From positions 1 to 50,594 of the forward strand of contig CANREC010000004.1 of NCBI GenBank assembly GCA_947629535.1: a stretch of 50,594 nucleotides of DNA, given 5' to 3'. The first letter of the stretch is position 1. Each line of letters opens with the position of its first letter. A model generated the notes under the pieces. It saw nothing but the letters and a program-made list of their open reading frames with translations. It searched no databases and had not been told where the DNA came from. The position numbers and the translations under genes were made by a program. Positions 1 to 50,594 of this stretch are shown here, piece by piece. The stretch is from an uncultured Clostridia bacterium. GTDB taxonomy: Bacteria > Bacillota > Clostridia > Christensenellales > Borkfalkiaceae.

Positions 1-188
1 GCCCCGCGGACGCGCTCGGCGCGTCATCCTGAGCCGCGCGTAAGCGCGTGTCGAAGGATCTCGCGGGGGCGTTTGTTGCGGTGATGGTTCGACATGCTCA
101 CCATGACGTGATTTAGAATGCCCCTCATCCGTCACGACTACGCCGTGCCACCTTCCCCCCTCAGGGGGAAGGCTTGGGGCGCAACAAC
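1..188. repeat. Intergenic palindromic repeat cluster
   Basis: No gene is visible. The segment holds two repeat types found throughout the window: a TCATCCTGAGC...GAAGGATCT block and a block made of two hairpins, one with GTGACGG-like/CCGTGCC arms and one CCTTCCCCC/GGGGGAAGG. The same blocks recur near 6.4, 11.1, 21.1 and 36.8 kb. Confidence 0.8.
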
Positions 189-219
189 AAAAAAGGAGAC
201 ATCGCTGTCTCCTTTTTTT
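189..219 (-). terminator. Rho-independent terminator of the GH16 operon
   Basis: An inverted repeat AAAAGGAGACA/TGTCTCCTTTT with a 4-nt loop has A and T tracts on both sides. It lies 15 bases past the stop of the minus-strand GH16 gene and could work in either direction. Confidence 0.85.
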
Positions 220-233
220 GTGGGTCTATCGGA

Positions 234-3173
234 TCATTCCTCGTTGGTGAAGAGGAACCCGCTGATCGTGACACTCGCGTCGTGATCGTTCTTGTCGCCG
301 CCCATGGAATCGACAAAGACCAAAATGTTCTTCACGGCGCCCTGTGCGGCAGTTCCGTCATAGGTGATGATGAGGGTGACCTCTTCATTCGCCGCAAGGG
401 TGATCTTCGTGCCGCCCCATGTCAAGTCGGTGTAGAGCCCCGTTCCGCCGACGTTGGTCGCCGTTTGGTTGGTGCAATTGGTCGAGCTCCCCTCTCCCGT
501 GGAGACGAAAACAGACCCCTGTACGTCGACGCGGACGGTGACGGGCGTCGCCTTTTCATTCTTGATCTTGATGGTGAAGGTATTCTTCCCCGCGGCGAGT
601 TCGGCGCATGCGGCGGTCACGGGCGCATATGTGTCGCCCTTGCCGACGTAGCTGAGCGTTGCAGACTTGTTGTCCGCACCCGCGGTCACGGTGTAGCCGC
701 TGTCCGCCGCGGCCGTAAAGGTGAGCGCGACGGGGTCGCCCGTGGGGGTCGAAGGCGTCGAAGGGGTCGAAGGCGTGTAGCTGCCGCTGCCCGAGAAGGC
801 CATGTCAGAGAGCGTCACGTCGCCGCTGTAGGTGTTTGCATCGTCATACGTCGAGGAATCGAAGTAGAAGAAGAGTTTGTCGGGCCCGCGCGAGGTGTCA
901 TAGGTGACGGCGCAGACGGCCTCTGCTCCCGCGGCGATCGTAAAGGTCGAGCCGCCGTAAGTCGTGTCTGTATACACGTCCGCCCCGTCCTGCGTCGCAG
1001 AGACGTTGCAGGCATTGGTCTCGTTGACTTTGGTCACGCTGTTGATGTCGATGCGGACTTTGACGGGCGCCGTGCCGTTGTTCTTGACTTTGACGGTAAA
1101 GATGTTCTTGTCGCGCGAGATACTCTCGACATTGGCATTAAGGTTGAAGTAACTCTTGCCGACGACGTCTGCATAGGCGACGCGGAGGGTGTTTGCCGTC
1201 TCATCCGAAACGACGACATAATCGTCGGTATTTCCCTCGATCGTGAGCTTGGCGCCGTTGACCGTGACGCCCTTGTTGTTTGCCTCGGGAAGGTCGGGCG
1301 TCGAGGGGGTCGCCTCTTCGCCGCTTGCGAATTTGAGTTCGGAGACGGTGAGATCGCCCGCGTGCGTTGCCGTGTCGCCGTAGATCGCGGAATCGATCAT
1401 GAGCTGAAGTTTGTTGGCGACGCCCTCATACACGATGACGCATTCGGCCGTCTGCCCTGCGGGGATATCGAAGTAAGAGCCGCCCCATTCGAGGTCTGTT
1501 CTCACCGTGACGCCGCTCTGCGTCGCCGACTTGTTGACGGCAGAGTTCTGTGCCTTTTCTTCGAGGAGCTCGTTGTTGACGAGGTTGACGCGGACGTTGA
1601 CGGTCTCCGTGCCGTTGTTCTTGATGGTGAGATGCGCGTAGTTCTTTTCCGCCGCCATCTCGGTGATCTCCATTTCGACGTTGGTATAATCAAGCGTCAC
1701 GCCGCTGTAGGTGATCTGCGCGGACTTGTTGCCCTCTGCGGGGGTCACAACGTACTTTGCGGCGCTCTCAAAGCCGAGCTCCTGCGCGTCGACCTTGCTC
1801 CAGTCGACGGCGGCGTCCTGCTTGGGCGGTTCGGCGCCTTCGCCTGCGAACTTGAGGCCCGAGACGGTGATATTGCCGCTGCTCTTGTCCGCTTTGTTGG
1901 TCGCGGAGTCGATCATGAGCTGAACGGCCGCCGCCACGCCTGCATATTTGACTTCGCAGACCGCCGTCTTGCCCGCCTCGATCGTGAAGAAAGAGCCGCC
2001 GTTGACGAGGTCGGTGCTGACCTTTTCGCCGTCCTGCGAGGCCGCGGCGTTGATGCACTTGTTGGCCGCATCCTGCACGTTGATGCGAAGGCTGACGGGA
2101 GCGGTGCCGTTGTTCTTGGCGGTGAGCTGCATGAATCCGTGCCCCGCGGCGGCCTCTGTGACGTCCGTCTGAACGTTGTGATAGCTGTTGCCTGCGACGT
2201 CTTGATAGACGATATCTGCCGATTTTTTGTCCGCGGAGGCCGTCACTTCGTATTCTTCCACAGAGGCGAAGTTCATCTCCGTCGCTGTCTCCTTGCTCCA
2301 ATCGCCCTCGTAGGCGTCGCCCTTTGCGGGAGCGTAGGGATCGCCCGTGGGAGGCGCCTGCTTGACGGCAGAGGTCTTGACCCACTGGTAGTCGGCCGTC
2401 TTTTGGTCGGGACCGTTGAATTTGCCCATCCATGCCTCGCCCTCAGGGGTCCCGCACCAATAGTTCATGAGGATGCGTCCCGCCGTCTTGGGGAAGGATT
2501 CGCCCTCCTTGACATTCGCCTTGTCGACGCGGTAGACGGGCTTGCCGTCCACGAACCATGTGATATATTCTTCCGCCCAGCGGAAACCATAGTTGTGGAA
2601 ATCTTCGCTCGCGTCGAAACCGAGGTCGATCCAGTGTTCGTGTCCGCCCGTCCCGTTGGCGAAATAATTGAATTGAAGTCTTGTGGTGTCGTTGCCGAGG
2701 AATTCGATGTCGATCTCGTCCCAAGGGTTCTTGGTACCGTCGGGCCAGACGTCATAGTTCCCCGTGCAGACGAAGAAGGTGGACGCCGTCCCCGGTGAAG
2801 TGGAAGGTTTCATGCGAACTTCGTAGTCGCCGTAGCCGTAATAGTAGGCCGTGCGTGCCTCGCCGCCGAGATAGCCCTCGCATTCCGGTTTGGGATCTGC
2901 GGGATTGTCCGAGATCGCAAGATGCATCATTCCGTCGCTGTAAGTGACCTGCGACGCCGTCCAACGGGTGTTGAAACCGCCGCCGTTCGTCCAGCCGTCA
3001 GACGCAAAGAGCACCTTCTGCCCGGGATCGCCCTGAGAGAAATCCGCGACATAGTTCCCTGTAAGCGCGACATCTGTCAAGTTTTTGTCTTTGCCGTCTC
3101 CGCCGCAGCCCGCGAGCGTGCCCGATACGAGCACCGCCGACAAGAGGACCGCGACCGCTGTCTTTGCCTTCAT
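234..3173 (-). CDS. GH16 beta-glucanase lipoprotein with four C-terminal repeat modules
   Basis: Predicted secreted endo-beta-1,3(4)-glucanase of glycoside hydrolase family 16. Residues 1-23 are a lipoprotein signal ending in LAGC, so Cys23 should be lipidated. The GH16 catalytic motif DEIDIEF is at residues 152-158, with Glu153 the likely nucleophile and Glu157 the acid/base. Four modules of about 140 residues follow (roughly 300-445, 465-620, 640-785, 810-979). They share KNNGT, a conserved asparagine-rich stretch and LxxDS motifs, so they look like duplicated carbohydrate-binding domains. A Ser-Thr-Pro linker precedes the last. AAGGAGG precedes the ATG. It is the second gene of a GH16 pair and shares EFLGN and FNY blocks with its neighbour. 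Substrate (laminarin, lichenan or another beta-glucan) is inferred from family only. Confidence 0.9.
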   Translation of the reverse strand: MKAKTAVAVLLSAVLVSGTLAGCGGDGKDKNLTDVALTGNYVADFSQGDPGQKVLFASDGWTNGGGFNTRWTASQVTYSDGMMHLAISDNPADPKPECEGYLGGEARTAYYYGYGDYEVRMKPSTSPGTASTFFVCTGNYDVWPDGTKNPWDEIDIEFLGNDTTRLQFNYFANGTGGHEHWIDLGFDASEDFHNYGFRWAEEYITWFVDGKPVYRVDKANVKEGESFPKTAGRILMNYWCGTPEGEAWMGKFNGPDQKTADYQWVKTSAVKQAPPTGDPYAPAKGDAYEGDWSKETATEMNFASVEEYEVTASADKKSADIVYQDVAGNSYHNVQTDVTEAAAGHGFMQLTAKNNGTAPVSLRINVQDAANKCINAAASQDGEKVSTDLVNGGSFFTIEAGKTAVCEVKYAGVAAAVQLMIDSATNKADKSSGNITVSGLKFAGEGAEPPKQDAAVDWSKVDAQELGFESAAKYVVTPAEGNKSAQITYSGVTLDYTNVEMEITEMAAEKNYAHLTIKNNGTETVNVRVNLVNNELLEEKAQNSAVNKSATQSGVTVRTDLEWGGSYFDIPAGQTAECVIVYEGVANKLQLMIDSAIYGDTATHAGDLTVSELKFASGEEATPSTPDLPEANNKGVTVNGAKLTIEGNTDDYVVVSDETANTLRVAYADVVGKSYFNLNANVESISRDKNIFTVKVKNNGTAPVKVRIDINSVTKVNETNACNVSATQDGADVYTDTTYGGSTFTIAAGAEAVCAVTYDTSRGPDKLFFYFDSSTYDDANTYSGDVTLSDMAFSGSGSYTPSTPSTPSTPTGDPVALTFTAAADSGYTVTAGADNKSATLSYVGKGDTYAPVTAACAELAAGKNTFTIKIKNEKATPVTVRVDVQGSVFVSTGEGSSTNCTNQTATNVGGTGLYTDLTWGGTKITLAANEEVTLIITYDGTAAQGAVKNILVFVDSMGGDKNDHDASVTISGFLFTNEE

Positions 3174-3197
3174 ATCAGTTTCCTCCTTGATCCTGTT

Positions 3198-3956
3198 TTA
3201 TGTTGATCGCTCCGCCGCATAGGGCGAATAACCGATCCATTGATAGCTTGCGCAAACGGGGAGAAGATTTTCGTCGAATGCTCCGCTCCAGCCGTCGTTG
3301 CCCTTGCAATTCCAGACGTTCATCATGATCTGCGCGGACGCAGTGGGAATGTCCGTCTCTGCCGTATGCACCGCCCTTCCGTCGACATACCAGGTGATGG
3401 ACCCGGGGAGCCACAAAAAGGCGTATTCGTGAAAGTCTGCCGCGCCGTCAAAGCCGAGGGAATAGACGAACTCGTGCCCGCCCCGCCCCTGCGTGTAGTA
3501 GTTGAACTGAATCTCCTCCGTGTTCTTCCCCAAGAACTCGATATCGATCTCGTCCCACGGGTCTCCCGTATAGGTAAAGAAGGAAGAGATGACGCCGCTG
3601 CACTTTGCCGCCTTCATGGAGACGGAATAGAAACCGTAGGAGAAACGGCCGCGGGAGCGATACTCCGCTCCGCCGAAACCGCCCTCAGTATGTGTGATGG
3701 AGAGCCGCATCGCGCCCTCCGAAAAACCGATATTTTCGGGGAGAAAGACGCAGTCGAAGGGGTCTCCGTTGCGGCCCGTCCTCTTGGAAAAGAGGGAAGA
3801 TCCGCCCTCTGAAAAGACCGCGATCTTTTCCTCGTCGAGGGTGAGGCGAAGGGGCGCATCGCCGCCGTCCGCCGTTCCCTGCGGCCCGCTCTGCGGGGCG
3901 CATGCGCAGAGGAGAAAGAGTGCGGCCGCGGCAGAAAACAGACATTTCAGTTTCAT
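3198..3956 (-). CDS. GH16 beta-glucanase lipoprotein, single domain
   Basis: A 252-residue GH16 enzyme. The start at 3956 is chosen because it gives a clean lipoprotein signal (MKLKCLFSAAAALFLLCAC) and has GAGAGGAAGG upstream; the reading frame extends further but without a signal. The catalytic motif DEIDIEFLG lies near residue 140, followed by the FNYYTQGRGGHE and WYVDG blocks usual in GH16. It has no accessory modules, unlike the large GH16 protein 24 bases downstream, which is probably co-transcribed. Role inferred: cell-surface cleavage of beta-glucan, with products passed to the GH3 enzyme nearby. Confidence 0.9.
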   Translation of the reverse strand: MKLKCLFSAAAALFLLCACAPQSGPQGTADGGDAPLRLTLDEEKIAVFSEGGSSLFSKRTGRNGDPFDCVFLPENIGFSEGAMRLSITHTEGGFGGAEYRSRGRFSYGFYSVSMKAAKCSGVISSFFTYTGDPWDEIDIEFLGKNTEEIQFNYYTQGRGGHEFVYSLGFDGAADFHEYAFLWLPGSITWYVDGRAVHTAETDIPTASAQIMMNVWNCKGNDGWSGAFDENLLPVCASYQWIGYSPYAAERST

Positions 3957-4010
3957 AGACCTTCCTCTCGCTTTCCTTCCACGTTGCTCTCCTACAATTT
4001 TAAGAAGGCA

Positions 4011-4034
4011 AAACGCCCCCGTCAAGGGGCGTTT
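4011..4034 (-). terminator. Terminator after the sensor kinase gene
   Basis: AAACGCCCC and GGGGCGTTT form a 9-bp stem around a short loop, 18 bases past the kinase stop; on the minus strand it ends in TTTT. The tract is short, so efficiency is uncertain. Confidence 0.6.
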
Positions 4035-4051
4035 CTCAAATTGCAGAATTT

Positions 4052-5407
4052 TTACACCGATTGCATGTTTCCGAAAATGATGTTGAGATGAAAGACGTCC
4101 CCCTTGACGAAGGCCGAAAGCTCCCCGCCGTACTTGCGCGCGATGAGCCTGAGGGAACGCATGCCGAATCCGTGGTGGTCCCTGTCCCCCTTCGTTGTGA
4201 CGGGCAGGCCGTCCGAAAACTCCAGTTCGCCGTCGAAGTAGTTCTCTTCCTGCACGAGAAGAAGGTCTCCCTTTTGCTTGACGACGAGGTCGATGACCCG
4301 CCGCGCGGGCTCGGCGATCTTTTTGACGGCGTCGAGGGCGTTGTCGATGAGGTTGCCGAAGAGGCAGTAGAGGTCCCCTTCCTCGATGAAATCCAGTTTC
4401 CCGCCGTCGATCATGCAGGAGATGTTGATGTTGTTCTGCTCGCAATAGAGGCTCTTTTCGGTGAGAAGGACGTCGAGGAGCGGGCTGCCCGTCGCGATGC
4501 GGGAATCGTAGATGGAGACGTCCTTGCGGATGTCCTCAAGCACGGGGACTTCCGAGGCGAGCATGCCGAGCCTGTAGCGGATGTCGTGACACTTGATGTT
4601 GATGAGGTCGATGGTGTCCTTGGAGATGTGGTACTGCCGCTCGCTCTGGCGTATGGCGTGTTTGAGATAGTCCACCTCGCGGCTGAGTTCCCGCTCCTCG
4701 AGCGTCTTATAGGAGAGCAGGAACACGATGATACAGCATACGGCCGAAAAGGCGTTGCCCGTCTCCCTGAGGACGACGAGGACGGGGTCCGAAAATCTGT
4801 TCTCCCGCTCCACGCAGAGACGGGCAAAGTAGACGTCCTCGAAGGAACACAGAATGATCGTGACGGCGAGAACGGAGACGGCAAGGGCGAGCATGCGGCT
4901 GTCGAGGTCGCAGGCGGCGAGCCGTCCCGCCACGCGGCGCAGGAAGAAGAAATATTCTGCCGCGGCGCACGCGAGCAGGAAGGAATAGTAGGTGAGACGG
5001 TAATAGAGGTTGAAAGCGTTCCCCCATCCGTCGAAGAGGCGGAAGGCCTCCCCCGCCGTCCAGAAGATGAGAAAGAGCTTGTAGGCGAGATTCTGCGCCG
5101 CATAGGCGAGCGAACAGCAGAAGAGGACGGTGAAGAAGGGCCCCTCAAAGCACCACGCCGCAAGCAGGGTAAAGACGGCAAAGAGGACGAGATAGACGGC
5201 GATGCGGCCGAACACGTTCTCCCCGAAGGCAGAATAGAACCATGCGGAGAGCAGACCCGCCGCAAAGAGAGCGGCGAGGGAGAGCGGGAGCCGCCAGACA
5301 AAGCCCTTGCGCCGCTTGAGTTTTCTGAGCAGCATCGCCGAAAAGAGCAGGAGCTCCGCGAGAAATTCGACGATGATCATGCCGAAGATGCGGAGAACTT
5401 CAATCAT
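4052..5407 (-). CDS. AgrC/ComD-like GHKL sensor histidine kinase
   Basis: A 451-residue membrane sensor kinase. The first 235 residues hold about six hydrophobic segments. The H-box is KCHDIRYRLG (His274), the N-box NLIDNALDA (residues 352-360) and the G-box GFGMRSL (413-419), the pattern of peptide-sensing AgrC-type GHKL kinases. The start at 5407 is chosen because it overlaps the stop of the response-regulator gene by 8 bases, which implies translational coupling; the longer frame would overlap by more than 50 bases. The kinase should phosphorylate the regulator encoded just upstream. The signal is unknown and no peptide gene is visible. Position between GH16 and GH3 genes suggests, without proof, control of beta-glucan use. 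Confidence 0.88.
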   Translation of the reverse strand: MIEVLRIFGMIIVEFLAELLLFSAMLLRKLKRRKGFVWRLPLSLAALFAAGLLSAWFYSAFGENVFGRIAVYLVLFAVFTLLAAWCFEGPFFTVLFCCSLAYAAQNLAYKLFLIFWTAGEAFRLFDGWGNAFNLYYRLTYYSFLLACAAAEYFFFLRRVAGRLAACDLDSRMLALAVSVLAVTIILCSFEDVYFARLCVERENRFSDPVLVVLRETGNAFSAVCCIIVFLLSYKTLEERELSREVDYLKHAIRQSERQYHISKDTIDLINIKCHDIRYRLGMLASEVPVLEDIRKDVSIYDSRIATGSPLLDVLLTEKSLYCEQNNINISCMIDGGKLDFIEEGDLYCLFGNLIDNALDAVKKIAEPARRVIDLVVKQKGDLLLVQEENYFDGELEFSDGLPVTTKGDRDHHGFGMRSLRLIARKYGGELSAFVKGDVFHLNIIFGNMQSV

Positions 5408-6119
5408 CTCTGCCCTCCGCGCCCGCATAGCGGCCCGCCAGCTCGGCGAGAAAGGCATTTCTCCGCGGGCGGCTGATCATGAGGGTCTCGCTCCCGACCT
5501 GCACGGTCAGTCCCTTGACGCTCACGATGAACTTCGGATTGACGAGATAGCACTGGTTACAGCGGAGAAAGCCGAATTTTTTGAGTTCGTCCTCCACTTT
5601 GTACAGGACGCCCGTCATCTCCACGACGCCGTCCACGAGATGGTAGTAGAGGCGGTGGCGCACGGTCTCCACATACATGAGCTTGTCCGTCGAGATGCGG
5701 CACAGTCCGTTTGCGGTGTTGACCGTGATGGTCTGCTCCTCGTTCATGACATAGACGTCGAGCGCCTTGCGGAACTTGAGCGCAAAGTCGAAATAGGAGA
5801 CGGGTTTCAAGAGATAGGCGACGGCGTCCACTTCATATCCCTTCTGCGCGTACTGCATGAGGTTGGTGATAAAGATGATGGAGACCGTCTTGTCGGCGGC
5901 GCGAAGGTCCACGGCGGCGCTCATGCCGTCGCGGCGGGGCATCTGGATGTCCATAAAGACGACGCTGTAGATGGCCTGATAGCCCTCAAGGAACTCCACG
6001 GCGTCGCGGAAACGGTCGATGTGAAATTCCTGCCCGTTGAGCCGCGCATACTCTGCAATGTGATTTTTCAGCGTCTCGGCGGCGCTGTCCTCATCCTCAA
6101 CGATCGCAACATTTCTCAT
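5400..6119 (-). CDS. LytTR-family response regulator
   Basis: A 239-residue regulator with an N-terminal receiver domain (residues 1-120; acidic pair near 8-10, phospho-acceptor Asp57 in MDIQMP, Lys in LLKPV). A C-terminal LytTR DNA-binding domain follows (about 135-235; motifs YVETVRHRLYYH and FLRCNQCYLVNP). This is the usual partner of AgrC-type kinases, and the kinase gene overlaps its 3' end. The Shine-Dalgarno GATGAGGG lies inside a perfect inverted repeat immediately before the start codon, so expression may be controlled in the leader. Confidence 0.93.
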   Translation of the reverse strand: MRNVAIVEDEDSAAETLKNHIAEYARLNGQEFHIDRFRDAVEFLEGYQAIYSVVFMDIQMPRRDGMSAAVDLRAADKTVSIIFITNLMQYAQKGYEVDAVAYLLKPVSYFDFALKFRKALDVYVMNEEQTITVNTANGLCRISTDKLMYVETVRHRLYYHLVDGVVEMTGVLYKVEDELKKFGFLRCNQCYLVNPKFIVSVKGLTVQVGSETLMISRPRRNAFLAELAGRYAGAEGRDD

Positions 6120-6154
6120 AAAAAACCCTCATCCGTATTGTAACAGATGAGGGT
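6117..6154 (-). promoter_or_regulatory. Leader hairpin covering the Shine-Dalgarno of the LytTR regulator
   Basis: On the minus strand ACCCTCATC (6154-6146), a 12-nt loop and GATGAGGGT (6133-6125) form a perfect 9-bp stem. It is followed directly by a run of Ts and the ATG. The 3' arm contains the only Shine-Dalgarno. The structure could act as a terminator, hide the ribosome site or be a protein operator. Confidence 0.6.
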
Positions 6155-6156
6155 GA

Positions 6157-6506
6157 AATTGTCAATACGAAAGAATTGAATACGTTGCGATACGGAACGA
6201 ACACAGCCGAAGGATCCCATTGAACAAAGTCCCGCCGTTCATGCAGAGCGTAGCGAAGGATCCCGGCAAACGGGCGGAAAGGGCGATCAAAGGTTTCACC
6301 CCTCAGGGGAGGAGCTGTCGCGCCGTCCTTGCGCGACTGAGGAGGGGTGCTCCTAATTGTTGGAATGCCCCTCATCCGTCTGCCTTACGGCAGACACCTT
6401 CCCCCCACAGGGTGAAGGCTTGGCGTTCATTCTGAGCGTAGCGAAGGATCCCCTCAAACGCGCGGAGCGGGCGATACGCTCCCTCAGGATGAGCGGGGCT
6501 CGCTTT
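6157..6506. repeat. Intergenic repeat cluster, no gene
   Basis: The 350-base gap contains two copies of the CATTCTGAGCGTAGCGAAGG unit. It also has a CCCTCATCCGTCTGCC...GGCAGAC hairpin block and a CTCAGGATGAGCGG end. Short reading frames here are repeat translations. No terminator with a T tract is clear for the GH3 gene. Confidence 0.75.
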
Positions 6507-9500
6507 TTATTCAGCCTCTGTCGTGTCGGGTGCGTCGGGTGTTTCAGACGTTTCGGGAGCGGCAGACTTCTTGTTTCTGACAATGGTGCGGACAAGGAAG
6601 TACGCCATGACGGCGACGCCTGCCGCGAGGGCGGCTTCGACGAGGACGACATACCAGACCCACGTCATATTGTACGATGCACCCGCATTCGGATCGATCT
6701 CGGCGGAAGGATCGAACGCCTTTTCGGCATTGAACGTGTCCACAAGCGTCCAGAGCACGTCGTGGGCGACGTTTTCGGAGATCTTGTAGGCCGTCTCGTT
6801 CTTCAAGGACGAGAACGCGGGCGCGGTGAGGCCGTTGGTGAGCCAGATGTCGTTGCCCGCCCAGATGCCGCGATAGGGAGGCATGTAGCTCTCGGTCGAA
6901 TTCATCCAGTCGGTCACGATCGTGCCGTGGAAGTCCCATTCGCCGCGGACGATCTCCGTGACGAGGCCGTAGTTGGCGCCCGTCCAGACCCTGCCGAGGC
7001 GGTTCATCGCCGTCATGAGCGCATTTCCGCCGCCCTTCTTTATCATGATCTCGAAGGGGCGGAGATAGGTTTCGCGCAGCGTCTGTTCGGTGAGGAAGGT
7101 GAAGAGCCCCTCGCGATTATATTCGCTGTCATTGGCGGCAAAATGTTTCACATAGGAATAGATGCCCATGTCCTTTGCGCCGTGCACGGTCTCCGCGCAC
7201 ATATATCCCGCGAGAAGGCTGTCCTCGCTGTAATATTCGCCGTTTCTGCCGCCGAAGGGATTGCGGTGCAAATTGGCCCCGGGAGCGTACCATCCGCGAA
7301 GGCCGTCCATGGACTTTCTCTCCCTTCCGACACTGCGTCCGAATTGCAGCGCGAGGTCCTCTCTCCACGTCTGGGCGAGCATCGTGGCGCTCGGATAGGC
7401 GATGAACGTGCACGTCGTGCCGTTGCCGCCCGTGACGCGGGTGTTGAATCCGAGGGGGCCGTCGAGATCGACATACTGCACCTTCCCGATGCTGTCGATG
7501 GCCGCCGTCTTGAAGTAGCCGTCCTGCACGAGATCGACGAGCTCCGCATCCGAGATGTTCGAGATGAGCCGCGCCCAGATCTCATCGTTGTAGTCCTCTA
7601 CGCCGAACACATCCGAGAATTTCAGCCCGTTCTGCTCTCTCGTGCGCGTGGCGCCTGCATAGCCCGCATATTGCAGCTGTGCCTCGGTCGGCTCCACCTG
7701 CTTTGCAACGTGTTCGGCCGCCTCGGTCCTGTTGCGGGGCGAGGCGATCTTTTGGGGATAGGTCCCCTTGAAGTCGGCGCGGGAGAGATACGCAACGGGG
7801 GTCGCCTCATGGGAGCCGTCAAGGTCGGACTCGTCGATGGTCTGATCGTTGCCGCTGCCGTTTGCGTTTGTGAAACGGTTTTCGACGGCGTTCCCCGTGT
7901 CTGCGTCATTTTCGTAGCATACGGTCTCGGACATGGTATAGGCAAATACCGTTTCGTCGCTCTTGATTTCGTGCGAATTCTTCATGAGCATGATCTCGTA
8001 CGCGCCCATGTCGAGCTCGTAGCCCGTGTGGCCGTTCCCGTTGCTGTCATAGCAGTCGTACGAGGCCATATCCTGCACGCGGAGCTCGAGCGTCAACGTC
8101 TCTTTCTCCTGCGGCTGAAGGACCTTTGTCTTTTTGAAGGCGCCGAGGACGACGGAAGATTTCTCGATCCCGCCTTCGATGTAGGGCGCCGAATAGTAGA
8201 GTTCCACGACGTCCGCCCCGGGGAAACCGCCCGCGGGGGCGAGATTCTGCACTTCGACGGTAAAGACGAGGGTGTCGTCCTTCTGAAGTTCGCCCTCTCT
8301 CTTCGTCTGTCCGCCGACTTTGACGTCCTTCACCGTCCAGCTGAAGTCCGTGTAGGAGAGCCCGTAGCCGAAGGGCCACTGCACGACGCCCTCATAGCCG
8401 TCGCCGTAGCTGTTATGTACGTCGTTCCAGGATCCCTCTTTGTCGGCCGTTTCAAACCACTTATAGCCGACATAGATGCCCTCGGAATAGTCCACATAGG
8501 CACGGTAGCGGCTGTCCTCGCTCTTGCAGTTGGCATAGACGGCGCCTGCGCCCGCCTCGCCCGCGCCCTTGTCGCCCTGATTGACGGCGGAAGGCGTCGT
8601 TCCGAGAATGTCATAGGCGTAGGTATCCACCGTTCTGCCCGAGGGAGAGACCTTCACGCGCTCTGTTTTGACGCTGCCGTCCGCGTTCTTTTGGTAGACT
8701 GCGGCGCCGTCTGCGTCATAGGTCGGATCCCCGTTTCCGTCGAGCACGGGCACGGGTTCGTCCTTATAGCCGCGGATGACGTTCACAAGTCCCCTCACGC
8801 CCGTAAGGCCCGTGATGCCGACGAGGAGCGCACCGTCGATCTTGTCGTTGTCCAGAAAGCCCGTCTCCATCGTGTTGGCGGTGTTGAGAATGACGATGAC
8901 CTTCTCGCACAGCTCCGTTGCGACTTCGATCATGTCCTCTTCCTCAGCGGAAAGCTCGAGATAGTGGCGGCTTTCGTCCGTGATCTGTTCATTGCTGCCC
9001 GACGTTTTCTGCTTGACCTGCTTGAGCTCGAGGTCCTTGCTCTCGCTCCCCGTCCTGCCGATGACGACGAGGCCGACCTTGGAAAAGTTCTGAATGCTGT
9101 CCTTGAGGCCGAGATACTGCTCCTTGGAGGGCTCGCGGAGCACGAAGATCTCCTCGCTCCCGAAGGAGACGCCGCCGCGGTACTCGAGATAGTCCTGATC
9201 GCCGTACGTCTTGCTGTGGGCCGTGTAATAGTCTTTATAGAGATCATAGAGGTCCTTGTTGTAACCGATCCCTGCCTCGTCGAGGGCGGGGAAGAGCTTG
9301 ATCTTGGGAAGGTCGGTGTTCGCATAGCCCGAGCCGAACGCCATCGTCATCCAGTCGTACGCCGCCCAGCCGAACACGTTGACCTTCTCAAGTTCGGTCT
9401 CCGTGAGAGGAAGAGCGGGCGCGCCGTTTCCGTCCTCTTCGTTCTTGAGGAGCACGACGCCTTCTTCGACGATGTCCTCGCAGAGCGCCTCTCCTTCTGC

Positions 9501-9668
9501 GACCGCGGCCGCGTCGGCTTCCTGCGAACGGCCGTACAGAAAGAGACTGATGTCCTCATAGAACATCGACGCCGCGATGATGAGCGCGAGCATGATCGCA
9601 AGGACCAGTGTGATGCAGGGCGAAAAGATCGCAACTGCTTTTTTTGTTGACATACTCTTTTTAGCCAT
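6507..9668 (-). CDS. Membrane-anchored GH3 beta-glucosidase with swapped domain order
   Basis: A 1053-residue GH3-family protein, anchored by hydrophobic helices at both ends (about residues 10-35 and 1001-1026). The domain order is reversed. The GH3 C-terminal alpha/beta sandwich comes first (EEGVVLLKNE...KVNVFGWAAYDW, about 70-370), then a fibronectin-III-like domain (about 480-560), then the catalytic barrel (about 630-960). The nucleophile is Asp920 in VTDWMN; KHFAANDSE is the conserved KH motif. This inverted order is known from some ruminal Butyrivibrio and Ruminococcus beta-glucosidases. The barrel probably faces outward. GGGAGAAG precedes the ATG. It likely splits oligosaccharides made by the two GH16 enzymes; substrate is inferred. 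Confidence 0.9.
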   Translation of the reverse strand: MAKKSMSTKKAVAIFSPCITLVLAIMLALIIAASMFYEDISLFLYGRSQEADAAAVAEGEALCEDIVEEGVVLLKNEEDGNGAPALPLTETELEKVNVFGWAAYDWMTMAFGSGYANTDLPKIKLFPALDEAGIGYNKDLYDLYKDYYTAHSKTYGDQDYLEYRGGVSFGSEEIFVLREPSKEQYLGLKDSIQNFSKVGLVVIGRTGSESKDLELKQVKQKTSGSNEQITDESRHYLELSAEEEDMIEVATELCEKVIVILNTANTMETGFLDNDKIDGALLVGITGLTGVRGLVNVIRGYKDEPVPVLDGNGDPTYDADGAAVYQKNADGSVKTERVKVSPSGRTVDTYAYDILGTTPSAVNQGDKGAGEAGAGAVYANCKSEDSRYRAYVDYSEGIYVGYKWFETADKEGSWNDVHNSYGDGYEGVVQWPFGYGLSYTDFSWTVKDVKVGGQTKREGELQKDDTLVFTVEVQNLAPAGGFPGADVVELYYSAPYIEGGIEKSSVVLGAFKKTKVLQPQEKETLTLELRVQDMASYDCYDSNGNGHTGYELDMGAYEIMLMKNSHEIKSDETVFAYTMSETVCYENDADTGNAVENRFTNANGSGNDQTIDESDLDGSHEATPVAYLSRADFKGTYPQKIASPRNRTEAAEHVAKQVEPTEAQLQYAGYAGATRTREQNGLKFSDVFGVEDYNDEIWARLISNISDAELVDLVQDGYFKTAAIDSIGKVQYVDLDGPLGFNTRVTGGNGTTCTFIAYPSATMLAQTWREDLALQFGRSVGRERKSMDGLRGWYAPGANLHRNPFGGRNGEYYSEDSLLAGYMCAETVHGAKDMGIYSYVKHFAANDSEYNREGLFTFLTEQTLRETYLRPFEIMIKKGGGNALMTAMNRLGRVWTGANYGLVTEIVRGEWDFHGTIVTDWMNSTESYMPPYRGIWAGNDIWLTNGLTAPAFSSLKNETAYKISENVAHDVLWTLVDTFNAEKAFDPSAEIDPNAGASYNMTWVWYVVLVEAALAAGVAVMAYFLVRTIVRNKKSAAPETSETPDAPDTTEAE

Positions 9669-9697
9669 GATACTTCTCCCTTATTGTTCTGCCTCGG

Positions 9698-9727
9698 ATT
9701 ATACATTATTTTATCTCCCGCTTTCAA
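9698..9727 (-). promoter_or_regulatory. Sigma-A promoter of the GH3 gene
   Basis: Minus strand: -35 TTGAAA (9727-9722), 18-nt spacer, -10 TATAAT (9703-9698). The -10 is about 30 bases from the GH3 start codon. Confidence 0.75.
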
Positions 9728-9834
9728 TCCCCGTCGCCTAATCTGTTTTTTTGTTTCACAGATTGCAAAGGCGGGGAGACCTGCGCTCATTCTGAGCATA
9801 CACTACAATTCTTAATTCTAAATTCTTAATTCCC

Positions 9835-9863
9835 TTGACTTCTGTGTATAACTGTGTTATAAT
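9835..9863 (+). promoter_or_regulatory. Sigma-A promoter of the isc operon
   Basis: -35 TTGACT (9835-9840), 17-nt spacer, consensus -10 TATAAT (9858-9863). Transcription should begin near 9870, inside the palindrome that follows. Confidence 0.88.
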
Positions 9864-9864
9864 A

Positions 9865-9881
9865 CCTACAAATTAAGTAGG
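9865..9881. promoter_or_regulatory. Probable IscR/Rrf2 operator
   Basis: CCTAC (9865-9869), 7-nt AT-only spacer, GTAGG (9877-9881): a perfect inverted repeat sitting on the predicted transcription start. The operon ends with an Rrf2-family regulator carrying three IscR-type cysteines, so autoregulation is the simple reading. Confidence 0.6.
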
Positions 9882-9895
9882 AAATGGAAACTCAT

Positions 9896-11083
9896 ATGAA
9901 AGTCTATGCGGACAATGCGGCCACGACAAGGATGAGAGCCTCCGCGCTCGCCGCCTATGCCGAGGCCGCCGAGAACTACTACGGCAACCCCTCTTCTCTC
10001 CATTCCGACGGGCAGGAAGCGAAGTCCCTTCTCGAGGAATGCAGGGAGCAGATCGCAACTCTCCTCGGCGCAAAGCCCAAGGAGATCCTCTTTACATCGG
10101 GCGGGAGCGAGGCGGACAATCAGGCCATCCTCTCCGCGGCGCATCTCGGCAAGCTCAAGGGCAAGACCAAGATCGTCTCCACGGCCATCGAACATCATGC
10201 CGTGCTCCACACCCTCTCAAAGCTCAAAAGGGAAGGCTTTGATGTCGTCCTGCTCCCCGTCGGGACGGACGGCATCGTCAAGCTCTCCGACCTCGAAAGA
10301 GCGCTCGACGACAACACTTGCCTCGTCTCGGTGATGTTTGCGAACAACGAGATCGGCACCATTCAGCCCGTGGAAGAGATCGGGAAACTGTGCAGGGAGC
10401 GGAAGATCCTCTTCCATACGGACGCCGTGCAGGCGGTCGGCCACACCGAGGTCAATGTCGAAAAGATCGGCTGCGATTATCTTGCCCTCTCCGCCCACAA
10501 ATTCGGCGGGCCCAAGGGCGTCGGGGCGCTCTACACGCGACAGGGAGCTCCCCTCTATCCCCTCATCGAAGGGGGCGCGCAGGAGCGGGGCAAACGTGCG
10601 GGGACGGAAGACCTCCCCGCGATCAAGGCCATGGCCGTCGCCATGAACGAGGCCGTCGAAACGCTCCCCGAGACGCAAAAAAAGCTCACTTATCTGCGAA
10701 ATAAGCTCATCGCGGGGCTCGAAAAAGTCCCCCACTGCGCCCTGAACGGAGATCGGGACCGCCGCCTTCCCGGGAACGTCAGTTTCTGTTTTGAAGGCAT
10801 CGAGGGCGAATCGCTCCTTCTTCTCCTCGACGACAAGGGCATCTCCGCCTCTTCGGGCTCGGCCTGCACGTCGGGCTCGCTCGACCCCTCGCATGTGCTC
10901 CTCGCGATCGGGAGAGTGCATGACGTCGCGCACGGCTCCCTCCGCCTGACCCTCGGCCCCGACAATACCGAGGAAGAGATCGATTACATGATCCAAGAGG
11001 TGCCAAAGGTCGTCGGATACCTGCGCAACATGTCTCCCGTCTGGCGCGACCTGCAACAGGGCAAACGGCAATATATTTTGTGA
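9896..11083 (+). CDS. iscS: Cysteine desulfurase (IscS/NifS type)
   Basis: PLP-dependent enzyme that takes sulfur from cysteine for Fe-S cluster assembly; 395 residues from the start at 9896. Seen: YADNAATT at the N terminus, the PLP-lysine motif SAHKFGGPKG, and the active-site cysteine loop SSGSACTSGSLDPSH of the long-loop NifS/IscS group. An in-frame ATG at 9884 is also possible, but AGTAGG lies only two bases from it, so 9896 is preferred with moderate confidence. It is the first gene of an isc operon; the IscU gene follows after a 213-bp repeat-filled gap. The partner is IscU. Confidence 0.94.
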   Translation: MKVYADNAATTRMRASALAAYAEAAENYYGNPSSLHSDGQEAKSLLEECREQIATLLGAKPKEILFTSGGSEADNQAILSAAHLGKLKGKTKIVSTAIEHHAVLHTLSKLKREGFDVVLLPVGTDGIVKLSDLERALDDNTCLVSVMFANNEIGTIQPVEEIGKLCRERKILFHTDAVQAVGHTEVNVEKIGCDYLALSAHKFGGPKGVGALYTRQGAPLYPLIEGGAQERGKRAGTEDLPAIKAMAVAMNEAVETLPETQKKLTYLRNKLIAGLEKVPHCALNGDRDRRLPGNVSFCFEGIEGESLLLLLDDKGISASSGSACTSGSLDPSHVLLAIGRVHDVAHGSLRLTLGPDNTEEEIDYMIQEVPKVVGYLRNMSPVWRDLQQGKRQYIL

Positions 11084-11296
11084 TGGCGTGATCTGGGACG
11101 ACACCCCTTCCGTCACGGCTACGCCGTGCCACCCACCCCTCAAGGGGTGGGCTTATGACTTCGTTTGAGCGCAACCCCCTCCCCTACCCCTCCCCCTTCA
11201 ACGGGGGAGGGCGAGATACGGGCTCAGGATGAGCGGGGAGCCCGTGCTCAGAATAAACGATAAACGTTCAACTCTTAATTCAAACAGAGGTGTTAT
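11084..11296. repeat. Repeat cluster inside the isc operon
   Basis: It contains the CCTTCCGTCACGGCTACGCC hairpin block, a CACCCCTCAAGGGGTG hairpin, the CCCCTACCCCTCCCCC/GGGGGAGGG block and a CTCAGGATGAGCGG end. No promoter with both consensus elements was seen before iscU. Confidence 0.75.
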
Positions 11297-11740
11297 ATGT
11301 CATTATACAGCGAAAAAGTAATGGATCATTTCAGAAATCCCCGCAATGTCGGCGTCATCGAGGATGCCGACGGCGTGGGCGAAGTCGGCAATGCCAAGTG
11401 CGGCGACATCATGAAGATGTACATCAAGGTCGAAAACGACATCCTCGTCGACGTCAAGTTCGAGACGTTCGGCTGCGGCAGCGCGATCGCGTCGAGCTCC
11501 ATGGCGACGGAGATGATCAAGGGCAAGCCCTTAAAGGAGGCCCTTCTGCTCACGAATAAGGCCGTGACGGAGACCTTGGACGGGCTTCCCGCCCACAAAT
11601 TGCACTGCTCGGTGCTCGCCGAAGAGGCCGTGCAGGCGGCAGTCCGCGACTACTATCAGCGCAACAACATTCCCTATGACGAGAAGGACTTCCCCGCCCT
11701 CGACCACGCCCACGACACGCACGGAGAGGACGGACAGTGA
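11297..11740 (+). CDS. iscU: Fe-S cluster scaffold protein IscU/NifU-like
   Basis: A 147-residue scaffold on which Fe-S clusters are built with sulfur from IscS. The three conserved cysteines are visible: KCGDIM near residue 36 (with the conserved Asp), FGCGSAIASS near 63 and LHCSVLAEEAV near 104. The C-terminal tail, rich in Asp and His (about residues 125-147), is longer than in proteobacterial IscU, as is common in Firmicutes. Its stop overlaps the GTG start of the regulator gene in GTGA, so the two are translationally coupled. Confidence 0.94.
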   Translation: MSLYSEKVMDHFRNPRNVGVIEDADGVGEVGNAKCGDIMKMYIKVENDILVDVKFETFGCGSAIASSSMATEMIKGKPLKEALLLTNKAVTETLDGLPAHKLHCSVLAEEAVQAAVRDYYQRNNIPYDEKDFPALDHAHDTHGEDGQ

Positions 11741-12129
11741 TCGTCTCGACGCGGGGTGAATACGCGCTGCGGCTGATGACCGCGCTCGCGGGGAAAGAGG
11801 GATTTTCCTCTCTCAAGGACGTGGCGGCCGAAGTCGGGATCCCGCATAAGTACGCCGAAAACATCATGACGGCGCTCGTGAAGGCAGCGCTTGCCGAGGG
11901 CTCGCGCGGGAAAAACGGCGGGTACCGTCTCAACCGCCCGCCCGAAGAGTATTCGGTGGCGGAGATCCTCGAGGCCATCGAAAATTCCTTCTCCGTCACC
12001 AACTGTATCCGTGACGGCGGCTGTCCGCGGGCGGAGAGCTGTCCGACCCTGCCGATCTGGCGGGGGCTCGACGAGACCGTCCGCGCCTACCTCTCCCGCT
12101 ATACCCTCAAAGACCTTCTGAAGTCATGA
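11737..12129 (+). CDS. iscR: Rrf2-family transcriptional regulator, IscR-like
   Basis: A 130-residue winged-helix regulator. The GTG start at 11737 overlaps the iscU stop by 4 bases and has GAGAGGACG before it. The helix-turn-helix lies at about residues 25-60 (wing RGKNGGYRL). Cys90, Cys96 and Cys102 have the C-x5-C-x5-C spacing of E. coli IscR. The histidine that is the fourth cluster ligand in E. coli (three residues after the last Cys) is Leu here, so cluster ligation may differ. It probably senses Fe-S status and represses the operon through the palindrome at 9865-9881. CymR-like cysteine regulation is less likely because CymR lacks these cysteines. Confidence 0.9.
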   Translation: MIVSTRGEYALRLMTALAGKEGFSSLKDVAAEVGIPHKYAENIMTALVKAALAEGSRGKNGGYRLNRPPEEYSVAEILEAIENSFSVTNCIRDGGCPRAESCPTLPIWRGLDETVRAYLSRYTLKDLLKS

Positions 12130-12132
12130 AAA

Positions 12133-12163
12133 AAGCTCCCGTCCGAACGGGAGCTTGATTTTT
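12133..12163 (+). terminator. Terminator of the isc operon
   Basis: AAGCTCCCGT/ACGGGAGCTT, 10-bp stem with a 4-nt loop, followed by GATTTTT, four bases after the iscR stop. The convergent HtrA gene ends just beyond, so it may serve both. Confidence 0.92.
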
Positions 12164-12170
12164 AGGAAGG

Positions 12171-13496
12171 TCACGGCCGCTCTTCGAAATATTTTTCCTT
12201 GTCGAAACGGACGGTGAGCGTCACGGGCGCATTGCCTCGCGTGACGACGACGCTGAGCGTATCGCCCATGCGGACGTCGAGGAGCAGATCTGTGATCATA
12301 TAGCGCCGCGTCGCGTTGACCGTCCTGCCGTTCAATGTCATGGAAATGAACGTGTCCTGCGGTTCGATGCCCGCGCTCAGGGCCGCGCTGCCGTTCTCGG
12401 CGGAACGGACGATGATCTTCTCGGAGATAAACGTCCTTCCCGACGCCGCGTCATAGGCGCTGCGGCTCTCCGCCGTCTCGACGGTGATGCCGAGGCGTGC
12501 AAGCTTGACGGTCCCCCCGTTCGCCTTGAGATTGCCGACGACGGCCATCGCGTGGTCGATGGGAATGGCGTAGCCGATGCCGTCCACGCCGCTCGCCTCG
12601 CTGCGGGCATTGACGATGCCGACGAGCTCGCCCGCCTCGTTGAAGAGGCCGCCGCCCGAATTGCCGTGGTTGACGATGGCGTCCGTCCTCAGTTCGATCA
12701 TGTTGACCTGCCCGCTGCCGTCGATGGCGTCCATCGTGATGTATTCGGCGTCCACCGAGACGACGCCCTCGGCGACGGCGATGCCCCATGCCTCGGGGTT
12801 GCCGATGGCATAGACCCTGTCCCCCACGAGAAGGCTGTCCGAGGCGCCGATCTCCGCGGCCTGTGCGGCCGACTCCTTGACGACTTCGGCGTTCGTGTGC
12901 GTCTCCTTCGCCGAGACGACCTCGTCGTCCCCCTCGATGCGGAGCAGAGCGATGTCCTCCGCGGCAGACCCGCCGACAAACGTCGCCGAGAGACTGCGGG
13001 AGGAAATTTCCCCGCCATAGAGATAGACGGTGAGCTCGTTGCAGATGCGGCGCGACGTCGAATCATAGACGACATGGTAGTTGGTCAGAACTTCCATATC
13101 CCCCGCCGCCCTGTCGATGGAGAGGATGACCCCCGCGCCCGCGCTCGACGTCGTCGACGTGCTCATGTGCGACGTGATGCTCACGACGGAGAGCAGGGAA
13201 CGCTGCAGATAGGCACTGTCGTTCCCGAGGTCGAGAGCGCTCAAAAACTCAAAGTATGTGCCCGTAAAGGAGCCGTCGGCGACGGCCTCTTCCCACATGC
13301 GGCGGTACACCGTCGAAGAGGGCGTGCTCTCGGCGAGCCAGCTCCCCTCGCTCCCCTGATACCCTTCTGAGAGGGCGACGTCATAGGGATACATGTCATC
13401 CGCCTTGCCGATGTCACCGAATCCGCACGCGGCAAGCGTGCCCGCCAGACAGACGGACAGCGCGATCCCCATTGCGGCCGACATCTTCTTATTCAT
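12171..13496 (-). CDS. HtrA/DegP-like trypsin-type serine protease lipoprotein with PDZ domain
   Basis: A 441-residue extracytoplasmic quality-control protease. Lipoprotein signal with LAAC (Cys24). Catalytic triad His141 (LTNYHVV), Asp181 (AEDIALL) and Ser280 (VNHGNSGGG). A single C-terminal PDZ domain spans about residues 330-440. The start is ATG 13496 because a strong GAGGTGATC Shine-Dalgarno sits 6-8 bases before it; the in-frame GTG at 13505 falls inside that site. Residues 40-100 between lipid anchor and protease are unlike usual HtrA and may be a spacer. Lipid anchoring instead of a transmembrane helix is the main oddity. Confidence 0.9.
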   Translation of the reverse strand: MNKKMSAAMGIALSVCLAGTLAACGFGDIGKADDMYPYDVALSEGYQGSEGSWLAESTPSSTVYRRMWEEAVADGSFTGTYFEFLSALDLGNDSAYLQRSLLSVVSITSHMSTSTTSSAGAGVILSIDRAAGDMEVLTNYHVVYDSTSRRICNELTVYLYGGEISSRSLSATFVGGSAAEDIALLRIEGDDEVVSAKETHTNAEVVKESAAQAAEIGASDSLLVGDRVYAIGNPEAWGIAVAEGVVSVDAEYITMDAIDGSGQVNMIELRTDAIVNHGNSGGGLFNEAGELVGIVNARSEASGVDGIGYAIPIDHAMAVVGNLKANGGTVKLARLGITVETAESRSAYDAASGRTFISEKIIVRSAENGSAALSAGIEPQDTFISMTLNGRTVNATRRYMITDLLLDVRMGDTLSVVVTRGNAPVTLTVRFDKEKYFEERP

Positions 13497-13527
13497 ACCG
13501 ATCACCTCGAATCTTTATCTTTTTCAT

Positions 13528-13556
13528 ATTATACCACAGCTTTTTTTTGTATGCAA
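13528..13556 (-). promoter_or_regulatory. Sigma-A promoter of the HtrA gene
   Basis: Minus strand: -35 TTGCAT (13556-13551), 17-nt spacer with an A8 run, -10 TATAAT (13533-13528). Confidence 0.82.
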
Positions 13557-13625
13557 GAAAAATTGTTTTTACAATTTGATATTGCCGTTAAGATTGCGTG
13601 AAAAAGTCCCTATAGGACAGAAAAA

Positions 13626-13649
13626 GAGACGGAGATTGCTCTCCGTCTC
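13626..13649 (-). terminator. Terminator of the rubrerythrin operon
   Basis: GAGACGGAG/CTCCGTCTC, 9-bp stem with a 6-nt loop; on the minus strand TTTTTCTG follows. It lies 8 bases past the last micro-gene of the operon. Confidence 0.85.
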
Positions 13650-13657
13650 CCCTTTTT

Positions 13658-13786
13658 TTACAGGTCGTCCGCATCCTGCACGGGCCGCTCGCCCTGTGCG
13701 GGCACTCCCGTATAGCTTCCGAGCGGATCCTCAGAATGCATGTCGGCCCCGTCCTTGAGAGGCCGCCTTTTTGAGGACTTCTTCAT
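13658..13786 (-). CDS. Conserved micro-protein (42 aa) ending in VQDADDL
   Basis: A short gene of 42 codons. The product starts MKKSSKRRPLKDG, has a central EDPLGSYTGVP motif and ends PVQDADDL. From memory, similar tiny proteins with GSYTGVP and a VQDADDL end occur in other Clostridia, without known function. Its ATG shares one base with the stop of the upstream 41-aa gene (TAATG), which in turn overlaps rubrerythrin. AAGGAC lies about 10 bases upstream. A basic N terminus and acidic tail suggest a soluble charged peptide. Function unknown. Confidence 0.7.
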   Translation of the reverse strand: MKKSSKRRPLKDGADMHSEDPLGSYTGVPAQGERPVQDADDL

Positions 13787-13911
13787 TAAGAGCAGTCCTT
13801 GGCGCCTCTGCCGCAGCCGCGCGTGTTCTTCGTGTTCTTGGTAGAACTGTTCTGCGCGTTTTCGGTTTTCTGCGACTTTGTGTTTTGGGTCTTGTTGGTG
13901 GTCTTTTTCAT
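13786..13911 (-). CDS. Asn/Thr/Lys-rich micro-protein (41 aa) with C-terminal cysteines
   Basis: A 41-codon gene whose start overlaps the rubrerythrin stop in ATGA and whose stop overlaps the next start in TAATG. The product is low-complexity (KNT, QN and SQ runs) and ends in a small Cys/Gly motif, RGCGRGAKDCS. The strict overlap with genes on both sides, rather than composition, argues that it is translated. The two cysteines beside an iron protein could hint at metal or redox chemistry, but that is inference. No family recognised with certainty. Confidence 0.65.
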   Translation of the reverse strand: MKKTTNKTQNTKSQKTENAQNSSTKNTKNTRGCGRGAKDCS

Positions 13912-14504
13912 AAGTTCTCCTTTTTGAAGGGGAGATGGATCTCGACTTCACCCTGCGACGCGCCGCAAAGGGGGCAGATATGCCAAGGCTCGTTCGCCGT
14001 GTGCATATAGCCGCATTCGCTGCAGATCCAAAGCATGGGTTTTTCCGCCTTATAGAGGGAGCCGTCCTTGAACGCCTCGTAGAGGTAGTTGAAGATGATC
14101 CTGTGATTGCCTTCGACCATTGCCGTCTTTTCGAATTTGAGCGCAAGTTGCCCAAACCCCTCTTCCCGTGCGATCTTCGCAAAGGATGGATAGAGATTTT
14201 CCGCCTCATCCTGCTCATCGATCGCCGCAAAGCGTAAATTTTCTTCGAGCGTTCCCGCATGGAAAGGAAAGCTTGCGTCAATATGGATATTGTCTTGGCT
14301 TCCCGCGTTCTCGAGAATGGCCCCGAAGAAAACTTTTGCATGGTTGGTTTCGTTCTTTGCGATCGTGCGGATGGTGTCCGCAAGGACTTGATAGCCCTGT
14401 TTCATCGCCTCTTTTGCAGTGAGCTGATAGCGCATGCCCGCCTGACACTCTCCCGCAAACCCGCGGGCGAGGTTGAGATACGTCTGCGTCTTGGTGAAAT
14501 CCAT
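13908..14504 (-). CDS. rbr: Rubrerythrin
   Basis: A 198-residue non-haem iron peroxidase of anaerobes that reduces hydrogen peroxide. An N-terminal ferritin-like four-helix domain holds the di-iron ligands (Glu19 in GFAGEC, E52-x2-H55 in NETNHAKVF, and the DEQDEAENLY and EGNHRIIF segments). A C-terminal rubredoxin-like domain has CSECG and CPLCG (about residues 160-178). GAGGAGG precedes the ATG. It heads a three-gene coupled operon with two micro-proteins and is transcribed divergently from a membrane protein. Confidence 0.94.
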   Translation of the reverse strand: MDFTKTQTYLNLARGFAGECQAGMRYQLTAKEAMKQGYQVLADTIRTIAKNETNHAKVFFGAILENAGSQDNIHIDASFPFHAGTLEENLRFAAIDEQDEAENLYPSFAKIAREEGFGQLALKFEKTAMVEGNHRIIFNYLYEAFKDGSLYKAEKPMLWICSECGYMHTANEPWHICPLCGASQGEVEIHLPFKKENL

Positions 14505-14547
14505 ATTCGCCTCCTCTTCACCGATATTTTGGGCGGGAAGGCGGCCG

Positions 14548-14553
14548 ATTATA
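14548..14553 (-). promoter_or_regulatory. Likely -10 of the rubrerythrin promoter
   Basis: TATAAT on the minus strand, 44 bases before the start codon. No good -35 is seen 17 bases upstream, and the upstream side abuts the -35 of the divergent promoter, so an activator or a weak promoter is possible. Confidence 0.5.
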
Positions 14554-14575
14554 CATGAAACAAAATTTTCCTCTC

Positions 14576-14604
14576 TTGACAGCGGGCGCAGGGGAGATTA
14601 TAAT
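14576..14604 (+). promoter_or_regulatory. Consensus sigma-A promoter of the divergent membrane-protein gene
   Basis: -35 TTGACA (14576-14581), 17-nt spacer, -10 TATAAT (14599-14604): a perfect consensus match. Confidence 0.92.
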
Positions 14605-14622
14605 GGGGAAAAGGAGGGTTCT

Positions 14623-15615
14623 ATGAAAAAACATTCACGGGCAGGCAACATCGTCATCTGGACGCTCATCCTCGTCCTATCGGCAGTCGCCGTCTTTCTC
14701 GGCGTGTGGTGGTTCGGGTTCTCCTATTCCGGATTCGACGACGTGGCCGCGCGGGAGGCGTCCATCCCCGGCCTTGACAGCGGGCTCTCCCCGCAGGGGC
14801 TCTGCCCTCTTCCCGAGAGGAGCGGCTATGACTTCGCCATGAGCGGGTACATTTCGGGGGAGCCCTCGCGCGTCTATCTCATCAAGAATACGGCGAACGT
14901 TTCCCAAGAAGAACGCTACGTCACCTTCACCGAGAACGGCAAGGCCGACGATTCTCACTTCGGCGGCATCGCCTGCTCGGACGACTATATGTACATCGCG
15001 AGCGAAAAGAAGATCATCCGCATTTCGCTCGACAAGGTCCTTGGGGCAGAAAACGGCGGCGCGGTGGAGATCGACGACTTCTTCGAGACGGACTTTCGGA
15101 GCAATGCCTACTGCTATATCTTCGGCGGCATGCTCTATGTCGGCGAATTCTACCGTCCCGGGAACTATAATACGGACGTCTCCCACCATATGGAAGTGAA
15201 CGGAAAGACCAACCATGCCCTCGTCTATGTCTACGCCATGGACGAAAAACACGAGGGCGGGATCGCGGACATGGTGCCCGCAAAAGTCATTTCCGTCTGC
15301 GACGAAGTGCAGGGCATCGCCGTCGACGGCGAGAGCATCTACCTGTCCTGTTCGTACGGTCTGCCCGCTTCCCGCCTCAAAAAATACGAAAACCGTCTCG
15401 ATACGGAGACGGCGGAAACGTTTTCTGTGGGCGGGGCGCAGGTCCCCCTCTATCGGCTCGCGGACAAGGACGCCGACCTCACGATGCCCTGCATGAGCGA
15501 GGAGATCTGTCTGAAGGACGGAAAGCTGTATGTCCTCTTTGAATCGATGAGCAAGCAATACCGTTGGGTGGTCCACAACAGGATCTCGACCCTGATCTCG
15601 CTCGAAGGCATATAG
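14623..15615 (+). CDS. Membrane-anchored protein of unknown function, probable beta-propeller
   Basis: A 330-residue protein. The start at 14623 is set by AGGAGG 5 bases upstream and the promoter at 14576-14604; the longer frame runs through that promoter. Residues 8-31 are one transmembrane helix, with the rest probably outside. The body repeats units such as IACSDDYMYIASEKKIIRI and GIAVDGESIYLSC, the pattern of propeller blades that read out displayed values. No catalytic motif recognised. Extreme promoter strength and divergence from rubrerythrin are the only functional hints. Confidence 0.75.
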   Translation: MKKHSRAGNIVIWTLILVLSAVAVFLGVWWFGFSYSGFDDVAAREASIPGLDSGLSPQGLCPLPERSGYDFAMSGYISGEPSRVYLIKNTANVSQEERYVTFTENGKADDSHFGGIACSDDYMYIASEKKIIRISLDKVLGAENGGAVEIDDFFETDFRSNAYCYIFGGMLYVGEFYRPGNYNTDVSHHMEVNGKTNHALVYVYAMDEKHEGGIADMVPAKVISVCDEVQGIAVDGESIYLSCSYGLPASRLKKYENRLDTETAETFSVGGAQVPLYRLADKDADLTMPCMSEEICLKDGKLYVLFESMSKQYRWVVHNRISTLISLEGI

Positions 15616-15644
15616 CCCGAAGAATGAGCATACTATCACAATTC

Positions 15645-15745
15645 TTAATTCAATAAGGCTCCGCCCGTTTGCGGGGATCCTTCGCTGCGCTCAGGATGAG
15701 CGGGCGGGTCAGACTGAGCGGACGGGTCAGACTGAACAGGCGGGG
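15645..15745. repeat. Repeat unit forming the 3' end of the ClC gene
   Basis: GGGATCCTTCGCTGCGCTCA plus a degenerate tandem of GGTCAGACTGA-like 15-mers lies inside the coding frame up to the stop codon. The same words occur in many noncoding gaps of the window. Confidence 0.75.
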
Positions 15746-17066
15746 TCTCCTCGAGCATCTTTTCGAGCATGAACTCATAGATGGGCTTGGTGTGGAAGGC
15801 CGCTCCGACAAAGTAAGAGACCGCCGCGCAGATGACCGCTGGCAGCAGGAAGGCGAACTGCCCCGTGAGCTCCACCGTCATGAGGATCCCCGTGATGGGC
15901 GCCCGCACGACGGTCATGAAGAAGGTCACCATCGAGAGGGCGACGAGAAGGTCCGTGAGGGCGGGGTCCATTCCCATCTTCACAAAGAGAAGGGAGAGAA
16001 GTTTCCCCAAGATCGCCCCCATCGCAAAGAAGGGCACCGAGGCGCACGCGGGGAGCCGCATGCCCGTATTGACGGCCGTCGCGAGAAAGCGCACGGCGAA
16101 CAAAATCAGCAGCACGGCCCAGAGCGGCAGACCAAAGAGGGTGACTTCATCCGAGACGAGCCCGAAGATGAGTTCTCTTCCGCTCCCCATCGCATAGGCC
16201 GTAAAGAGCCCGAGCCCGCCCGCAAGGAGCAGCGGAATGATGTATCTCCCCACTCCCTTCCAGAAGGCGATCTTGGCGAAGAGGCGGTACATTCTGATGA
16301 ATATGTGATAAAAACAGACGGCCGCAAGGGAAACGGCGAACGCCGCGAGGAGCACAAAGGCGCAAAAGAGGAGCTCCACATTCTGCGGGAAGTTGAATCC
16401 CGCGAGGAAGGGGCCCGTCTCTATCCCCATCCACATGCAGAGAAGGGTCCGCATGACGACGGCGATCGCGACGGAAGAGAAGGAGCAGACGAACACTTCG
16501 GGCGTGAACTTCTTGTGCGCCTCTTCATAGGCAAAGATGATGCCCGTGAGCGGCGCATTGAGCGCGACGGCAAGGCCCGCCGAGGCTCCGCCCGTGATGG
16601 CGTAGCGGCGGTCGCTCTTGCGGAAGAGAACGCCGTCCGTCATGTCCCCGCAGGCGCCGCCGATGAAGAGGCTGGGTCCTTCCGACCCGCCCGACAGCCC
16701 CATAAAGACAAGAAAGAGAGAGGACGCAAACATTCCCGTCAGGGCCTCATACCACTTGAAACGGTACAGCCCCTGCGTCGCGCCCTCGACCTGTGAAAAG
16801 CCCGTTCCGCGAAGGACGGGCAAAAATTTTAATATCCCGCCGATGATGATGCCTCCGAGGAAGAGAGCGGCAAAGAGGAGCGGGATGAAGGCGGGGTTTT
16901 CACGGAAAAAGGCATAATAGGAGACGGAAAAACGCTCTCCGCCCTCGAAGAGCACATTGAACAGGGTGACGACGATGCCGACGAAGAGACCCGTGATCGC
17001 CCCGACCCCGATGATCTGGCCATAGTACACGGCCTTGTCACTCAATTTTCTGAATTTCGTTTTCAT
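15645..17066 (-). CDS. ClC-family chloride channel or antiporter
   Basis: A 473-residue ClC protein with about 10-12 membrane helices. Selectivity-filter regions are recognisable: GTGFSQVEG (GSGIP equivalent), GGSEGPSLFIG (GKEGP equivalent) and LPACASVPFFAMGAILG (GxFxP equivalent). GSEGP keeps the gating glutamate, which favours a proton-coupled exchanger over a passive channel; this is inference. There are no CBS domains. The last 33 or so residues (ETPPVQSDPS...HPERSEGSPQTGG) are translated from the intergenic repeat family, so the native C terminus has been replaced. Confidence 0.9.
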   Translation of the reverse strand: MKTKFRKLSDKAVYYGQIIGVGAITGLFVGIVVTLFNVLFEGGERFSVSYYAFFRENPAFIPLLFAALFLGGIIIGGILKFLPVLRGTGFSQVEGATQGLYRFKWYEALTGMFASSLFLVFMGLSGGSEGPSLFIGGACGDMTDGVLFRKSDRRYAITGGASAGLAVALNAPLTGIIFAYEEAHKKFTPEVFVCSFSSVAIAVVMRTLLCMWMGIETGPFLAGFNFPQNVELLFCAFVLLAAFAVSLAAVCFYHIFIRMYRLFAKIAFWKGVGRYIIPLLLAGGLGLFTAYAMGSGRELIFGLVSDEVTLFGLPLWAVLLILFAVRFLATAVNTGMRLPACASVPFFAMGAILGKLLSLLFVKMGMDPALTDLLVALSMVTFFMTVVRAPITGILMTVELTGQFAFLLPAVICAAVSYFVGAAFHTKPIYEFMLEKMLEETPPVQSDPSAQSDPPAHPERSEGSPQTGGALLN

Positions 17067-17576
17067 ATGTCTGTTTTTCCTTGTCCTTTGTCCCTCGGAA
17101 TGACGCGGGCGCCCTTCCCTTCGCCCACCCCTTGAGGTGGCCAGCGCTCATTCTGAGGCGTCCTTTGTCATCCCGAGCCGCGCGTAAGCGCGTGTCGAGG
17201 GATCTCCATGCTCCCATTGTCATCCCGAGCGTGTCGAGGGATCTCCTCAAACGTAGTCCGTGGGTTCAATGGGATTCTTCGGGCTTCGCCCTCAGAATGA
17301 ACACAGGTCGCCCTCCCCCGTTGAAGGGGGAGGGGCAGGGGAGGGGGTTGCTCTTCCTCATTGTAATCCCGAGCGTGTCGAGGGATCTCCACTGCAATAG
17401 AGATTTCTCGACTGCGCCTTCGGCTCCGCTCGAAATGACATAGACCCACGGACTTCGTTTGAGGGGATCCTTCGGCTATGCCTCAGGATGAGCGGATGCC
17501 TCAGGATGAGCGGACGCCTCAGGATGAGCGGACGCCTCAGGATGAGCGGACGCCTCAGGATGAGCGGAAAGAGGAC
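17067..17576. repeat. Large repeat cluster with an 18-bp tandem array
   Basis: 510 bases without a gene. Several TCATCCCGAGCGTGTCGAGG units and a CCCTCCCCCGTTGAAGGGGG hairpin block are followed at about 17480-17569 by five copies of GCCTCAGGATGAGCGGAC. No promoter or terminator stands out. Reading frames here are repeat translations. Confidence 0.8.
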
Positions 17577-19340
17577 TTATTCCTCAAACTGGGCCTCATA
17601 GAGGGTGCGGTAGAACCCGTTCGCGGCCAAAAGTTCCTCGTGCGTGCCGCGCTCAACGATTTTCCCCGCCTTCATCACCAAGATCAGATCGGCATTCTTG
17701 ATGGTCGAGAGCCGATGGGCGACGACAAAGCTCGTTCTCCCCTCCATGAGTTTGGCAAACGCGTCCTGCACCAAAAGTTCGGTACGCGTGTCGATATTGC
17801 TCGTCGCCTCGTCCAAGATGAGCATGGGCGGACGGCAGAGCATGACGCGGGCGATGCACAGGAGCTGTCTCTGCCCCTCGGAGAGCGTCCCCTCTTCGCC
17901 GAGGACGGTGTCGTACCCATTGGGAAGGCGCAGAATGAACCCGTGCGCGTGGGCGGCGAGGGCGGCATTGATCATCTCCTGCTCGGTCGCCGCGGGATTG
18001 CCCATGCAGAGATTTTCCCTGACCGTCGCCGTCTTGAGCCACGTCTCCTGCAATACCATGCCGAAATTTTCTCTCAACGACTTTCGCGTGACCCTGCCGA
18101 TGTTCTGCCCGTCCACGAGGATGGTCCCCTCGTCCACGTCATAAAAGCGCATGAGCAGGTTGATGAGCGTCGTCTTTCCGCATCCCGTGGGGCCGACGAT
18201 GGCGACGCGCTTGCCCGCACCGACGGAAAGGTCCATGCCCTCGATGAGCGGGCGGTCCTTTTGATAGGAGAAGGCGACGTCCCTGACTTCCACATCCCCC
18301 TTGACGTTTTCGAGCGCGGGAAGTCCCTCGTCGGAGGGCTCTTCGGGCTCCCCGATGAGCGCAAACAGGCGTGCGGCGCAGGCGAGAGCGTTCTGGAACT
18401 CGGCGATGACCTCGGAGATCTCGTTGAAGGGCTTGGTGTACTGGTTGGAATAGGACAGGAAGGTCGTCAGATCCCCCGCCGTGAAGGGTGCGGCCGTGCC
18501 CGCCGTCGCGATGGCGAGAAGGGCTCCGACGAGGGCGACGAGCGCATATACGACGGAATTGACAAATCTCGTGACGGGGTTCGTCGTCGAGGAGAAGAAG
18601 AGCGCGGAGAGCGATCTCTTGCGGAGATTTTCGTTCAAACCGTCAAATATCTCTTCATTTTCGTCCTCGTGGGTATACGCCTTGACGACCTTGAGCCCCG
18701 CGATCATCTCGTCGGCGAAGGCCGTCTGCTCTGCCCTCGCCTCGGCCTGCGCCTTGAACATCTTATAGGTGCGCGAGGCGATGAATTTTGCGGCGAGAAG
18801 GGAAAGGGGCGTCACGAGGAGCACGACGAGGGCGACTTCCCACCGCATGACGAACATGACGACGAGCACGCCCAAAATGGTCGCCGCGCCCGTAAAGAGC
18901 TGCGTGAAACCGAGCAGAAGGCCGTCGGAGAACTGTTCGGCGTCCGCCAGAATGACCGAGGAGACGTCCCCGTAGGCGCGGCCGTCGATATAGCTGAGGG
19001 GCAGGACTTCGATCTTTTTGAAGGCGTCCCTGCGGAGGGAGGCGAGGACGTGATAGGCGACGCGATCGTTCGAAAGGAAGAGGATAAACTGCCCGATGAC
19101 CGTCGCTGCGATGCAGACGGCGATGAAGAGGAACTGCCTGTAAATGGGCCCGAAATCGATGACGCGCTTGCCCGCCCCGTTCACCGAATACACGAGACAG
19201 TCGATGGCCTTGCCGACGAAGTAGGGCGCCATGATCTGCCCCGCCACGGAGAGGATCGCCGCCGCCAATGTGAGGACGAGCCACGGCCAATGCGGACGCA
19301 GACGAACAAGGATCTTGCCGAAAACAGAGGTCTTTTTCAT
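17577..19340 (-). CDS. ABC exporter half-transporter, catalytic-site subunit
   Basis: A 587-residue type IV ABC exporter with six membrane helices (about 20-310) and a nucleotide-binding domain. Walker A GPTGCGKTT starts at 383, Walker B is MLILDEATS (catalytic Glu present), the H-loop is VVAHR, but the signature is LSEGQ instead of LSGGQ. The start at 19340 overlaps the stop of the previous gene in ATGA. With its neighbour it forms a heterodimer of the BmrC/BmrD or TM287/288 kind, where this subunit keeps the canonical Walker B and the partner supplies the good signature. Substrate unknown; drugs, lipids or peptides are all possible. Confidence 0.92.
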   Translation of the reverse strand: MKKTSVFGKILVRLRPHWPWLVLTLAAAILSVAGQIMAPYFVGKAIDCLVYSVNGAGKRVIDFGPIYRQFLFIAVCIAATVIGQFILFLSNDRVAYHVLASLRRDAFKKIEVLPLSYIDGRAYGDVSSVILADAEQFSDGLLLGFTQLFTGAATILGVLVVMFVMRWEVALVVLLVTPLSLLAAKFIASRTYKMFKAQAEARAEQTAFADEMIAGLKVVKAYTHEDENEEIFDGLNENLRKRSLSALFFSSTTNPVTRFVNSVVYALVALVGALLAIATAGTAAPFTAGDLTTFLSYSNQYTKPFNEISEVIAEFQNALACAARLFALIGEPEEPSDEGLPALENVKGDVEVRDVAFSYQKDRPLIEGMDLSVGAGKRVAIVGPTGCGKTTLINLLMRFYDVDEGTILVDGQNIGRVTRKSLRENFGMVLQETWLKTATVRENLCMGNPAATEQEMINAALAAHAHGFILRLPNGYDTVLGEEGTLSEGQRQLLCIARVMLCRPPMLILDEATSNIDTRTELLVQDAFAKLMEGRTSFVVAHRLSTIKNADLILVMKAGKIVERGTHEELLAANGFYRTLYEAQFEE

Positions 19341-21046
19341 TTCTCGTTTCCTCCCTGCGAAGCGTCGATCTCGCGATATAAGCTGCATTTTTTGAGAAGT
19401 TCCTCGTGCGTGCCGATCCCCGCGATCCTGCCCTCTTCGAGCACGACGATCTTATCCGCATGGCGGACAGACGCCGTCCGTTGGGAGACGATGAAGGTCG
19501 TCCGCCCGATCGATTTGAGCGCCGCGCGGAGACGGGCGTCCGTCGCATAGTCGAGCGCCGAGGAGCTGTCGTCCAAGATCAGGATCTCCGGATCTCTGAC
19601 GAGGGCGCGGGCGATGGAGAGACGCTGGCGCTGTCCGCCCGAGAGGTTCTTCCCCTCCTGCGCGATCATGCCGTCGAGCCCGCCCTTGGACAAAAGAACG
19701 TCCTCCGCCTGTGCGACCGAGACCGCCCGAAGAAGTTCCTCTTCCGTGGCCCCGCCGTTGCCCCAGAGCAGGTTGGAGCGGATACTGCCCTGAAAGATGA
19801 GCGTCTTTTGCGGCACGACGGCGACAGCGTTTCTCAATTGTTCCTTGGAGAGCGCCCCGACGTCGGCGCCGTTGACGGTCACTTTCCCCTCTTCTGCCCT
19901 GTAAAAGCGGGGAATGAGGCTGACGAGCGTGCTCTTCCCCGCGCCCGTGCCGCCCAAAATGCCGACCGTCTCCCCCTTCTTCACCGAAAAGTCGATGTCG
20001 GTGAGGGAAGGCGCCCCGCCGCCGCGATAGGTAAAGGTGACGTGGCGGAACTCCACCGCCGTGTCTCCCCCCTCTTCCTCGGGGGGAAGGTACCTGTCGG
20101 GCTCTTCGGGAAGGTCGAGCACCTTTTCGATCCGATGCACGGACGAGAGGGCCTTGGCAACGATGAAGATGAAGTTCGCGAGCTTGACAAGTTCTGTCAA
20201 AATGATCGAGATATAGAAGTACAGAGCGATGACGTCGCCCTGCTCGAGAGCGCCCGCGCTCACCCGCACGCCGCCGACAAAGACGAGCAGAATGACGGCT
20301 AAATTGACGAAACAGAAGGTCAGAGGATTGGTGACGGCGGAGATCCTGCCCGCCCTTTTCTGCGCCGCGCACAGGTCCCCGTTGCGGGCGTCGAAGGCAG
20401 AGAGTTCCTTCTCTTCCCTGCAAAAGGCACGGATGACGCGGACGCCCTGCAAGTTCTCACGGACGGAGAGATTGACGCCGTCGAGTTTTTCCTGCACTTT
20501 TTTGTAGAGCGGGGTCGTCGCCGCCATAACGGAGACGATGACGATCGTGAGGAGCGGAATGAGGATGAGGAACACGAGCCCCGCGTAAAAATCGACGGTA
20601 AATGCCATCACGGCCGCTCCGAACACAATGATGGGCGAACGCAGAAGAAGGCGCAGAGTGTGGTTGACGCCCGCCTGCACCTGATTGATGTCGCTCGTCA
20701 TGAGCGTGATCATCTGCGAGGTCCCCACGGCGTCGATGTCCTCATAGGAGAGCGACTGAAGCTTTCTGAAGAGGCGGCCGCGCATCTCTGTCGAGGTCCC
20801 CACTGCCGCTTTCGCCGCAAAATACTGGGCCGTAAGCGCGAAAACAAGCCCCGCCGCGCCGAATGCAACGAGGATGAGCATCCCGTGGACGATGTACATC
20901 TTGTCCGCCTGCGCGATCCCGACGTCGACGATGTGTGCGACGACAAGGGGCACGACAAGCTCCATACATGCCTCGAAGAGCTTGAACAGAGGCGACAAAA
21001 TTGCCTCTTTTTTATAAGTTTTCAGCGCTTGCCAGAGATATTTCAC
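19337..21046 (-). CDS. ABC exporter half-transporter, degenerate-site subunit
   Basis: A 569-residue partner of the next gene. Six membrane helices, then Walker A GGTGAGKST at 365, canonical signature LSGGQ at 468, Walker B ILILDDSSSALD where Asp replaces the catalytic Glu, and Gln instead of His in the H-loop (IVSQR). These substitutions mark the noncatalytic site of heterodimeric exporters. The start is GTG at 21046 with GAGGAG five bases upstream; an ATG four bases earlier is in another frame. First gene of a coupled pair. Confidence 0.92.
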   Translation of the reverse strand: MKYLWQALKTYKKEAILSPLFKLFEACMELVVPLVVAHIVDVGIAQADKMYIVHGMLILVAFGAAGLVFALTAQYFAAKAAVGTSTEMRGRLFRKLQSLSYEDIDAVGTSQMITLMTSDINQVQAGVNHTLRLLLRSPIIVFGAAVMAFTVDFYAGLVFLILIPLLTIVIVSVMAATTPLYKKVQEKLDGVNLSVRENLQGVRVIRAFCREEKELSAFDARNGDLCAAQKRAGRISAVTNPLTFCFVNLAVILLVFVGGVRVSAGALEQGDVIALYFYISIILTELVKLANFIFIVAKALSSVHRIEKVLDLPEEPDRYLPPEEEGGDTAVEFRHVTFTYRGGGAPSLTDIDFSVKKGETVGILGGTGAGKSTLVSLIPRFYRAEEGKVTVNGADVGALSKEQLRNAVAVVPQKTLIFQGSIRSNLLWGNGGATEEELLRAVSVAQAEDVLLSKGGLDGMIAQEGKNLSGGQRQRLSIARALVRDPEILILDDSSSALDYATDARLRAALKSIGRTTFIVSQRTASVRHADKIVVLEEGRIAGIGTHEELLKKCSLYREIDASQGGNEK

Positions 21047-21070
21047 ACATTCTCCTCATGATTTCATTTA

Positions 21071-21170
21071 TTGCATCCGCCGCTCATTCTGAGGCGTAGC
21101 CCGCCTTTTCCTTGCCCACCCCTTGAGGGGTGCGGCGTAGCCGTGACGGAAGGGGTGTCATTCCGATCTC
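21071..21170. repeat. Intergenic hairpin-block repeat
   Basis: GCTCATTCTGAGGCGTAGCC followed by the CACCCCTTGAGGGGTG hairpin and the CGGCGTAGCCGTGACGGAAG block. An almost identical block precedes the second structured-element copy at 36.8 kb. Confidence 0.75.
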
Positions 21171-21343
21171 CTGCGCGTAGCAAAATCACACTTTTGCGGA
21201 GCGCACCCTATTTGGCGCATACCTGCGCCTTAATGACTTTTAAGGCCTCGTAGTCCGTGTGGTGATAGTGGTGATAAGACTATGGAATGCACAAAGCCGA
21301 CCCCTCGAACGATTTATTTTGCGCAGCAAAATAAATCGTTCGA
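21171..21343 (+). other. Structured element, copy A
   Basis: One of three related elements. Outer stem TGCGC (21172-21176)/GCGCA (21201-21205) encloses inner stem GCAAAA/TTTTGC. Then comes ACCCTATTTGG and hairpin GGCGCA-TACC-TGCGCC (21214-21229), followed by CCTTAATG. The end is a perfect 18-bp hairpin with a GCA loop (21305-21343). The terminal hairpin faces the stop of the convergent antiporter gene, 7 bases away. Could be a structured RNA or a small nonautonomous mobile element. Confidence 0.7.
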
Positions 21344-21350
21344 AAGATAT

Positions 21351-22346
21351 TTACACCAAAAACAAATACACATAATACCCTGTGAAACAGGCGAGCATGA
21401 TACAGCCCGCGATCTTTCCCAGTTTATGTCCTTTGACAAGACAGAGGACATACAGCAGCGCCGCGGCGGCAAGGGCGACGCATGCGTCGATGAGATTGCT
21501 CGCCGCTCCCGCCGTCGTGAACGTAAGCGGATAGAAGAGCGAACTTACCCCCGCGACGAGGAAAATATTAAAGATATTGCTCCCTATGATGTTGCCGACG
21601 GCGATGTCCGTCTCCCCCTTGATGGCTGCGACGACGGACGTGACGAGCTCGGGAAGGGACGTGCCGAGGGCGACGACGGTGAGCCCGATGATGCGTTCCG
21701 AGACGGAGAAGTACCGCGCGATCTCCTTCGCATTGTTGACGAGGAGGGTCCCCCCGCCGACGACCATACCGAGCCCGACGACAGAGAGGACGATGAGGAA
21801 CCACGTCTTTTGCTCCATTTTCTCAAACCATGCGCCGATCTTCCCCTTTGCCTTCTCCTCGGCGGGCGGGGGCAAATTTTCCCCCTTCTGCTCCTTGAGT
21901 GCGCCGCGGATGAGGAAGAACAGATACACCGAAAAGACGGCGAGAAAGATGAGCCCGTCCCACCATGAGAGGGCCTTCTCCCATGCGCCGAGGCCGACGA
22001 GAAGGGCGGAGGCGAGGAACAGAACGGGCAGGTCGAGGACGAGGGAATTGCGCTGCACAGGCAGGCTGTGGAAGAGGGCCGAGAGACCTAAAATGAGCAA
22101 TATGTTGATGATATTGCTCCCGACGACGTTGCCGATGGAGATGTCTGTGGATCTTTGGATGGCCGAAGTCACGGAGACGCACAGCTCGGGTGCGCTCGTT
22201 CCGAATGCGACGATCGTGAGCCCGATGACGAGCGCGGAGACATGGCATTTGCCTGCGATGCCCGCGGCGCCGTCCACGAACCAGTCCGCCCCCTTCACGA
22301 GAAGGGCGAACCCGAGTATCATCAAAAAAATCCACAGATATAGCAT
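21351..22346 (-). CDS. CaCA-family calcium/sodium antiporter (YrbG-like)
   Basis: A 331-residue inner-membrane cation exchanger with about ten helices. The two inverted alpha-repeats are clear: GTSAPELCVSVTSA at 49-62 with GNVVGSNIINI, and GTSLPELVTSVVAA with GNIIGSNIFNI in the second half. These residues bind the exchanged cations. An acidic/lysine-rich loop joins the halves (KEQKGENLPPPAEEKAKGK). AAGGGA precedes the ATG. It follows the manganese exporter gene by 18 bases on the same strand, so the riboswitch upstream may control both. Confidence 0.92.
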   Translation of the reverse strand: MLYLWIFLMILGFALLVKGADWFVDGAAGIAGKCHVSALVIGLTIVAFGTSAPELCVSVTSAIQRSTDISIGNVVGSNIINILLILGLSALFHSLPVQRNSLVLDLPVLFLASALLVGLGAWEKALSWWDGLIFLAVFSVYLFFLIRGALKEQKGENLPPPAEEKAKGKIGAWFEKMEQKTWFLIVLSVVGLGMVVGGGTLLVNNAKEIARYFSVSERIIGLTVVALGTSLPELVTSVVAAIKGETDIAVGNIIGSNIFNIFLVAGVSSLFYPLTFTTAGAASNLIDACVALAAAALLYVLCLVKGHKLGKIAGCIMLACFTGYYVYLFLV

Positions 22347-22364
22347 AGTATGTCCCTTTTTCTC

Positions 22365-22955
22365 CTATCCGACAAGGCCCTCGATGAGGATCTTGAGGCC
22401 GATCGCGATGAGGATGACGCCGCCGATGAGGCGGGCTTTGTCAGAAAATTTATCCCCCGCCTTTCTGCCGAGAAAGACGGCGGCCGTGCTCAGTGCAAAC
22501 GTGACGGCGCCGATGATGAGGGCGCAAAAGACGACGGGGAAGGGAAGGCCGACGTCCGTCTCCGTCGCAAGGAAGGCGACGCCGACGGCGAGGGCGTCGA
22601 TCGAGGTCGCGATGGCCTGCACGAAGAGCTGTAAGACCGTGGCGCCCTTGGAGGGCTTTTTCTCCGCGTCCTTGTTCTTCAACTCCATGAAGAAGTCGAA
22701 GATGGACTTTCCGCCGAGAAGGGCGAGAATGGCAAACGAGAGCCACGGGGCGATCTTTTGCACGATATGTGTGAAAATCGAGCCGAAATAGTATCCCGCG
22801 ACGGGCATCAGAAACTGGAATGCGCCGAAAAACGCCGCGATGAGGAACATCTTCCACGGCTTCATGTTCGGCTCCGTCATGCCGTCCGTCATGCCGACCG
22901 CAAACGCGTCCATGGCGAGCGCCACGCCGATAAGACATATTTCCCAGACTGCCAT
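22365..22955 (-). CDS. mntP: Manganese efflux pump MntP
   Basis: A 196-residue membrane protein of the MntP family, which exports Mn(II). Six hydrophobic helices; the paired acidic motifs are visible, ALAMDAFAVGMTDG near residue 13 and ATSIDALAVGVAF in the second half. An Mn-sensing yybP-ykoY riboswitch with an overlapping terminator lies in its leader, the classic arrangement for this gene. It is the first gene of a probable operon with the CaCA antiporter. Confidence 0.95.
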   Translation of the reverse strand: MAVWEICLIGVALAMDAFAVGMTDGMTEPNMKPWKMFLIAAFFGAFQFLMPVAGYYFGSIFTHIVQKIAPWLSFAILALLGGKSIFDFFMELKNKDAEKKPSKGATVLQLFVQAIATSIDALAVGVAFLATETDVGLPFPVVFCALIIGAVTFALSTAAVFLGRKAGDKFSDKARLIGGVILIAIGLKILIEGLVG

Positions 22956-22977
22956 AGGCCCTCCGAGGGGAGCCGTT

Positions 22978-23016
22978 AAAAAAAAGACTTACACGCGATA
23001 AAACCGCGCATAAGTC
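22978..23016 (-). terminator. Expression-platform terminator of the manganese riboswitch
   Basis: Minus strand: GACTTATGCGCG, short loop, CGCGTGTAAGTC (imperfect stem), then eight Ts. The 5' arm reuses the bases of the riboswitch P1 3' strand, so the two structures exclude each other. Confidence 0.85.
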
Positions 23017-23094
23017 TCGTCGTTTCATGAAATACCCGCGGTCGCCCGCACTGTGTGGATATGACCGCCCTTGCGGGCCGACTACTCCCCTATG
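23009..23094 (-). ncRNA. yybP-ykoY manganese riboswitch
   Basis: On the minus strand the leader shows the family hallmarks: CATAGGGGAGTAG at the 5' side and ACGACGAGACTTATG at the 3' side, with P1 formed by CATAGG and CTTATG. Internal stems such as GCCCGC/GCGGGC fill the middle. Location directly before mntP and the overlapping terminator support Mn(II)-induced read-through. Confidence 0.88.
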
Positions 23095-23128
23095 ACACTC
23101 ACGATTTTATCATATGAAGATGTATCTG

Positions 23129-23383
23129 TCAAGAGTTTTTCGGCACGATCCCGAGAATTTCCCTCGCCCGCTTTACGGGAACGGGAGCCGTCTGCGGCGT
23201 GCAGTTTTCCACGCGCTCGACCTCGCCGACCGCCTCTCCACCCGCGGCGGGGACGAGAACGAGGTCGCCCGCTTTCACTCTGAAGGGCGAAAGGAACCAA
23301 GCGGGCACGCCGTCCGTGCGCACTTTGGCAAAGGTATACATTTCGTTATCGGCGATCACCCCGCCGGAAAGAGAATGGATCAT
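23129..23383 (-). CDS. Small conserved protein of unknown function (84 aa)
   Basis: Short protein with a beta-barrel look: MYTFAKV, AWFLSPFRVKAGDLVLVPAA, VGEVERVENCTPQTAPVPVKRA and a C-terminal ILGIV. The AGDxVLVP and VGxVxxV pattern resembles small SH3/OB-like domains, but I cannot assign a family. No Shine-Dalgarno is visible before ATG 23383, where a repeat unit begins a few bases upstream; Met15 is an alternative start. The frame is clean and gene-sized with normal composition. It sits opposite the riboswitch leader region, separated by 35 bases. Confidence 0.6.
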   Translation of the reverse strand: MIHSLSGGVIADNEMYTFAKVRTDGVPAWFLSPFRVKAGDLVLVPAAGGEAVGEVERVENCTPQTAPVPVKRAREILGIVPKNS

Positions 23384-23394
23384 ACGGAATTGAG

Positions 23395-23519
23395 AATTGA
23401 ACGCGCAGCGTTCATGCAGAGCGTAGCGATGTATCCCATTAAATGGGCGGAGCGGTCACTGCGCTCCCTCAGGATGAGCGTTTCCCCCGCGGGCAAAGCA
23501 TAAGAGATCGTTCGGGCCC
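23395..23519. repeat. Intergenic repeat
   Basis: CGTTCATGCAGAGCGTAGCG and CTCAGGATGAGCG units between the small protein gene and cardiolipin synthase. No other signal seen. Confidence 0.7.
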
Positions 23520-25088
23520 TCAAAACAGTGGCGCAAAGATCTTTGCGATCTCGCAGAGCCAGCGCCAGACGGGGCTCTTTTTGGCGTCCTCTTCGCTCTG
23601 CAGCGCGGAGGCGGCGAAGGTCTCCTCAAAGTCCGCCTTGATGTCCTTGAGCGCGGGCGTGTTGTACAGCACGACGCCGTCCTCAAAATGGTACAAAAAC
23701 GAGCGGTAATCGAGGTTGACCGTCCCCACCGTGCCCACTCTGTCGTCCGCCAAAAAGGTCTTGGCGTGCACAAACCCCGGTGTGAACTCATAGATCTTCA
23801 CGCCGCCCTTGATGAGCGCCATGTAGTTGGAACGGGTCAGCCCGAAGGCGATCTTCTTGTCGGGGATGTGCGGCGTCACGATGCGCACGTCCACGCCCCG
23901 CTTGGCCGCGAGGATGAGCGCCTGCCGCATCCTGTAATCGATGATGAGGTAGGGCGTCGTGATCCAGAGATAGTCATGCGCGGCGCCGATGATGTTGACA
24001 TACACGTCCTCGGCGAGGTGCCGCTCATACATGGGAACGGGCCCGCCGCCGTAGGGCTGGACGTACCCCTTCGCCTCTGTTTCGTGCTTGACGAGATAGG
24101 GCGTGATGTCCTCTACTTCCTTGGACGCAAGCTGATAGATGCCGAGGAACATGCGGGTGAGGTTGAACACGCCTTCCCCCTCGAGACGGATGGCATTGTC
24201 CTTCCAATAGCCGAGGGGATGCGTCTCGTTGATGTACTCGTCGGCGAGGTTGAGCCCGCCCGTATAGCCGACTTTTCCGTCGATGACGAGGATCTTTCTG
24301 TGGTCGCGGTTGTTGTGGAGCGTCGTGACGACGGGGACGAAGTGGTTGAATTTCTGTGCCTTGATGCCGAGCTTGCGCAGCTCCTTATAGTACCCCGCGC
24401 GGACCTTGCCCATGGAGCCGATGTCGTCGTACATGACCCTGACTTCGACCCCCTCTTTTGCCTTTTTGACGAGGATATCGAGCAATGTGTTCCAGAATTT
24501 CCCCTTCTCAACGATAAAATATTCGAGAAAGATGAACTTCTCCGCCCCCTCAAGGTCGTCCTTGACGCGCTCGAAAAAGTCCTCGCCCGAAGGGAAATAC
24601 TCGACGGCGGTGTTGCCGCGCACGACCGCGGAGGGCTCGGAGACGAACAGGGCCTCGCCGACGTTGGCCCAGTGGCCGACCTCATCCTGCAGCGTCTCCT
24701 TTTCGACGGACCGCGCGGCATAGGGCCTGTTCTGCACATAGAGCTCCTTATAGAGTTTCCGCTGTCTCCTTGAGGGACGGTGGGAAGAGAACAGGACATA
24801 GATGAACACGCCGAGCAGATTCAAAACGACGATGCAGAGGATCCACGGGATCTTGGTCTCTGGCACGAGATCGCGGCTGACGACGTTGATGACGGCGACA
24901 ATGAGAACGAGGTCGTCGAGAATGGTCAGAACGACCGTGATGATGCGCTCATCGACGACGCCCGCAAGGAAATAGGCTCCCAAATACCATCCCCCGACGA
25001 GGACGCCGAAGAAGATGAGAATGAGCACGATGATGGTGAGCGCAACGAGCGGAAACCGGCTGAAGATCTTCTTGAAAAATTTTTTCAT
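23520..25088 (-). CDS. cls: Cardiolipin synthase (phospholipase D family)
   Basis: A 522-residue membrane enzyme that joins two phosphatidylglycerols into cardiolipin. Two N-terminal membrane helices (about 10-35 and 85-105), then two HKD motifs: HRKILVIDGKVGYTGGLNLAD near 250 and HAKTFLADDRVGTVGTVNLD near 445. Length is normal for bacterial Cls. The start at 25088 is chosen over an upstream in-frame Met because GGAGGG precedes it and it overlaps the stop of the previous gene in ATGA. It is the last gene of a trmL-LRR protein-cls operon. Confidence 0.94.
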   Translation of the reverse strand: MKKFFKKIFSRFPLVALTIIVLILIFFGVLVGGWYLGAYFLAGVVDERIITVVLTILDDLVLIVAVINVVSRDLVPETKIPWILCIVVLNLLGVFIYVLFSSHRPSRRQRKLYKELYVQNRPYAARSVEKETLQDEVGHWANVGEALFVSEPSAVVRGNTAVEYFPSGEDFFERVKDDLEGAEKFIFLEYFIVEKGKFWNTLLDILVKKAKEGVEVRVMYDDIGSMGKVRAGYYKELRKLGIKAQKFNHFVPVVTTLHNNRDHRKILVIDGKVGYTGGLNLADEYINETHPLGYWKDNAIRLEGEGVFNLTRMFLGIYQLASKEVEDITPYLVKHETEAKGYVQPYGGGPVPMYERHLAEDVYVNIIGAAHDYLWITTPYLIIDYRMRQALILAAKRGVDVRIVTPHIPDKKIAFGLTRSNYMALIKGGVKIYEFTPGFVHAKTFLADDRVGTVGTVNLDYRSFLYHFEDGVVLYNTPALKDIKADFEETFAASALQSEEDAKKSPVWRWLCEIAKIFAPLF

Positions 25089-26179
25089 GATCTGTCCCTC
25101 CTTTCGTATACCGTACAGCCGCATTCTGCGACATAAGTTGTAAATTTTGCTGCATTTTCGAGCGTGACGTCCGCACGCGGCGTGTGCAGATATCTGAGCG
25201 AGCCGAGCCCGTCGAAGGCCTGCCGCTCGATGTCGGAAGGATCGACCCCGCAGGCGTCGATCTCCTCCAAGGACGGGCAGTGATAGAAGGCGAAGGAGAC
25301 GAGCGCTCCGCCGCGGACTTCGACCCGTTTGAGCGTTTGGGGCACGAAATAGGCCTCTCCCTCAGAGAAGAGATAGCCAAGCTCGCCGAAAAATCCTTCG
25401 CCCGCCGCAACAGGCCCGCTCCCGACAAAGGGCAGGCTCAGCGAGACGAGGCCGCGGCAGGGCAGAAGGGCTCCTTGCGCGCAGACGGCGACGTCGGGGA
25501 CGAAGATGTCCGCAGCGAGCGGTTCCCCCGCCGTCAGCGTACCGCCGAGCAAGCTGTCGACAATGGCCCCGTTTTCGACAATATATCGCGTTTTTCCGCG
25601 CACGCGGACGCTCGTTCCGTACAGCGTCTCGTAGGAAAGTTCCGCGTCGTCGCCGACGATCAGCGTCTTTGCCTCGGTGAGGGAGAGCACGGACGCCCTC
25701 AGCTCCCCGCCCGTGAAAAAGACGGTCTCCGCCTTGCCGATGCCGCAGAGGGCCACCTTTTCGCCGTTGAAGGCAAACCAATCGTCCGTGTCATAGTAGA
25801 GCATATCCGCATAGACGTCATAGAGAGCCGCCCGTTCGAGGCGGTCGAGCGGAAGATCCATCGTCAGCATGGGCAGAAGGGTCCCCTCTTCGAGGACGGC
25901 CCGCGCCGCGCGGAGATCCTCTCCGCCCGCATACGTCCCCTTCAACGTTCCCCGCGAGAAGAGAATGTCTCCCTCTTCGGAGATCCCCGCAAGGAGCGCA
26001 CAGGCCGAGGCATAGCTCTCCTCCGTGACGCTCCCGTCCGACCAGAGGACGGCATAGCTGTCCTTTTCCGTCCCGATGCGCTCGGGATAGGGCAGAAAGA
26101 GAACGGCGGCAAAGCCGATCCCGAAGAGGACCGCGACCAAAAGCGCGACCCATTTGCGCGTCCTTGCCTTCAGTCCCAT
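25085..26179 (-). CDS. Signal-anchored protein with BspA-like leucine-rich repeat end
   Basis: A 364-residue protein with one N-terminal membrane anchor (residues 10-30) and the rest likely outside the cell. The C-terminal third (FVPQTLKRVEVRG, FAFYHCPSLEEIDACG, AFDGLGSLRYLHT) fits BspA-type leucine-rich repeats; the middle region holds beta-rich units of unclear family. It overlaps trmL by 10 bases and cls by 4, so all three are translated together. No enzymatic motif seen. Possible role in surface binding, inferred only from the repeat type. Confidence 0.75.
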   Translation of the reverse strand: MGLKARTRKWVALLVAVLFGIGFAAVLFLPYPERIGTEKDSYAVLWSDGSVTEESYASACALLAGISEEGDILFSRGTLKGTYAGGEDLRAARAVLEEGTLLPMLTMDLPLDRLERAALYDVYADMLYYDTDDWFAFNGEKVALCGIGKAETVFFTGGELRASVLSLTEAKTLIVGDDAELSYETLYGTSVRVRGKTRYIVENGAIVDSLLGGTLTAGEPLAADIFVPDVAVCAQGALLPCRGLVSLSLPFVGSGPVAAGEGFFGELGYLFSEGEAYFVPQTLKRVEVRGGALVSFAFYHCPSLEEIDACGVDPSDIERQAFDGLGSLRYLHTPRADVTLENAAKFTTYVAECGCTVYERRDRS

Positions 26180-26664
26180 GACAGCCTGTGGAGCTCCCCT
26201 TGGAGTTTCAGCCCCGCAAAATCATTCTGCCGCAGGCCCTCATAGACGGCGATCGCGACGGCGTTCGAGAGGTTGAGAGACCTGCTCTCATCGATCATCG
26301 GGATGCGGACACACTCTTCGGCGTGGGCGACGAGCAGTTCCTCATCGAGCCCCTTCGTCTCCTTGCCGAACACAAAAAAATCGCCCGCCCGAAAGGACGC
26401 CCCGCTGTACAGCGCGCGGGATTTTGTCGTGAAAAAGTGGAAACGTGCCGCGGGGTAGAGCTTGCAGAGCGCCTCAAAGCTCTCATGGACGCGGACCTTG
26501 ACGAGATGCCAATAGTCGAGCCCCGCCCTCTTCAGCGCCCTTTCGGAGATGTCGAACCCCAAGGGCTCGATGAGATGAAGTTCACAGCCCGTCGCGGCGC
26601 AGGTGCGGGCAATATTGCCTGTATTCTGCGGGATCTCGGGCTCTACCAGCACGATGTGGAACAT
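26170..26664 (-). CDS. trmL: tRNA (cytidine(34)-2'-O)-methyltransferase TrmL
   Basis: A 164-residue SPOUT methyltransferase acting on the wobble base of tRNA-Leu. Motifs: PEIPQNTGNIART at the N terminus, FGKETKGL and IPMIDESRSLNLSNAVAIAVYE forming the knotted SAM site. Length is typical from ATG 26664; the longer frame is excluded because the promoter -10 lies within it. The start codon coincides with the predicted transcription start, so the mRNA may be leaderless. First gene of a coupled operon with the LRR protein and cls. Confidence 0.95.
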   Translation of the reverse strand: MFHIVLVEPEIPQNTGNIARTCAATGCELHLIEPLGFDISERALKRAGLDYWHLVKVRVHESFEALCKLYPAARFHFFTTKSRALYSGASFRAGDFFVFGKETKGLDEELLVAHAEECVRIPMIDESRSLNLSNAVAIAVYEGLRQNDFAGLKLQGELHRLSWD

Positions 26665-26670
26665 GTCCCC

Positions 26671-26699
26671 ATTATAGAGTATCGGACGGAAAAAATCAA
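26671..26699 (-). promoter_or_regulatory. trmL promoter, predicted leaderless start
   Basis: Minus strand: -35 TTGATT (26699-26694), 17-nt spacer, -10 TATAAT (26676-26671), six bases GGGGAC, then the ATG. Initiation 7 bases past the -10 would begin exactly at the start codon. Confidence 0.82.
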
Positions 26700-26729
26700 G
26701 CCCTTCGCGCACAATTGCCGCCGAGACGC

Positions 26730-26760
26730 AAAAAAATCGGCACTTATGCGCCGATTTTTT
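26730..26760 (-). terminator. Terminator of the SPFH-TIR module (left copy of a 31-bp repeat)
   Basis: A-tract, ATCGGC/GCCGAT stem, ACTTATGC loop and T-tract, 19 bases past the TIR gene stop. The same 31 bases occur at 30388-30418. Confidence 0.88.
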
Positions 26761-26779
26761 CTCAGTCAGCTGCTGTATT

Positions 26780-28852
26780 TTATGTTTCGATCACGTCGAG
26801 CTCGGAAAGCGCCTTGGTACAACGAGCGATCTCCTCGTAATCCTCTTCGCGTTTCTCCTCAAACTGATACGCCTCGTTTGATTCCGTCATAAAATATAAA
26901 CATGTGAGAATTTGATTAAGTTGTTCCGAAGCGCTTTGAGTATACTCCTGCTGCCGGCTATCTTTCTGTCTGTGCAAATCAAGCTCATTTTTCTCTAATT
27001 CTCTCTCCCTCAGCACTATACTTATTTCTCTCTCTCTATTTCTTTGCTCCTCATCTGCAACGTATGCTTTACTCTTCTTTATTTTTTTGTTATTCACCAA
27101 AGCGAACGGAAAAAGAAAAAGAAATAGTCCCGGAATAATGAGAAATATTAGTGGATTTATTGTGCTCTCTTTGCTTTTTTTCATTTCTTTGCTGTCCTGT
27201 AAAGCATATCTGTCTTGGGTCAACTCATCGCGTTCTTTTTTTAAGTTATACTTTGCAACCCGAATCGACTTTTCCTTCTCCTCAAATTGCTTCTTTTCGG
27301 CCTCGTACCGTTCAAGACTTTCTTCCCGCGCTTCAACTTCTGCGGGATACAGCGTTTCCATTGTCTCAGTATACAAAGTCCCAAAGAACTCAGTCAGCTT
27401 CTCTTTCAGAGCGTCGTCGGCGAATTCGTCCGCGAGCTTTAAGTTTTTCGAAGACCTGATCTCCTCCAAGACGGAGACGTCGAGGATATCGACGACGCCA
27501 TCCTCATCGTCTTCCCCCATTTCTTCCAGAAACGCCTCCCACCAGCGCTCCCCGTTGAAGATCTCGTCCTGAAAGTCCTTTACGCGCCGTGCAAACTCCC
27601 CCGACGCGTATTCGACGGCGTTCTTATATTTGTCGTTTTCGCGAATTTCGTCCAACAAATCCGCGTCGAGCGAGGGAAGGAGCTCGTCCTCTTTTCTGAC
27701 CTTCATCTCCATGAGGAAGAGTCCCCACCATGCCTCGGCGCAGTCGGGTTTAGCGTCGAGCGCACGCGTATAATAGTCGAGCGCATCCTGCGTCTTGTTC
27801 ATTCTGAGCATCTGTTCGGCGCGGATCAGAAAGTTCTTGACCGAGCCGCCGCCCATGCTCGCCAGCCGTTCTTCGATCGCGGCCTGCTGACGTTTCTGTT
27901 CCTCGATCTGGCGCCTGAGCTCCTCGTCGTTCTTGCTCTTTTCGCTCTTCCCGAGTTTGCGTTCAATGGCGTCGGCAAGCAGAACTTCATACCCTCCTGC
28001 CGCATGGCGGCTCAGATCGATCCCCTGCGCACGCAAGAAGGGGGGAAGCTCCCGCACTTCTTTTCCGTCAAACACCGCGCAAGCAACTCCGCTCAGTTTT
28101 TCCTCCTCCATGCGCTGTTCAAAACGGGACCATTCGTTTTTGACCCAAGCCGCGTCGACATACTCGGGGCGGGTAGCGACGAGGATGAAGAACTTGCAGC
28201 TGTACAGTGCGCGGAAAATGATAGGCTCGTAGTCGTTGAACAGAGCATCGTTGAGCGTGACGTCCGAAAAGAATGTCTTGAACCCGCGCCTCGTGAGCTC
28301 ATCGTAGATCGTGCGGGCGATCCGCGCGTCCCTCGTCGGATTGTCGTAATCGTCCGTGGACTTGAAGGAGATAAAAACGTCAAAATCTTCGGCCCTCTCC
28401 GTCCTGCGGAGAATATCCTTTTGGAGACGGTCGATCTCGTTCGCCTGCACGGTATAATCGGCTCGCTGTTCCTCTGTCGCCGTCCCGATCGCACGGAGAT
28501 AATCGTCGTTTTCAAGAATGCTCTGCCGCACGGCGCGGTGGCAGGTCGGTATGTAGCGTCCCGTGCGCCGATCCTTGACGTATTCTATGCCGTAGGTACT
28601 CAACACAAGTCCCCAAAATGCCTCTGCATCCTCCGGATTCTCCTCAGTGATGATCCTGTATTCCCGAATGGCATCCGAAAAACGGCTGTCGCGACGGAGC
28701 GCGTTCGCCCGTGCCAAAGACAGCAAAAGCGCCTCTCCCTTGGGCGAGCGAAACAGGATCTGATGGTTACAATAGGGACACTTTGCCCGAAGTCCGTCTT
28801 CGGACAAGATCATTTCGCCGCCACAGCGGTCGCATTGCATGGTCGTCTTCAT
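26780..28852 (-). CDS. Zinc-ribbon/TPR/TIR-domain membrane protein
   Basis: A 690-residue multidomain protein. An N-terminal zinc ribbon (Cys7, Cys10, Cys25, Cys28) is followed by TPR-like helices (about 43-110) and a TIR domain (about 157-245: DFDVFISF, TRDARIARTIYDEL, FKTFFSD, WVKNEWSRF). The TIR keeps a glutamate (Glu209 in DYEPIIFRAL) at the position of the catalytic Glu of NADase TIRs, so NAD cleavage or a cyclic-ADPR signal is plausible. A second TPR-like pair (340-385), charged coiled coil, one membrane helix (566-586) and a cytosolic coiled coil follow. Bases 26.88-27.46 kb are clearly AT-richer than neighbours. Last gene of an SPFH-membrane protein-TIR operon. Related TIR proteins are common in gut Firmicutes; their role is not established to my knowledge. 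Confidence 0.88.
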   Translation of the reverse strand: MKTTMQCDRCGGEMILSEDGLRAKCPYCNHQILFRSPKGEALLLSLARANALRRDSRFSDAIREYRIITEENPEDAEAFWGLVLSTYGIEYVKDRRTGRYIPTCHRAVRQSILENDDYLRAIGTATEEQRADYTVQANEIDRLQKDILRRTERAEDFDVFISFKSTDDYDNPTRDARIARTIYDELTRRGFKTFFSDVTLNDALFNDYEPIIFRALYSCKFFILVATRPEYVDAAWVKNEWSRFEQRMEEEKLSGVACAVFDGKEVRELPPFLRAQGIDLSRHAAGGYEVLLADAIERKLGKSEKSKNDEELRRQIEEQKRQQAAIEERLASMGGGSVKNFLIRAEQMLRMNKTQDALDYYTRALDAKPDCAEAWWGLFLMEMKVRKEDELLPSLDADLLDEIRENDKYKNAVEYASGEFARRVKDFQDEIFNGERWWEAFLEEMGEDDEDGVVDILDVSVLEEIRSSKNLKLADEFADDALKEKLTEFFGTLYTETMETLYPAEVEAREESLERYEAEKKQFEEKEKSIRVAKYNLKKERDELTQDRYALQDSKEMKKSKESTINPLIFLIIPGLFLFLFPFALVNNKKIKKSKAYVADEEQRNREREISIVLRERELEKNELDLHRQKDSRQQEYTQSASEQLNQILTCLYFMTESNEAYQFEEKREEDYEEIARCTKALSELDVIET

Positions 28853-28870
28853 GTGTATTCTCCCGATATT

Positions 28871-29272
28871 TTATTCCGTGTAAAGAGCCCGCTCGGCAAT
28901 GAGACGGAAAATCTGTTTCCCGTCGCCGATCGGCTCCCCCGACTGCGCCTTGGCTCTCATCGTTTCAAGCTCCGTCTTGATTTTTTCATCGATGCCATGC
29001 ACTTGCTCCTTCAAGGAGGGCGAAAGGTAGCAGAGTTTTTCGCGAAGTGCAAGGAGTGTTCCCCGCTCTTCGATGCGCGCGTCCTCTTCGATGACCCCGA
29101 GAAGGCGTACGTTGTACTTGATCTGTTCGCCACTCTTTACGAGAATATCCTTGTCAAGCGGTTCGTCAAAGGGAACAGGCTTTTTCCGTAATTTCTTTAC
29201 GATGAAAAAAATGAGAACGCCCGCCACGGCGGCTGAGATCACTGCGATCAACACGATCCAAACGGTTTTCAT
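28871..29272 (-). CDS. Small single-pass membrane protein of the SPFH-TIR module
   Basis: A 133-residue protein with an N-terminal helix (residues 3-25) and a cytosolic helical domain of about 100 residues (KYNVRLLGVIEEDARIEERG, LREKLCYLSPSLKEQV, KIKTELETMRAK). The basic stretch KKLRKK after the helix puts the C-terminal domain inside. No family recognised. It lies 9 bases after the SPFH gene and 18 bases before the TIR gene, so it is almost certainly in the same operon and could be an adaptor bringing them together at the membrane. Confidence 0.75.
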   Translation of the reverse strand: MKTVWIVLIAVISAAVAGVLIFFIVKKLRKKPVPFDEPLDKDILVKSGEQIKYNVRLLGVIEEDARIEERGTLLALREKLCYLSPSLKEQVHGIDEKIKTELETMRAKAQSGEPIGDGKQIFRLIAERALYTE

Positions 29273-29281
29273 AAGACCTCC

Positions 29282-30307
29282 TTACAGCGGCGTCCCGCAT
29301 TCGCCGCAGAACTTTGTCCCGACGGGATTTTCCTTCCCGCAACGGGGACAGACGGGTTTGACGGGAGACGTGGGCTGTCCGCAATTTCCGCAGAATTTCG
29401 TACCCGTCTGCAAAGGAGCGCCGCAGTTTTTACAGAAGGCGGCGTTGCCCTTGCTTTCCCAGCCGATCTCGCGCGTCACTTCCATGTAGCGCTCGTCCTT
29501 CCTCGCCTCCAGTTCGAGACGGAATTTCTCTCTTTCCCATTCTCTGTCCTCACGCCGTTCACGCTCGGCGATCTCCATGGCGTGCGCTTGCTTTTCCCGC
29601 TCCTCCCGATCGGCGCGATCGACGTCGGCGCGTTGCAGTTCGTCGCGGCGCACGCGCTCGTTCTCGATCCGGCGCCTGTCCTCTTCGTCGATGCGGATAT
29701 CCTCGATCGTGAAAGATGTCATCTCCAGTCCGTAATCCTTATCGAACATCTCAAAGATCTCAGGATAGACTTTCTTTGCGATCTCCCCGCGATGGGCAGA
29801 GAACTTGTCGTAAGATAGACCCATCTCCTCTACGGTCCGCATGACCGCAGGCTCTACCTTTTCCAATATCCGTACGAGCATGCGGTCGTGGAGCCGTTCG
29901 ACGGAGTAGCTCTTCTCTGCGCCGATGAGTTCAAGATATGCCTTTCTCGGATCGCGAATGCGGACCTCATATTCTCCTCTTGCCCCGACATGAAAGGCGA
30001 TATCGGTCGCCTTGTCCCGAAGAACAAACTTGTTCTGTGTGCCCCAGAACGTGCGAAGTTTAGCGGTTCGGGAAAGATAGATGACCTCTACATGGACAGA
30101 GCCCACTTTCTTTCCGTCCCGAACGTCAAAGATGGGATGGGCGCCCGCACCGAGCGTATCCATCATTCGACCGTCTTTGATGAGGATCGCATTGTGCGTC
30201 GACGGCACGATCACTTGCGCGTCAACATCGAGATCGGTCACCCCGATACGCTCGAAGATCTGCTCATTATCGCCCGAGAACACGATCCTTTTACGATCGT
30301 AAACCAT
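29282..30307 (-). CDS. SPFH/band-7 protein with two C-terminal zinc ribbons (YdjI-like)
   Basis: A 341-residue protein. SPFH/band-7 domain at about 25-205 (VIVPSTHNAILIKDG, GARGEYEVRIRDPRKAYLEL, ITKY-like amphipathic segments). A highly charged coiled coil (205-285) and two zinc ribbons follow (Cys292/295/306/309 and Cys320/323/334/337). Architecture matches B. subtilis YdjI-type proteins, which form membrane assemblies with partners and recruit PspA. The start at 30307 is set by GGAGGAG. It is the first gene of the operon; its promoter holds an 18-base G tract. Likely a membrane scaffold for the TIR protein; inferred. Confidence 0.88.
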   Translation of the reverse strand: MVYDRKRIVFSGDNEQIFERIGVTDLDVDAQVIVPSTHNAILIKDGRMMDTLGAGAHPIFDVRDGKKVGSVHVEVIYLSRTAKLRTFWGTQNKFVLRDKATDIAFHVGARGEYEVRIRDPRKAYLELIGAEKSYSVERLHDRMLVRILEKVEPAVMRTVEEMGLSYDKFSAHRGEIAKKVYPEIFEMFDKDYGLEMTSFTIEDIRIDEEDRRRIENERVRRDELQRADVDRADREEREKQAHAMEIAERERREDREWEREKFRLELEARKDERYMEVTREIGWESKGNAAFCKNCGAPLQTGTKFCGNCGQPTSPVKPVCPRCGKENPVGTKFCGECGTPL

Positions 30308-30331
30308 GGTTTTCTCCTCCTGTTTTCTTAT

Positions 30332-30368
30332 ATGATACAACCACCCCCCCCCCCCCCCCCCATGTCAA
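30332..30368 (-). promoter_or_regulatory. Putative phase-variable promoter of the SPFH-TIR operon
   Basis: Minus strand: consensus -35 TTGACA (30368-30363), then T, 18 Gs, TGGTTG, then -10-like TATCAT (30337-30332). The spacer is 25 nt instead of 17; a tract of 10 Gs would restore 17. TATAAG at 30332-30327 is an alternative -10 (spacer 30). Confidence 0.7.
30344..30361. repeat. 18-base homopolymer (C on plus strand)
   Basis: Eighteen consecutive Cs, the only homopolymer of this length noticed in the window. It lies within the core promoter spacer of the SPFH-TIR operon. Its exact length may vary between cells or be misjudged by sequencing. Confidence 0.95.
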
Positions 30369-30378
30369 GCAATTTTAT

Positions 30379-30428
30379 CAACATTACAAAAAAATCGGCA
30401 CTTATGCGCCGATTTTTTTGTAATGTTG
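30379..30428 (-). terminator. Long perfect terminator hairpin (right copy of the 31-bp repeat)
   Basis: A perfect 21-bp stem (30379-30399 with 30408-30428) and ACTTATGC loop, with T7 on either strand, one base past the stop of the M23 gene. It separates the sporulation genes from the SPFH promoter. Confidence 0.92.
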
Positions 30429-30429
30429 T

Positions 30430-31110
30430 TTACTTTTCCCCGAGAACTTCGCCGAGGTATTCGGTGGGATCGACGGCCTTGCCGTTGACCATCACCTCAA
30501 GGTGCAGATGTTCGCCGTCCTTTCTCTCGATGCCGTAGGCCTCGGCGACGACGCCGAGCTTTGCGCCCTTCTTGATCGCCGCGCCTTCCTTGAGCGTTTC
30601 ATCGGGCTCCACGAAACGGTACAGCGTCTTGAGGCCGTCGCCGTGGTCGACGAGGATGAGATTGCCCGTCTCCTCAGAGTAGGAGATGCTCTCCACCGTC
30701 CCGTCCGCCATGCAGCAGACTTCCGTTCCCGCCGCCGCCTCGAAGTCAACGGCCCTGTGGCGGTAGATCCAGCCGAGCGTCTCGTTGGGGTAGATGATGT
30801 TGTACTCCACCGTGTACTTTGCCCCTTCAATGGGCGAGACAAACTTGACGGTGTCCTCTCCGCCCGAAGGCGTGCTCGGCTCCTTCCCTTCGTCGTCGGG
30901 CTGATTCTGGTCGCCCGTTCCGCCCGTGCCGCCTACGTCGCCCGTGTTTCCCTCATCGCCTGCGGGGGGAACGTCGAGCACTTGCTGCGTCCCGTTCGTC
31001 AGAAAGTAGACGGTGAGGACGGTCGCCGCGATGAGGAGCAGCACGCAGACAGAGAGCACAATGTAGTACAGCAGTTTCTTTTTCTTGGGTTTTGCGTTTT
31101 CTTCGTTCAT
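30430..31110 (-). CDS. Membrane-anchored M23 (LytM) peptidase-like protein, SpoIIQ-like
   Basis: A 226-residue protein: basic N terminus, one membrane helix (13-36), a Gly/Asp-rich linker (45-85) and an M23 domain (about 95-220). The zinc ligands are all present: His118 and Asp122 in HRAVD, and His203 in HLHLEV, so the enzyme may be active, as in clostridial SpoIIQ (the Bacillus SpoIIQ lost a ligand). Size, single anchor and a YwmB gene next to it support the SpoIIQ assignment, where it would act in the forespore membrane during engulfment. A general cell-wall endopeptidase is the alternative. Confidence 0.82.
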   Translation of the reverse strand: MNEENAKPKKKKLLYYIVLSVCVLLLIAATVLTVYFLTNGTQQVLDVPPAGDEGNTGDVGGTGGTGDQNQPDDEGKEPSTPSGGEDTVKFVSPIEGAKYTVEYNIIYPNETLGWIYRHRAVDFEAAAGTEVCCMADGTVESISYSEETGNLILVDHGDGLKTLYRFVEPDETLKEGAAIKKGAKLGVVAEAYGIERKDGEHLHLEVMVNGKAVDPTEYLGEVLGEK

Positions 31111-31139
31111 GATGATATCCTCCGATTTTATGTAAGGTT

Positions 31140-31164
31140 TTGACAGATATCACCCGCTTTATAC
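31140..31164 (-). promoter_or_regulatory. GTATA-N15-GTCAA motif before the M23 gene
   Basis: Minus strand GTATA (31164-31160), 15 bases, GTCAAAAC (31144-31137). The same GTATA-N15-GTCAA occurs before the YwmB gene. It resembles forespore sigma-F promoters (GYATA -35), with an imperfect -10. Confidence 0.45.
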
Positions 31165-31172
31165 ATAGTTTT

Positions 31173-31598
31173 TTAAGATCCGCCGAAAATGAGGGGCGTG
31201 CCGACGGCCGTCTGCCCGTTAGAGACGGCGATATGCAGGTTGACCGCGCGGCCGCAGAGCCCGACCGTTCCGCCCAACAGGGGAGAATAACAATAATAGT
31301 TGATAACGCCCGCGGCCTCTTCCGTAAAGAGGACTTCTGCGTGAAAGCGCTCCAGAAGGGCGTCTCTTCTGTCGCCGTCATAGCGCACGCTCTCCCCGCG
31401 GACGGAGAATTTGGGCTTGTCGAGCGCGGGACAGCCGCTCACGACGGTGAGCGCGGAAGAGGAAGGCGAAAGGTAGAGCTCGTAGTTCTTTCCGTTTTCA
31501 AAGACGGGCGCATGCAGAAGGATCGCCGCCGCCCCGCCGCAGAGGACGGCTACAGCGACGATGAAGATCCCGCATATGCCCCGCAAAAAAGCTCTCAT
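31173..31598 (-). CDS. YwmB-family (DUF1779) protein
   Basis: A 141-residue protein with an N-terminal signal or anchor (residues 5-30) and a small alpha/beta domain ending in NLHIAVSNGQTAVGTPLIFGGS, the typical end of YwmB-like proteins. ATG 31598 has GGAGG eight bases upstream. In Bacillus and Clostridia, ywmB lies in the spoIID-spoIIQ neighbourhood, which supports both this call and the SpoIIQ-like call next door. Molecular function is unknown. Confidence 0.75.
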   Translation of the reverse strand: MRAFLRGICGIFIVAVAVLCGGAAAILLHAPVFENGKNYELYLSPSSSALTVVSGCPALDKPKFSVRGESVRYDGDRRDALLERFHAEVLFTEEAAGVINYYCYSPLLGGTVGLCGRAVNLHIAVSNGQTAVGTPLIFGGS

Positions 31599-31631
31599 AA
31601 AAGATCCTCCCCGTGACACAGGAAGGATCAT

Positions 31632-31656
31632 TGACAGAAAATTCGGATTTTATACA
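31632..31656 (-). promoter_or_regulatory. GTATA-N15-GTCAA motif before the YwmB gene
   Basis: Minus strand GTATA (31656-31652), 15 bases, GTCAATGAT (31636-31628), matching the motif before the M23 gene in both halves and spacing. Confidence 0.45.
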
Positions 31657-31659
31657 TGA

Positions 31660-31823
31660 AGAACGATCCCGCAAACGGGCGGACTTCGTTCCTCGGGATC
31701 CTTCGACACGCCGCCTACGGCGGCGGCTCAGGATGACGCGGGGGGCAGGACGAGCGCGGGGCAGGATGACAAAGGACGCTCAGGATGACGCGAGAGGACC
31801 GCCTTCCCTTGCCCACCCCTCGT
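31660..31823. repeat. Intergenic palindromic repeat
   Basis: GAACGATCCCGCAAACGGGC, GGGATCCTTCGACACGCC, GCCTACGGCGGC hairpin and CTCAGGATGACGCG units. No gene or regulatory site seen. Confidence 0.75.
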
Positions 31824-32159
31824 TTACTCCCATTTCAGCGGTTCGCCGCCGAGGATGTGGATGTGCAGATGATGTACGGTCTGTCCCGCGTTCTCCCCCT
31901 GATTGATGACGAGGCGGTACCCCTCTTCGAGCCCGAGGGCGGGAGCGAGCTTTGCGATCTTCCCGAGCGTGCGGCCGAGCAGGGCCTCGCGGGCGCCGTT
32001 CAGCTCCGAAAGATAGGCAAAATGTTCCTTGGGCACGCAGAGAAGGTGGACCTTCGCGATCGGGGCGACGTCCTTGAAGATGCAGATCTCCTCATCCTCA
32101 TACATCTTGGCGGAAGGGATCTCTCCCTTGACGATCTTGCAAAAAATACAATCTTCCAT
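31824..32159 (-). CDS. HIT-family nucleotide hydrolase
   Basis: A 111-residue histidine-triad protein (HinT type) that hydrolyses purine-nucleotide phosphoramidates. The triad is HHLHIH at 96-101, with His99 the likely nucleophile; the N-terminal CIFCKIVKGEIP is typical. Its start is 2 bases after the mtaB stop, and its Shine-Dalgarno GGAGGAG lies within the end of mtaB, so it is the last gene of the prmA-rsmE-mtaB operon. Confidence 0.95.
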   Translation of the reverse strand: MEDCIFCKIVKGEIPSAKMYEDEEICIFKDVAPIAKVHLLCVPKEHFAYLSELNGAREALLGRTLGKIAKLAPALGLEEGYRLVINQGENAGQTVHHLHIHILGGEPLKWE

Positions 32160-32161
32160 AT

Positions 32162-33508
32162 CTATATCTCCTCCAAAATTTCGGCACAGATGCCGTCTTT
32201 TTCTCTCTTGATGAGGCGGACGCGGTACAGCCCGCCCTCTTTCGCCCCTTCGCTATAGACGCGGAGATAATTTTCGGTATATCCCCCGTCGCTCTCGAAG
32301 AGCGCCTCCGCCTCTCTTCCCAAGGACCCTTCCATGAAGGAATTTTCCGCCTCTTCGGCCGCCTTCAGCATGCGGCCCATGCGCTCCCTCTTGACGGATG
32401 CGGGAATGTCCTTCATTCTGAATGCGGCCGTCCCCTCGCGCGGAGAGAAGGGGAAAGCGTGCACCCGCGCAAATCCTGCCTCCCCGATGATGGAGAGGGA
32501 CGCGGCAAAGTCCTCCTCGGTCTCCGTGGGGAACCCGACGATGATGTCCGTCGTGATCGCGGCGTCGGGGAAGGCCCTGTAGATCCTGTCGCAGGCCGCA
32601 AGGTACTCCTCGCGCGTGTACTTTCTGTTCATCGCCTTGAGAACGGCCGTCGAGCCGCTCTGAAGGGAGAGGTGAAAGTGCGGCATGACGTTCCCCGCCG
32701 CCTTCATCTTCTCCAAAAAGCCGTCCGTGACGACGCCGACTTCGAGGGAACCAAGGCGGATGCGGGCGGGAATGTCTTTCAGACAGAGGAGCAGGTCCCC
32801 GAGATCCGTTTCGCCGTCGCGGTAGTCGGAAAGGTCGATGCCCGTGAGGACGATCTCCTTCGCCGAAAGGGCCCTCGCCTCTTCAAGCACGGACTCCTTC
32901 TTCCGCGAACGGGACCTGCCGCGAAGGTAGGGAATGAGGCAATAACTGCAAAAGCGGTTACAGCCGTCCTGCACGCGCAGATTGGCCCGCGTCTTTGTGA
33001 GAAGGGGAACGGGCAGTTCGCAGAAGGCCGTCTCGTTGCCCACTCCCCTACCCCCCTCCTCGGGAGGGGGCAGAGAGGCTCCCCCCTGCCGCTCATCCTG
33101 ACCCTGAAACTCCGTATGTTCAATGGGATCCTTCGGCCCACAAGGGGCATCAGAATGAGCGCGGGGGACGGCCTCAGAATGAGCGATCATCTCCAGCACT
33201 TTGTCCTTATGCATGGCGCCTGTGACAAAGACGACGCCCTCACGCGCCGAGAAGGCCGCGGCGTTGTGTTCGGACGCACAGCCGCAGACGATGACGGGAG
33301 CGGCGGGATTGAATTTCCGCATCCGCGCGACGGCCTGCCGAGACTTCCTCTCGGCCTCTTTGGTCACGGCACAGGTGTTGAGAAGGTACAGATCGGCATA
33401 CCCGAGCGCGTCGGTGACCTCATAGCCGAGCGTCTCGAGCCCGCGCATGAGAGAGGCCGACTCCGCCTCGTTCTGTTTGCAGCCGAGGGTAAAGACGCAC
33501 GCCTTCAT
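32162..33508 (-). CDS. mtaB: tRNA t6A37 methylthiotransferase MtaB, with repeat-derived insertion
   Basis: A 448-residue radical-SAM enzyme that converts t6A to ms2t6A at position 37 of tRNA. N-terminal UPF0004 domain (Cys10, Cys46, Cys75 bind one 4Fe-4S cluster), radical-SAM motif CNRFCSYC (Cys183, 187, 190), C-terminal TRAM domain. The ATG at 33508 overlaps the rsmE stop in ATGA. Residues about 113-158 (HSDAPCGPKDPIEHTEF...PPPEEGGRG) are translated intergenic repeat, inserted in frame just before the native ELPVPLLTKTRANLRVQDGC segment. Both domains are otherwise intact, so the enzyme may still work with a flexible loop. Confidence 0.92.
   Translation of the reverse strand: MKACVFTLGCKQNEAESASLMRGLETLGYEVTDALGYADLYLLNTCAVTKEAERKSRQAVARMRKFNPAAPVIVCGCASEHNAAAFSAREGVVFVTGAMHKDKVLEMIAHSEAVPRAHSDAPCGPKDPIEHTEFQGQDERQGGASLPPPEEGGRGVGNETAFCELPVPLLTKTRANLRVQDGCNRFCSYCLIPYLRGRSRSRKKESVLEEARALSAKEIVLTGIDLSDYRDGETDLGDLLLCLKDIPARIRLGSLEVGVVTDGFLEKMKAAGNVMPHFHLSLQSGSTAVLKAMNRKYTREEYLAACDRIYRAFPDAAITTDIIVGFPTETEEDFAASLSIIGEAGFARVHAFPFSPREGTAAFRMKDIPASVKRERMGRMLKAAEEAENSFMEGSLGREAEALFESDGGYTENYLRVYSEGAKEGGLYRVRLIKREKDGICAEILEEI
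33029..33184. repeat. Repeat cluster inside the mtaB coding region
   Basis: It contains CCCCTACCCCCCTCCTCGGG, CGCTCATCCTGA, CAATGGGATCCTTCGG and two CAGAATGAGCG units, all words of the intergenic repeat family. Its boundaries are approximate, and it adds about 50 codons without breaking the frame. Confidence 0.85.
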
Positions 33509-34221
33509 CTGAGTTCCCCCGCCCTGTACATGACGACGGAGAGCAGGGCAATGGCCGCCGTCTCCGCTCTCAGAATGCGTTTTCCAAGGGAGATCCCCGT
33601 AAATCCGTGCGCCTTTGCATGTTCGAACTCTTCCTCGGCGAATCCGCCTTCCGAACCGACAACGAGGCAATAAGAGCCGCCCATGTCTGCGATCCCCCCT
33701 TCGCTTTTTTCCAAAAACTCACAGGCGAACAGCTTTTGGTCATACCCCTCGGAAGCGGACATGGCCGCGGCAAGATCATCGAAATATACGACCTCAGGCA
33801 CACGGGAGCGCAGGCACTGCTTGGCGGCCTCGCGGGCGACCCTTCTCAGCCGTTCGAGCTTGTTTTCGTTCATGTAGGCGGCGCAATACTTTGAGGAGAA
33901 CACGCCGATGCGGTTTGCGCCGAGCTCCGTCGCCTTCTGCACGACGAGCTCCGTCTTGTCCCCCTTGAGGGCGCCGATGAGGAGAAAGACATCTGCCTTC
34001 GGCTCCCTGTCCGCAGGCTTTTCGCCCACGACGTGCAGGAGAAAGCTCCCCCTGTCGCTCTTCTCCACGATGGCGGAATACTCCTTCCCGCTGCCGTCGA
34101 GAAGGGTGACTTCATCGCCGATCCCGAGCCGCAGGACGGTGTGCGCATGGCGGTATTCGTCCCCCGTGAGAAGGACCTCTTCGCCTATTTTATCCACAAA
34201 AAACCGTTTGGGTGCGGACAT
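33505..34221 (-). CDS. rsmE: 16S rRNA (uracil(1498)-N3)-methyltransferase RsmE
   Basis: A 238-residue SPOUT methyltransferase. Seen: N-terminal PUA-like RFFVDKI...YRHAHTVLRLGIGDEV, GALKGDKTELVVQKATELG, and SAM-site motifs VVGSEGGFAEEEFE and SLGKRILRAETA. Two adjacent ATGs (34224 and 34221) are possible; the second is preferred because AAGGAGG is five bases before it and only two before the first. It overlaps the prmA stop, and its own stop overlaps mtaB in ATGA. Confidence 0.95.
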   Translation of the reverse strand: MSAPKRFFVDKIGEEVLLTGDEYRHAHTVLRLGIGDEVTLLDGSGKEYSAIVEKSDRGSFLLHVVGEKPADREPKADVFLLIGALKGDKTELVVQKATELGANRIGVFSSKYCAAYMNENKLERLRRVAREAAKQCLRSRVPEVVYFDDLAAAMSASEGYDQKLFACEFLEKSEGGIADMGGSYCLVVGSEGGFAEEEFEHAKAHGFTGISLGKRILRAETAAIALLSVVMYRAGELR

Positions 34222-35165
34222 CATGCCCTCCTTAAAACGAGGGCGGCCCATTCGCCCCGCCTTTGCTCTTTGACGGGAAAGAGCCCCGCCGCGCCGAAGG
34301 CCGCTTTGACCTTTTCCGCCCTGTCGGGAAGGATGCCCGAGAGAATGACCGTTCCCCCCGCGTTGAGGTGTGCGGGCACGGCGGGCGCGAGGCCCGTGAG
34401 GATCTCCGCCGTGATGTTGGCGAGGATGAGATCTGCCTTCATCGCCGTGTCGTCGACAAGGTTGCTCTCGATGACGTCGATCTTGGCCCCCTCGCCGTTT
34501 TTGATGGCGTTGTGTTTGGCGCTTGCGACGGCGACGGGGTCGATGTCGGTGAGGAAACAGTGTTTCGCGCCGAGCTTGGCCGCCGCGATCCCCAAAATGC
34601 CGCTCCCGCAGCCGACGTCGAGGACAAAGTCCCCTTCCCTGAGATAGTCCTGCATGAGTTCCACGCACATGGCCGTCGTCTCGTGCTCGCCCGTGCCGAA
34701 GGCCATGTTGGAATCGAGAATGACGGCCTTCTCGTTGGGCCCCGCTTGATATTCGATCCATTCGGGCACGACGACGATGCGGCCCAAATGAATTGGACGG
34801 AAATGTTTCTTCCAGATGTCGATCCAGTCGTCCCCGTCGATGAGGCGTTTGGTCTCCTCGAGGGTGCCGAAGGGGATCTCACCCGCCGCCCGATCGCGGC
34901 AGGCATAGATATCCTGCATGATCTTCGGGATCTCCCCCTCGCGTTCGGGAAGAAGAAAGGCCTTGACGAGGACGTCGGACTTGGGAGCGTCCTGCAAGGA
35001 TCCGTCCAAATAGTCCCAAAAGACGCCGTACTGCCCGTTTTGCAGGGCGATGACGTCGGAAACGTCCGAGACGGCCACGCCGCCCTCGGTATAATTCCAG
35101 AGAATGTCGGCGACGAGCTCGCTCGCCTCGCTCGTCGTGTGAATGGTCAGCTCGATGTATTTCAT
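34221..35165 (-). CDS. prmA: Ribosomal protein L11 methyltransferase PrmA
   Basis: A 314-residue SAM-dependent methyltransferase that trimethylates L11. N-terminal L11-binding domain (MKYIELTIHTTSEASELV), Rossmann motif I VLDVGCGSGILGIAAAKLG near 185 and the ANITAEIL motif near 245. ATG 35165 has no Shine-Dalgarno, but lies six bases after a TATAAT, so the mRNA is probably leaderless. Longer frames upstream consist of the 21-bp tandem repeat. First gene of prmA-rsmE-mtaB-HIT; in most Clostridia it follows dnaJ, here separated by a terminator and repeats. Confidence 0.95.
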   Translation of the reverse strand: MKYIELTIHTTSEASELVADILWNYTEGGVAVSDVSDVIALQNGQYGVFWDYLDGSLQDAPKSDVLVKAFLLPEREGEIPKIMQDIYACRDRAAGEIPFGTLEETKRLIDGDDWIDIWKKHFRPIHLGRIVVVPEWIEYQAGPNEKAVILDSNMAFGTGEHETTAMCVELMQDYLREGDFVLDVGCGSGILGIAAAKLGAKHCFLTDIDPVAVASAKHNAIKNGEGAKIDVIESNLVDDTAMKADLILANITAEILTGLAPAVPAHLNAGGTVILSGILPDRAEKVKAAFGAAGLFPVKEQRRGEWAALVLRRA

Positions 35166-35171
35166 GCGAAT

Positions 35172-35200
35172 ATTATAGAATACGCCGACAAAAAAGTCAA
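35172..35200 (-). promoter_or_regulatory. prmA promoter, predicted leaderless start
   Basis: Minus strand: -35 TTGACT (35200-35195), 17-nt spacer, -10 TATAAT (35177-35172), six bases ATTCGC, then ATG. The geometry is identical to the trmL promoter. Confidence 0.88.
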
Positions 35201-35212
35201 GAAAAAGCCGCC

Positions 35213-35460
35213 GTGTCATCCCGAGCGCTCTGCGCGTCATCCCGAGCGCTCTGCGCATCATCCCGAGCGCTCTGCGCATCATCCCGAGCGCTCTGCGCGT
35301 CATCCCGAGCGCTCTGCGCGTCATCCCGAGCTTGTCGAGGGATCTCTTTAATTAAGAATTGCGGTATGCGCTCATCCCAAGCGCTCTGTGCTCATCCTGA
35401 GCGCAGCGAAGGATCCCGGCAAACGGGCGGAGCTCCATAGTCCCAATGAGATCCTTCCCC
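35213..35460. repeat. 21-bp tandem array and flanking repeat units
   Basis: Five copies of GTCATCCCGAGCGCTCTGCG(C/T) at 35215-35319, a sixth diverging into CATCCCGAGCTTGTCGAGGG, then CTCATCCTGAGCGCAGCGAA. The array begins about 14 bases upstream of the prmA -35. Confidence 0.88.
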
Positions 35461-35470
35461 TTTTCATTAT

Positions 35471-35499
35471 AAAAACGGCGACTTATGTCGCCGTTTTTT
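35471..35499 (-). terminator. Terminator of dnaJ
   Basis: AAAAACGGCGAC/GTCGCCGTTTTTT with a TTAT loop, five bases past the dnaJ stop. It shares the central ACTTATG with the terminators at 26.7 and 30.4 kb. Confidence 0.92.
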
Positions 35500-35504
35500 G
35501 AAAT

Positions 35505-36641
35505 TCATTTCTTATACGGATCTTTGCCGTAGAGGGCGGAGATGTTGTCCGAATACTTCTTCGCCTTGTCGTAGCTCTTGAGGTCGATGTTCTGTGCCGC
35601 CGCCGCAAGCGCCGCCTTCTGGTCCTTGGAAAGTTTCACGGGCGTCTCCGCGATGACCTTGATGTGCAGGGAGCCCGTAGCCGTTCTCCCGTGGATGCCC
35701 TTGCCTCTCAGGACAAACTCCGTGCCCGACTGCGTCCCCTCGGGAACGGTAAGATCGAACACGTCGTTGAGATCGGGCGCCTTGACGGTCCCGCCGAGCA
35801 CTGCCGTGAGGAAGGGAACGGGCAGATCGACATACAGGTCCATGCCGTTGCGCTTGAAGATCTTGTGCGGCTCGATCCTGAAGGAGATGATGAGGTCGCC
35901 CGCCGCGCCGCCCTCGGCGCTCGCCTGCCCGTAGCCGCGCTTGGTGAGCGTGGAAGTGTTGTCGACGCCTGCGGGGATGTCGATGGAGAGTTTCGTCTCC
36001 TTCCGCTGATACCCTCTCCCCTTGCAATCGGGGCACTTTTCCGTGACGATCTTGCCTCTTCCGCCGCAATCGGGACAGGCCCCCACGCGGACGGTCCTGC
36101 CGAACATGGTCTCCTGCACGAGACGGACCTGACCCTTTCCGCCGCATTTTTGGCAGGTCTTATAGGCCGTGCCGTCCTTGGCGCCCGTGCCGCGACAGGC
36201 GGGACAAGGCTCGTTCCGATAGTAGGAGATATCCCTTCTGCAACCCTTGGCGGCGTCCATGAAGGAGAGCGTCACCTGCAGCCCGATGTCCTCGCCCGTG
36301 GTGTCGCGCCGCATGCTACCGCCGCCGAAACCCGAAAAGATGGAATCGAAGATGTCCGAAAAGCCCGTGAAACCCGCGCCCGAGAATCCGCCGAAACCGC
36401 CGCCCATGCCGCCCATGCCGGGATGTTCCTGTTCATAGTCGTAGGCTGCGCGTTTTTGTTTGTCGGAGAGGACCTCGTTCGCCTCGTTGATCTCACGGAA
36501 CTTCTCCGCGCACGACGGGTCGTCGGGGTGAAGGTCGGGGTGATATTGCTTGGCGAGCTTGCGGTAAGCCGTCTTGATCTCTTCCTCGGTCGCGTCCTTT
36601 TTGACGCCGAGCACGTCATAGTAATTCTTTTTATCTGCCAT
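35505..36641 (-). CDS. dnaJ: Chaperone DnaJ (Hsp40)
   Basis: A 378-residue type I J-protein, co-chaperone of DnaK. J domain with HPD (YHPDLHPDD, residues 33-41), Gly/Phe-rich region (about 75-108), four CxxCxGxG zinc motifs ([32 protein letters not shown]) and the two C-terminal beta domains. Complete and of normal length. It lies downstream of dnaK on the same strand, but a 418-bp gap with repeats and a structured element separates them. Confidence 0.97.
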
Positions 36642-36719
36642 ATTTATCCTTGATCGTGCCGAAAAGCCGCATCCCGCGGCTTTGGGTAATTGGCATTGCC
36701 GAATTGAAAATGAAAAATT

Positions 36720-36885
36720 GTGGTAGTACGCTCATTCTGAGCGTCAGCGAAGGATCCCCTTGAACGGGCGGTCGCTAAGCTCCCTCAGGATGAGCGCTTG
36801 CCCCACGCGGGCCCGCCTTTCCCTTGCCCACCCCTTGAGGGGTGGGTGGCACGGCGTAGCCGTGACGGAAGGGGTGTCATTCCGA
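36720..36885. repeat. Intergenic repeat cluster between dnaJ and dnaK
   Basis: CTCATTCTGAGCGTCAGCGA, CTCAGGATGAGCG, CACCCCTTGAGGGGTG and CACGGCGTAGCCGTGACGG blocks, directly continuous with structured-element copy B. Confidence 0.78.
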
Positions 36886-36890
36886 TCCTC

Positions 36891-37052
36891 TGCGCGTGGC
36901 GGGGCTCTCCTGCCAAAGCGCACTCCATTTGGCGCATACCTGCGCCTTAATGTCCTTCAAGGCGTCACGGTCCATGGGGCGATAACGCTATGGAATGCAC
37001 AAAGCCGACCCATCGATGAATTCTTTTTCGCCCTTGAAAAAGAATTCATCGA
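36891..37052 (+). other. Structured element, copy B
   Basis: Outer stem TGCGC (36891-36895)/GCGCA, inner stem GGCGGG/CCTGCC (one G-T wobble), hairpin GGCGCA-TACC-TGCGCC (36931-36946), CCTTAATG, conserved ATGGAATGCACAAAGCCGAC. It ends in a perfect 17-bp hairpin with loop GCCCTT (37013-37052), facing the dnaK stop 7 bases away. The inner and terminal stems differ from copy A but stay paired. Confidence 0.7.
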
Positions 37053-37059
37053 GATCATT

Positions 37060-38850
37060 TTATTGCTTAAACTCCGTGTCGCCGTCGCCTGTGCCGTCGG
37101 TGCCGCCCTGCGGGTTCGCCTGCTGATAGAGCTTGGAAATGACGGGCGCGATCTTCTTCTGCAATTCATCTGCGGCGGCGTTGTAGGCGTCCTCGTCATC
37201 GCCCTGAAGGGCCTTCTTGGCCTCGTCGAGGGCGTCCTGCAACACCTTTTTGTCGTCCTCGGTGAGCTTGTCGCCCGCGTCGCGCAGGGTCTGCTCCACG
37301 GAGAACACGAGCCCGTCGAGCTTATTCTTCGCCTCGACCTTCTGCTTTCTCTTCTTGTCCTCTTCGGCGTACTGCTCGGCGTCCTTTACGGCCTTGTTGA
37401 TCTCGTCCTCGGAAAGATTGGTCGAGGAAGTGATCGTGATGTCCGTCGATTTGCCCGTGCCGAGGTCCTTTGCCTCGACGTGGACGATGCCGTTGTGGTC
37501 AACGTCGAAGGTGACTTCGATCTGCGGAATGCCTCTCGGTGCAGGTGCGATGCCGCCGAGGGTGAATCTGCCCATCGTCTTGTTGTCGCGGCAGAATTCC
37601 CTCTCGCCCTGAAGGACATGGATCTCCACCGTCGTCTGGTTGTCGGCCGCCGTCGAGAACACCTGCGACTTCTTGACGGGAATGGTCGTATTTCTGTCGA
37701 TGAGACGGGTGAACACGCCGCCGAGCGTCTCGATGCCGAGGGAAAGAGGCATGACGTCGAGAAGGAGCACATCCTTGACTTCGCCCGTCAGCACGCCGCC
37801 CTGTATGGCCGCGCCGACGGCGACGCATTCATCGGGATTGATGCCCTTGAAGGGTTCCTTGCCCGTGATCTCCTTGACCTTTGCGACGACTGCGGGCACA
37901 CGGGTGGAGCCGCCGACGAGGATGACCTTGTCGATGTCGCTGTACGAAAGGCCCGCGTCCTTCATGGCGAGGCGCATGGGTTCGGCCGTCTTTTCGATGA
38001 GGTCCTGAATGAGCGCTTCGAACTTCTGGCGGGTGATATCGAGCTCGAGATGTGCGGGGCCCGATTCCGTCATGGAGATGAAGGGCAGAGAGACGGACGT
38101 CGAAGTCATGCCCGAGAGCTCGATCTTGGCCTTTTCCGCCGCCTCCTTGAGACGCTGCATGGCCATCTTGTCCTTGGAGAGGTCGACGCCGTGGCTCTTC
38201 CTGAATTCTTCGACCATATAGTCCATGAGGCGTTTGTCGAAGTCGTCGCCGCCGAGCATGTTGTTGCCGTTCGTCGCGAGGACTTCAAACACGCCGTCCG
38301 AGATCTCGAGAATGGAGACGTCGAAGGTGCCGCCGCCGAGGTCGTAGATCATGACCTTGGAGTTTTCCTTCTCCTTGTCGAGGCCGTACGAAAGGGCGGC
38401 CGCCGTGGGCTCGTTGATGATGCGGAGCACGTTGAGGCCCGCGATCTTGCCCGCGTCCTTGGTCGCCTGACGCTGTGCGTCGGTGAAATATGCGGGGCAG
38501 GTGATGACGGCGTCCGTCACTTTTCCGCCGAGGTAGGCTTCCGCATCCGCCTTGAGTTTTGCGAGGATCATAGCGGAAATTTCCTGCGGGGAGTAGGACT
38601 TCTCGTCGATCTTTACCTTGTAATCGGAGCCCATCTTCCGCTTGATGGAGCTGACCGTCTTTTCGGGATTGGCGACCGCCTGCCTCTTTGCGACCTGCCC
38701 GACGACGCGGGAGCCGTCCTTCTGGAAGGCGACGACGGAAGGGGTCGTTCTCGAACCCTCCGCATTTGCGATGACGACGGGCTCACCGCCCTCCATCACT
38801 GCGACACATGAATTTGTTGTTCCCAAATCGATACCGATGACCTTTGACAT
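37060..38850 (-). CDS. dnaK: Chaperone DnaK (Hsp70)
   Basis: A 596-residue Hsp70. ATPase domain begins [30 protein letters not shown] and [17 protein letters not shown] are present; substrate-binding domain and helical lid end in a short EFKQ tail rather than the usual EEVD-like acidic end. Works with DnaJ and GrpE encoded on either side. Complete and of typical Firmicutes length. Confidence 0.98.
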
Positions 38851-39205
38851 ATCTATATTCTCCTTTTTTGTTTTTTGTGTTGAATGGTTTGTGGCTGAGG
38901 GCGATGCGTTTGGAACGCCCCCTCACCCGCTACGCGGGAGTGGGCAAATATGCGTCATTCAGAGCGTAGCGATGGATCCCATTAAACCCACAGACTTCGT
39001 TTGAGGGGATCCTTCGCATTCGCTCAGGATGACGCAAGTGGGACTTCGTTTGAGGGAATCCTTCGCATTCGCTCAGGATGACGCAAGTGGGACTTCGTTT
39101 GAGGGGATCCTTCGCATTCGCTCAGGATGACGCAAGTGGGACTTCGTTTGAGGGGATCCTTCGGGCTTTGCCCTCAGGATGAGCGGCGGCTGAAACCGCG
39201 CCCGA
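38851..39205. repeat. Repeat cluster with a 49-bp tandem array
   Basis: No gene. After a CATTCAGAGCGTAGCGATGG unit there are three 49-bp copies (38994-39140) of a unit starting ACTTCGTTTGAGGGGATCC and containing CATTCGCTCAGGATGACGC, then a partial fourth. No separate dnaK promoter was found within it. Confidence 0.9.
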
Positions 39206-39763
39206 TCACTTGACGACGACGACCTGTGCAAAGCGAAGGACTTTGCCCTCTCTCTCGTACCCTTTCAGAAAGACCTGCCTCACGGTGCCGCTCTCTTCGC
39301 CTTCCTCTGCCTCGACGGCGAGGACGGCCTCGTGCTTTTTGGCGTCGAAGGGCTGTCCGACGGGATCGATCGTCTCGATCTTTTCATCCGACAGTATCTT
39401 CTCAAATGCCGCCGTCACCATGCGGATGCCCTTTTGCGTGGCCTCGTCGGTACAGGACGCGAGGGCCCGCTCGAGGTTGTCGGCGATGGGAAAGAGTTTC
39501 CCGATGACGTCCGCTCTCCCCTCCTGATAGCGCTGTGCGCTCTGGAAGGCCGTGCGCTTGCGGTAGTTCTCGTACTCGGCCGAGACCGAATACCACTTCC
39601 GCTTGTAGTCCTCGGAGAGCGCCTTCTCCTTCTCGAGCTCTTGCTTTAAGAGCTCTTCCTGCGTCGGTTCTGCCTTGGCAGAGGTCTCGGGGGCGGTCTC
39701 TTCGGCTTTTTCCCGCTCCTCCGCGGGCTGTTCCGTTCTCTTGGTGTCAGATCTTTTGCTCAT
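39206..39763 (-). CDS. grpE: Nucleotide exchange factor GrpE
   Basis: A 185-residue GrpE, which releases ADP from DnaK. Charged N-terminal region (about 1-45), long helix with ELEKEKALSEDYKRKWYSVSAEYENYRKRT, and the beta domain ending in VRQVFLKGYEREGKVLRFAQVVVVK. The ATG at 39763 has AGGGAC upstream; the extended frame would cover the promoter. First gene of the grpE-dnaK-dnaJ group. No hrcA gene lies upstream in this window. Confidence 0.96.
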   Translation of the reverse strand: MSKRSDTKRTEQPAEEREKAEETAPETSAKAEPTQEELLKQELEKEKALSEDYKRKWYSVSAEYENYRKRTAFQSAQRYQEGRADVIGKLFPIADNLERALASCTDEATQKGIRMVTAAFEKILSDEKIETIDPVGQPFDAKKHEAVLAVEAEEGEESGTVRQVFLKGYEREGKVLRFAQVVVVK

Positions 39764-39787
39764 GATGTTGTCCCTGTGATTTCCTCT

Positions 39788-39816
39788 TTTATATAAGGCG
39801 ATTTTGGCCCAATCAA
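39788..39816 (-). promoter_or_regulatory. grpE promoter
   Basis: Minus strand: -35 TTGATT (39816-39811), 17-nt spacer, -10 TATAAA (39793-39788). No CIRCE element (TTAGCACTC repeat) is seen. Confidence 0.65.
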
Positions 39817-39869
39817 ACAAGTTTTAGCAAAAAATCGCACGGAAAGCGAAAAAATTTTTTTCGGCGGCC

Positions 39870-39898
39870 TTTACAAAGGTTTGAAAATGTATTAAAAT
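39870..39898 (+). promoter_or_regulatory. Promoter of the PRTase-like gene
   Basis: -35 TTTACA (39870-39875), 17-nt spacer, -10 TAAAAT (39893-39898); AAGGGAGAA then precedes the ATG at 39934. It diverges from the grpE promoter. Confidence 0.8.
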
Positions 39899-39933
39899 AG
39901 GAAAAAAGATAAGGGAATCAAGGGAGAAATTCT

Positions 39934-40566
39934 ATGGAATCGAGAGCTTTCGAACTCTACGCAAAGCGCAACAATAAGGTCAACGTCCGCGCCATCCCCG
40001 GGCATTTCGCGACGCAGCACTCTCACGTCAACTACTGCATCGACATGACCAAGGTCAAGACGGAGATGAACGCGGCCAAGGCGACGGCAAAGCTCTTCGC
40101 CGAGAGCCTTTCGAATATCACGATCGACACCATCATCACGCTCGAGCGGATGAAGATGGTCGGCGCCTTCCTTGCGGAGACGCTTGCGACGGGCTCGGGG
40201 ATCAACATGAACCAGGAGCTCGCTGTCATCTCGCCCGAGATCACGGCGGATGAAAAACTCATTCTCCGCGACAACATGCTGCCCTATGTGCGGTTCCGCC
40301 ACGTCCTTCTGCTCACCGCCACGGCGACGACAGGCATGACGGCGATGAGCGCCGTCCGCGGCATCCGCTACTACGGCGGCGAGGTCGCAGGCGTTGCCAC
40401 CGTGTTCGGCGGGAAGTTCGAGATCCCGGGCGTGCCCGTCGTCCGTCTCGTCGGCGCCGAGGACCTGCCCGATTACAGCTCCTACCGCGCGAGCGAGTGC
40501 CCGCTCTGCCGCGACGGAAGGAAGGTGGACGCCGTCGTCAATTCCTACGGATACAGTAAAGTCTGA
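39934..40566 (+). CDS. PyrE-like type I phosphoribosyltransferase-fold protein
   Basis: A 210-residue protein of the Firmicutes group often named orotate phosphoribosyltransferase. The core VLLLTATATTGMTAMSAVRGI aligns with the PRPP loop, but the usual pair of acidic residues before TTG is replaced by Thr-Ala-Thr-Ala, so PRPP-dependent catalysis is doubtful. Other conserved blocks: IPGHFATQHSHVNYCIDMT near the N terminus and a C-terminal ECPLCRDGRKV. It is a single-gene unit with its own promoter and terminator, not beside pyrimidine genes. A nucleotide-sensing or divergent enzyme role is possible; not established. Confidence 0.75.
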   Translation: MESRAFELYAKRNNKVNVRAIPGHFATQHSHVNYCIDMTKVKTEMNAAKATAKLFAESLSNITIDTIITLERMKMVGAFLAETLATGSGINMNQELAVISPEITADEKLILRDNMLPYVRFRHVLLLTATATTGMTAMSAVRGIRYYGGEVAGVATVFGGKFEIPGVPVVRLVGAEDLPDYSSYRASECPLCRDGRKVDAVVNSYGYSKV

Positions 40567-40585
40567 AAAAACGCAACATATATGC

Positions 40586-40612
40586 AAAAAAGCCCTCACC
40601 GAGGGCTTTTTT
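40586..40612 (+). terminator. Terminator of the PRTase-like gene
   Basis: AAAAAAGCCCTC/GAGGGCTTTTTT with an ACC loop, 19 bases past the stop. Confidence 0.95.
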
Positions 40613-40619
40613 GATTGAG

Positions 40620-40815
40620 ATCAAACCCGCCCGCTCATTCTGCCCCGCGCGCATTCTTGTTGCACCAAGCGCGGCACGAGGAGCGTAGCGACGAAGTAGC
40701 GTCAGCGAAGGATCCCGACGGTCGATGTCGGACTTCGTTTGAAAGGCAATCCCCTCCCCTACCCCTCCCCCTTCAACGGGGGAGGGCGATCGGGCGGCTC
40801 AGGATGACGCGGCGC
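40620..40815. repeat. Intergenic repeat cluster
   Basis: CCGCGCGCATTCTTGTTGCA-type unit (a second copy at 50.34 kb), GCGTCAGCGAAGGATCCC, the CCCCTACCCCTCCCCC/GGGGGAGGG hairpin block and CTCAGGATGACGCG. No gene. Confidence 0.8.
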
Positions 40816-40864
40816 GCGGCGAGCAAAGACATGATCGCAGAAAACAAAATGAACGAAATACTCC

Positions 40865-42331
40865 CTATATCGTTTTTTTCCGATAAATGATGACCCGTTG
40901 GCCCTCTTTGACGGGAAACTCGATGTCGGGATTGCTGCGTTCGACGTCCTCGGGGGACTTTTTGAGGCGCTTTGCGAGCTCCCACAGTCCGTCGCCCGCC
41001 TTGGGAATGTAGACGCTGATCGCGCAGTCGCTCTCCGCAAAGGGTCCCCCCTCTTTGACGTCGGAGACGAGCCGCACGTCATACGTCTTTTTTTCCTTGA
41101 GAAAGATCTTGACCGTGGCCTCGGCATCGATCTCCCCTTCCTGCTTTTGCCGCGCGGACATGCCGCAGACCATGACGCCCGTCTCGGCCTCTCCCGCGTC
41201 GACGGCCACCGAGAAGGGCAGGCCGATCTCCACGGCGCGGTATTCCCCGTCGGATGACCGCACGAGAAGGGACGCGCTCGCGACGCCTTCCGCCCGCATG
41301 CCCTCTTCCGTCCTGACGAGCTCGGCCTCCGCACGCTGCAGGGTGACCGCCTCGAAGGAATCGGAGAAATTGACGGGACCCGAGAGCACGGCCTTCCCGC
41401 TCACCCGCTCGGTGACGCGCTTGTACTCCCCGACGCCCGCGAAGGCGCCCTCATAGAAGTCAAGCTCCGTCTCGCAGTCGGTGGAAAAGGCGTCCGCCGC
41501 CCCGTCGAGCACGTTCTCCTCGTACACACAGCCGTCGGCCGTGAGCGTAAAACGCGCATATATGTTGCATTTTCCGTCCTCTTCCTCGGCGTGAATGGCC
41601 GCGTCGACGACGCTGACTTTGACTTCCGCGCCGCTGCCGAACGAGGCGGGATCGCAGGGGATCTCCACGCGGAAGGGGACGAGCCGTTCGAAGGACGCGA
41701 GCGAGGAATCCTGCTTGAGGGCGAGGATGCTCAGATTGATCTCCCCCTCCGCCTTGACGAGCCCCGTCTCGCAGACAACGTCGGTGACCGCGGCCGTCTC
41801 GCTGTGCTGCAGAATGTCGCCCAAGAGCTCTGTCTCGAACTCGTCCTCGGCCTCGGCCGCCCCGCCGCAGAGATGCGCCGTGACCGCCTTGACGGGCTCT
41901 CTCTTCAAAACGAGATCGCCGCCCGAGAGATATTCAAAGCTTTCCTCGCCGTACAGCGCGACGTCGGTGCCGAGAAGAGCGGTGAGAAAGACGCTTGCGC
42001 CCTCGCGCCGCACGGAGACGTTCTCGACGGAGACGGACGCCTTGGCCGTGAGAACGGGGGTGACGGCGCCGTCCTTTGCGACGGCGGAGAACTCCACGCC
42101 CTTCTCCGCGCGGCAAATGTGTTTCTCCGCGTCCTCATAGACGATGGAAAAGTGCGTCTTTCCGTAATATCTGACCTCGCCGTTTCCCGCGTCCGCGCCC
42201 GTGAGCGCCGCATGCGCATGGGCGGTCAGAATGGTCTCCACCTCGCCGCCGAAACGGCATTCGACCGCTGTCTGTGCCGAGAGCTCCTTCTTCTTTCCGA
42301 AACTCCGAAAGGTCTGCGTCTGAATGTTCAT
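40865..42331 (-). CDS. SPOCS (DUF3794)/LysM protein, SipL-like spore coat factor
   Basis: A 488-residue protein with repeated SPOCS (DUF3794) units of about 100-120 residues over residues 30-430, the last with VCGMSARQKQEGEIDAEATVKIFL. A single C-terminal LysM domain (about 440-488: YIPKAGDGLWELAKRLKKSPEDVERSNPDI) follows. This is the architecture of SipL of Clostridioides, which binds SpoIVA and builds the coat. The ATG at 42331 has AAGGAG upstream. A sigma-E-like promoter precedes it, which fits mother-cell expression. It is divergent from veg, a pairing seen in other Clostridia. Confidence 0.88.
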   Translation of the reverse strand: MNIQTQTFRSFGKKKELSAQTAVECRFGGEVETILTAHAHAALTGADAGNGEVRYYGKTHFSIVYEDAEKHICRAEKGVEFSAVAKDGAVTPVLTAKASVSVENVSVRREGASVFLTALLGTDVALYGEESFEYLSGGDLVLKREPVKAVTAHLCGGAAEAEDEFETELLGDILQHSETAAVTDVVCETGLVKAEGEINLSILALKQDSSLASFERLVPFRVEIPCDPASFGSGAEVKVSVVDAAIHAEEEDGKCNIYARFTLTADGCVYEENVLDGAADAFSTDCETELDFYEGAFAGVGEYKRVTERVSGKAVLSGPVNFSDSFEAVTLQRAEAELVRTEEGMRAEGVASASLLVRSSDGEYRAVEIGLPFSVAVDAGEAETGVMVCGMSARQKQEGEIDAEATVKIFLKEKKTYDVRLVSDVKEGGPFAESDCAISVYIPKAGDGLWELAKRLKKSPEDVERSNPDIEFPVKEGQRVIIYRKKTI

Positions 42332-42359
42332 GATGATTCTCCTTGAATTTTCTCCCTTC

Positions 42360-42387
42360 ATTCTATGCCTCAAAAATGGCAGATATG
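42360..42387 (-). promoter_or_regulatory. Sigma-E-like promoter of the SPOCS/LysM gene
   Basis: Minus strand: CATATCT (42387-42381), 13-nt spacer, CATAGAAT (42367-42360), close to the sigma-E pattern ATATT-N13/14-CATACAAT. Confidence 0.5.
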
Positions 42388-42445
42388 CGACCGTTTTGCT
42401 GTCGTAAAAGGTATATTTTCCGTGATATGGGGCAATCATTGTCAC

Positions 42446-42688
42446 ATGATAAAGCAAAAGAGCGACATCTCGGCGGTCAAAAAGACCATTTCCGATTACT
42501 TTCAAAAACAGGTCGACGTCACCGTGGATCTGGGAAGGAACAAGATCCTGCGTTTCTGCGGGGAACTCTCGGGGGTCTATCCCGCGCTCTTCACAGTCTC
42601 CCCCAACGACAAAAATTTCCTCGGCAAAACTTCCTATTCCTATGCGGAAGTGCTCTGCGGGAGCGTGAAGATCAGGCCCATTTCTTAA
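42446..42688 (+). CDS. veg: Veg family protein
   Basis: An 80-residue protein of the Veg (DUF1021) family, linked in Bacillus to biofilm and vegetative functions. Seen: SDISAVKKTISDYFQKQVDVTVDLGRNK (shown in parts: SDISAVKKTI, GRNKILRFCG), and the diagnostic YPALFTV and SYSYAEVL near the end. ATG 42446 matches the family N terminus; no good Shine-Dalgarno is seen before it, and the 27 residues available upstream are unlike Veg. Divergent from the SPOCS/LysM gene. Confidence 0.85.
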   Translation: MIKQKSDISAVKKTISDYFQKQVDVTVDLGRNKILRFCGELSGVYPALFTVSPNDKNFLGKTSYSYAEVLCGSVKIRPIS

Positions 42689-42784
42689 ATATCGGAAATT
42701 TTTGAAAAAAACGTCATATATGTCCCCATTTCCGACGATCCCGTGGTATCATGGAACTGCGGCGGGAAAGGGACGGTTATCGGT

Positions 42785-43309
42785 ATGACGGTCATTGAGT
42801 TGTATCATGTCCTGCATCGCTACGGTGTGGACGTGCTGTTTCTCGCTATGGGAGTGACGCTTCTCACGTCCCTCCTCAAAAAAACAGTCATGAAGTCGGC
42901 AAACAGGAAGGTTTTCGTCTTTTTGCCCTTCGGTCTCGGGATCCTCATCTACGTGCTCTATAGCTTGCTCGCGCGCAGCGGCGTCTGTTTTACGGCGGAA
43001 GAGATCTTCACCGTCGTCGAACGGGGGCTCTCCACAGGGTGTGCGGCGACCCTGTATTACGTCTTATATGAGCAATTCCTGCGCGGAAAGCTCACCGTGG
43101 ACCCCCTTCTGCCCCTTCTCGAATGTGTTCCGGAAGAGAAGAGGCAAGAGGCGTCCGAGCACATCCGCGCCGCCTGCAAAGACGCGGACGGTGAGATCGA
43201 CGGCATCCTCGCAGAGCAGCTGAAGGCGTACGCCGATCCCCCTCTTTCCGAAGAGGAGCTCCTGCTCACCGCAGGGCTTCTGAAAGAGTATCTGTCCTCC
43301 ATTGCATGA
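42785..43309 (+). CDS. Small membrane protein of unknown function
   Basis: A 174-residue protein with two or three hydrophobic helices in the first half (about 10-30, 37-60 and a weaker one near 75-95). A soluble acidic helical C-terminal half follows (ECVPEEKRQEASEHIRAACK, LSEEELLLTAGLLKEYL). No family recognised; a two-helix phage-holin-like look is not enough to call. ATG 42785 is followed by the natural membrane start, but AAAGGGA is about 11 bases before it, so a slightly earlier start (GTG 42743) is possible. Confidence 0.65.
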   Translation: MTVIELYHVLHRYGVDVLFLAMGVTLLTSLLKKTVMKSANRKVFVFLPFGLGILIYVLYSLLARSGVCFTAEEIFTVVERGLSTGCAATLYYVLYEQFLRGKLTVDPLLPLLECVPEEKRQEASEHIRAACKDADGEIDGILAEQLKAYADPPLSEEELLLTAGLLKEYLSSIA

Positions 43310-43315
43310 CGTTTT

Positions 43316-43346
43316 CCGTCCGCGGCTTTCCGCGGACGGTTTTTTT
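43316..43346 (+). terminator. Terminator of the small membrane protein gene
   Basis: CCGTCCGCGG/CCGCGGACGG with a CTTT-type loop and seven Ts. Confidence 0.94.
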
Positions 43347-43349
43347 ATT

Positions 43350-43505
43350 TCGAACGATTTTTTTTGCTTTGCAAAAGAAATCGTTCGAGCGAAAATGCCT
43401 TGTTCATCGATCGTCTTGTTTCGTAAGACACTTTGACGGACATTAAGGTTCCCGTAGGGTACCAAATAGGGTGCGCTTAAGCGGGGAAACCCCGCCACGC
43501 GCAGG
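43350..43505 (-). other. Structured element, copy C
   Basis: Minus strand: outer stem TGCGC (43503-43499)/GCGCA, inner stem GCGGGG/CCCCGC, then ACCCTATTTGG. The second hairpin is GGTACCC-TA-CGGGAACC (43463-43447), changed in sequence but still paired relative to A and B, followed by CCTTAATGTCC. The terminal 18-bp hairpin with a loop of three As (43388-43350, one G-T pair) faces the terminator of the upstream plus-strand gene. The middle differs from A and B. Confidence 0.68.
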
Positions 43506-43509
43506 AAAT

Positions 43510-43760
43510 TGGGACAACCCCCACCCCTATCCCGCCCCCTTAAAAAAGTGAGCGGGCGAGGTAAGAGTCAGGACGAGCGGGGGGCGGGGCAGGCACCCCA
43601 CAATGCGTCATTCAGAGCGTCCGCGAAGGATCCCATTAAACCTACGGACTTCGTTCCTCGGGATCCTTCGACACGCCGTCTACGGCGGCGGCTCAGGATG
43701 ACGCGGGGGCGGGGCAGGATGAGCGGCGGCGGGCACGGGTGCCCGCCGCCGCTCAATTTT
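43510..43760. repeat. Repeat cluster before gerAA
   Basis: CCCCACCCCTATCCCGCCCC block, GCGTCATTCAGAGCGTCCGC, GGGATCCTTCGACACGCC, CTACGGCGGCGG, CTCAGGATGACGCG and a GCGGCGGGC/GCCCGCCGC hairpin. The remaining 40 bases before gerAA are AT-rich, with no Shine-Dalgarno visible. Confidence 0.78.
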
Positions 43761-43804
43761 TCATTTTCATTTTTAATTTTTTATTTATCACTCATACTTG
43801 TCTT

Positions 43805-45238
43805 ATGAAAAACATCACGGGGAATCTCAAGAAGGACACGGACGCGCTGAAAAAGCTCCTGCCCGCCGAGGACATTCTGACCTTTTCATTTGTGTCGCAG
43901 GACGGCCTCGCGTTCACCGTCGTCTATGCCGACCCGATCTGCGACAAGGAGCTCCTCGGCGAACAGCTTATCCGTCCCCTTCTTCACTATTCGGGTGAAA
44001 AAAGCGCAGATATGATCGCAAAAAGCATCACTTCTCCCGAGATCCGTCTGCAAAATTCCATGGAAAAGCTCGCCGAGGAAGTGCTCGCGGGCAATCCCGT
44101 TCTCCTCTGGGAAGGCATGGACGAGGCCGTCGTCTGCGGCACCAAAAAAATGTTCGTCCGCGCCATTGCCGAGCCCTCCACGGACGTCGCCGTCAAGGGC
44201 CCGCGCGAAGGGTTCATCGAGGACGTCAAGATCAACACGTCCCTCGTCCGCCGCCGCCTCAAGACGGGAGAGCTGAAGATCGAGAACGTGGAAGTCGGCC
44301 GCCGTTCCAAGACGGTGGTCGCCGTCTGCTATCTCGAGGGCACGACCGTGAAGAGGACGGTGGAGGACGTCAAGAAAAAACTCGGGGAGATCGACATCGA
44401 CATCGTGCCCGATTCGAGCTATCTGACACACTTTCTCTCTTCCCGTCCCTACTCGCTCGTCAAACAGGTCGGGACGACCGAAAAGCCCGACATCTTCTGC
44501 GCCAAGATCGCCGAGGGCAGAGTGGGGCTCATCGTGGACGGCTCTCCCATCGCCCTCACGCTTCCATATCTGCTCATCGAGGATTTCCAGTCGAGCGAGG
44601 ACTACTTCGTCCCCCCGTACCGCGCGACATTCACCCGCATCCTGCGCTTTTTATCCCTCGTTGTCGCGATATATCTGCCCGCTTTTTATGTTTCGGCCCA
44701 ACTCTTCAAGCTACAGCTCTTTCCCGTGAAACTGCTCCTCACGATCGCGGGAAGCATCCGCGACATCCCCTTTTCGCCCTCGCTCGAGATGCTCCTCGTG
44801 CTTTTCGTGCTCGAAGTCCTGAACGAGGCGTCCATCCGCATGCCAAAATACGTCGGCATGGCGCTCTCCGTCGTGGGCGCCCTCGTCTTGGGGGAGACGG
44901 CCGTCTCGGCGGGTTTCGTCTCCACGCCTGCGATCATCATCGTCGCCTTCTCGGGCATCGGGCTCTATGCCGTGCCCAATCTCATCGAACAGACAAGCGT
45001 CGTGCGGCTCGTCATGCTGCTGATCGCGGGCAGCGTGGGGACGTACGGCATCATCCTCGCGACGGCGTTCATGCTCCTCTATCTCGTCACGACGGAGAAC
45101 TACGGCGCCCCGCTCCTTTCCCCCTTCTCGCCCATGATCGGGAGAGACCTGCGCGACAGCGTCGTAAAATACAACTTGGGGTCGCTGAAACTGCGTCCCA
45201 AAACGCTCGGCAGCCCGAACAAAAGGAGGCTCAAATGA
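43805..45238 (+). CDS. gerAA: Spore germination receptor subunit A (GerAA family)
   Basis: A 477-residue GerA-type protein of the spore inner membrane: soluble N-terminal domain (about 1-250, with REGFIEDVKINTSLVRRRL and VDGSPIALTLPYLLIEDFQ) and five or so helices after residue 270. Seen signature: DIPFSPSLEMLLVLFVLEVLNEASIRMPK (in parts: FSPSLEMLL, EASIRMP). The ATG at 43805 gives a usual start, but no Shine-Dalgarno precedes it. Its stop overlaps the gerAB start in ATGA. Together with GerAB and GerAC it senses germinants. Confidence 0.94.
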   Translation: MKNITGNLKKDTDALKKLLPAEDILTFSFVSQDGLAFTVVYADPICDKELLGEQLIRPLLHYSGEKSADMIAKSITSPEIRLQNSMEKLAEEVLAGNPVLLWEGMDEAVVCGTKKMFVRAIAEPSTDVAVKGPREGFIEDVKINTSLVRRRLKTGELKIENVEVGRRSKTVVAVCYLEGTTVKRTVEDVKKKLGEIDIDIVPDSSYLTHFLSSRPYSLVKQVGTTEKPDIFCAKIAEGRVGLIVDGSPIALTLPYLLIEDFQSSEDYFVPPYRATFTRILRFLSLVVAIYLPAFYVSAQLFKLQLFPVKLLLTIAGSIRDIPFSPSLEMLLVLFVLEVLNEASIRMPKYVGMALSVVGALVLGETAVSAGFVSTPAIIIVAFSGIGLYAVPNLIEQTSVVRLVMLLIAGSVGTYGIILATAFMLLYLVTTENYGAPLLSPFSPMIGRDLRDSVVKYNLGSLKLRPKTLGSPNKRRLK

Positions 45239-46308
45239 ACAAGATCTCCCCCCGTCAGCTCTATTTTTTCCTCGCCTGCGTCATGCCCGTGGGAAAACTG
45301 CTCGTCCTTCCCACGCTCCTCGCCCGATATGCGAAATGCGACCTGCTCTTTCCCGTCCTCGTGAGCTATCTCATACAGGCGGGGGTCGTCTTTTCCGTCC
45401 TGCTCGCATCAAGCAAGCGGGAGAGCCTGTATGACCTTCTCAAAAATACCTTCGGCAGGGTCGCAAGCATCGTAATATTGATCATATTGTCGATATTTTT
45501 CTTCTATGCTGCCCTTCTGCCCCTTCTCGAACAGCGGCTCTTCGTGCAGAGCGTTTTCTATGACACTCTGCCCTCGCTCGCGGCCTTTGCGCCCTTCTTC
45601 CTCTTCAGCGTGTACCTGTGCGCAAAGCCCCTATCCTCGCAGGGACGGGTGTGGGACATCCTCGGTCCCCTCTTCCTCACGGGACTTGCGGGCATTTTAG
45701 TGCTCTCGGCCGCCTCGATGGACGTCGGCGCCCTGCTCCCCGTCGGCGGGGGCGGGATCGGGGGGCTCCTGAAAGGTTTCTCCGTTGCGACGGGCTGGTT
45801 CTTCGACGGGGCGATCCTTCTCATGCTCCTCGGCCGCATCGACTATCAAAAGGGCACGGCGTGGAAGGGGACCCTCTTCTATCTCGCGGGCGGGATCGCC
45901 GTGCTCGCCTTTCTTGCCGTGTTCTATGCCGTCTTTCAGGACATGGCCGCGACCCAATATTTTGCGATCGCAAAGACGTCGAAGTACTTTTCGGGCATCA
46001 CTGTCCTCGGCCGCATCGACTATGTGTTCATCTATCTTCTTTCCCTCGTCATGGCCTTCTGGTGCACCGTCCCTCTGCAGGCGGGGATCGACTGCTATCT
46101 GCAGCCCTTCGGAAGGGAGAGACATCTTGCCACCGTCCTCTCCGTCGCCGTCAATGCCCTCTTCCTCGTCCTGCTCTATCTGCTGAACAACCGTTTCGGC
46201 GAAGTCATGCGCTTTATCACGGGGCCCGCTTTCTGGATCTTCCCCGCCTTCTGCATTCTGCTCCCGCCCTTTTCCCTGCTTTTGAGGAGGAACCATGGAC
46301 GCGCGTAG
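45235..46308 (+). CDS. gerAB: Spore germination receptor subunit B (GerAB family permease)
   Basis: A 357-residue integral membrane protein with about ten helices, an APC-superfamily transporter homologue that forms the germinant-binding subunit. N-terminal ISPRQLYFFLACVMPVGKLLVLPTL (in parts) matches the family; AGGAGG is present in the end of gerAA. It overlaps gerAA by 4 and gerAC by 14 bases. Confidence 0.92.
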   Translation: MNKISPRQLYFFLACVMPVGKLLVLPTLLARYAKCDLLFPVLVSYLIQAGVVFSVLLASSKRESLYDLLKNTFGRVASIVILIILSIFFFYAALLPLLEQRLFVQSVFYDTLPSLAAFAPFFLFSVYLCAKPLSSQGRVWDILGPLFLTGLAGILVLSAASMDVGALLPVGGGGIGGLLKGFSVATGWFFDGAILLMLLGRIDYQKGTAWKGTLFYLAGGIAVLAFLAVFYAVFQDMAATQYFAIAKTSKYFSGITVLGRIDYVFIYLLSLVMAFWCTVPLQAGIDCYLQPFGRERHLATVLSVAVNALFLVLLYLLNNRFGEVMRFITGPAFWIFPAFCILLPPFSLLLRRNHGRA

Positions 46309-47476
46309 ATTTATCAAGACCATTCCCATGAAACTCTATCTCATCCTGCTCGCGGTCATCCTCTTTGCCTTCTTCTCCAACGACTTCGGGCTCGTGGACG
46401 TGCAAAAGACGGCCGTCATCCTCGCCGCAGGCATCGACAAGACGGAAAACGGCTACGTCCTCTCTTCACAGATCGCCGTGCCCAAGGGCAGCGACAGGAC
46501 AACGGGCGGGACCTCTTCCCTCGAGATCGAGACGGAGGGAAAGACGGTCTCCGACTGCATCACCATGCTCTATACCAAGACGGGCTGGGTCCCCAAGCTC
46601 GTGTTCTGCAATCTGCTCCTTCTCGGCGAAGAGACGGCAAAGGACGACGTTTTCGACGGTCTCAACTACTTCCTGCGCAACGAATATATGTCCGATTCCT
46701 GCTATCTCGCCGTCTGTGAGGGAAGGGCGGGGGACGTGCTCTCCTCGCAGAGCGCCATCGACGACGCGTCCTCTCTCGCCATCACCAAACTCTTTTCGGA
46801 CGCGGCGAAAAAGTCGGGAAAGGTCATGCCGAACACACTCAAAGATTTCTCTGTCTCCTACTTCGGCGTCTCCAAGAGCGGATACCTGCCCTTTGTGCGC
46901 ATGAGCGATCAGGAAGGGTCGCAGGATGCGGGCGGGAATGAGAGTTCGGGCGGCTCGGGCGGGCAGGACAAGCCGCAGAAGATCTATACGGCAAACGAAA
47001 CGGCCATCTTCCGCGAGGGGAAAATGGCCGGGATGCTCTCTGCCGATGAGACGCTCGCCTTTGCGCTTTTGAAGGGAGAAGTGTTTTCGGGGACGTTCAA
47101 CGCGGCGGACGGAGAAAAGCCCGTCACGCTGACCGTGCTCGAGAATGACGGCGGGGTCTCCCTCGAGACCGAGGGGACGCCCAAGGTCAAGCTCTCCCTC
47201 TCGCTCACCGTGCGGCTGTGCTGCCGCGGCATCTCCGCCCCCATCGACGACATCGCCACTGACGAGGTGGGAGAGAAGGTGCTCCACTCGGCCGAAGAGA
47301 CCGTCAAGGGATATGTGGAGCAGCTGTGGAACGCGTGCAAACAGGCGGACTGCGACCTCTTTGAGCTCAGGCGCGACCTGTACCGCACCTCGCCGAAGAA
47401 GTTTTCGGAGCTGAAGGACCTCGTCCCCGCCGCCGCGGAGCCCGTCATCGAGGCCAAAGTCCAGACAAAGAGCTAA
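46295..47476 (+). CDS. gerAC: Spore germination receptor subunit C (GerAC family), no lipobox
   Basis: A 393-residue GerAC-like protein with the N-terminal DVQKTAVILAAGIDKTENGY block (usually RRELNDLAIVxGIGID) and a C-terminal domain with CKQADCDLFELRRDLY and KFSEL. GerAC is normally a lipoprotein with Cys around residue 20. Here the hydrophobic segment (12-28, YLILLAVILFAFFSND) has no cysteine, so it is probably an uncleaved anchor. GAGGAGG precedes the ATG inside gerAB. Confidence 0.9.
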   Translation: MDARRFIKTIPMKLYLILLAVILFAFFSNDFGLVDVQKTAVILAAGIDKTENGYVLSSQIAVPKGSDRTTGGTSSLEIETEGKTVSDCITMLYTKTGWVPKLVFCNLLLLGEETAKDDVFDGLNYFLRNEYMSDSCYLAVCEGRAGDVLSSQSAIDDASSLAITKLFSDAAKKSGKVMPNTLKDFSVSYFGVSKSGYLPFVRMSDQEGSQDAGGNESSGGSGGQDKPQKIYTANETAIFREGKMAGMLSADETLAFALLKGEVFSGTFNAADGEKPVTLTVLENDGGVSLETEGTPKVKLSLSLTVRLCCRGISAPIDDIATDEVGEKVLHSAEETVKGYVEQLWNACKQADCDLFELRRDLYRTSPKKFSELKDLVPAAAEPVIEAKVQTKS

Positions 47477-47499
47477 AAAGAGCGCCAAGGGGAAAGAGG

Positions 47500-47930
47500 G
47501 CTCGGGCGGGCGCCAAGGCGCCCGCCCGCTCATTCTAAGGCCCCAAATCGCCCTCCCCCGTTGAAGGGGGAGGGGTAGGGGAGGGGGTTGCTCTTCCCCA
47601 TTGTCATCCCGAGCGTGTCGAGGGATCTCCATTTTTCCATTGTCATCCCGAGCCGCGCGTAAGCGCGTGTCGAGGGATCTCCACTGCATTGTCATCCCGA
47701 GCGTGTCGAGGGATCTCCACTGCATTGTCATCCCGAGCTTGTCGAGGGATCTCCACCGCATTGTCATCCCGTGCGTGTCGAGGGATCTCCACCGTAATAG
47801 AGATTTCTCGACTACGCCTTCTGCTCCGCTCGAAATGACATAGACCTACGGAGCTCCATCCGTTTACAGGGATCCTTCGCATCGCTGCGCTCTGAATGAA
47901 CACAAGCACCCCGCGGGGTGTCCGCCCAAA
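47500..47930. repeat. Repeat cluster with a 36-bp tandem array
   Basis: An 11-bp GC-rich hairpin (47504-47527) is followed by CCCTCCCCCGTTGAAGGGGG. Five copies at about 47598-47795 of a unit CATTGTCATCCCGAGCGTGT + CGAGGGATCTCCACTG come next (one copy carries an extra 15-base GCCGCGCGTAAGCGC insert), then CATTCTGAGC-like ends. No gene. Confidence 0.88.
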
Positions 47931-47956
47931 TGTCCGCCGATTGCGGGCGTCGCTTT

Positions 47957-47984
47957 ATAACATATGTTATATAACATAGGTTAT
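47957..47984. promoter_or_regulatory. Tandem palindromic operator upstream of pckG
   Basis: ATAACATATGTTAT (47957-47970, perfect palindrome) and, directly adjacent, ATAACATAGGTTAT (47971-47984). They lie 23 bases upstream of the pckG -35. Related ATAAC...GTTAT sites precede the convergent XRE regulator gene. Confidence 0.65.
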
Positions 47985-48006
47985 ATTATAATTTTTCGGC
48001 TTTCCG

Positions 48007-48035
48007 TTTACATTGGGGGATTTTCGTGGTATAAT
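48007..48035 (+). promoter_or_regulatory. pckG promoter
   Basis: -35 TTTACA (48007-48012), 17-nt spacer, -10 TATAAT (48030-48035); AGGAGG lies 9 bases before the ATG further down. Confidence 0.88.
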
Positions 48036-48100
48036 ACTATAAGAGAGTGGCGCGATCGGCCGCTCCGCACGCATAAGATACCAATCAGGAGGATCATAAA

Positions 48101-49867
48101 ATGGCACTGACCGAAAACAAAAAGGTTCTCGACTTCGTCAAGAAAAGCGCCGAACTCGCCCAGCCCGACGAGATCGTCTGGATCGACGGGAGCGAAAAAC
48201 AGCTCGAGGCTCTTCGCCAAGAGGCCGTCAAGACGGGGGAGATGATAAAGCTCAACCAAGAAAAGCTCCCCGGCTGCTATTATCATCGCACGGCGGAGAA
48301 CGACGTCGCCCGCGTGGAGGCCCGCACATTCATCTGCTGCAGGAACAAGGACGACGCGGGTCCCGTCAACTACTGGATGGACCCCAAGGAAGCCTATGCG
48401 ATGTGCGGCGAGATCGCCCGCGGCAAGATGAAGGGCCGCACGATGTACGTCATCCCCTATTCGATGGGCGTCGTCGGATCCCCTTTCAGCAAGATCGGCA
48501 TCGAGGTCACCGATTCCATCTATGTCGTCCTCAACATGGCGATCATGACGAGGGTCGGGACGGAATGCTATGACTATCTCGGCAAGGACGGCGACTTCAT
48601 CAAGGGATTCCACTGCAAGTGCGATGTGGATCCCGAAAAGCGCTACATCATGCACTTCCCCGAGGACGATACCATCATTTCGGTCAACTCTGCCTATGGC
48701 GGAAACGTTCTGCTCGGCAAGAAGTGCTTTGCGCTCCGCATCGCGTCCTACCTCGGCAAGAAGGAAGGCTGGATGGCCGAACACATGCTCATTTTGGGGG
48801 TGACTTTCCCCGATGGCAGCAAGAAATATGTCGCCGCGGCCTTCCCCTCCGCCTGCGGCAAGACCAATCTCGCCATGCTCATCCCGCCCAAACACTATTT
48901 GGAGCGGGGATATAAGGTCGAAACGGTCGGCGACGACATCGCTTGGATCCGTCCCGGAAAGGACGGCAGGCTCTGGGCGGTCAACCCCGAGAACGGGTTC
49001 TTCGGCGTCGCGCCCGGCACCAACGAAAAGTCCAACCCCAACGCCCTTGCGGCGACGAGACAGGGCACGATCTTCACGAACGTCGCCATCGACCCTTCGG
49101 ACAACACCGTCTGGTGGGAAGGGCTCACAAAGAAGGCGCCCGAGAAGCTCATCGACTGGCTCGGCAACCCTTGGACGCCCGACATGGGCACCAAGGCGGC
49201 ACATCCGAATTCCCGTTTCACGGCTCCCGCGACGGGCTGCCCCTGCCTCTCCGACATGTTCAACTCCAAGGAAGGCGTGCCGCTCGACGCCATCATCTTC
49301 GGCGGCAGAAGAGCGACGACGACCCCGCTCGTCTATCAGTCGAGGGATTGGGACCACGGCGTGTTCGTCGGCTCCATCATGAGTTCGGAGACGACGGCGG
49401 CGGCCACGGGCGCAGTGGGCGTGCTCCGTCACGACCCCATGGCGATGAAACCCTTCTGCGGCTATCACATGGCGGACTATTTTGGCCACTGGATCGAGAT
49501 GGGCAAGAAAGTCACGGATCCGCCCAAGATCTTCAACGTCAACTGGTTCCGTCAGGGCGAGAACGGCGAGTTCCTCTGGCCGGGATTCGGCGACAACATG
49601 CGCGTGCTCGAATGGATCTTGAAGCGCTGCGACGGCACGGCGGACGCGCAGGAGACGGCGATCGGCTACGTTCCCTACGCGAAGGACATCGACCTCGAAG
49701 GGCTCGACTACAGCCGCGAGACGCTTGAGAGCATCCTCTATGTGGATAAGAAACGTTGGTCTGCGGAGGCGGACGAGATCGCGGAATATTACAAGCAATT
49801 CGGCGACCGCCTGCCCAAAGAGCTCAAGGAAAGCCTTGCGACGCTCAAAAAGAACTGCGAAGAATAA
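48101..49867 (+). CDS. pckG: Phosphoenolpyruvate carboxykinase (GTP)
   Basis: A 588-residue GTP-dependent PEPCK, which interconverts oxaloacetate + GTP and PEP + CO2 + GDP. The kinase-1a loop PSACGKTN at 249-256 contains the reactive Cys252 typical of the GTP class. Other family blocks: GGNVLLGKKCFALRIAS (196-212 region), ETVGDDIAWIRPGKDG, NPENGFFGVAPGT and FNVNWFRQ. Complete. In anaerobes it usually fixes CO2 from PEP or supports gluconeogenesis. Its own promoter, upstream palindromes and terminator make it a single-gene unit. Confidence 0.97.
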   Translation: MALTENKKVLDFVKKSAELAQPDEIVWIDGSEKQLEALRQEAVKTGEMIKLNQEKLPGCYYHRTAENDVARVEARTFICCRNKDDAGPVNYWMDPKEAYAMCGEIARGKMKGRTMYVIPYSMGVVGSPFSKIGIEVTDSIYVVLNMAIMTRVGTECYDYLGKDGDFIKGFHCKCDVDPEKRYIMHFPEDDTIISVNSAYGGNVLLGKKCFALRIASYLGKKEGWMAEHMLILGVTFPDGSKKYVAAAFPSACGKTNLAMLIPPKHYLERGYKVETVGDDIAWIRPGKDGRLWAVNPENGFFGVAPGTNEKSNPNALAATRQGTIFTNVAIDPSDNTVWWEGLTKKAPEKLIDWLGNPWTPDMGTKAAHPNSRFTAPATGCPCLSDMFNSKEGVPLDAIIFGGRRATTTPLVYQSRDWDHGVFVGSIMSSETTAAATGAVGVLRHDPMAMKPFCGYHMADYFGHWIEMGKKVTDPPKIFNVNWFRQGENGEFLWPGFGDNMRVLEWILKRCDGTADAQETAIGYVPYAKDIDLEGLDYSRETLESILYVDKKRWSAEADEIAEYYKQFGDRLPKELKESLATLKKNCEE

Positions 49868-49879
49868 GAGAACAGAAGC

Positions 49880-49914
49880 AAGAAACGGCTACCCTTCGGC
49901 AGCCGTTTCTTTTG
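49880..49914 (+). terminator. Terminator shared by pckG and the XRE gene
   Basis: AGAAACGGCT/AGCCGTTTCT stem with a C-rich loop and T-tract; A-tract on the other strand makes it bidirectional between convergent genes. Confidence 0.9.
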
Positions 49915-49935
49915 TAAACGGGAGATCATACCGTC

Positions 49936-50142
49936 TCATCCAAGACCGAGAAGATAGTCGGCGGAGACATGGAACAGACGGCACAAAAAGATGAGCTTTT
50001 CATAGTCGAGCTCGAGCACGCCCGATTCATAACGCGCATAGGAAGGCTGAAGCATTCCCAACCGCTCCGCGACCTGCCTTTGCGTGAATCCTGCATATTT
50101 TCGGCTTTCCTGCAGCCTCTTTCCGACTTCGTTGCTTAACAT
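49936..50142 (-). CDS. Small XRE-family transcriptional regulator
   Basis: A 68-residue protein consisting only of a Cro/CI-type helix-turn-helix (residues 5-62: LQESRKYAGFTQRQVAERLG and YARYESGVLELDYEKL). ATG 50142 follows an extended -10 by 8 bases, so the mRNA has almost no leader. An ATAAC-N7-GTTAT palindrome overlaps that -10, suggesting autorepression. Similar palindromes lie upstream of the convergent pckG gene. It may be a stand-alone regulator of pckG or a remnant of a mobile element. Confidence 0.88.
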   Translation of the reverse strand: MLSNEVGKRLQESRKYAGFTQRQVAERLGMLQPSYARYESGVLELDYEKLIFLCRLFHVSADYLLGLG

Positions 50143-50150
50143 TTTTGAAA

Positions 50151-50201
50151 ATTATAACAAAATTTGTTATATTTTGCTTGACTTATAACCATTATTGTTA
50201 T
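50151..50201 (-). promoter_or_regulatory. Promoter and two palindromic operators of the XRE gene
   Basis: Minus strand extended -10 TGTTATAAT, with TATAAT at 50156-50151. Site 1 ATAACAAAATTTGTTAT (50154-50170) overlaps it; site 2 ATAACCATTATTGTTAT (50185-50201) lies upstream. Both are ATAAC-N7-GTTAT. Confidence 0.65.
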
Positions 50202-50214
50202 ATTTGTCTTGCGT

Positions 50215-50594
50215 CATCCCCCCGCTCATTCTGTCTCTTCGCTCAATCTGAGCCCTCGCTGTCATCCCGAGCTTGTCGAGGGATCTCTTTAATTAAAAAT
50301 TAAGGATCAAGAATTGTGGTAGTATGCTCATTCTGCCCCGCGCGCATTCTTGTTGCACCAAGCGCGGCACGAGCCCGTAGGGCGAAGTAGCGTCAGCGAA
50401 GGATCCCAGCAAACCTACGGACTTCGTTTAGGGGATCCTTCGACACGCCGCCTTTGGCGGCGGCTCAGGATGACGCGCGGGGCGCGGGGGGGGGCAACCC
50501 GACGATGCGTCATTCTGAGCGTCAGCGAAGGATCCCAGCAAACCTACGGACTTCGTTTAGGGGATCCTTCGACACGCCGCCTTTGGCGGCGGCT
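50215..50594. repeat. Terminal repeat cluster with a duplicated block
   Basis: 380 bases with no gene. After CATCCCGAGCTTGTCGAGGG and CCGCGCGCATTCTTGTTGCA-type units, a block of about 76 bases is present twice (about 50390-50465 and 50519-50594). It holds GCGTCAGCGAAGGATCCC, ACCTACGGACTTCGTTTAGG, GGGATCCTTCGACACGCC and a CGCCTTTGGCGGCGGCT end. It continues past the window edge. Confidence 0.85.

Follow-up and report, generated by a model that had tools for sequence, protein, structure and literature searches.

An uncultured Clostridia bacterium carries, directly in front of an operon for an SPFH protein and a TIR-domain protein, a −35 hexamer followed by 18 consecutive Gs and a −10-like hexamer. 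This locus raises the question of whether the expression of the operon is switched by gain and loss of Gs in the promoter spacer, as was proposed in a sequence-only reading of the DNA. In the following, the window is the entire stretch of 50,594 nt that was analysed, handles such as G064 denote genomes (G000 being that of the window), and tract lengths are given as G9, G18 and so on.

Anatomy of the promoter

The promoter region was read base by base on the minus strand and contains the following elements, listed together with the start codon of the SPFH gene:

30368-30363, minus strand: −35 hexamer TTGACA
30362, minus strand: single T between the −35 hexamer and the G tract
30361-30344, minus strand: homopolymer of 18 Gs inside the promoter spacer
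30343-30338, minus strand: TGGTTG, between the G tract and the −10 hexamer
30337-30332, minus strand: −10-like hexamer TATCAT
30321-30314, minus strand: Shine-Dalgarno sequence AGGAGGAG of the SPFH gene
30307-30305, minus strand: SPFH start codon ATG

This confirmed the arrangement TTGACA-T-G18-TGGTTG-TATCAT with a total spacer of 25 nt. The promoter had also been placed 30 bases before the SPFH Shine-Dalgarno sequence, which proved to be wrong: the end of TATCAT is located 10 nt from the Shine-Dalgarno sequence and 24 nt from the ATG, and six bases separate the latter two. The homopolymer lies between recognisable −35 and −10 boxes, as in contingency loci of the porA/tp0126 type. Its length of 18 Gs is the assembly consensus of a single draft genome of 138 contigs.

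The SPFH-TIR operon and its surroundings

The genes and the hairpin around the promoter are as follows:

30430..31110, minus strand: M23 peptidase gene, upstream of the SPFH promoter (Pfam PF01551, 6.9e-20)
30380..30427, no strand assigned: terminator-like, near-symmetric hairpin in the M23-promoter interval, flanked by an A run and, on its opposite side, a T run (scan and folding)
29282..30307, minus strand: SPFH/Band 7 protein of 341 aa with a C-terminal double zinc ribbon (Pfam PF13421, 1.9e-16; PF12773, 1.7e-10)
28871..29272, minus strand: 133-aa protein, 9 bases past the SPFH stop (a 133-aa ORF is present at the same place in G069)
26780..28852, minus strand: 690-aa protein with N-terminal CxxC pairs, TPR, TIR_2 (159-283) and TPR (Pfam TIR_2, 1.6e-8; TPR_16, 7.2e-10)

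By their coordinates, the SPFH and 133-aa genes are separated by 9 bases and the 133-aa and TIR genes by 18 bases. A Pfam search with the 133-aa protein gave no match. The 690-aa protein does contain a TIR domain, as TIR_2 scored 35.5 bits against a curated cut-off of 28. Its WVKNE motif, which is common to the TIR proteins of the window, G069 and G064, presumably resembles the catalytic motif of SARM1. When PADLOC-DB 2023 was searched (E ≤ 0.1), the SPFH and 133-aa proteins had no match, and the TIR protein matched only PDC-S66 (E 0.0011) and Cas8g (E 0.027). Judged by matches to described families in this database, the operon did not fall into any anti-phage TIR defence system known so far.

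Folded for the minus strand, the hairpin at 30380..30427 reached −33.8 kcal/mol (z −11). The terminator scan reports it on the plus strand only; we read it as also terminating the minus-strand M23 transcripts, since the core hairpin is followed by seven Ts. It is predicted to separate the SPFH-TIR operon from the upstream M23 gene. A minus-strand search for promoter-like sites with a spacer of 16-18 nt detected none between the one at 31153-31125, before the M23 gene, and the one at 29169-29142, inside the operon, and the 18-G promoter appears to be the only evident one ahead of the operon. Two weak promoter-like sites are located within the operon (29169-29142 and 28884-28857, with 9/12 matches each), the second of which sits immediately 5′ of the TIR gene. 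Altogether, the scanned stretch held four promoter-like sites with a spacer of 16-18 nt, compared with 1.4 in shuffles.

Recurrence of the design across the clade

In the window genome (1.70 Mb, 138 contigs), runs of at least 10 Gs occur at three places, and the 18-G tract is the sole run of at least 11 Gs. A relaxed pattern (G6 or more between TTGAC and TANNNT) identified two promoters in this genome, while the reversed pattern identified none. The second promoter has a G9 tract and a spacer of 19 nt and precedes the gene for an ABC-transporter ATPase (L222, G000:C29:13440-13470). A homolog of this ATPase in G064 (L067; 77% identical) has a G11 promoter with a spacer of 20 nt. Another nine-G run, on the plus strand at position 50486 near the end of the window, lies outside any TTGAC...TANNNT setting.

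Among 103 genomes of the same genus, the pattern TTGACN{0,10}G9N{0,10}TANNNT matched 84, whereas the reversed pattern had zero matches in all genomes listed. Tracts of at least 11 Gs numbered 68, in 42 of the 103 genomes, and many of those that were fetched are flanked by TTGACA on one side and a TATAAT-like box on the other. When −35 and −10 boxes (at most 2 mismatches) were sought around tracts of at least 10 Gs, they were found in 17/65 cases on the G strand and in 0/65 on the C strand; these 65 tracts come from part of the loci, and 6 were too near an end to be scored. The reversed-pattern and C-strand controls ruled out a chance coincidence of G tracts and promoters. Stricter patterns were matched at the family level (G8) in 85 of 301 genomes and 9 of 18 genera, at the order level (G9) in 51 of 396 genomes and 5 of 33 sampled families (f1, f3, f19, f28 and f32), and at the phylum level in 1 of 249 genomes; reversed controls gave zero among the rows listed.

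The promoter can occur in several copies. In G060 (L224-L251), a near-identical TTGACA-G8-TATAAT promoter with a spacer of 15 nt (14 nt in a G7 copy) is present at 19 places. All ten unique downstream proteins that were read have a lipobox, and nine of them begin with MNTKKWL; the promoter appears to have been copied along with the gene family. In G008 (C39:47202 and 47294; L159), a G9 promoter is doubled, 92 bases apart, before one lipoprotein gene.

Tract length, tract position and spacing

Most of the collected promoters come from G000-G042, as the listing of the genus matches ends at G042. In a set of 127 promoters chosen for a tract of G9 or more and with loose boxes, the tract began as early as base six of the −35 box and ended as late as right before the −10 box, and its distances to the two boxes were correlated at −0.80. 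The spacer variance was 3.5, whereas shuffling the parts gave 22.7 on average, and 0 of 10000 shuffles were as low. Exactly nine Gs were found in 94 of the 127 promoters; tracts of 11-23 Gs were also found in the same promoter setting. Avoidance of the 17-nt spacing was weak in this looser set, with 17 promoters at exactly 17 nt and 54 at 16-18 nt. Of 41 promoters in the fetched loci whose G runs stay below 6, 32 had a spacer of 17 nt.

The strict set was defined by TTGACA...TATAAT with at least G5, and the counts given here are for the first 150 places listed, ending at G033. The longest G run was G5 in 68 places, G6 in 19, G7 in 7, G8 in 13, G9 in 34, G10 in 7 and G11 in 2. A spacer of exactly 17 nt was present in 60/87 promoters with G5-6 versus 4/56 with G8 or more, the spacers of the latter clustering at 15-16 and 19 nt. 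The behaviour changes at seven to eight Gs. In the G9 promoters with a spacer of 15 nt (n=13), the tract begins at only two places; in those with a spacer of 19 nt (n=31), its starts are scattered between the sixth base of the −35 box and a point 9 nt past the box. Loci L150 and L190 both have G9 with spacers of 16 versus 13 nt, the difference being due to indels outside the tract. In a cluster of six lipoproteins with 34-55% protein identity, the tract is kept while the spacers vary from 16 to 21 nt.

Length differences between homologous promoters

Single-G differences were found in several homologous promoters. The promoters of G022 (G8) and G024 (G9) have 139/140 equal flank bases, and two further pairs, G003/G033 (G9/G10) and G003/G024 (G10/G9), have flanks that are 93-98% identical. 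Paralogs within one genome differ in the same way: G11/G12 in G439 (flanks equal at 59/60 positions on the left and 65/80 on the right), G8/G9 in G051 (55/60 and 52/80) and G10/G9 in G042 (right flank 67%). In a first comparison, 23 of 32 homologous pairs had equal tract lengths, and six of the nine unequal pairs involve one G7 copy in G060, where the other 18 of 19 places have G8. In a second comparison, lengths were equal in 8 of 11 pairs, a twelfth pair (G022:C2/G024:C3, G8/G9) having been excluded as its flanks were not alike. Of five pairs between genomes, three were unequal (G003/G033, G003/G024 and G022/G024) and two were equal (G004/G018 and G005/G017).

Very long tracts coincide with the ends of contigs. 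Fourteen of the 68 tracts of at least 11 Gs in the genus start at most 65 nt away from the beginning of a contig, and in G061 three of 20 examined contig starts are in, or at most 8 nt from, TTGACA-G20 to G26 tracts. These three contigs (C5, C15 and C19; L256, L266 and L270) have similar upstream flanks, which together with their starts at long G tracts indicates that the G061 assembly is broken up by a promoter family with very long G tracts. Since long G runs break assemblies, the number 18 should be treated with care. One contig of G031 (C4; L055) opens with G16-TGT-G26 and resembles a poly-G sequencing artefact.

The MutL domain PF01119 was detected in G000 and in 270 of 297 genomes of the order, including genomes of all five tract-bearing families; G369, which bears tracts, is among the genomes without a match. 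A loss of mismatch repair is unsupported as an explanation for the long tracts, with PF01119 present in G000 and most genomes of the order, and given the MutL domain in G000 no global mutator needs to be assumed.

Genes behind the G-tract promoters

The sequence-only reading had not recognised the design as a theme of the whole clade, found mostly before genes for lipoproteins and ABC transporters. For 147 promoters (G7 or more), 13 of which were dropped for want of a downstream ORF of 60 aa or more, 132 unique proteins were obtained. Of these, 61 were predicted lipoproteins, compared with 10 of 243 background ORFs (Fisher p 8e-23); the lipobox was defined by our own regular expression, and the background ORFs were at least 150 aa as opposed to 60 aa for the test ORFs. 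The paralog-rich genomes G057 and G060 supply 16 of the 132 proteins, all 16 with a lipobox, which leaves 45/116 for the remainder. A Pfam tally of 96 of the 132 proteins gave ABC_tran 21, LRR_5 6, collagen repeats 5, zinc ribbons 5 and the prepilin motif 3.

It had been suggested to align the promoter in related genomes, and this comparison gave a divided outcome. On the one hand, G064 has a G9 promoter (spacer 18 nt) of its own, 37 nt before an SPFH gene whose product is ~32% identical to the SPFH protein of the window. This gene is followed in the same direction by others (L108:7002-12888), including one for a TIR protein with 29% identity over 377 positions to the TIR protein of the window. 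The leucine-rich repeats and 4Fe-4S motifs on this TIR protein are an unusual domain combination. On the other hand, the closest relative found, an SPFH-133aa-TIR row in G069 (SPFH 48% identical; TIR protein 57% over 436 aligned positions), has an ordinary operon promoter, TTGACT-17-TATAAT, without a G tract. A close relative of the window promoter itself was not found: the SPFH protein of G069 is the nearest among the 103 same-genus genomes, and a GTDB 220 scan gave two loci that matched the zinc-ribbon end only. That the tract is intrinsic to SPFH operons was ruled out, since G069 and G049 use ordinary promoters of 17-nt spacing and in G091 none was plain by eye.

A probable slippage-variable promoter and its alternatives

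The anatomy of the promoter, its recurrence across the clade, the strand bias, the wider and shifted spacers, and the single-G differences of some homologous promoters are direct observations. Relatives carry the same G-run design ahead of many genes for surface proteins, and it is therefore probably a slippage switch of expression. We accordingly favour, with fair confidence, the explanation that the G18 tract is part of a slippage-variable promoter of the porA/tp0126 type, which is OFF as assembled and belongs to a clade-wide set. Strand slippage during replication would add Gs to the spacer or remove them, and a change in the G count would change the distance between the −35 and −10 boxes. 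With a spacer near 17-19 nt, corresponding to G10-G12 at this locus, the promoter should work; at the assembled G18, with a spacer of 25 nt, it would be OFF or very weak. As G18 is 6-8 Gs away from a good spacing, several slippage steps would be needed. The clade-wide device would consist of G8-G13 tracts, rarely longer, in the spacers of otherwise consensus promoters, often of genes for surface lipoproteins and ABC transporters. If so, the tracts would slip in living populations and control ON and OFF states, the operon would be OFF in most cells, and many of the assembled copies across the clade would be in a weak or off state. The proposal of a phase-variable promoter is thus partly supported: the tract in the spacer, the hairpin, the lack of another site with 16-18 nt spacing directly ahead of the SPFH gene, the recurrence in the clade, the single-G differences elsewhere and the G9 promoter of the SPFH...TIR locus in G064 speak for it, while the ordinary promoter of G069 and the weak sites inside the operon speak against it. 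Further counterpoints to slippage are that the peak at G9 is sharper than free slippage would suggest, that most homologous pairs have equal tracts, that the 17-nt spacing is avoided weakly in the looser set, that spacers also change by indels outside the tract, and that at the window locus one tract length is known, from a single assembly.

The main rival to slippage is a fixed G-rich spacer, in which G8-G10 would be a stable element that is bound by a regulator or sets a permanently weak promoter (spacing 15 or 19), with no switching. The sharp peak at G9, the equal tract lengths in most homologous pairs, the clustering of strict-set spacers at 15-16 and 19 nt, the two tract starts in the 13 promoters with spacer 15 and the retention of the tract among the six divergent lipoprotein homologs would all fit such an element. 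We nevertheless consider it unlikely, because the tract start varies widely in the 31 promoters with spacer 19, unlike a fixed operator, near-identical promoters differ by one G, and tracts as long as 11-23 Gs share this setting. Somewhat less unlikely, and compatible with slippage, is the idea that the real tract is shorter and that G18 arose as an error of sequencing or assembly, in which case the promoter may be ON at ~G10-G12. The genome is indeed a draft in 138 contigs, draft assemblies misreport long G runs, assemblies of the genus break at such runs (14/68 tracts; 3/20 contig starts in G061), and the contig start in G031 looks artefactual; but the tract of the window is internal, flanked by the −35 box and, on its other side, by the −10 box and gene start, and G9-G13 versions of the design are found in many genomes. 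The least probable alternative, which we regard as improbable, is that the tract is inert, with transcription of the TIR gene, if not of the whole operon, starting elsewhere. It would account for a spacer of 25 nt that is far from the 17 nt of ordinary promoters and would agree with the promoter of G069, and the weak sites in the operon could serve the TIR gene. Against it stand the very stable hairpin just upstream, the preserved consensus −35 box and the lack of a minus-strand site with 16-18 nt spacing between 31153-31125 and 29169-29142.

Taking slippage as the preferred reading one step further, five families of one order may run a genome-wide bank of G-tract switches, with up to ~20 promoters per genome. 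The targets would comprise transporters, lipoproteins and two or more distinct SPFH...TIR loci, and even a putative effector of immunity or stress would then be mostly off and switch randomly. We regard the odds for and against this wider picture as even. If slippage of the tracts does take place in living cells, a large uncultured lineage would have a general regulatory device that is legible from its DNA, and the spacer of each promoter would predict its ON or OFF state. For the TIR/SPFH operon, this would bear on how cells silence potentially self-harming effectors.

Comparison with known systems

To our knowledge, promoter-spacer slippage has been described for individual genes or small gene groups in a few pathogens, and we know of no earlier case of such a switch on a TIR/SPFH operon. 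This kind of mechanism is already known; its scale, the taxon and the TIR/SPFH operon as a target were absent from the open-access literature matches listed. Invertible promoters are switched by recombinase-driven inversion, with no homopolymer. In gut bacteria they represent promoter phase variation in commensals, according to an excerpt of the source (PMC11868660). The pili of Bifidobacterium breve are surface structures of a gut commensal that, in the excerpted text, are switched by slippage of an intragenic G tract (PMC9187656); the tract there lies within the gene and not in a promoter spacer.

The closest parallels come from a source on Treponema pallidum, which we cite from excerpts (PMC7864442). 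For tprL, tract lengths of 7-11 Gs are given in vivo, with most at 9, and for tprE/G/J 8 or fewer Gs are permissive. The tprL tract and those of the clade studied here both peak at 9 Gs; tprL and tprE/G/J have poly-G in their promoters, although in the excerpts its placement between the boxes is less plain than for tp0126. In porA of Neisseria meningitidis, the poly-G lies in the spacer, as in the window promoter, and expression tracks the −35/−10 spacing (PMC7864442); porA differs in that it encodes a single outer-membrane porin of a proteobacterium. The tp0126 gene of T. pallidum (OmpW-like) likewise has poly-G between the −35 and −10 boxes, with transcription best at a distance of 17 (PMC7864442). 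This is the arrangement of the window promoter; but where tp0126 encodes a spirochete outer-membrane protein, the predicted promoters described here precede genes for lipoproteins and ABC transporters as well as an SPFH-TIR operon.
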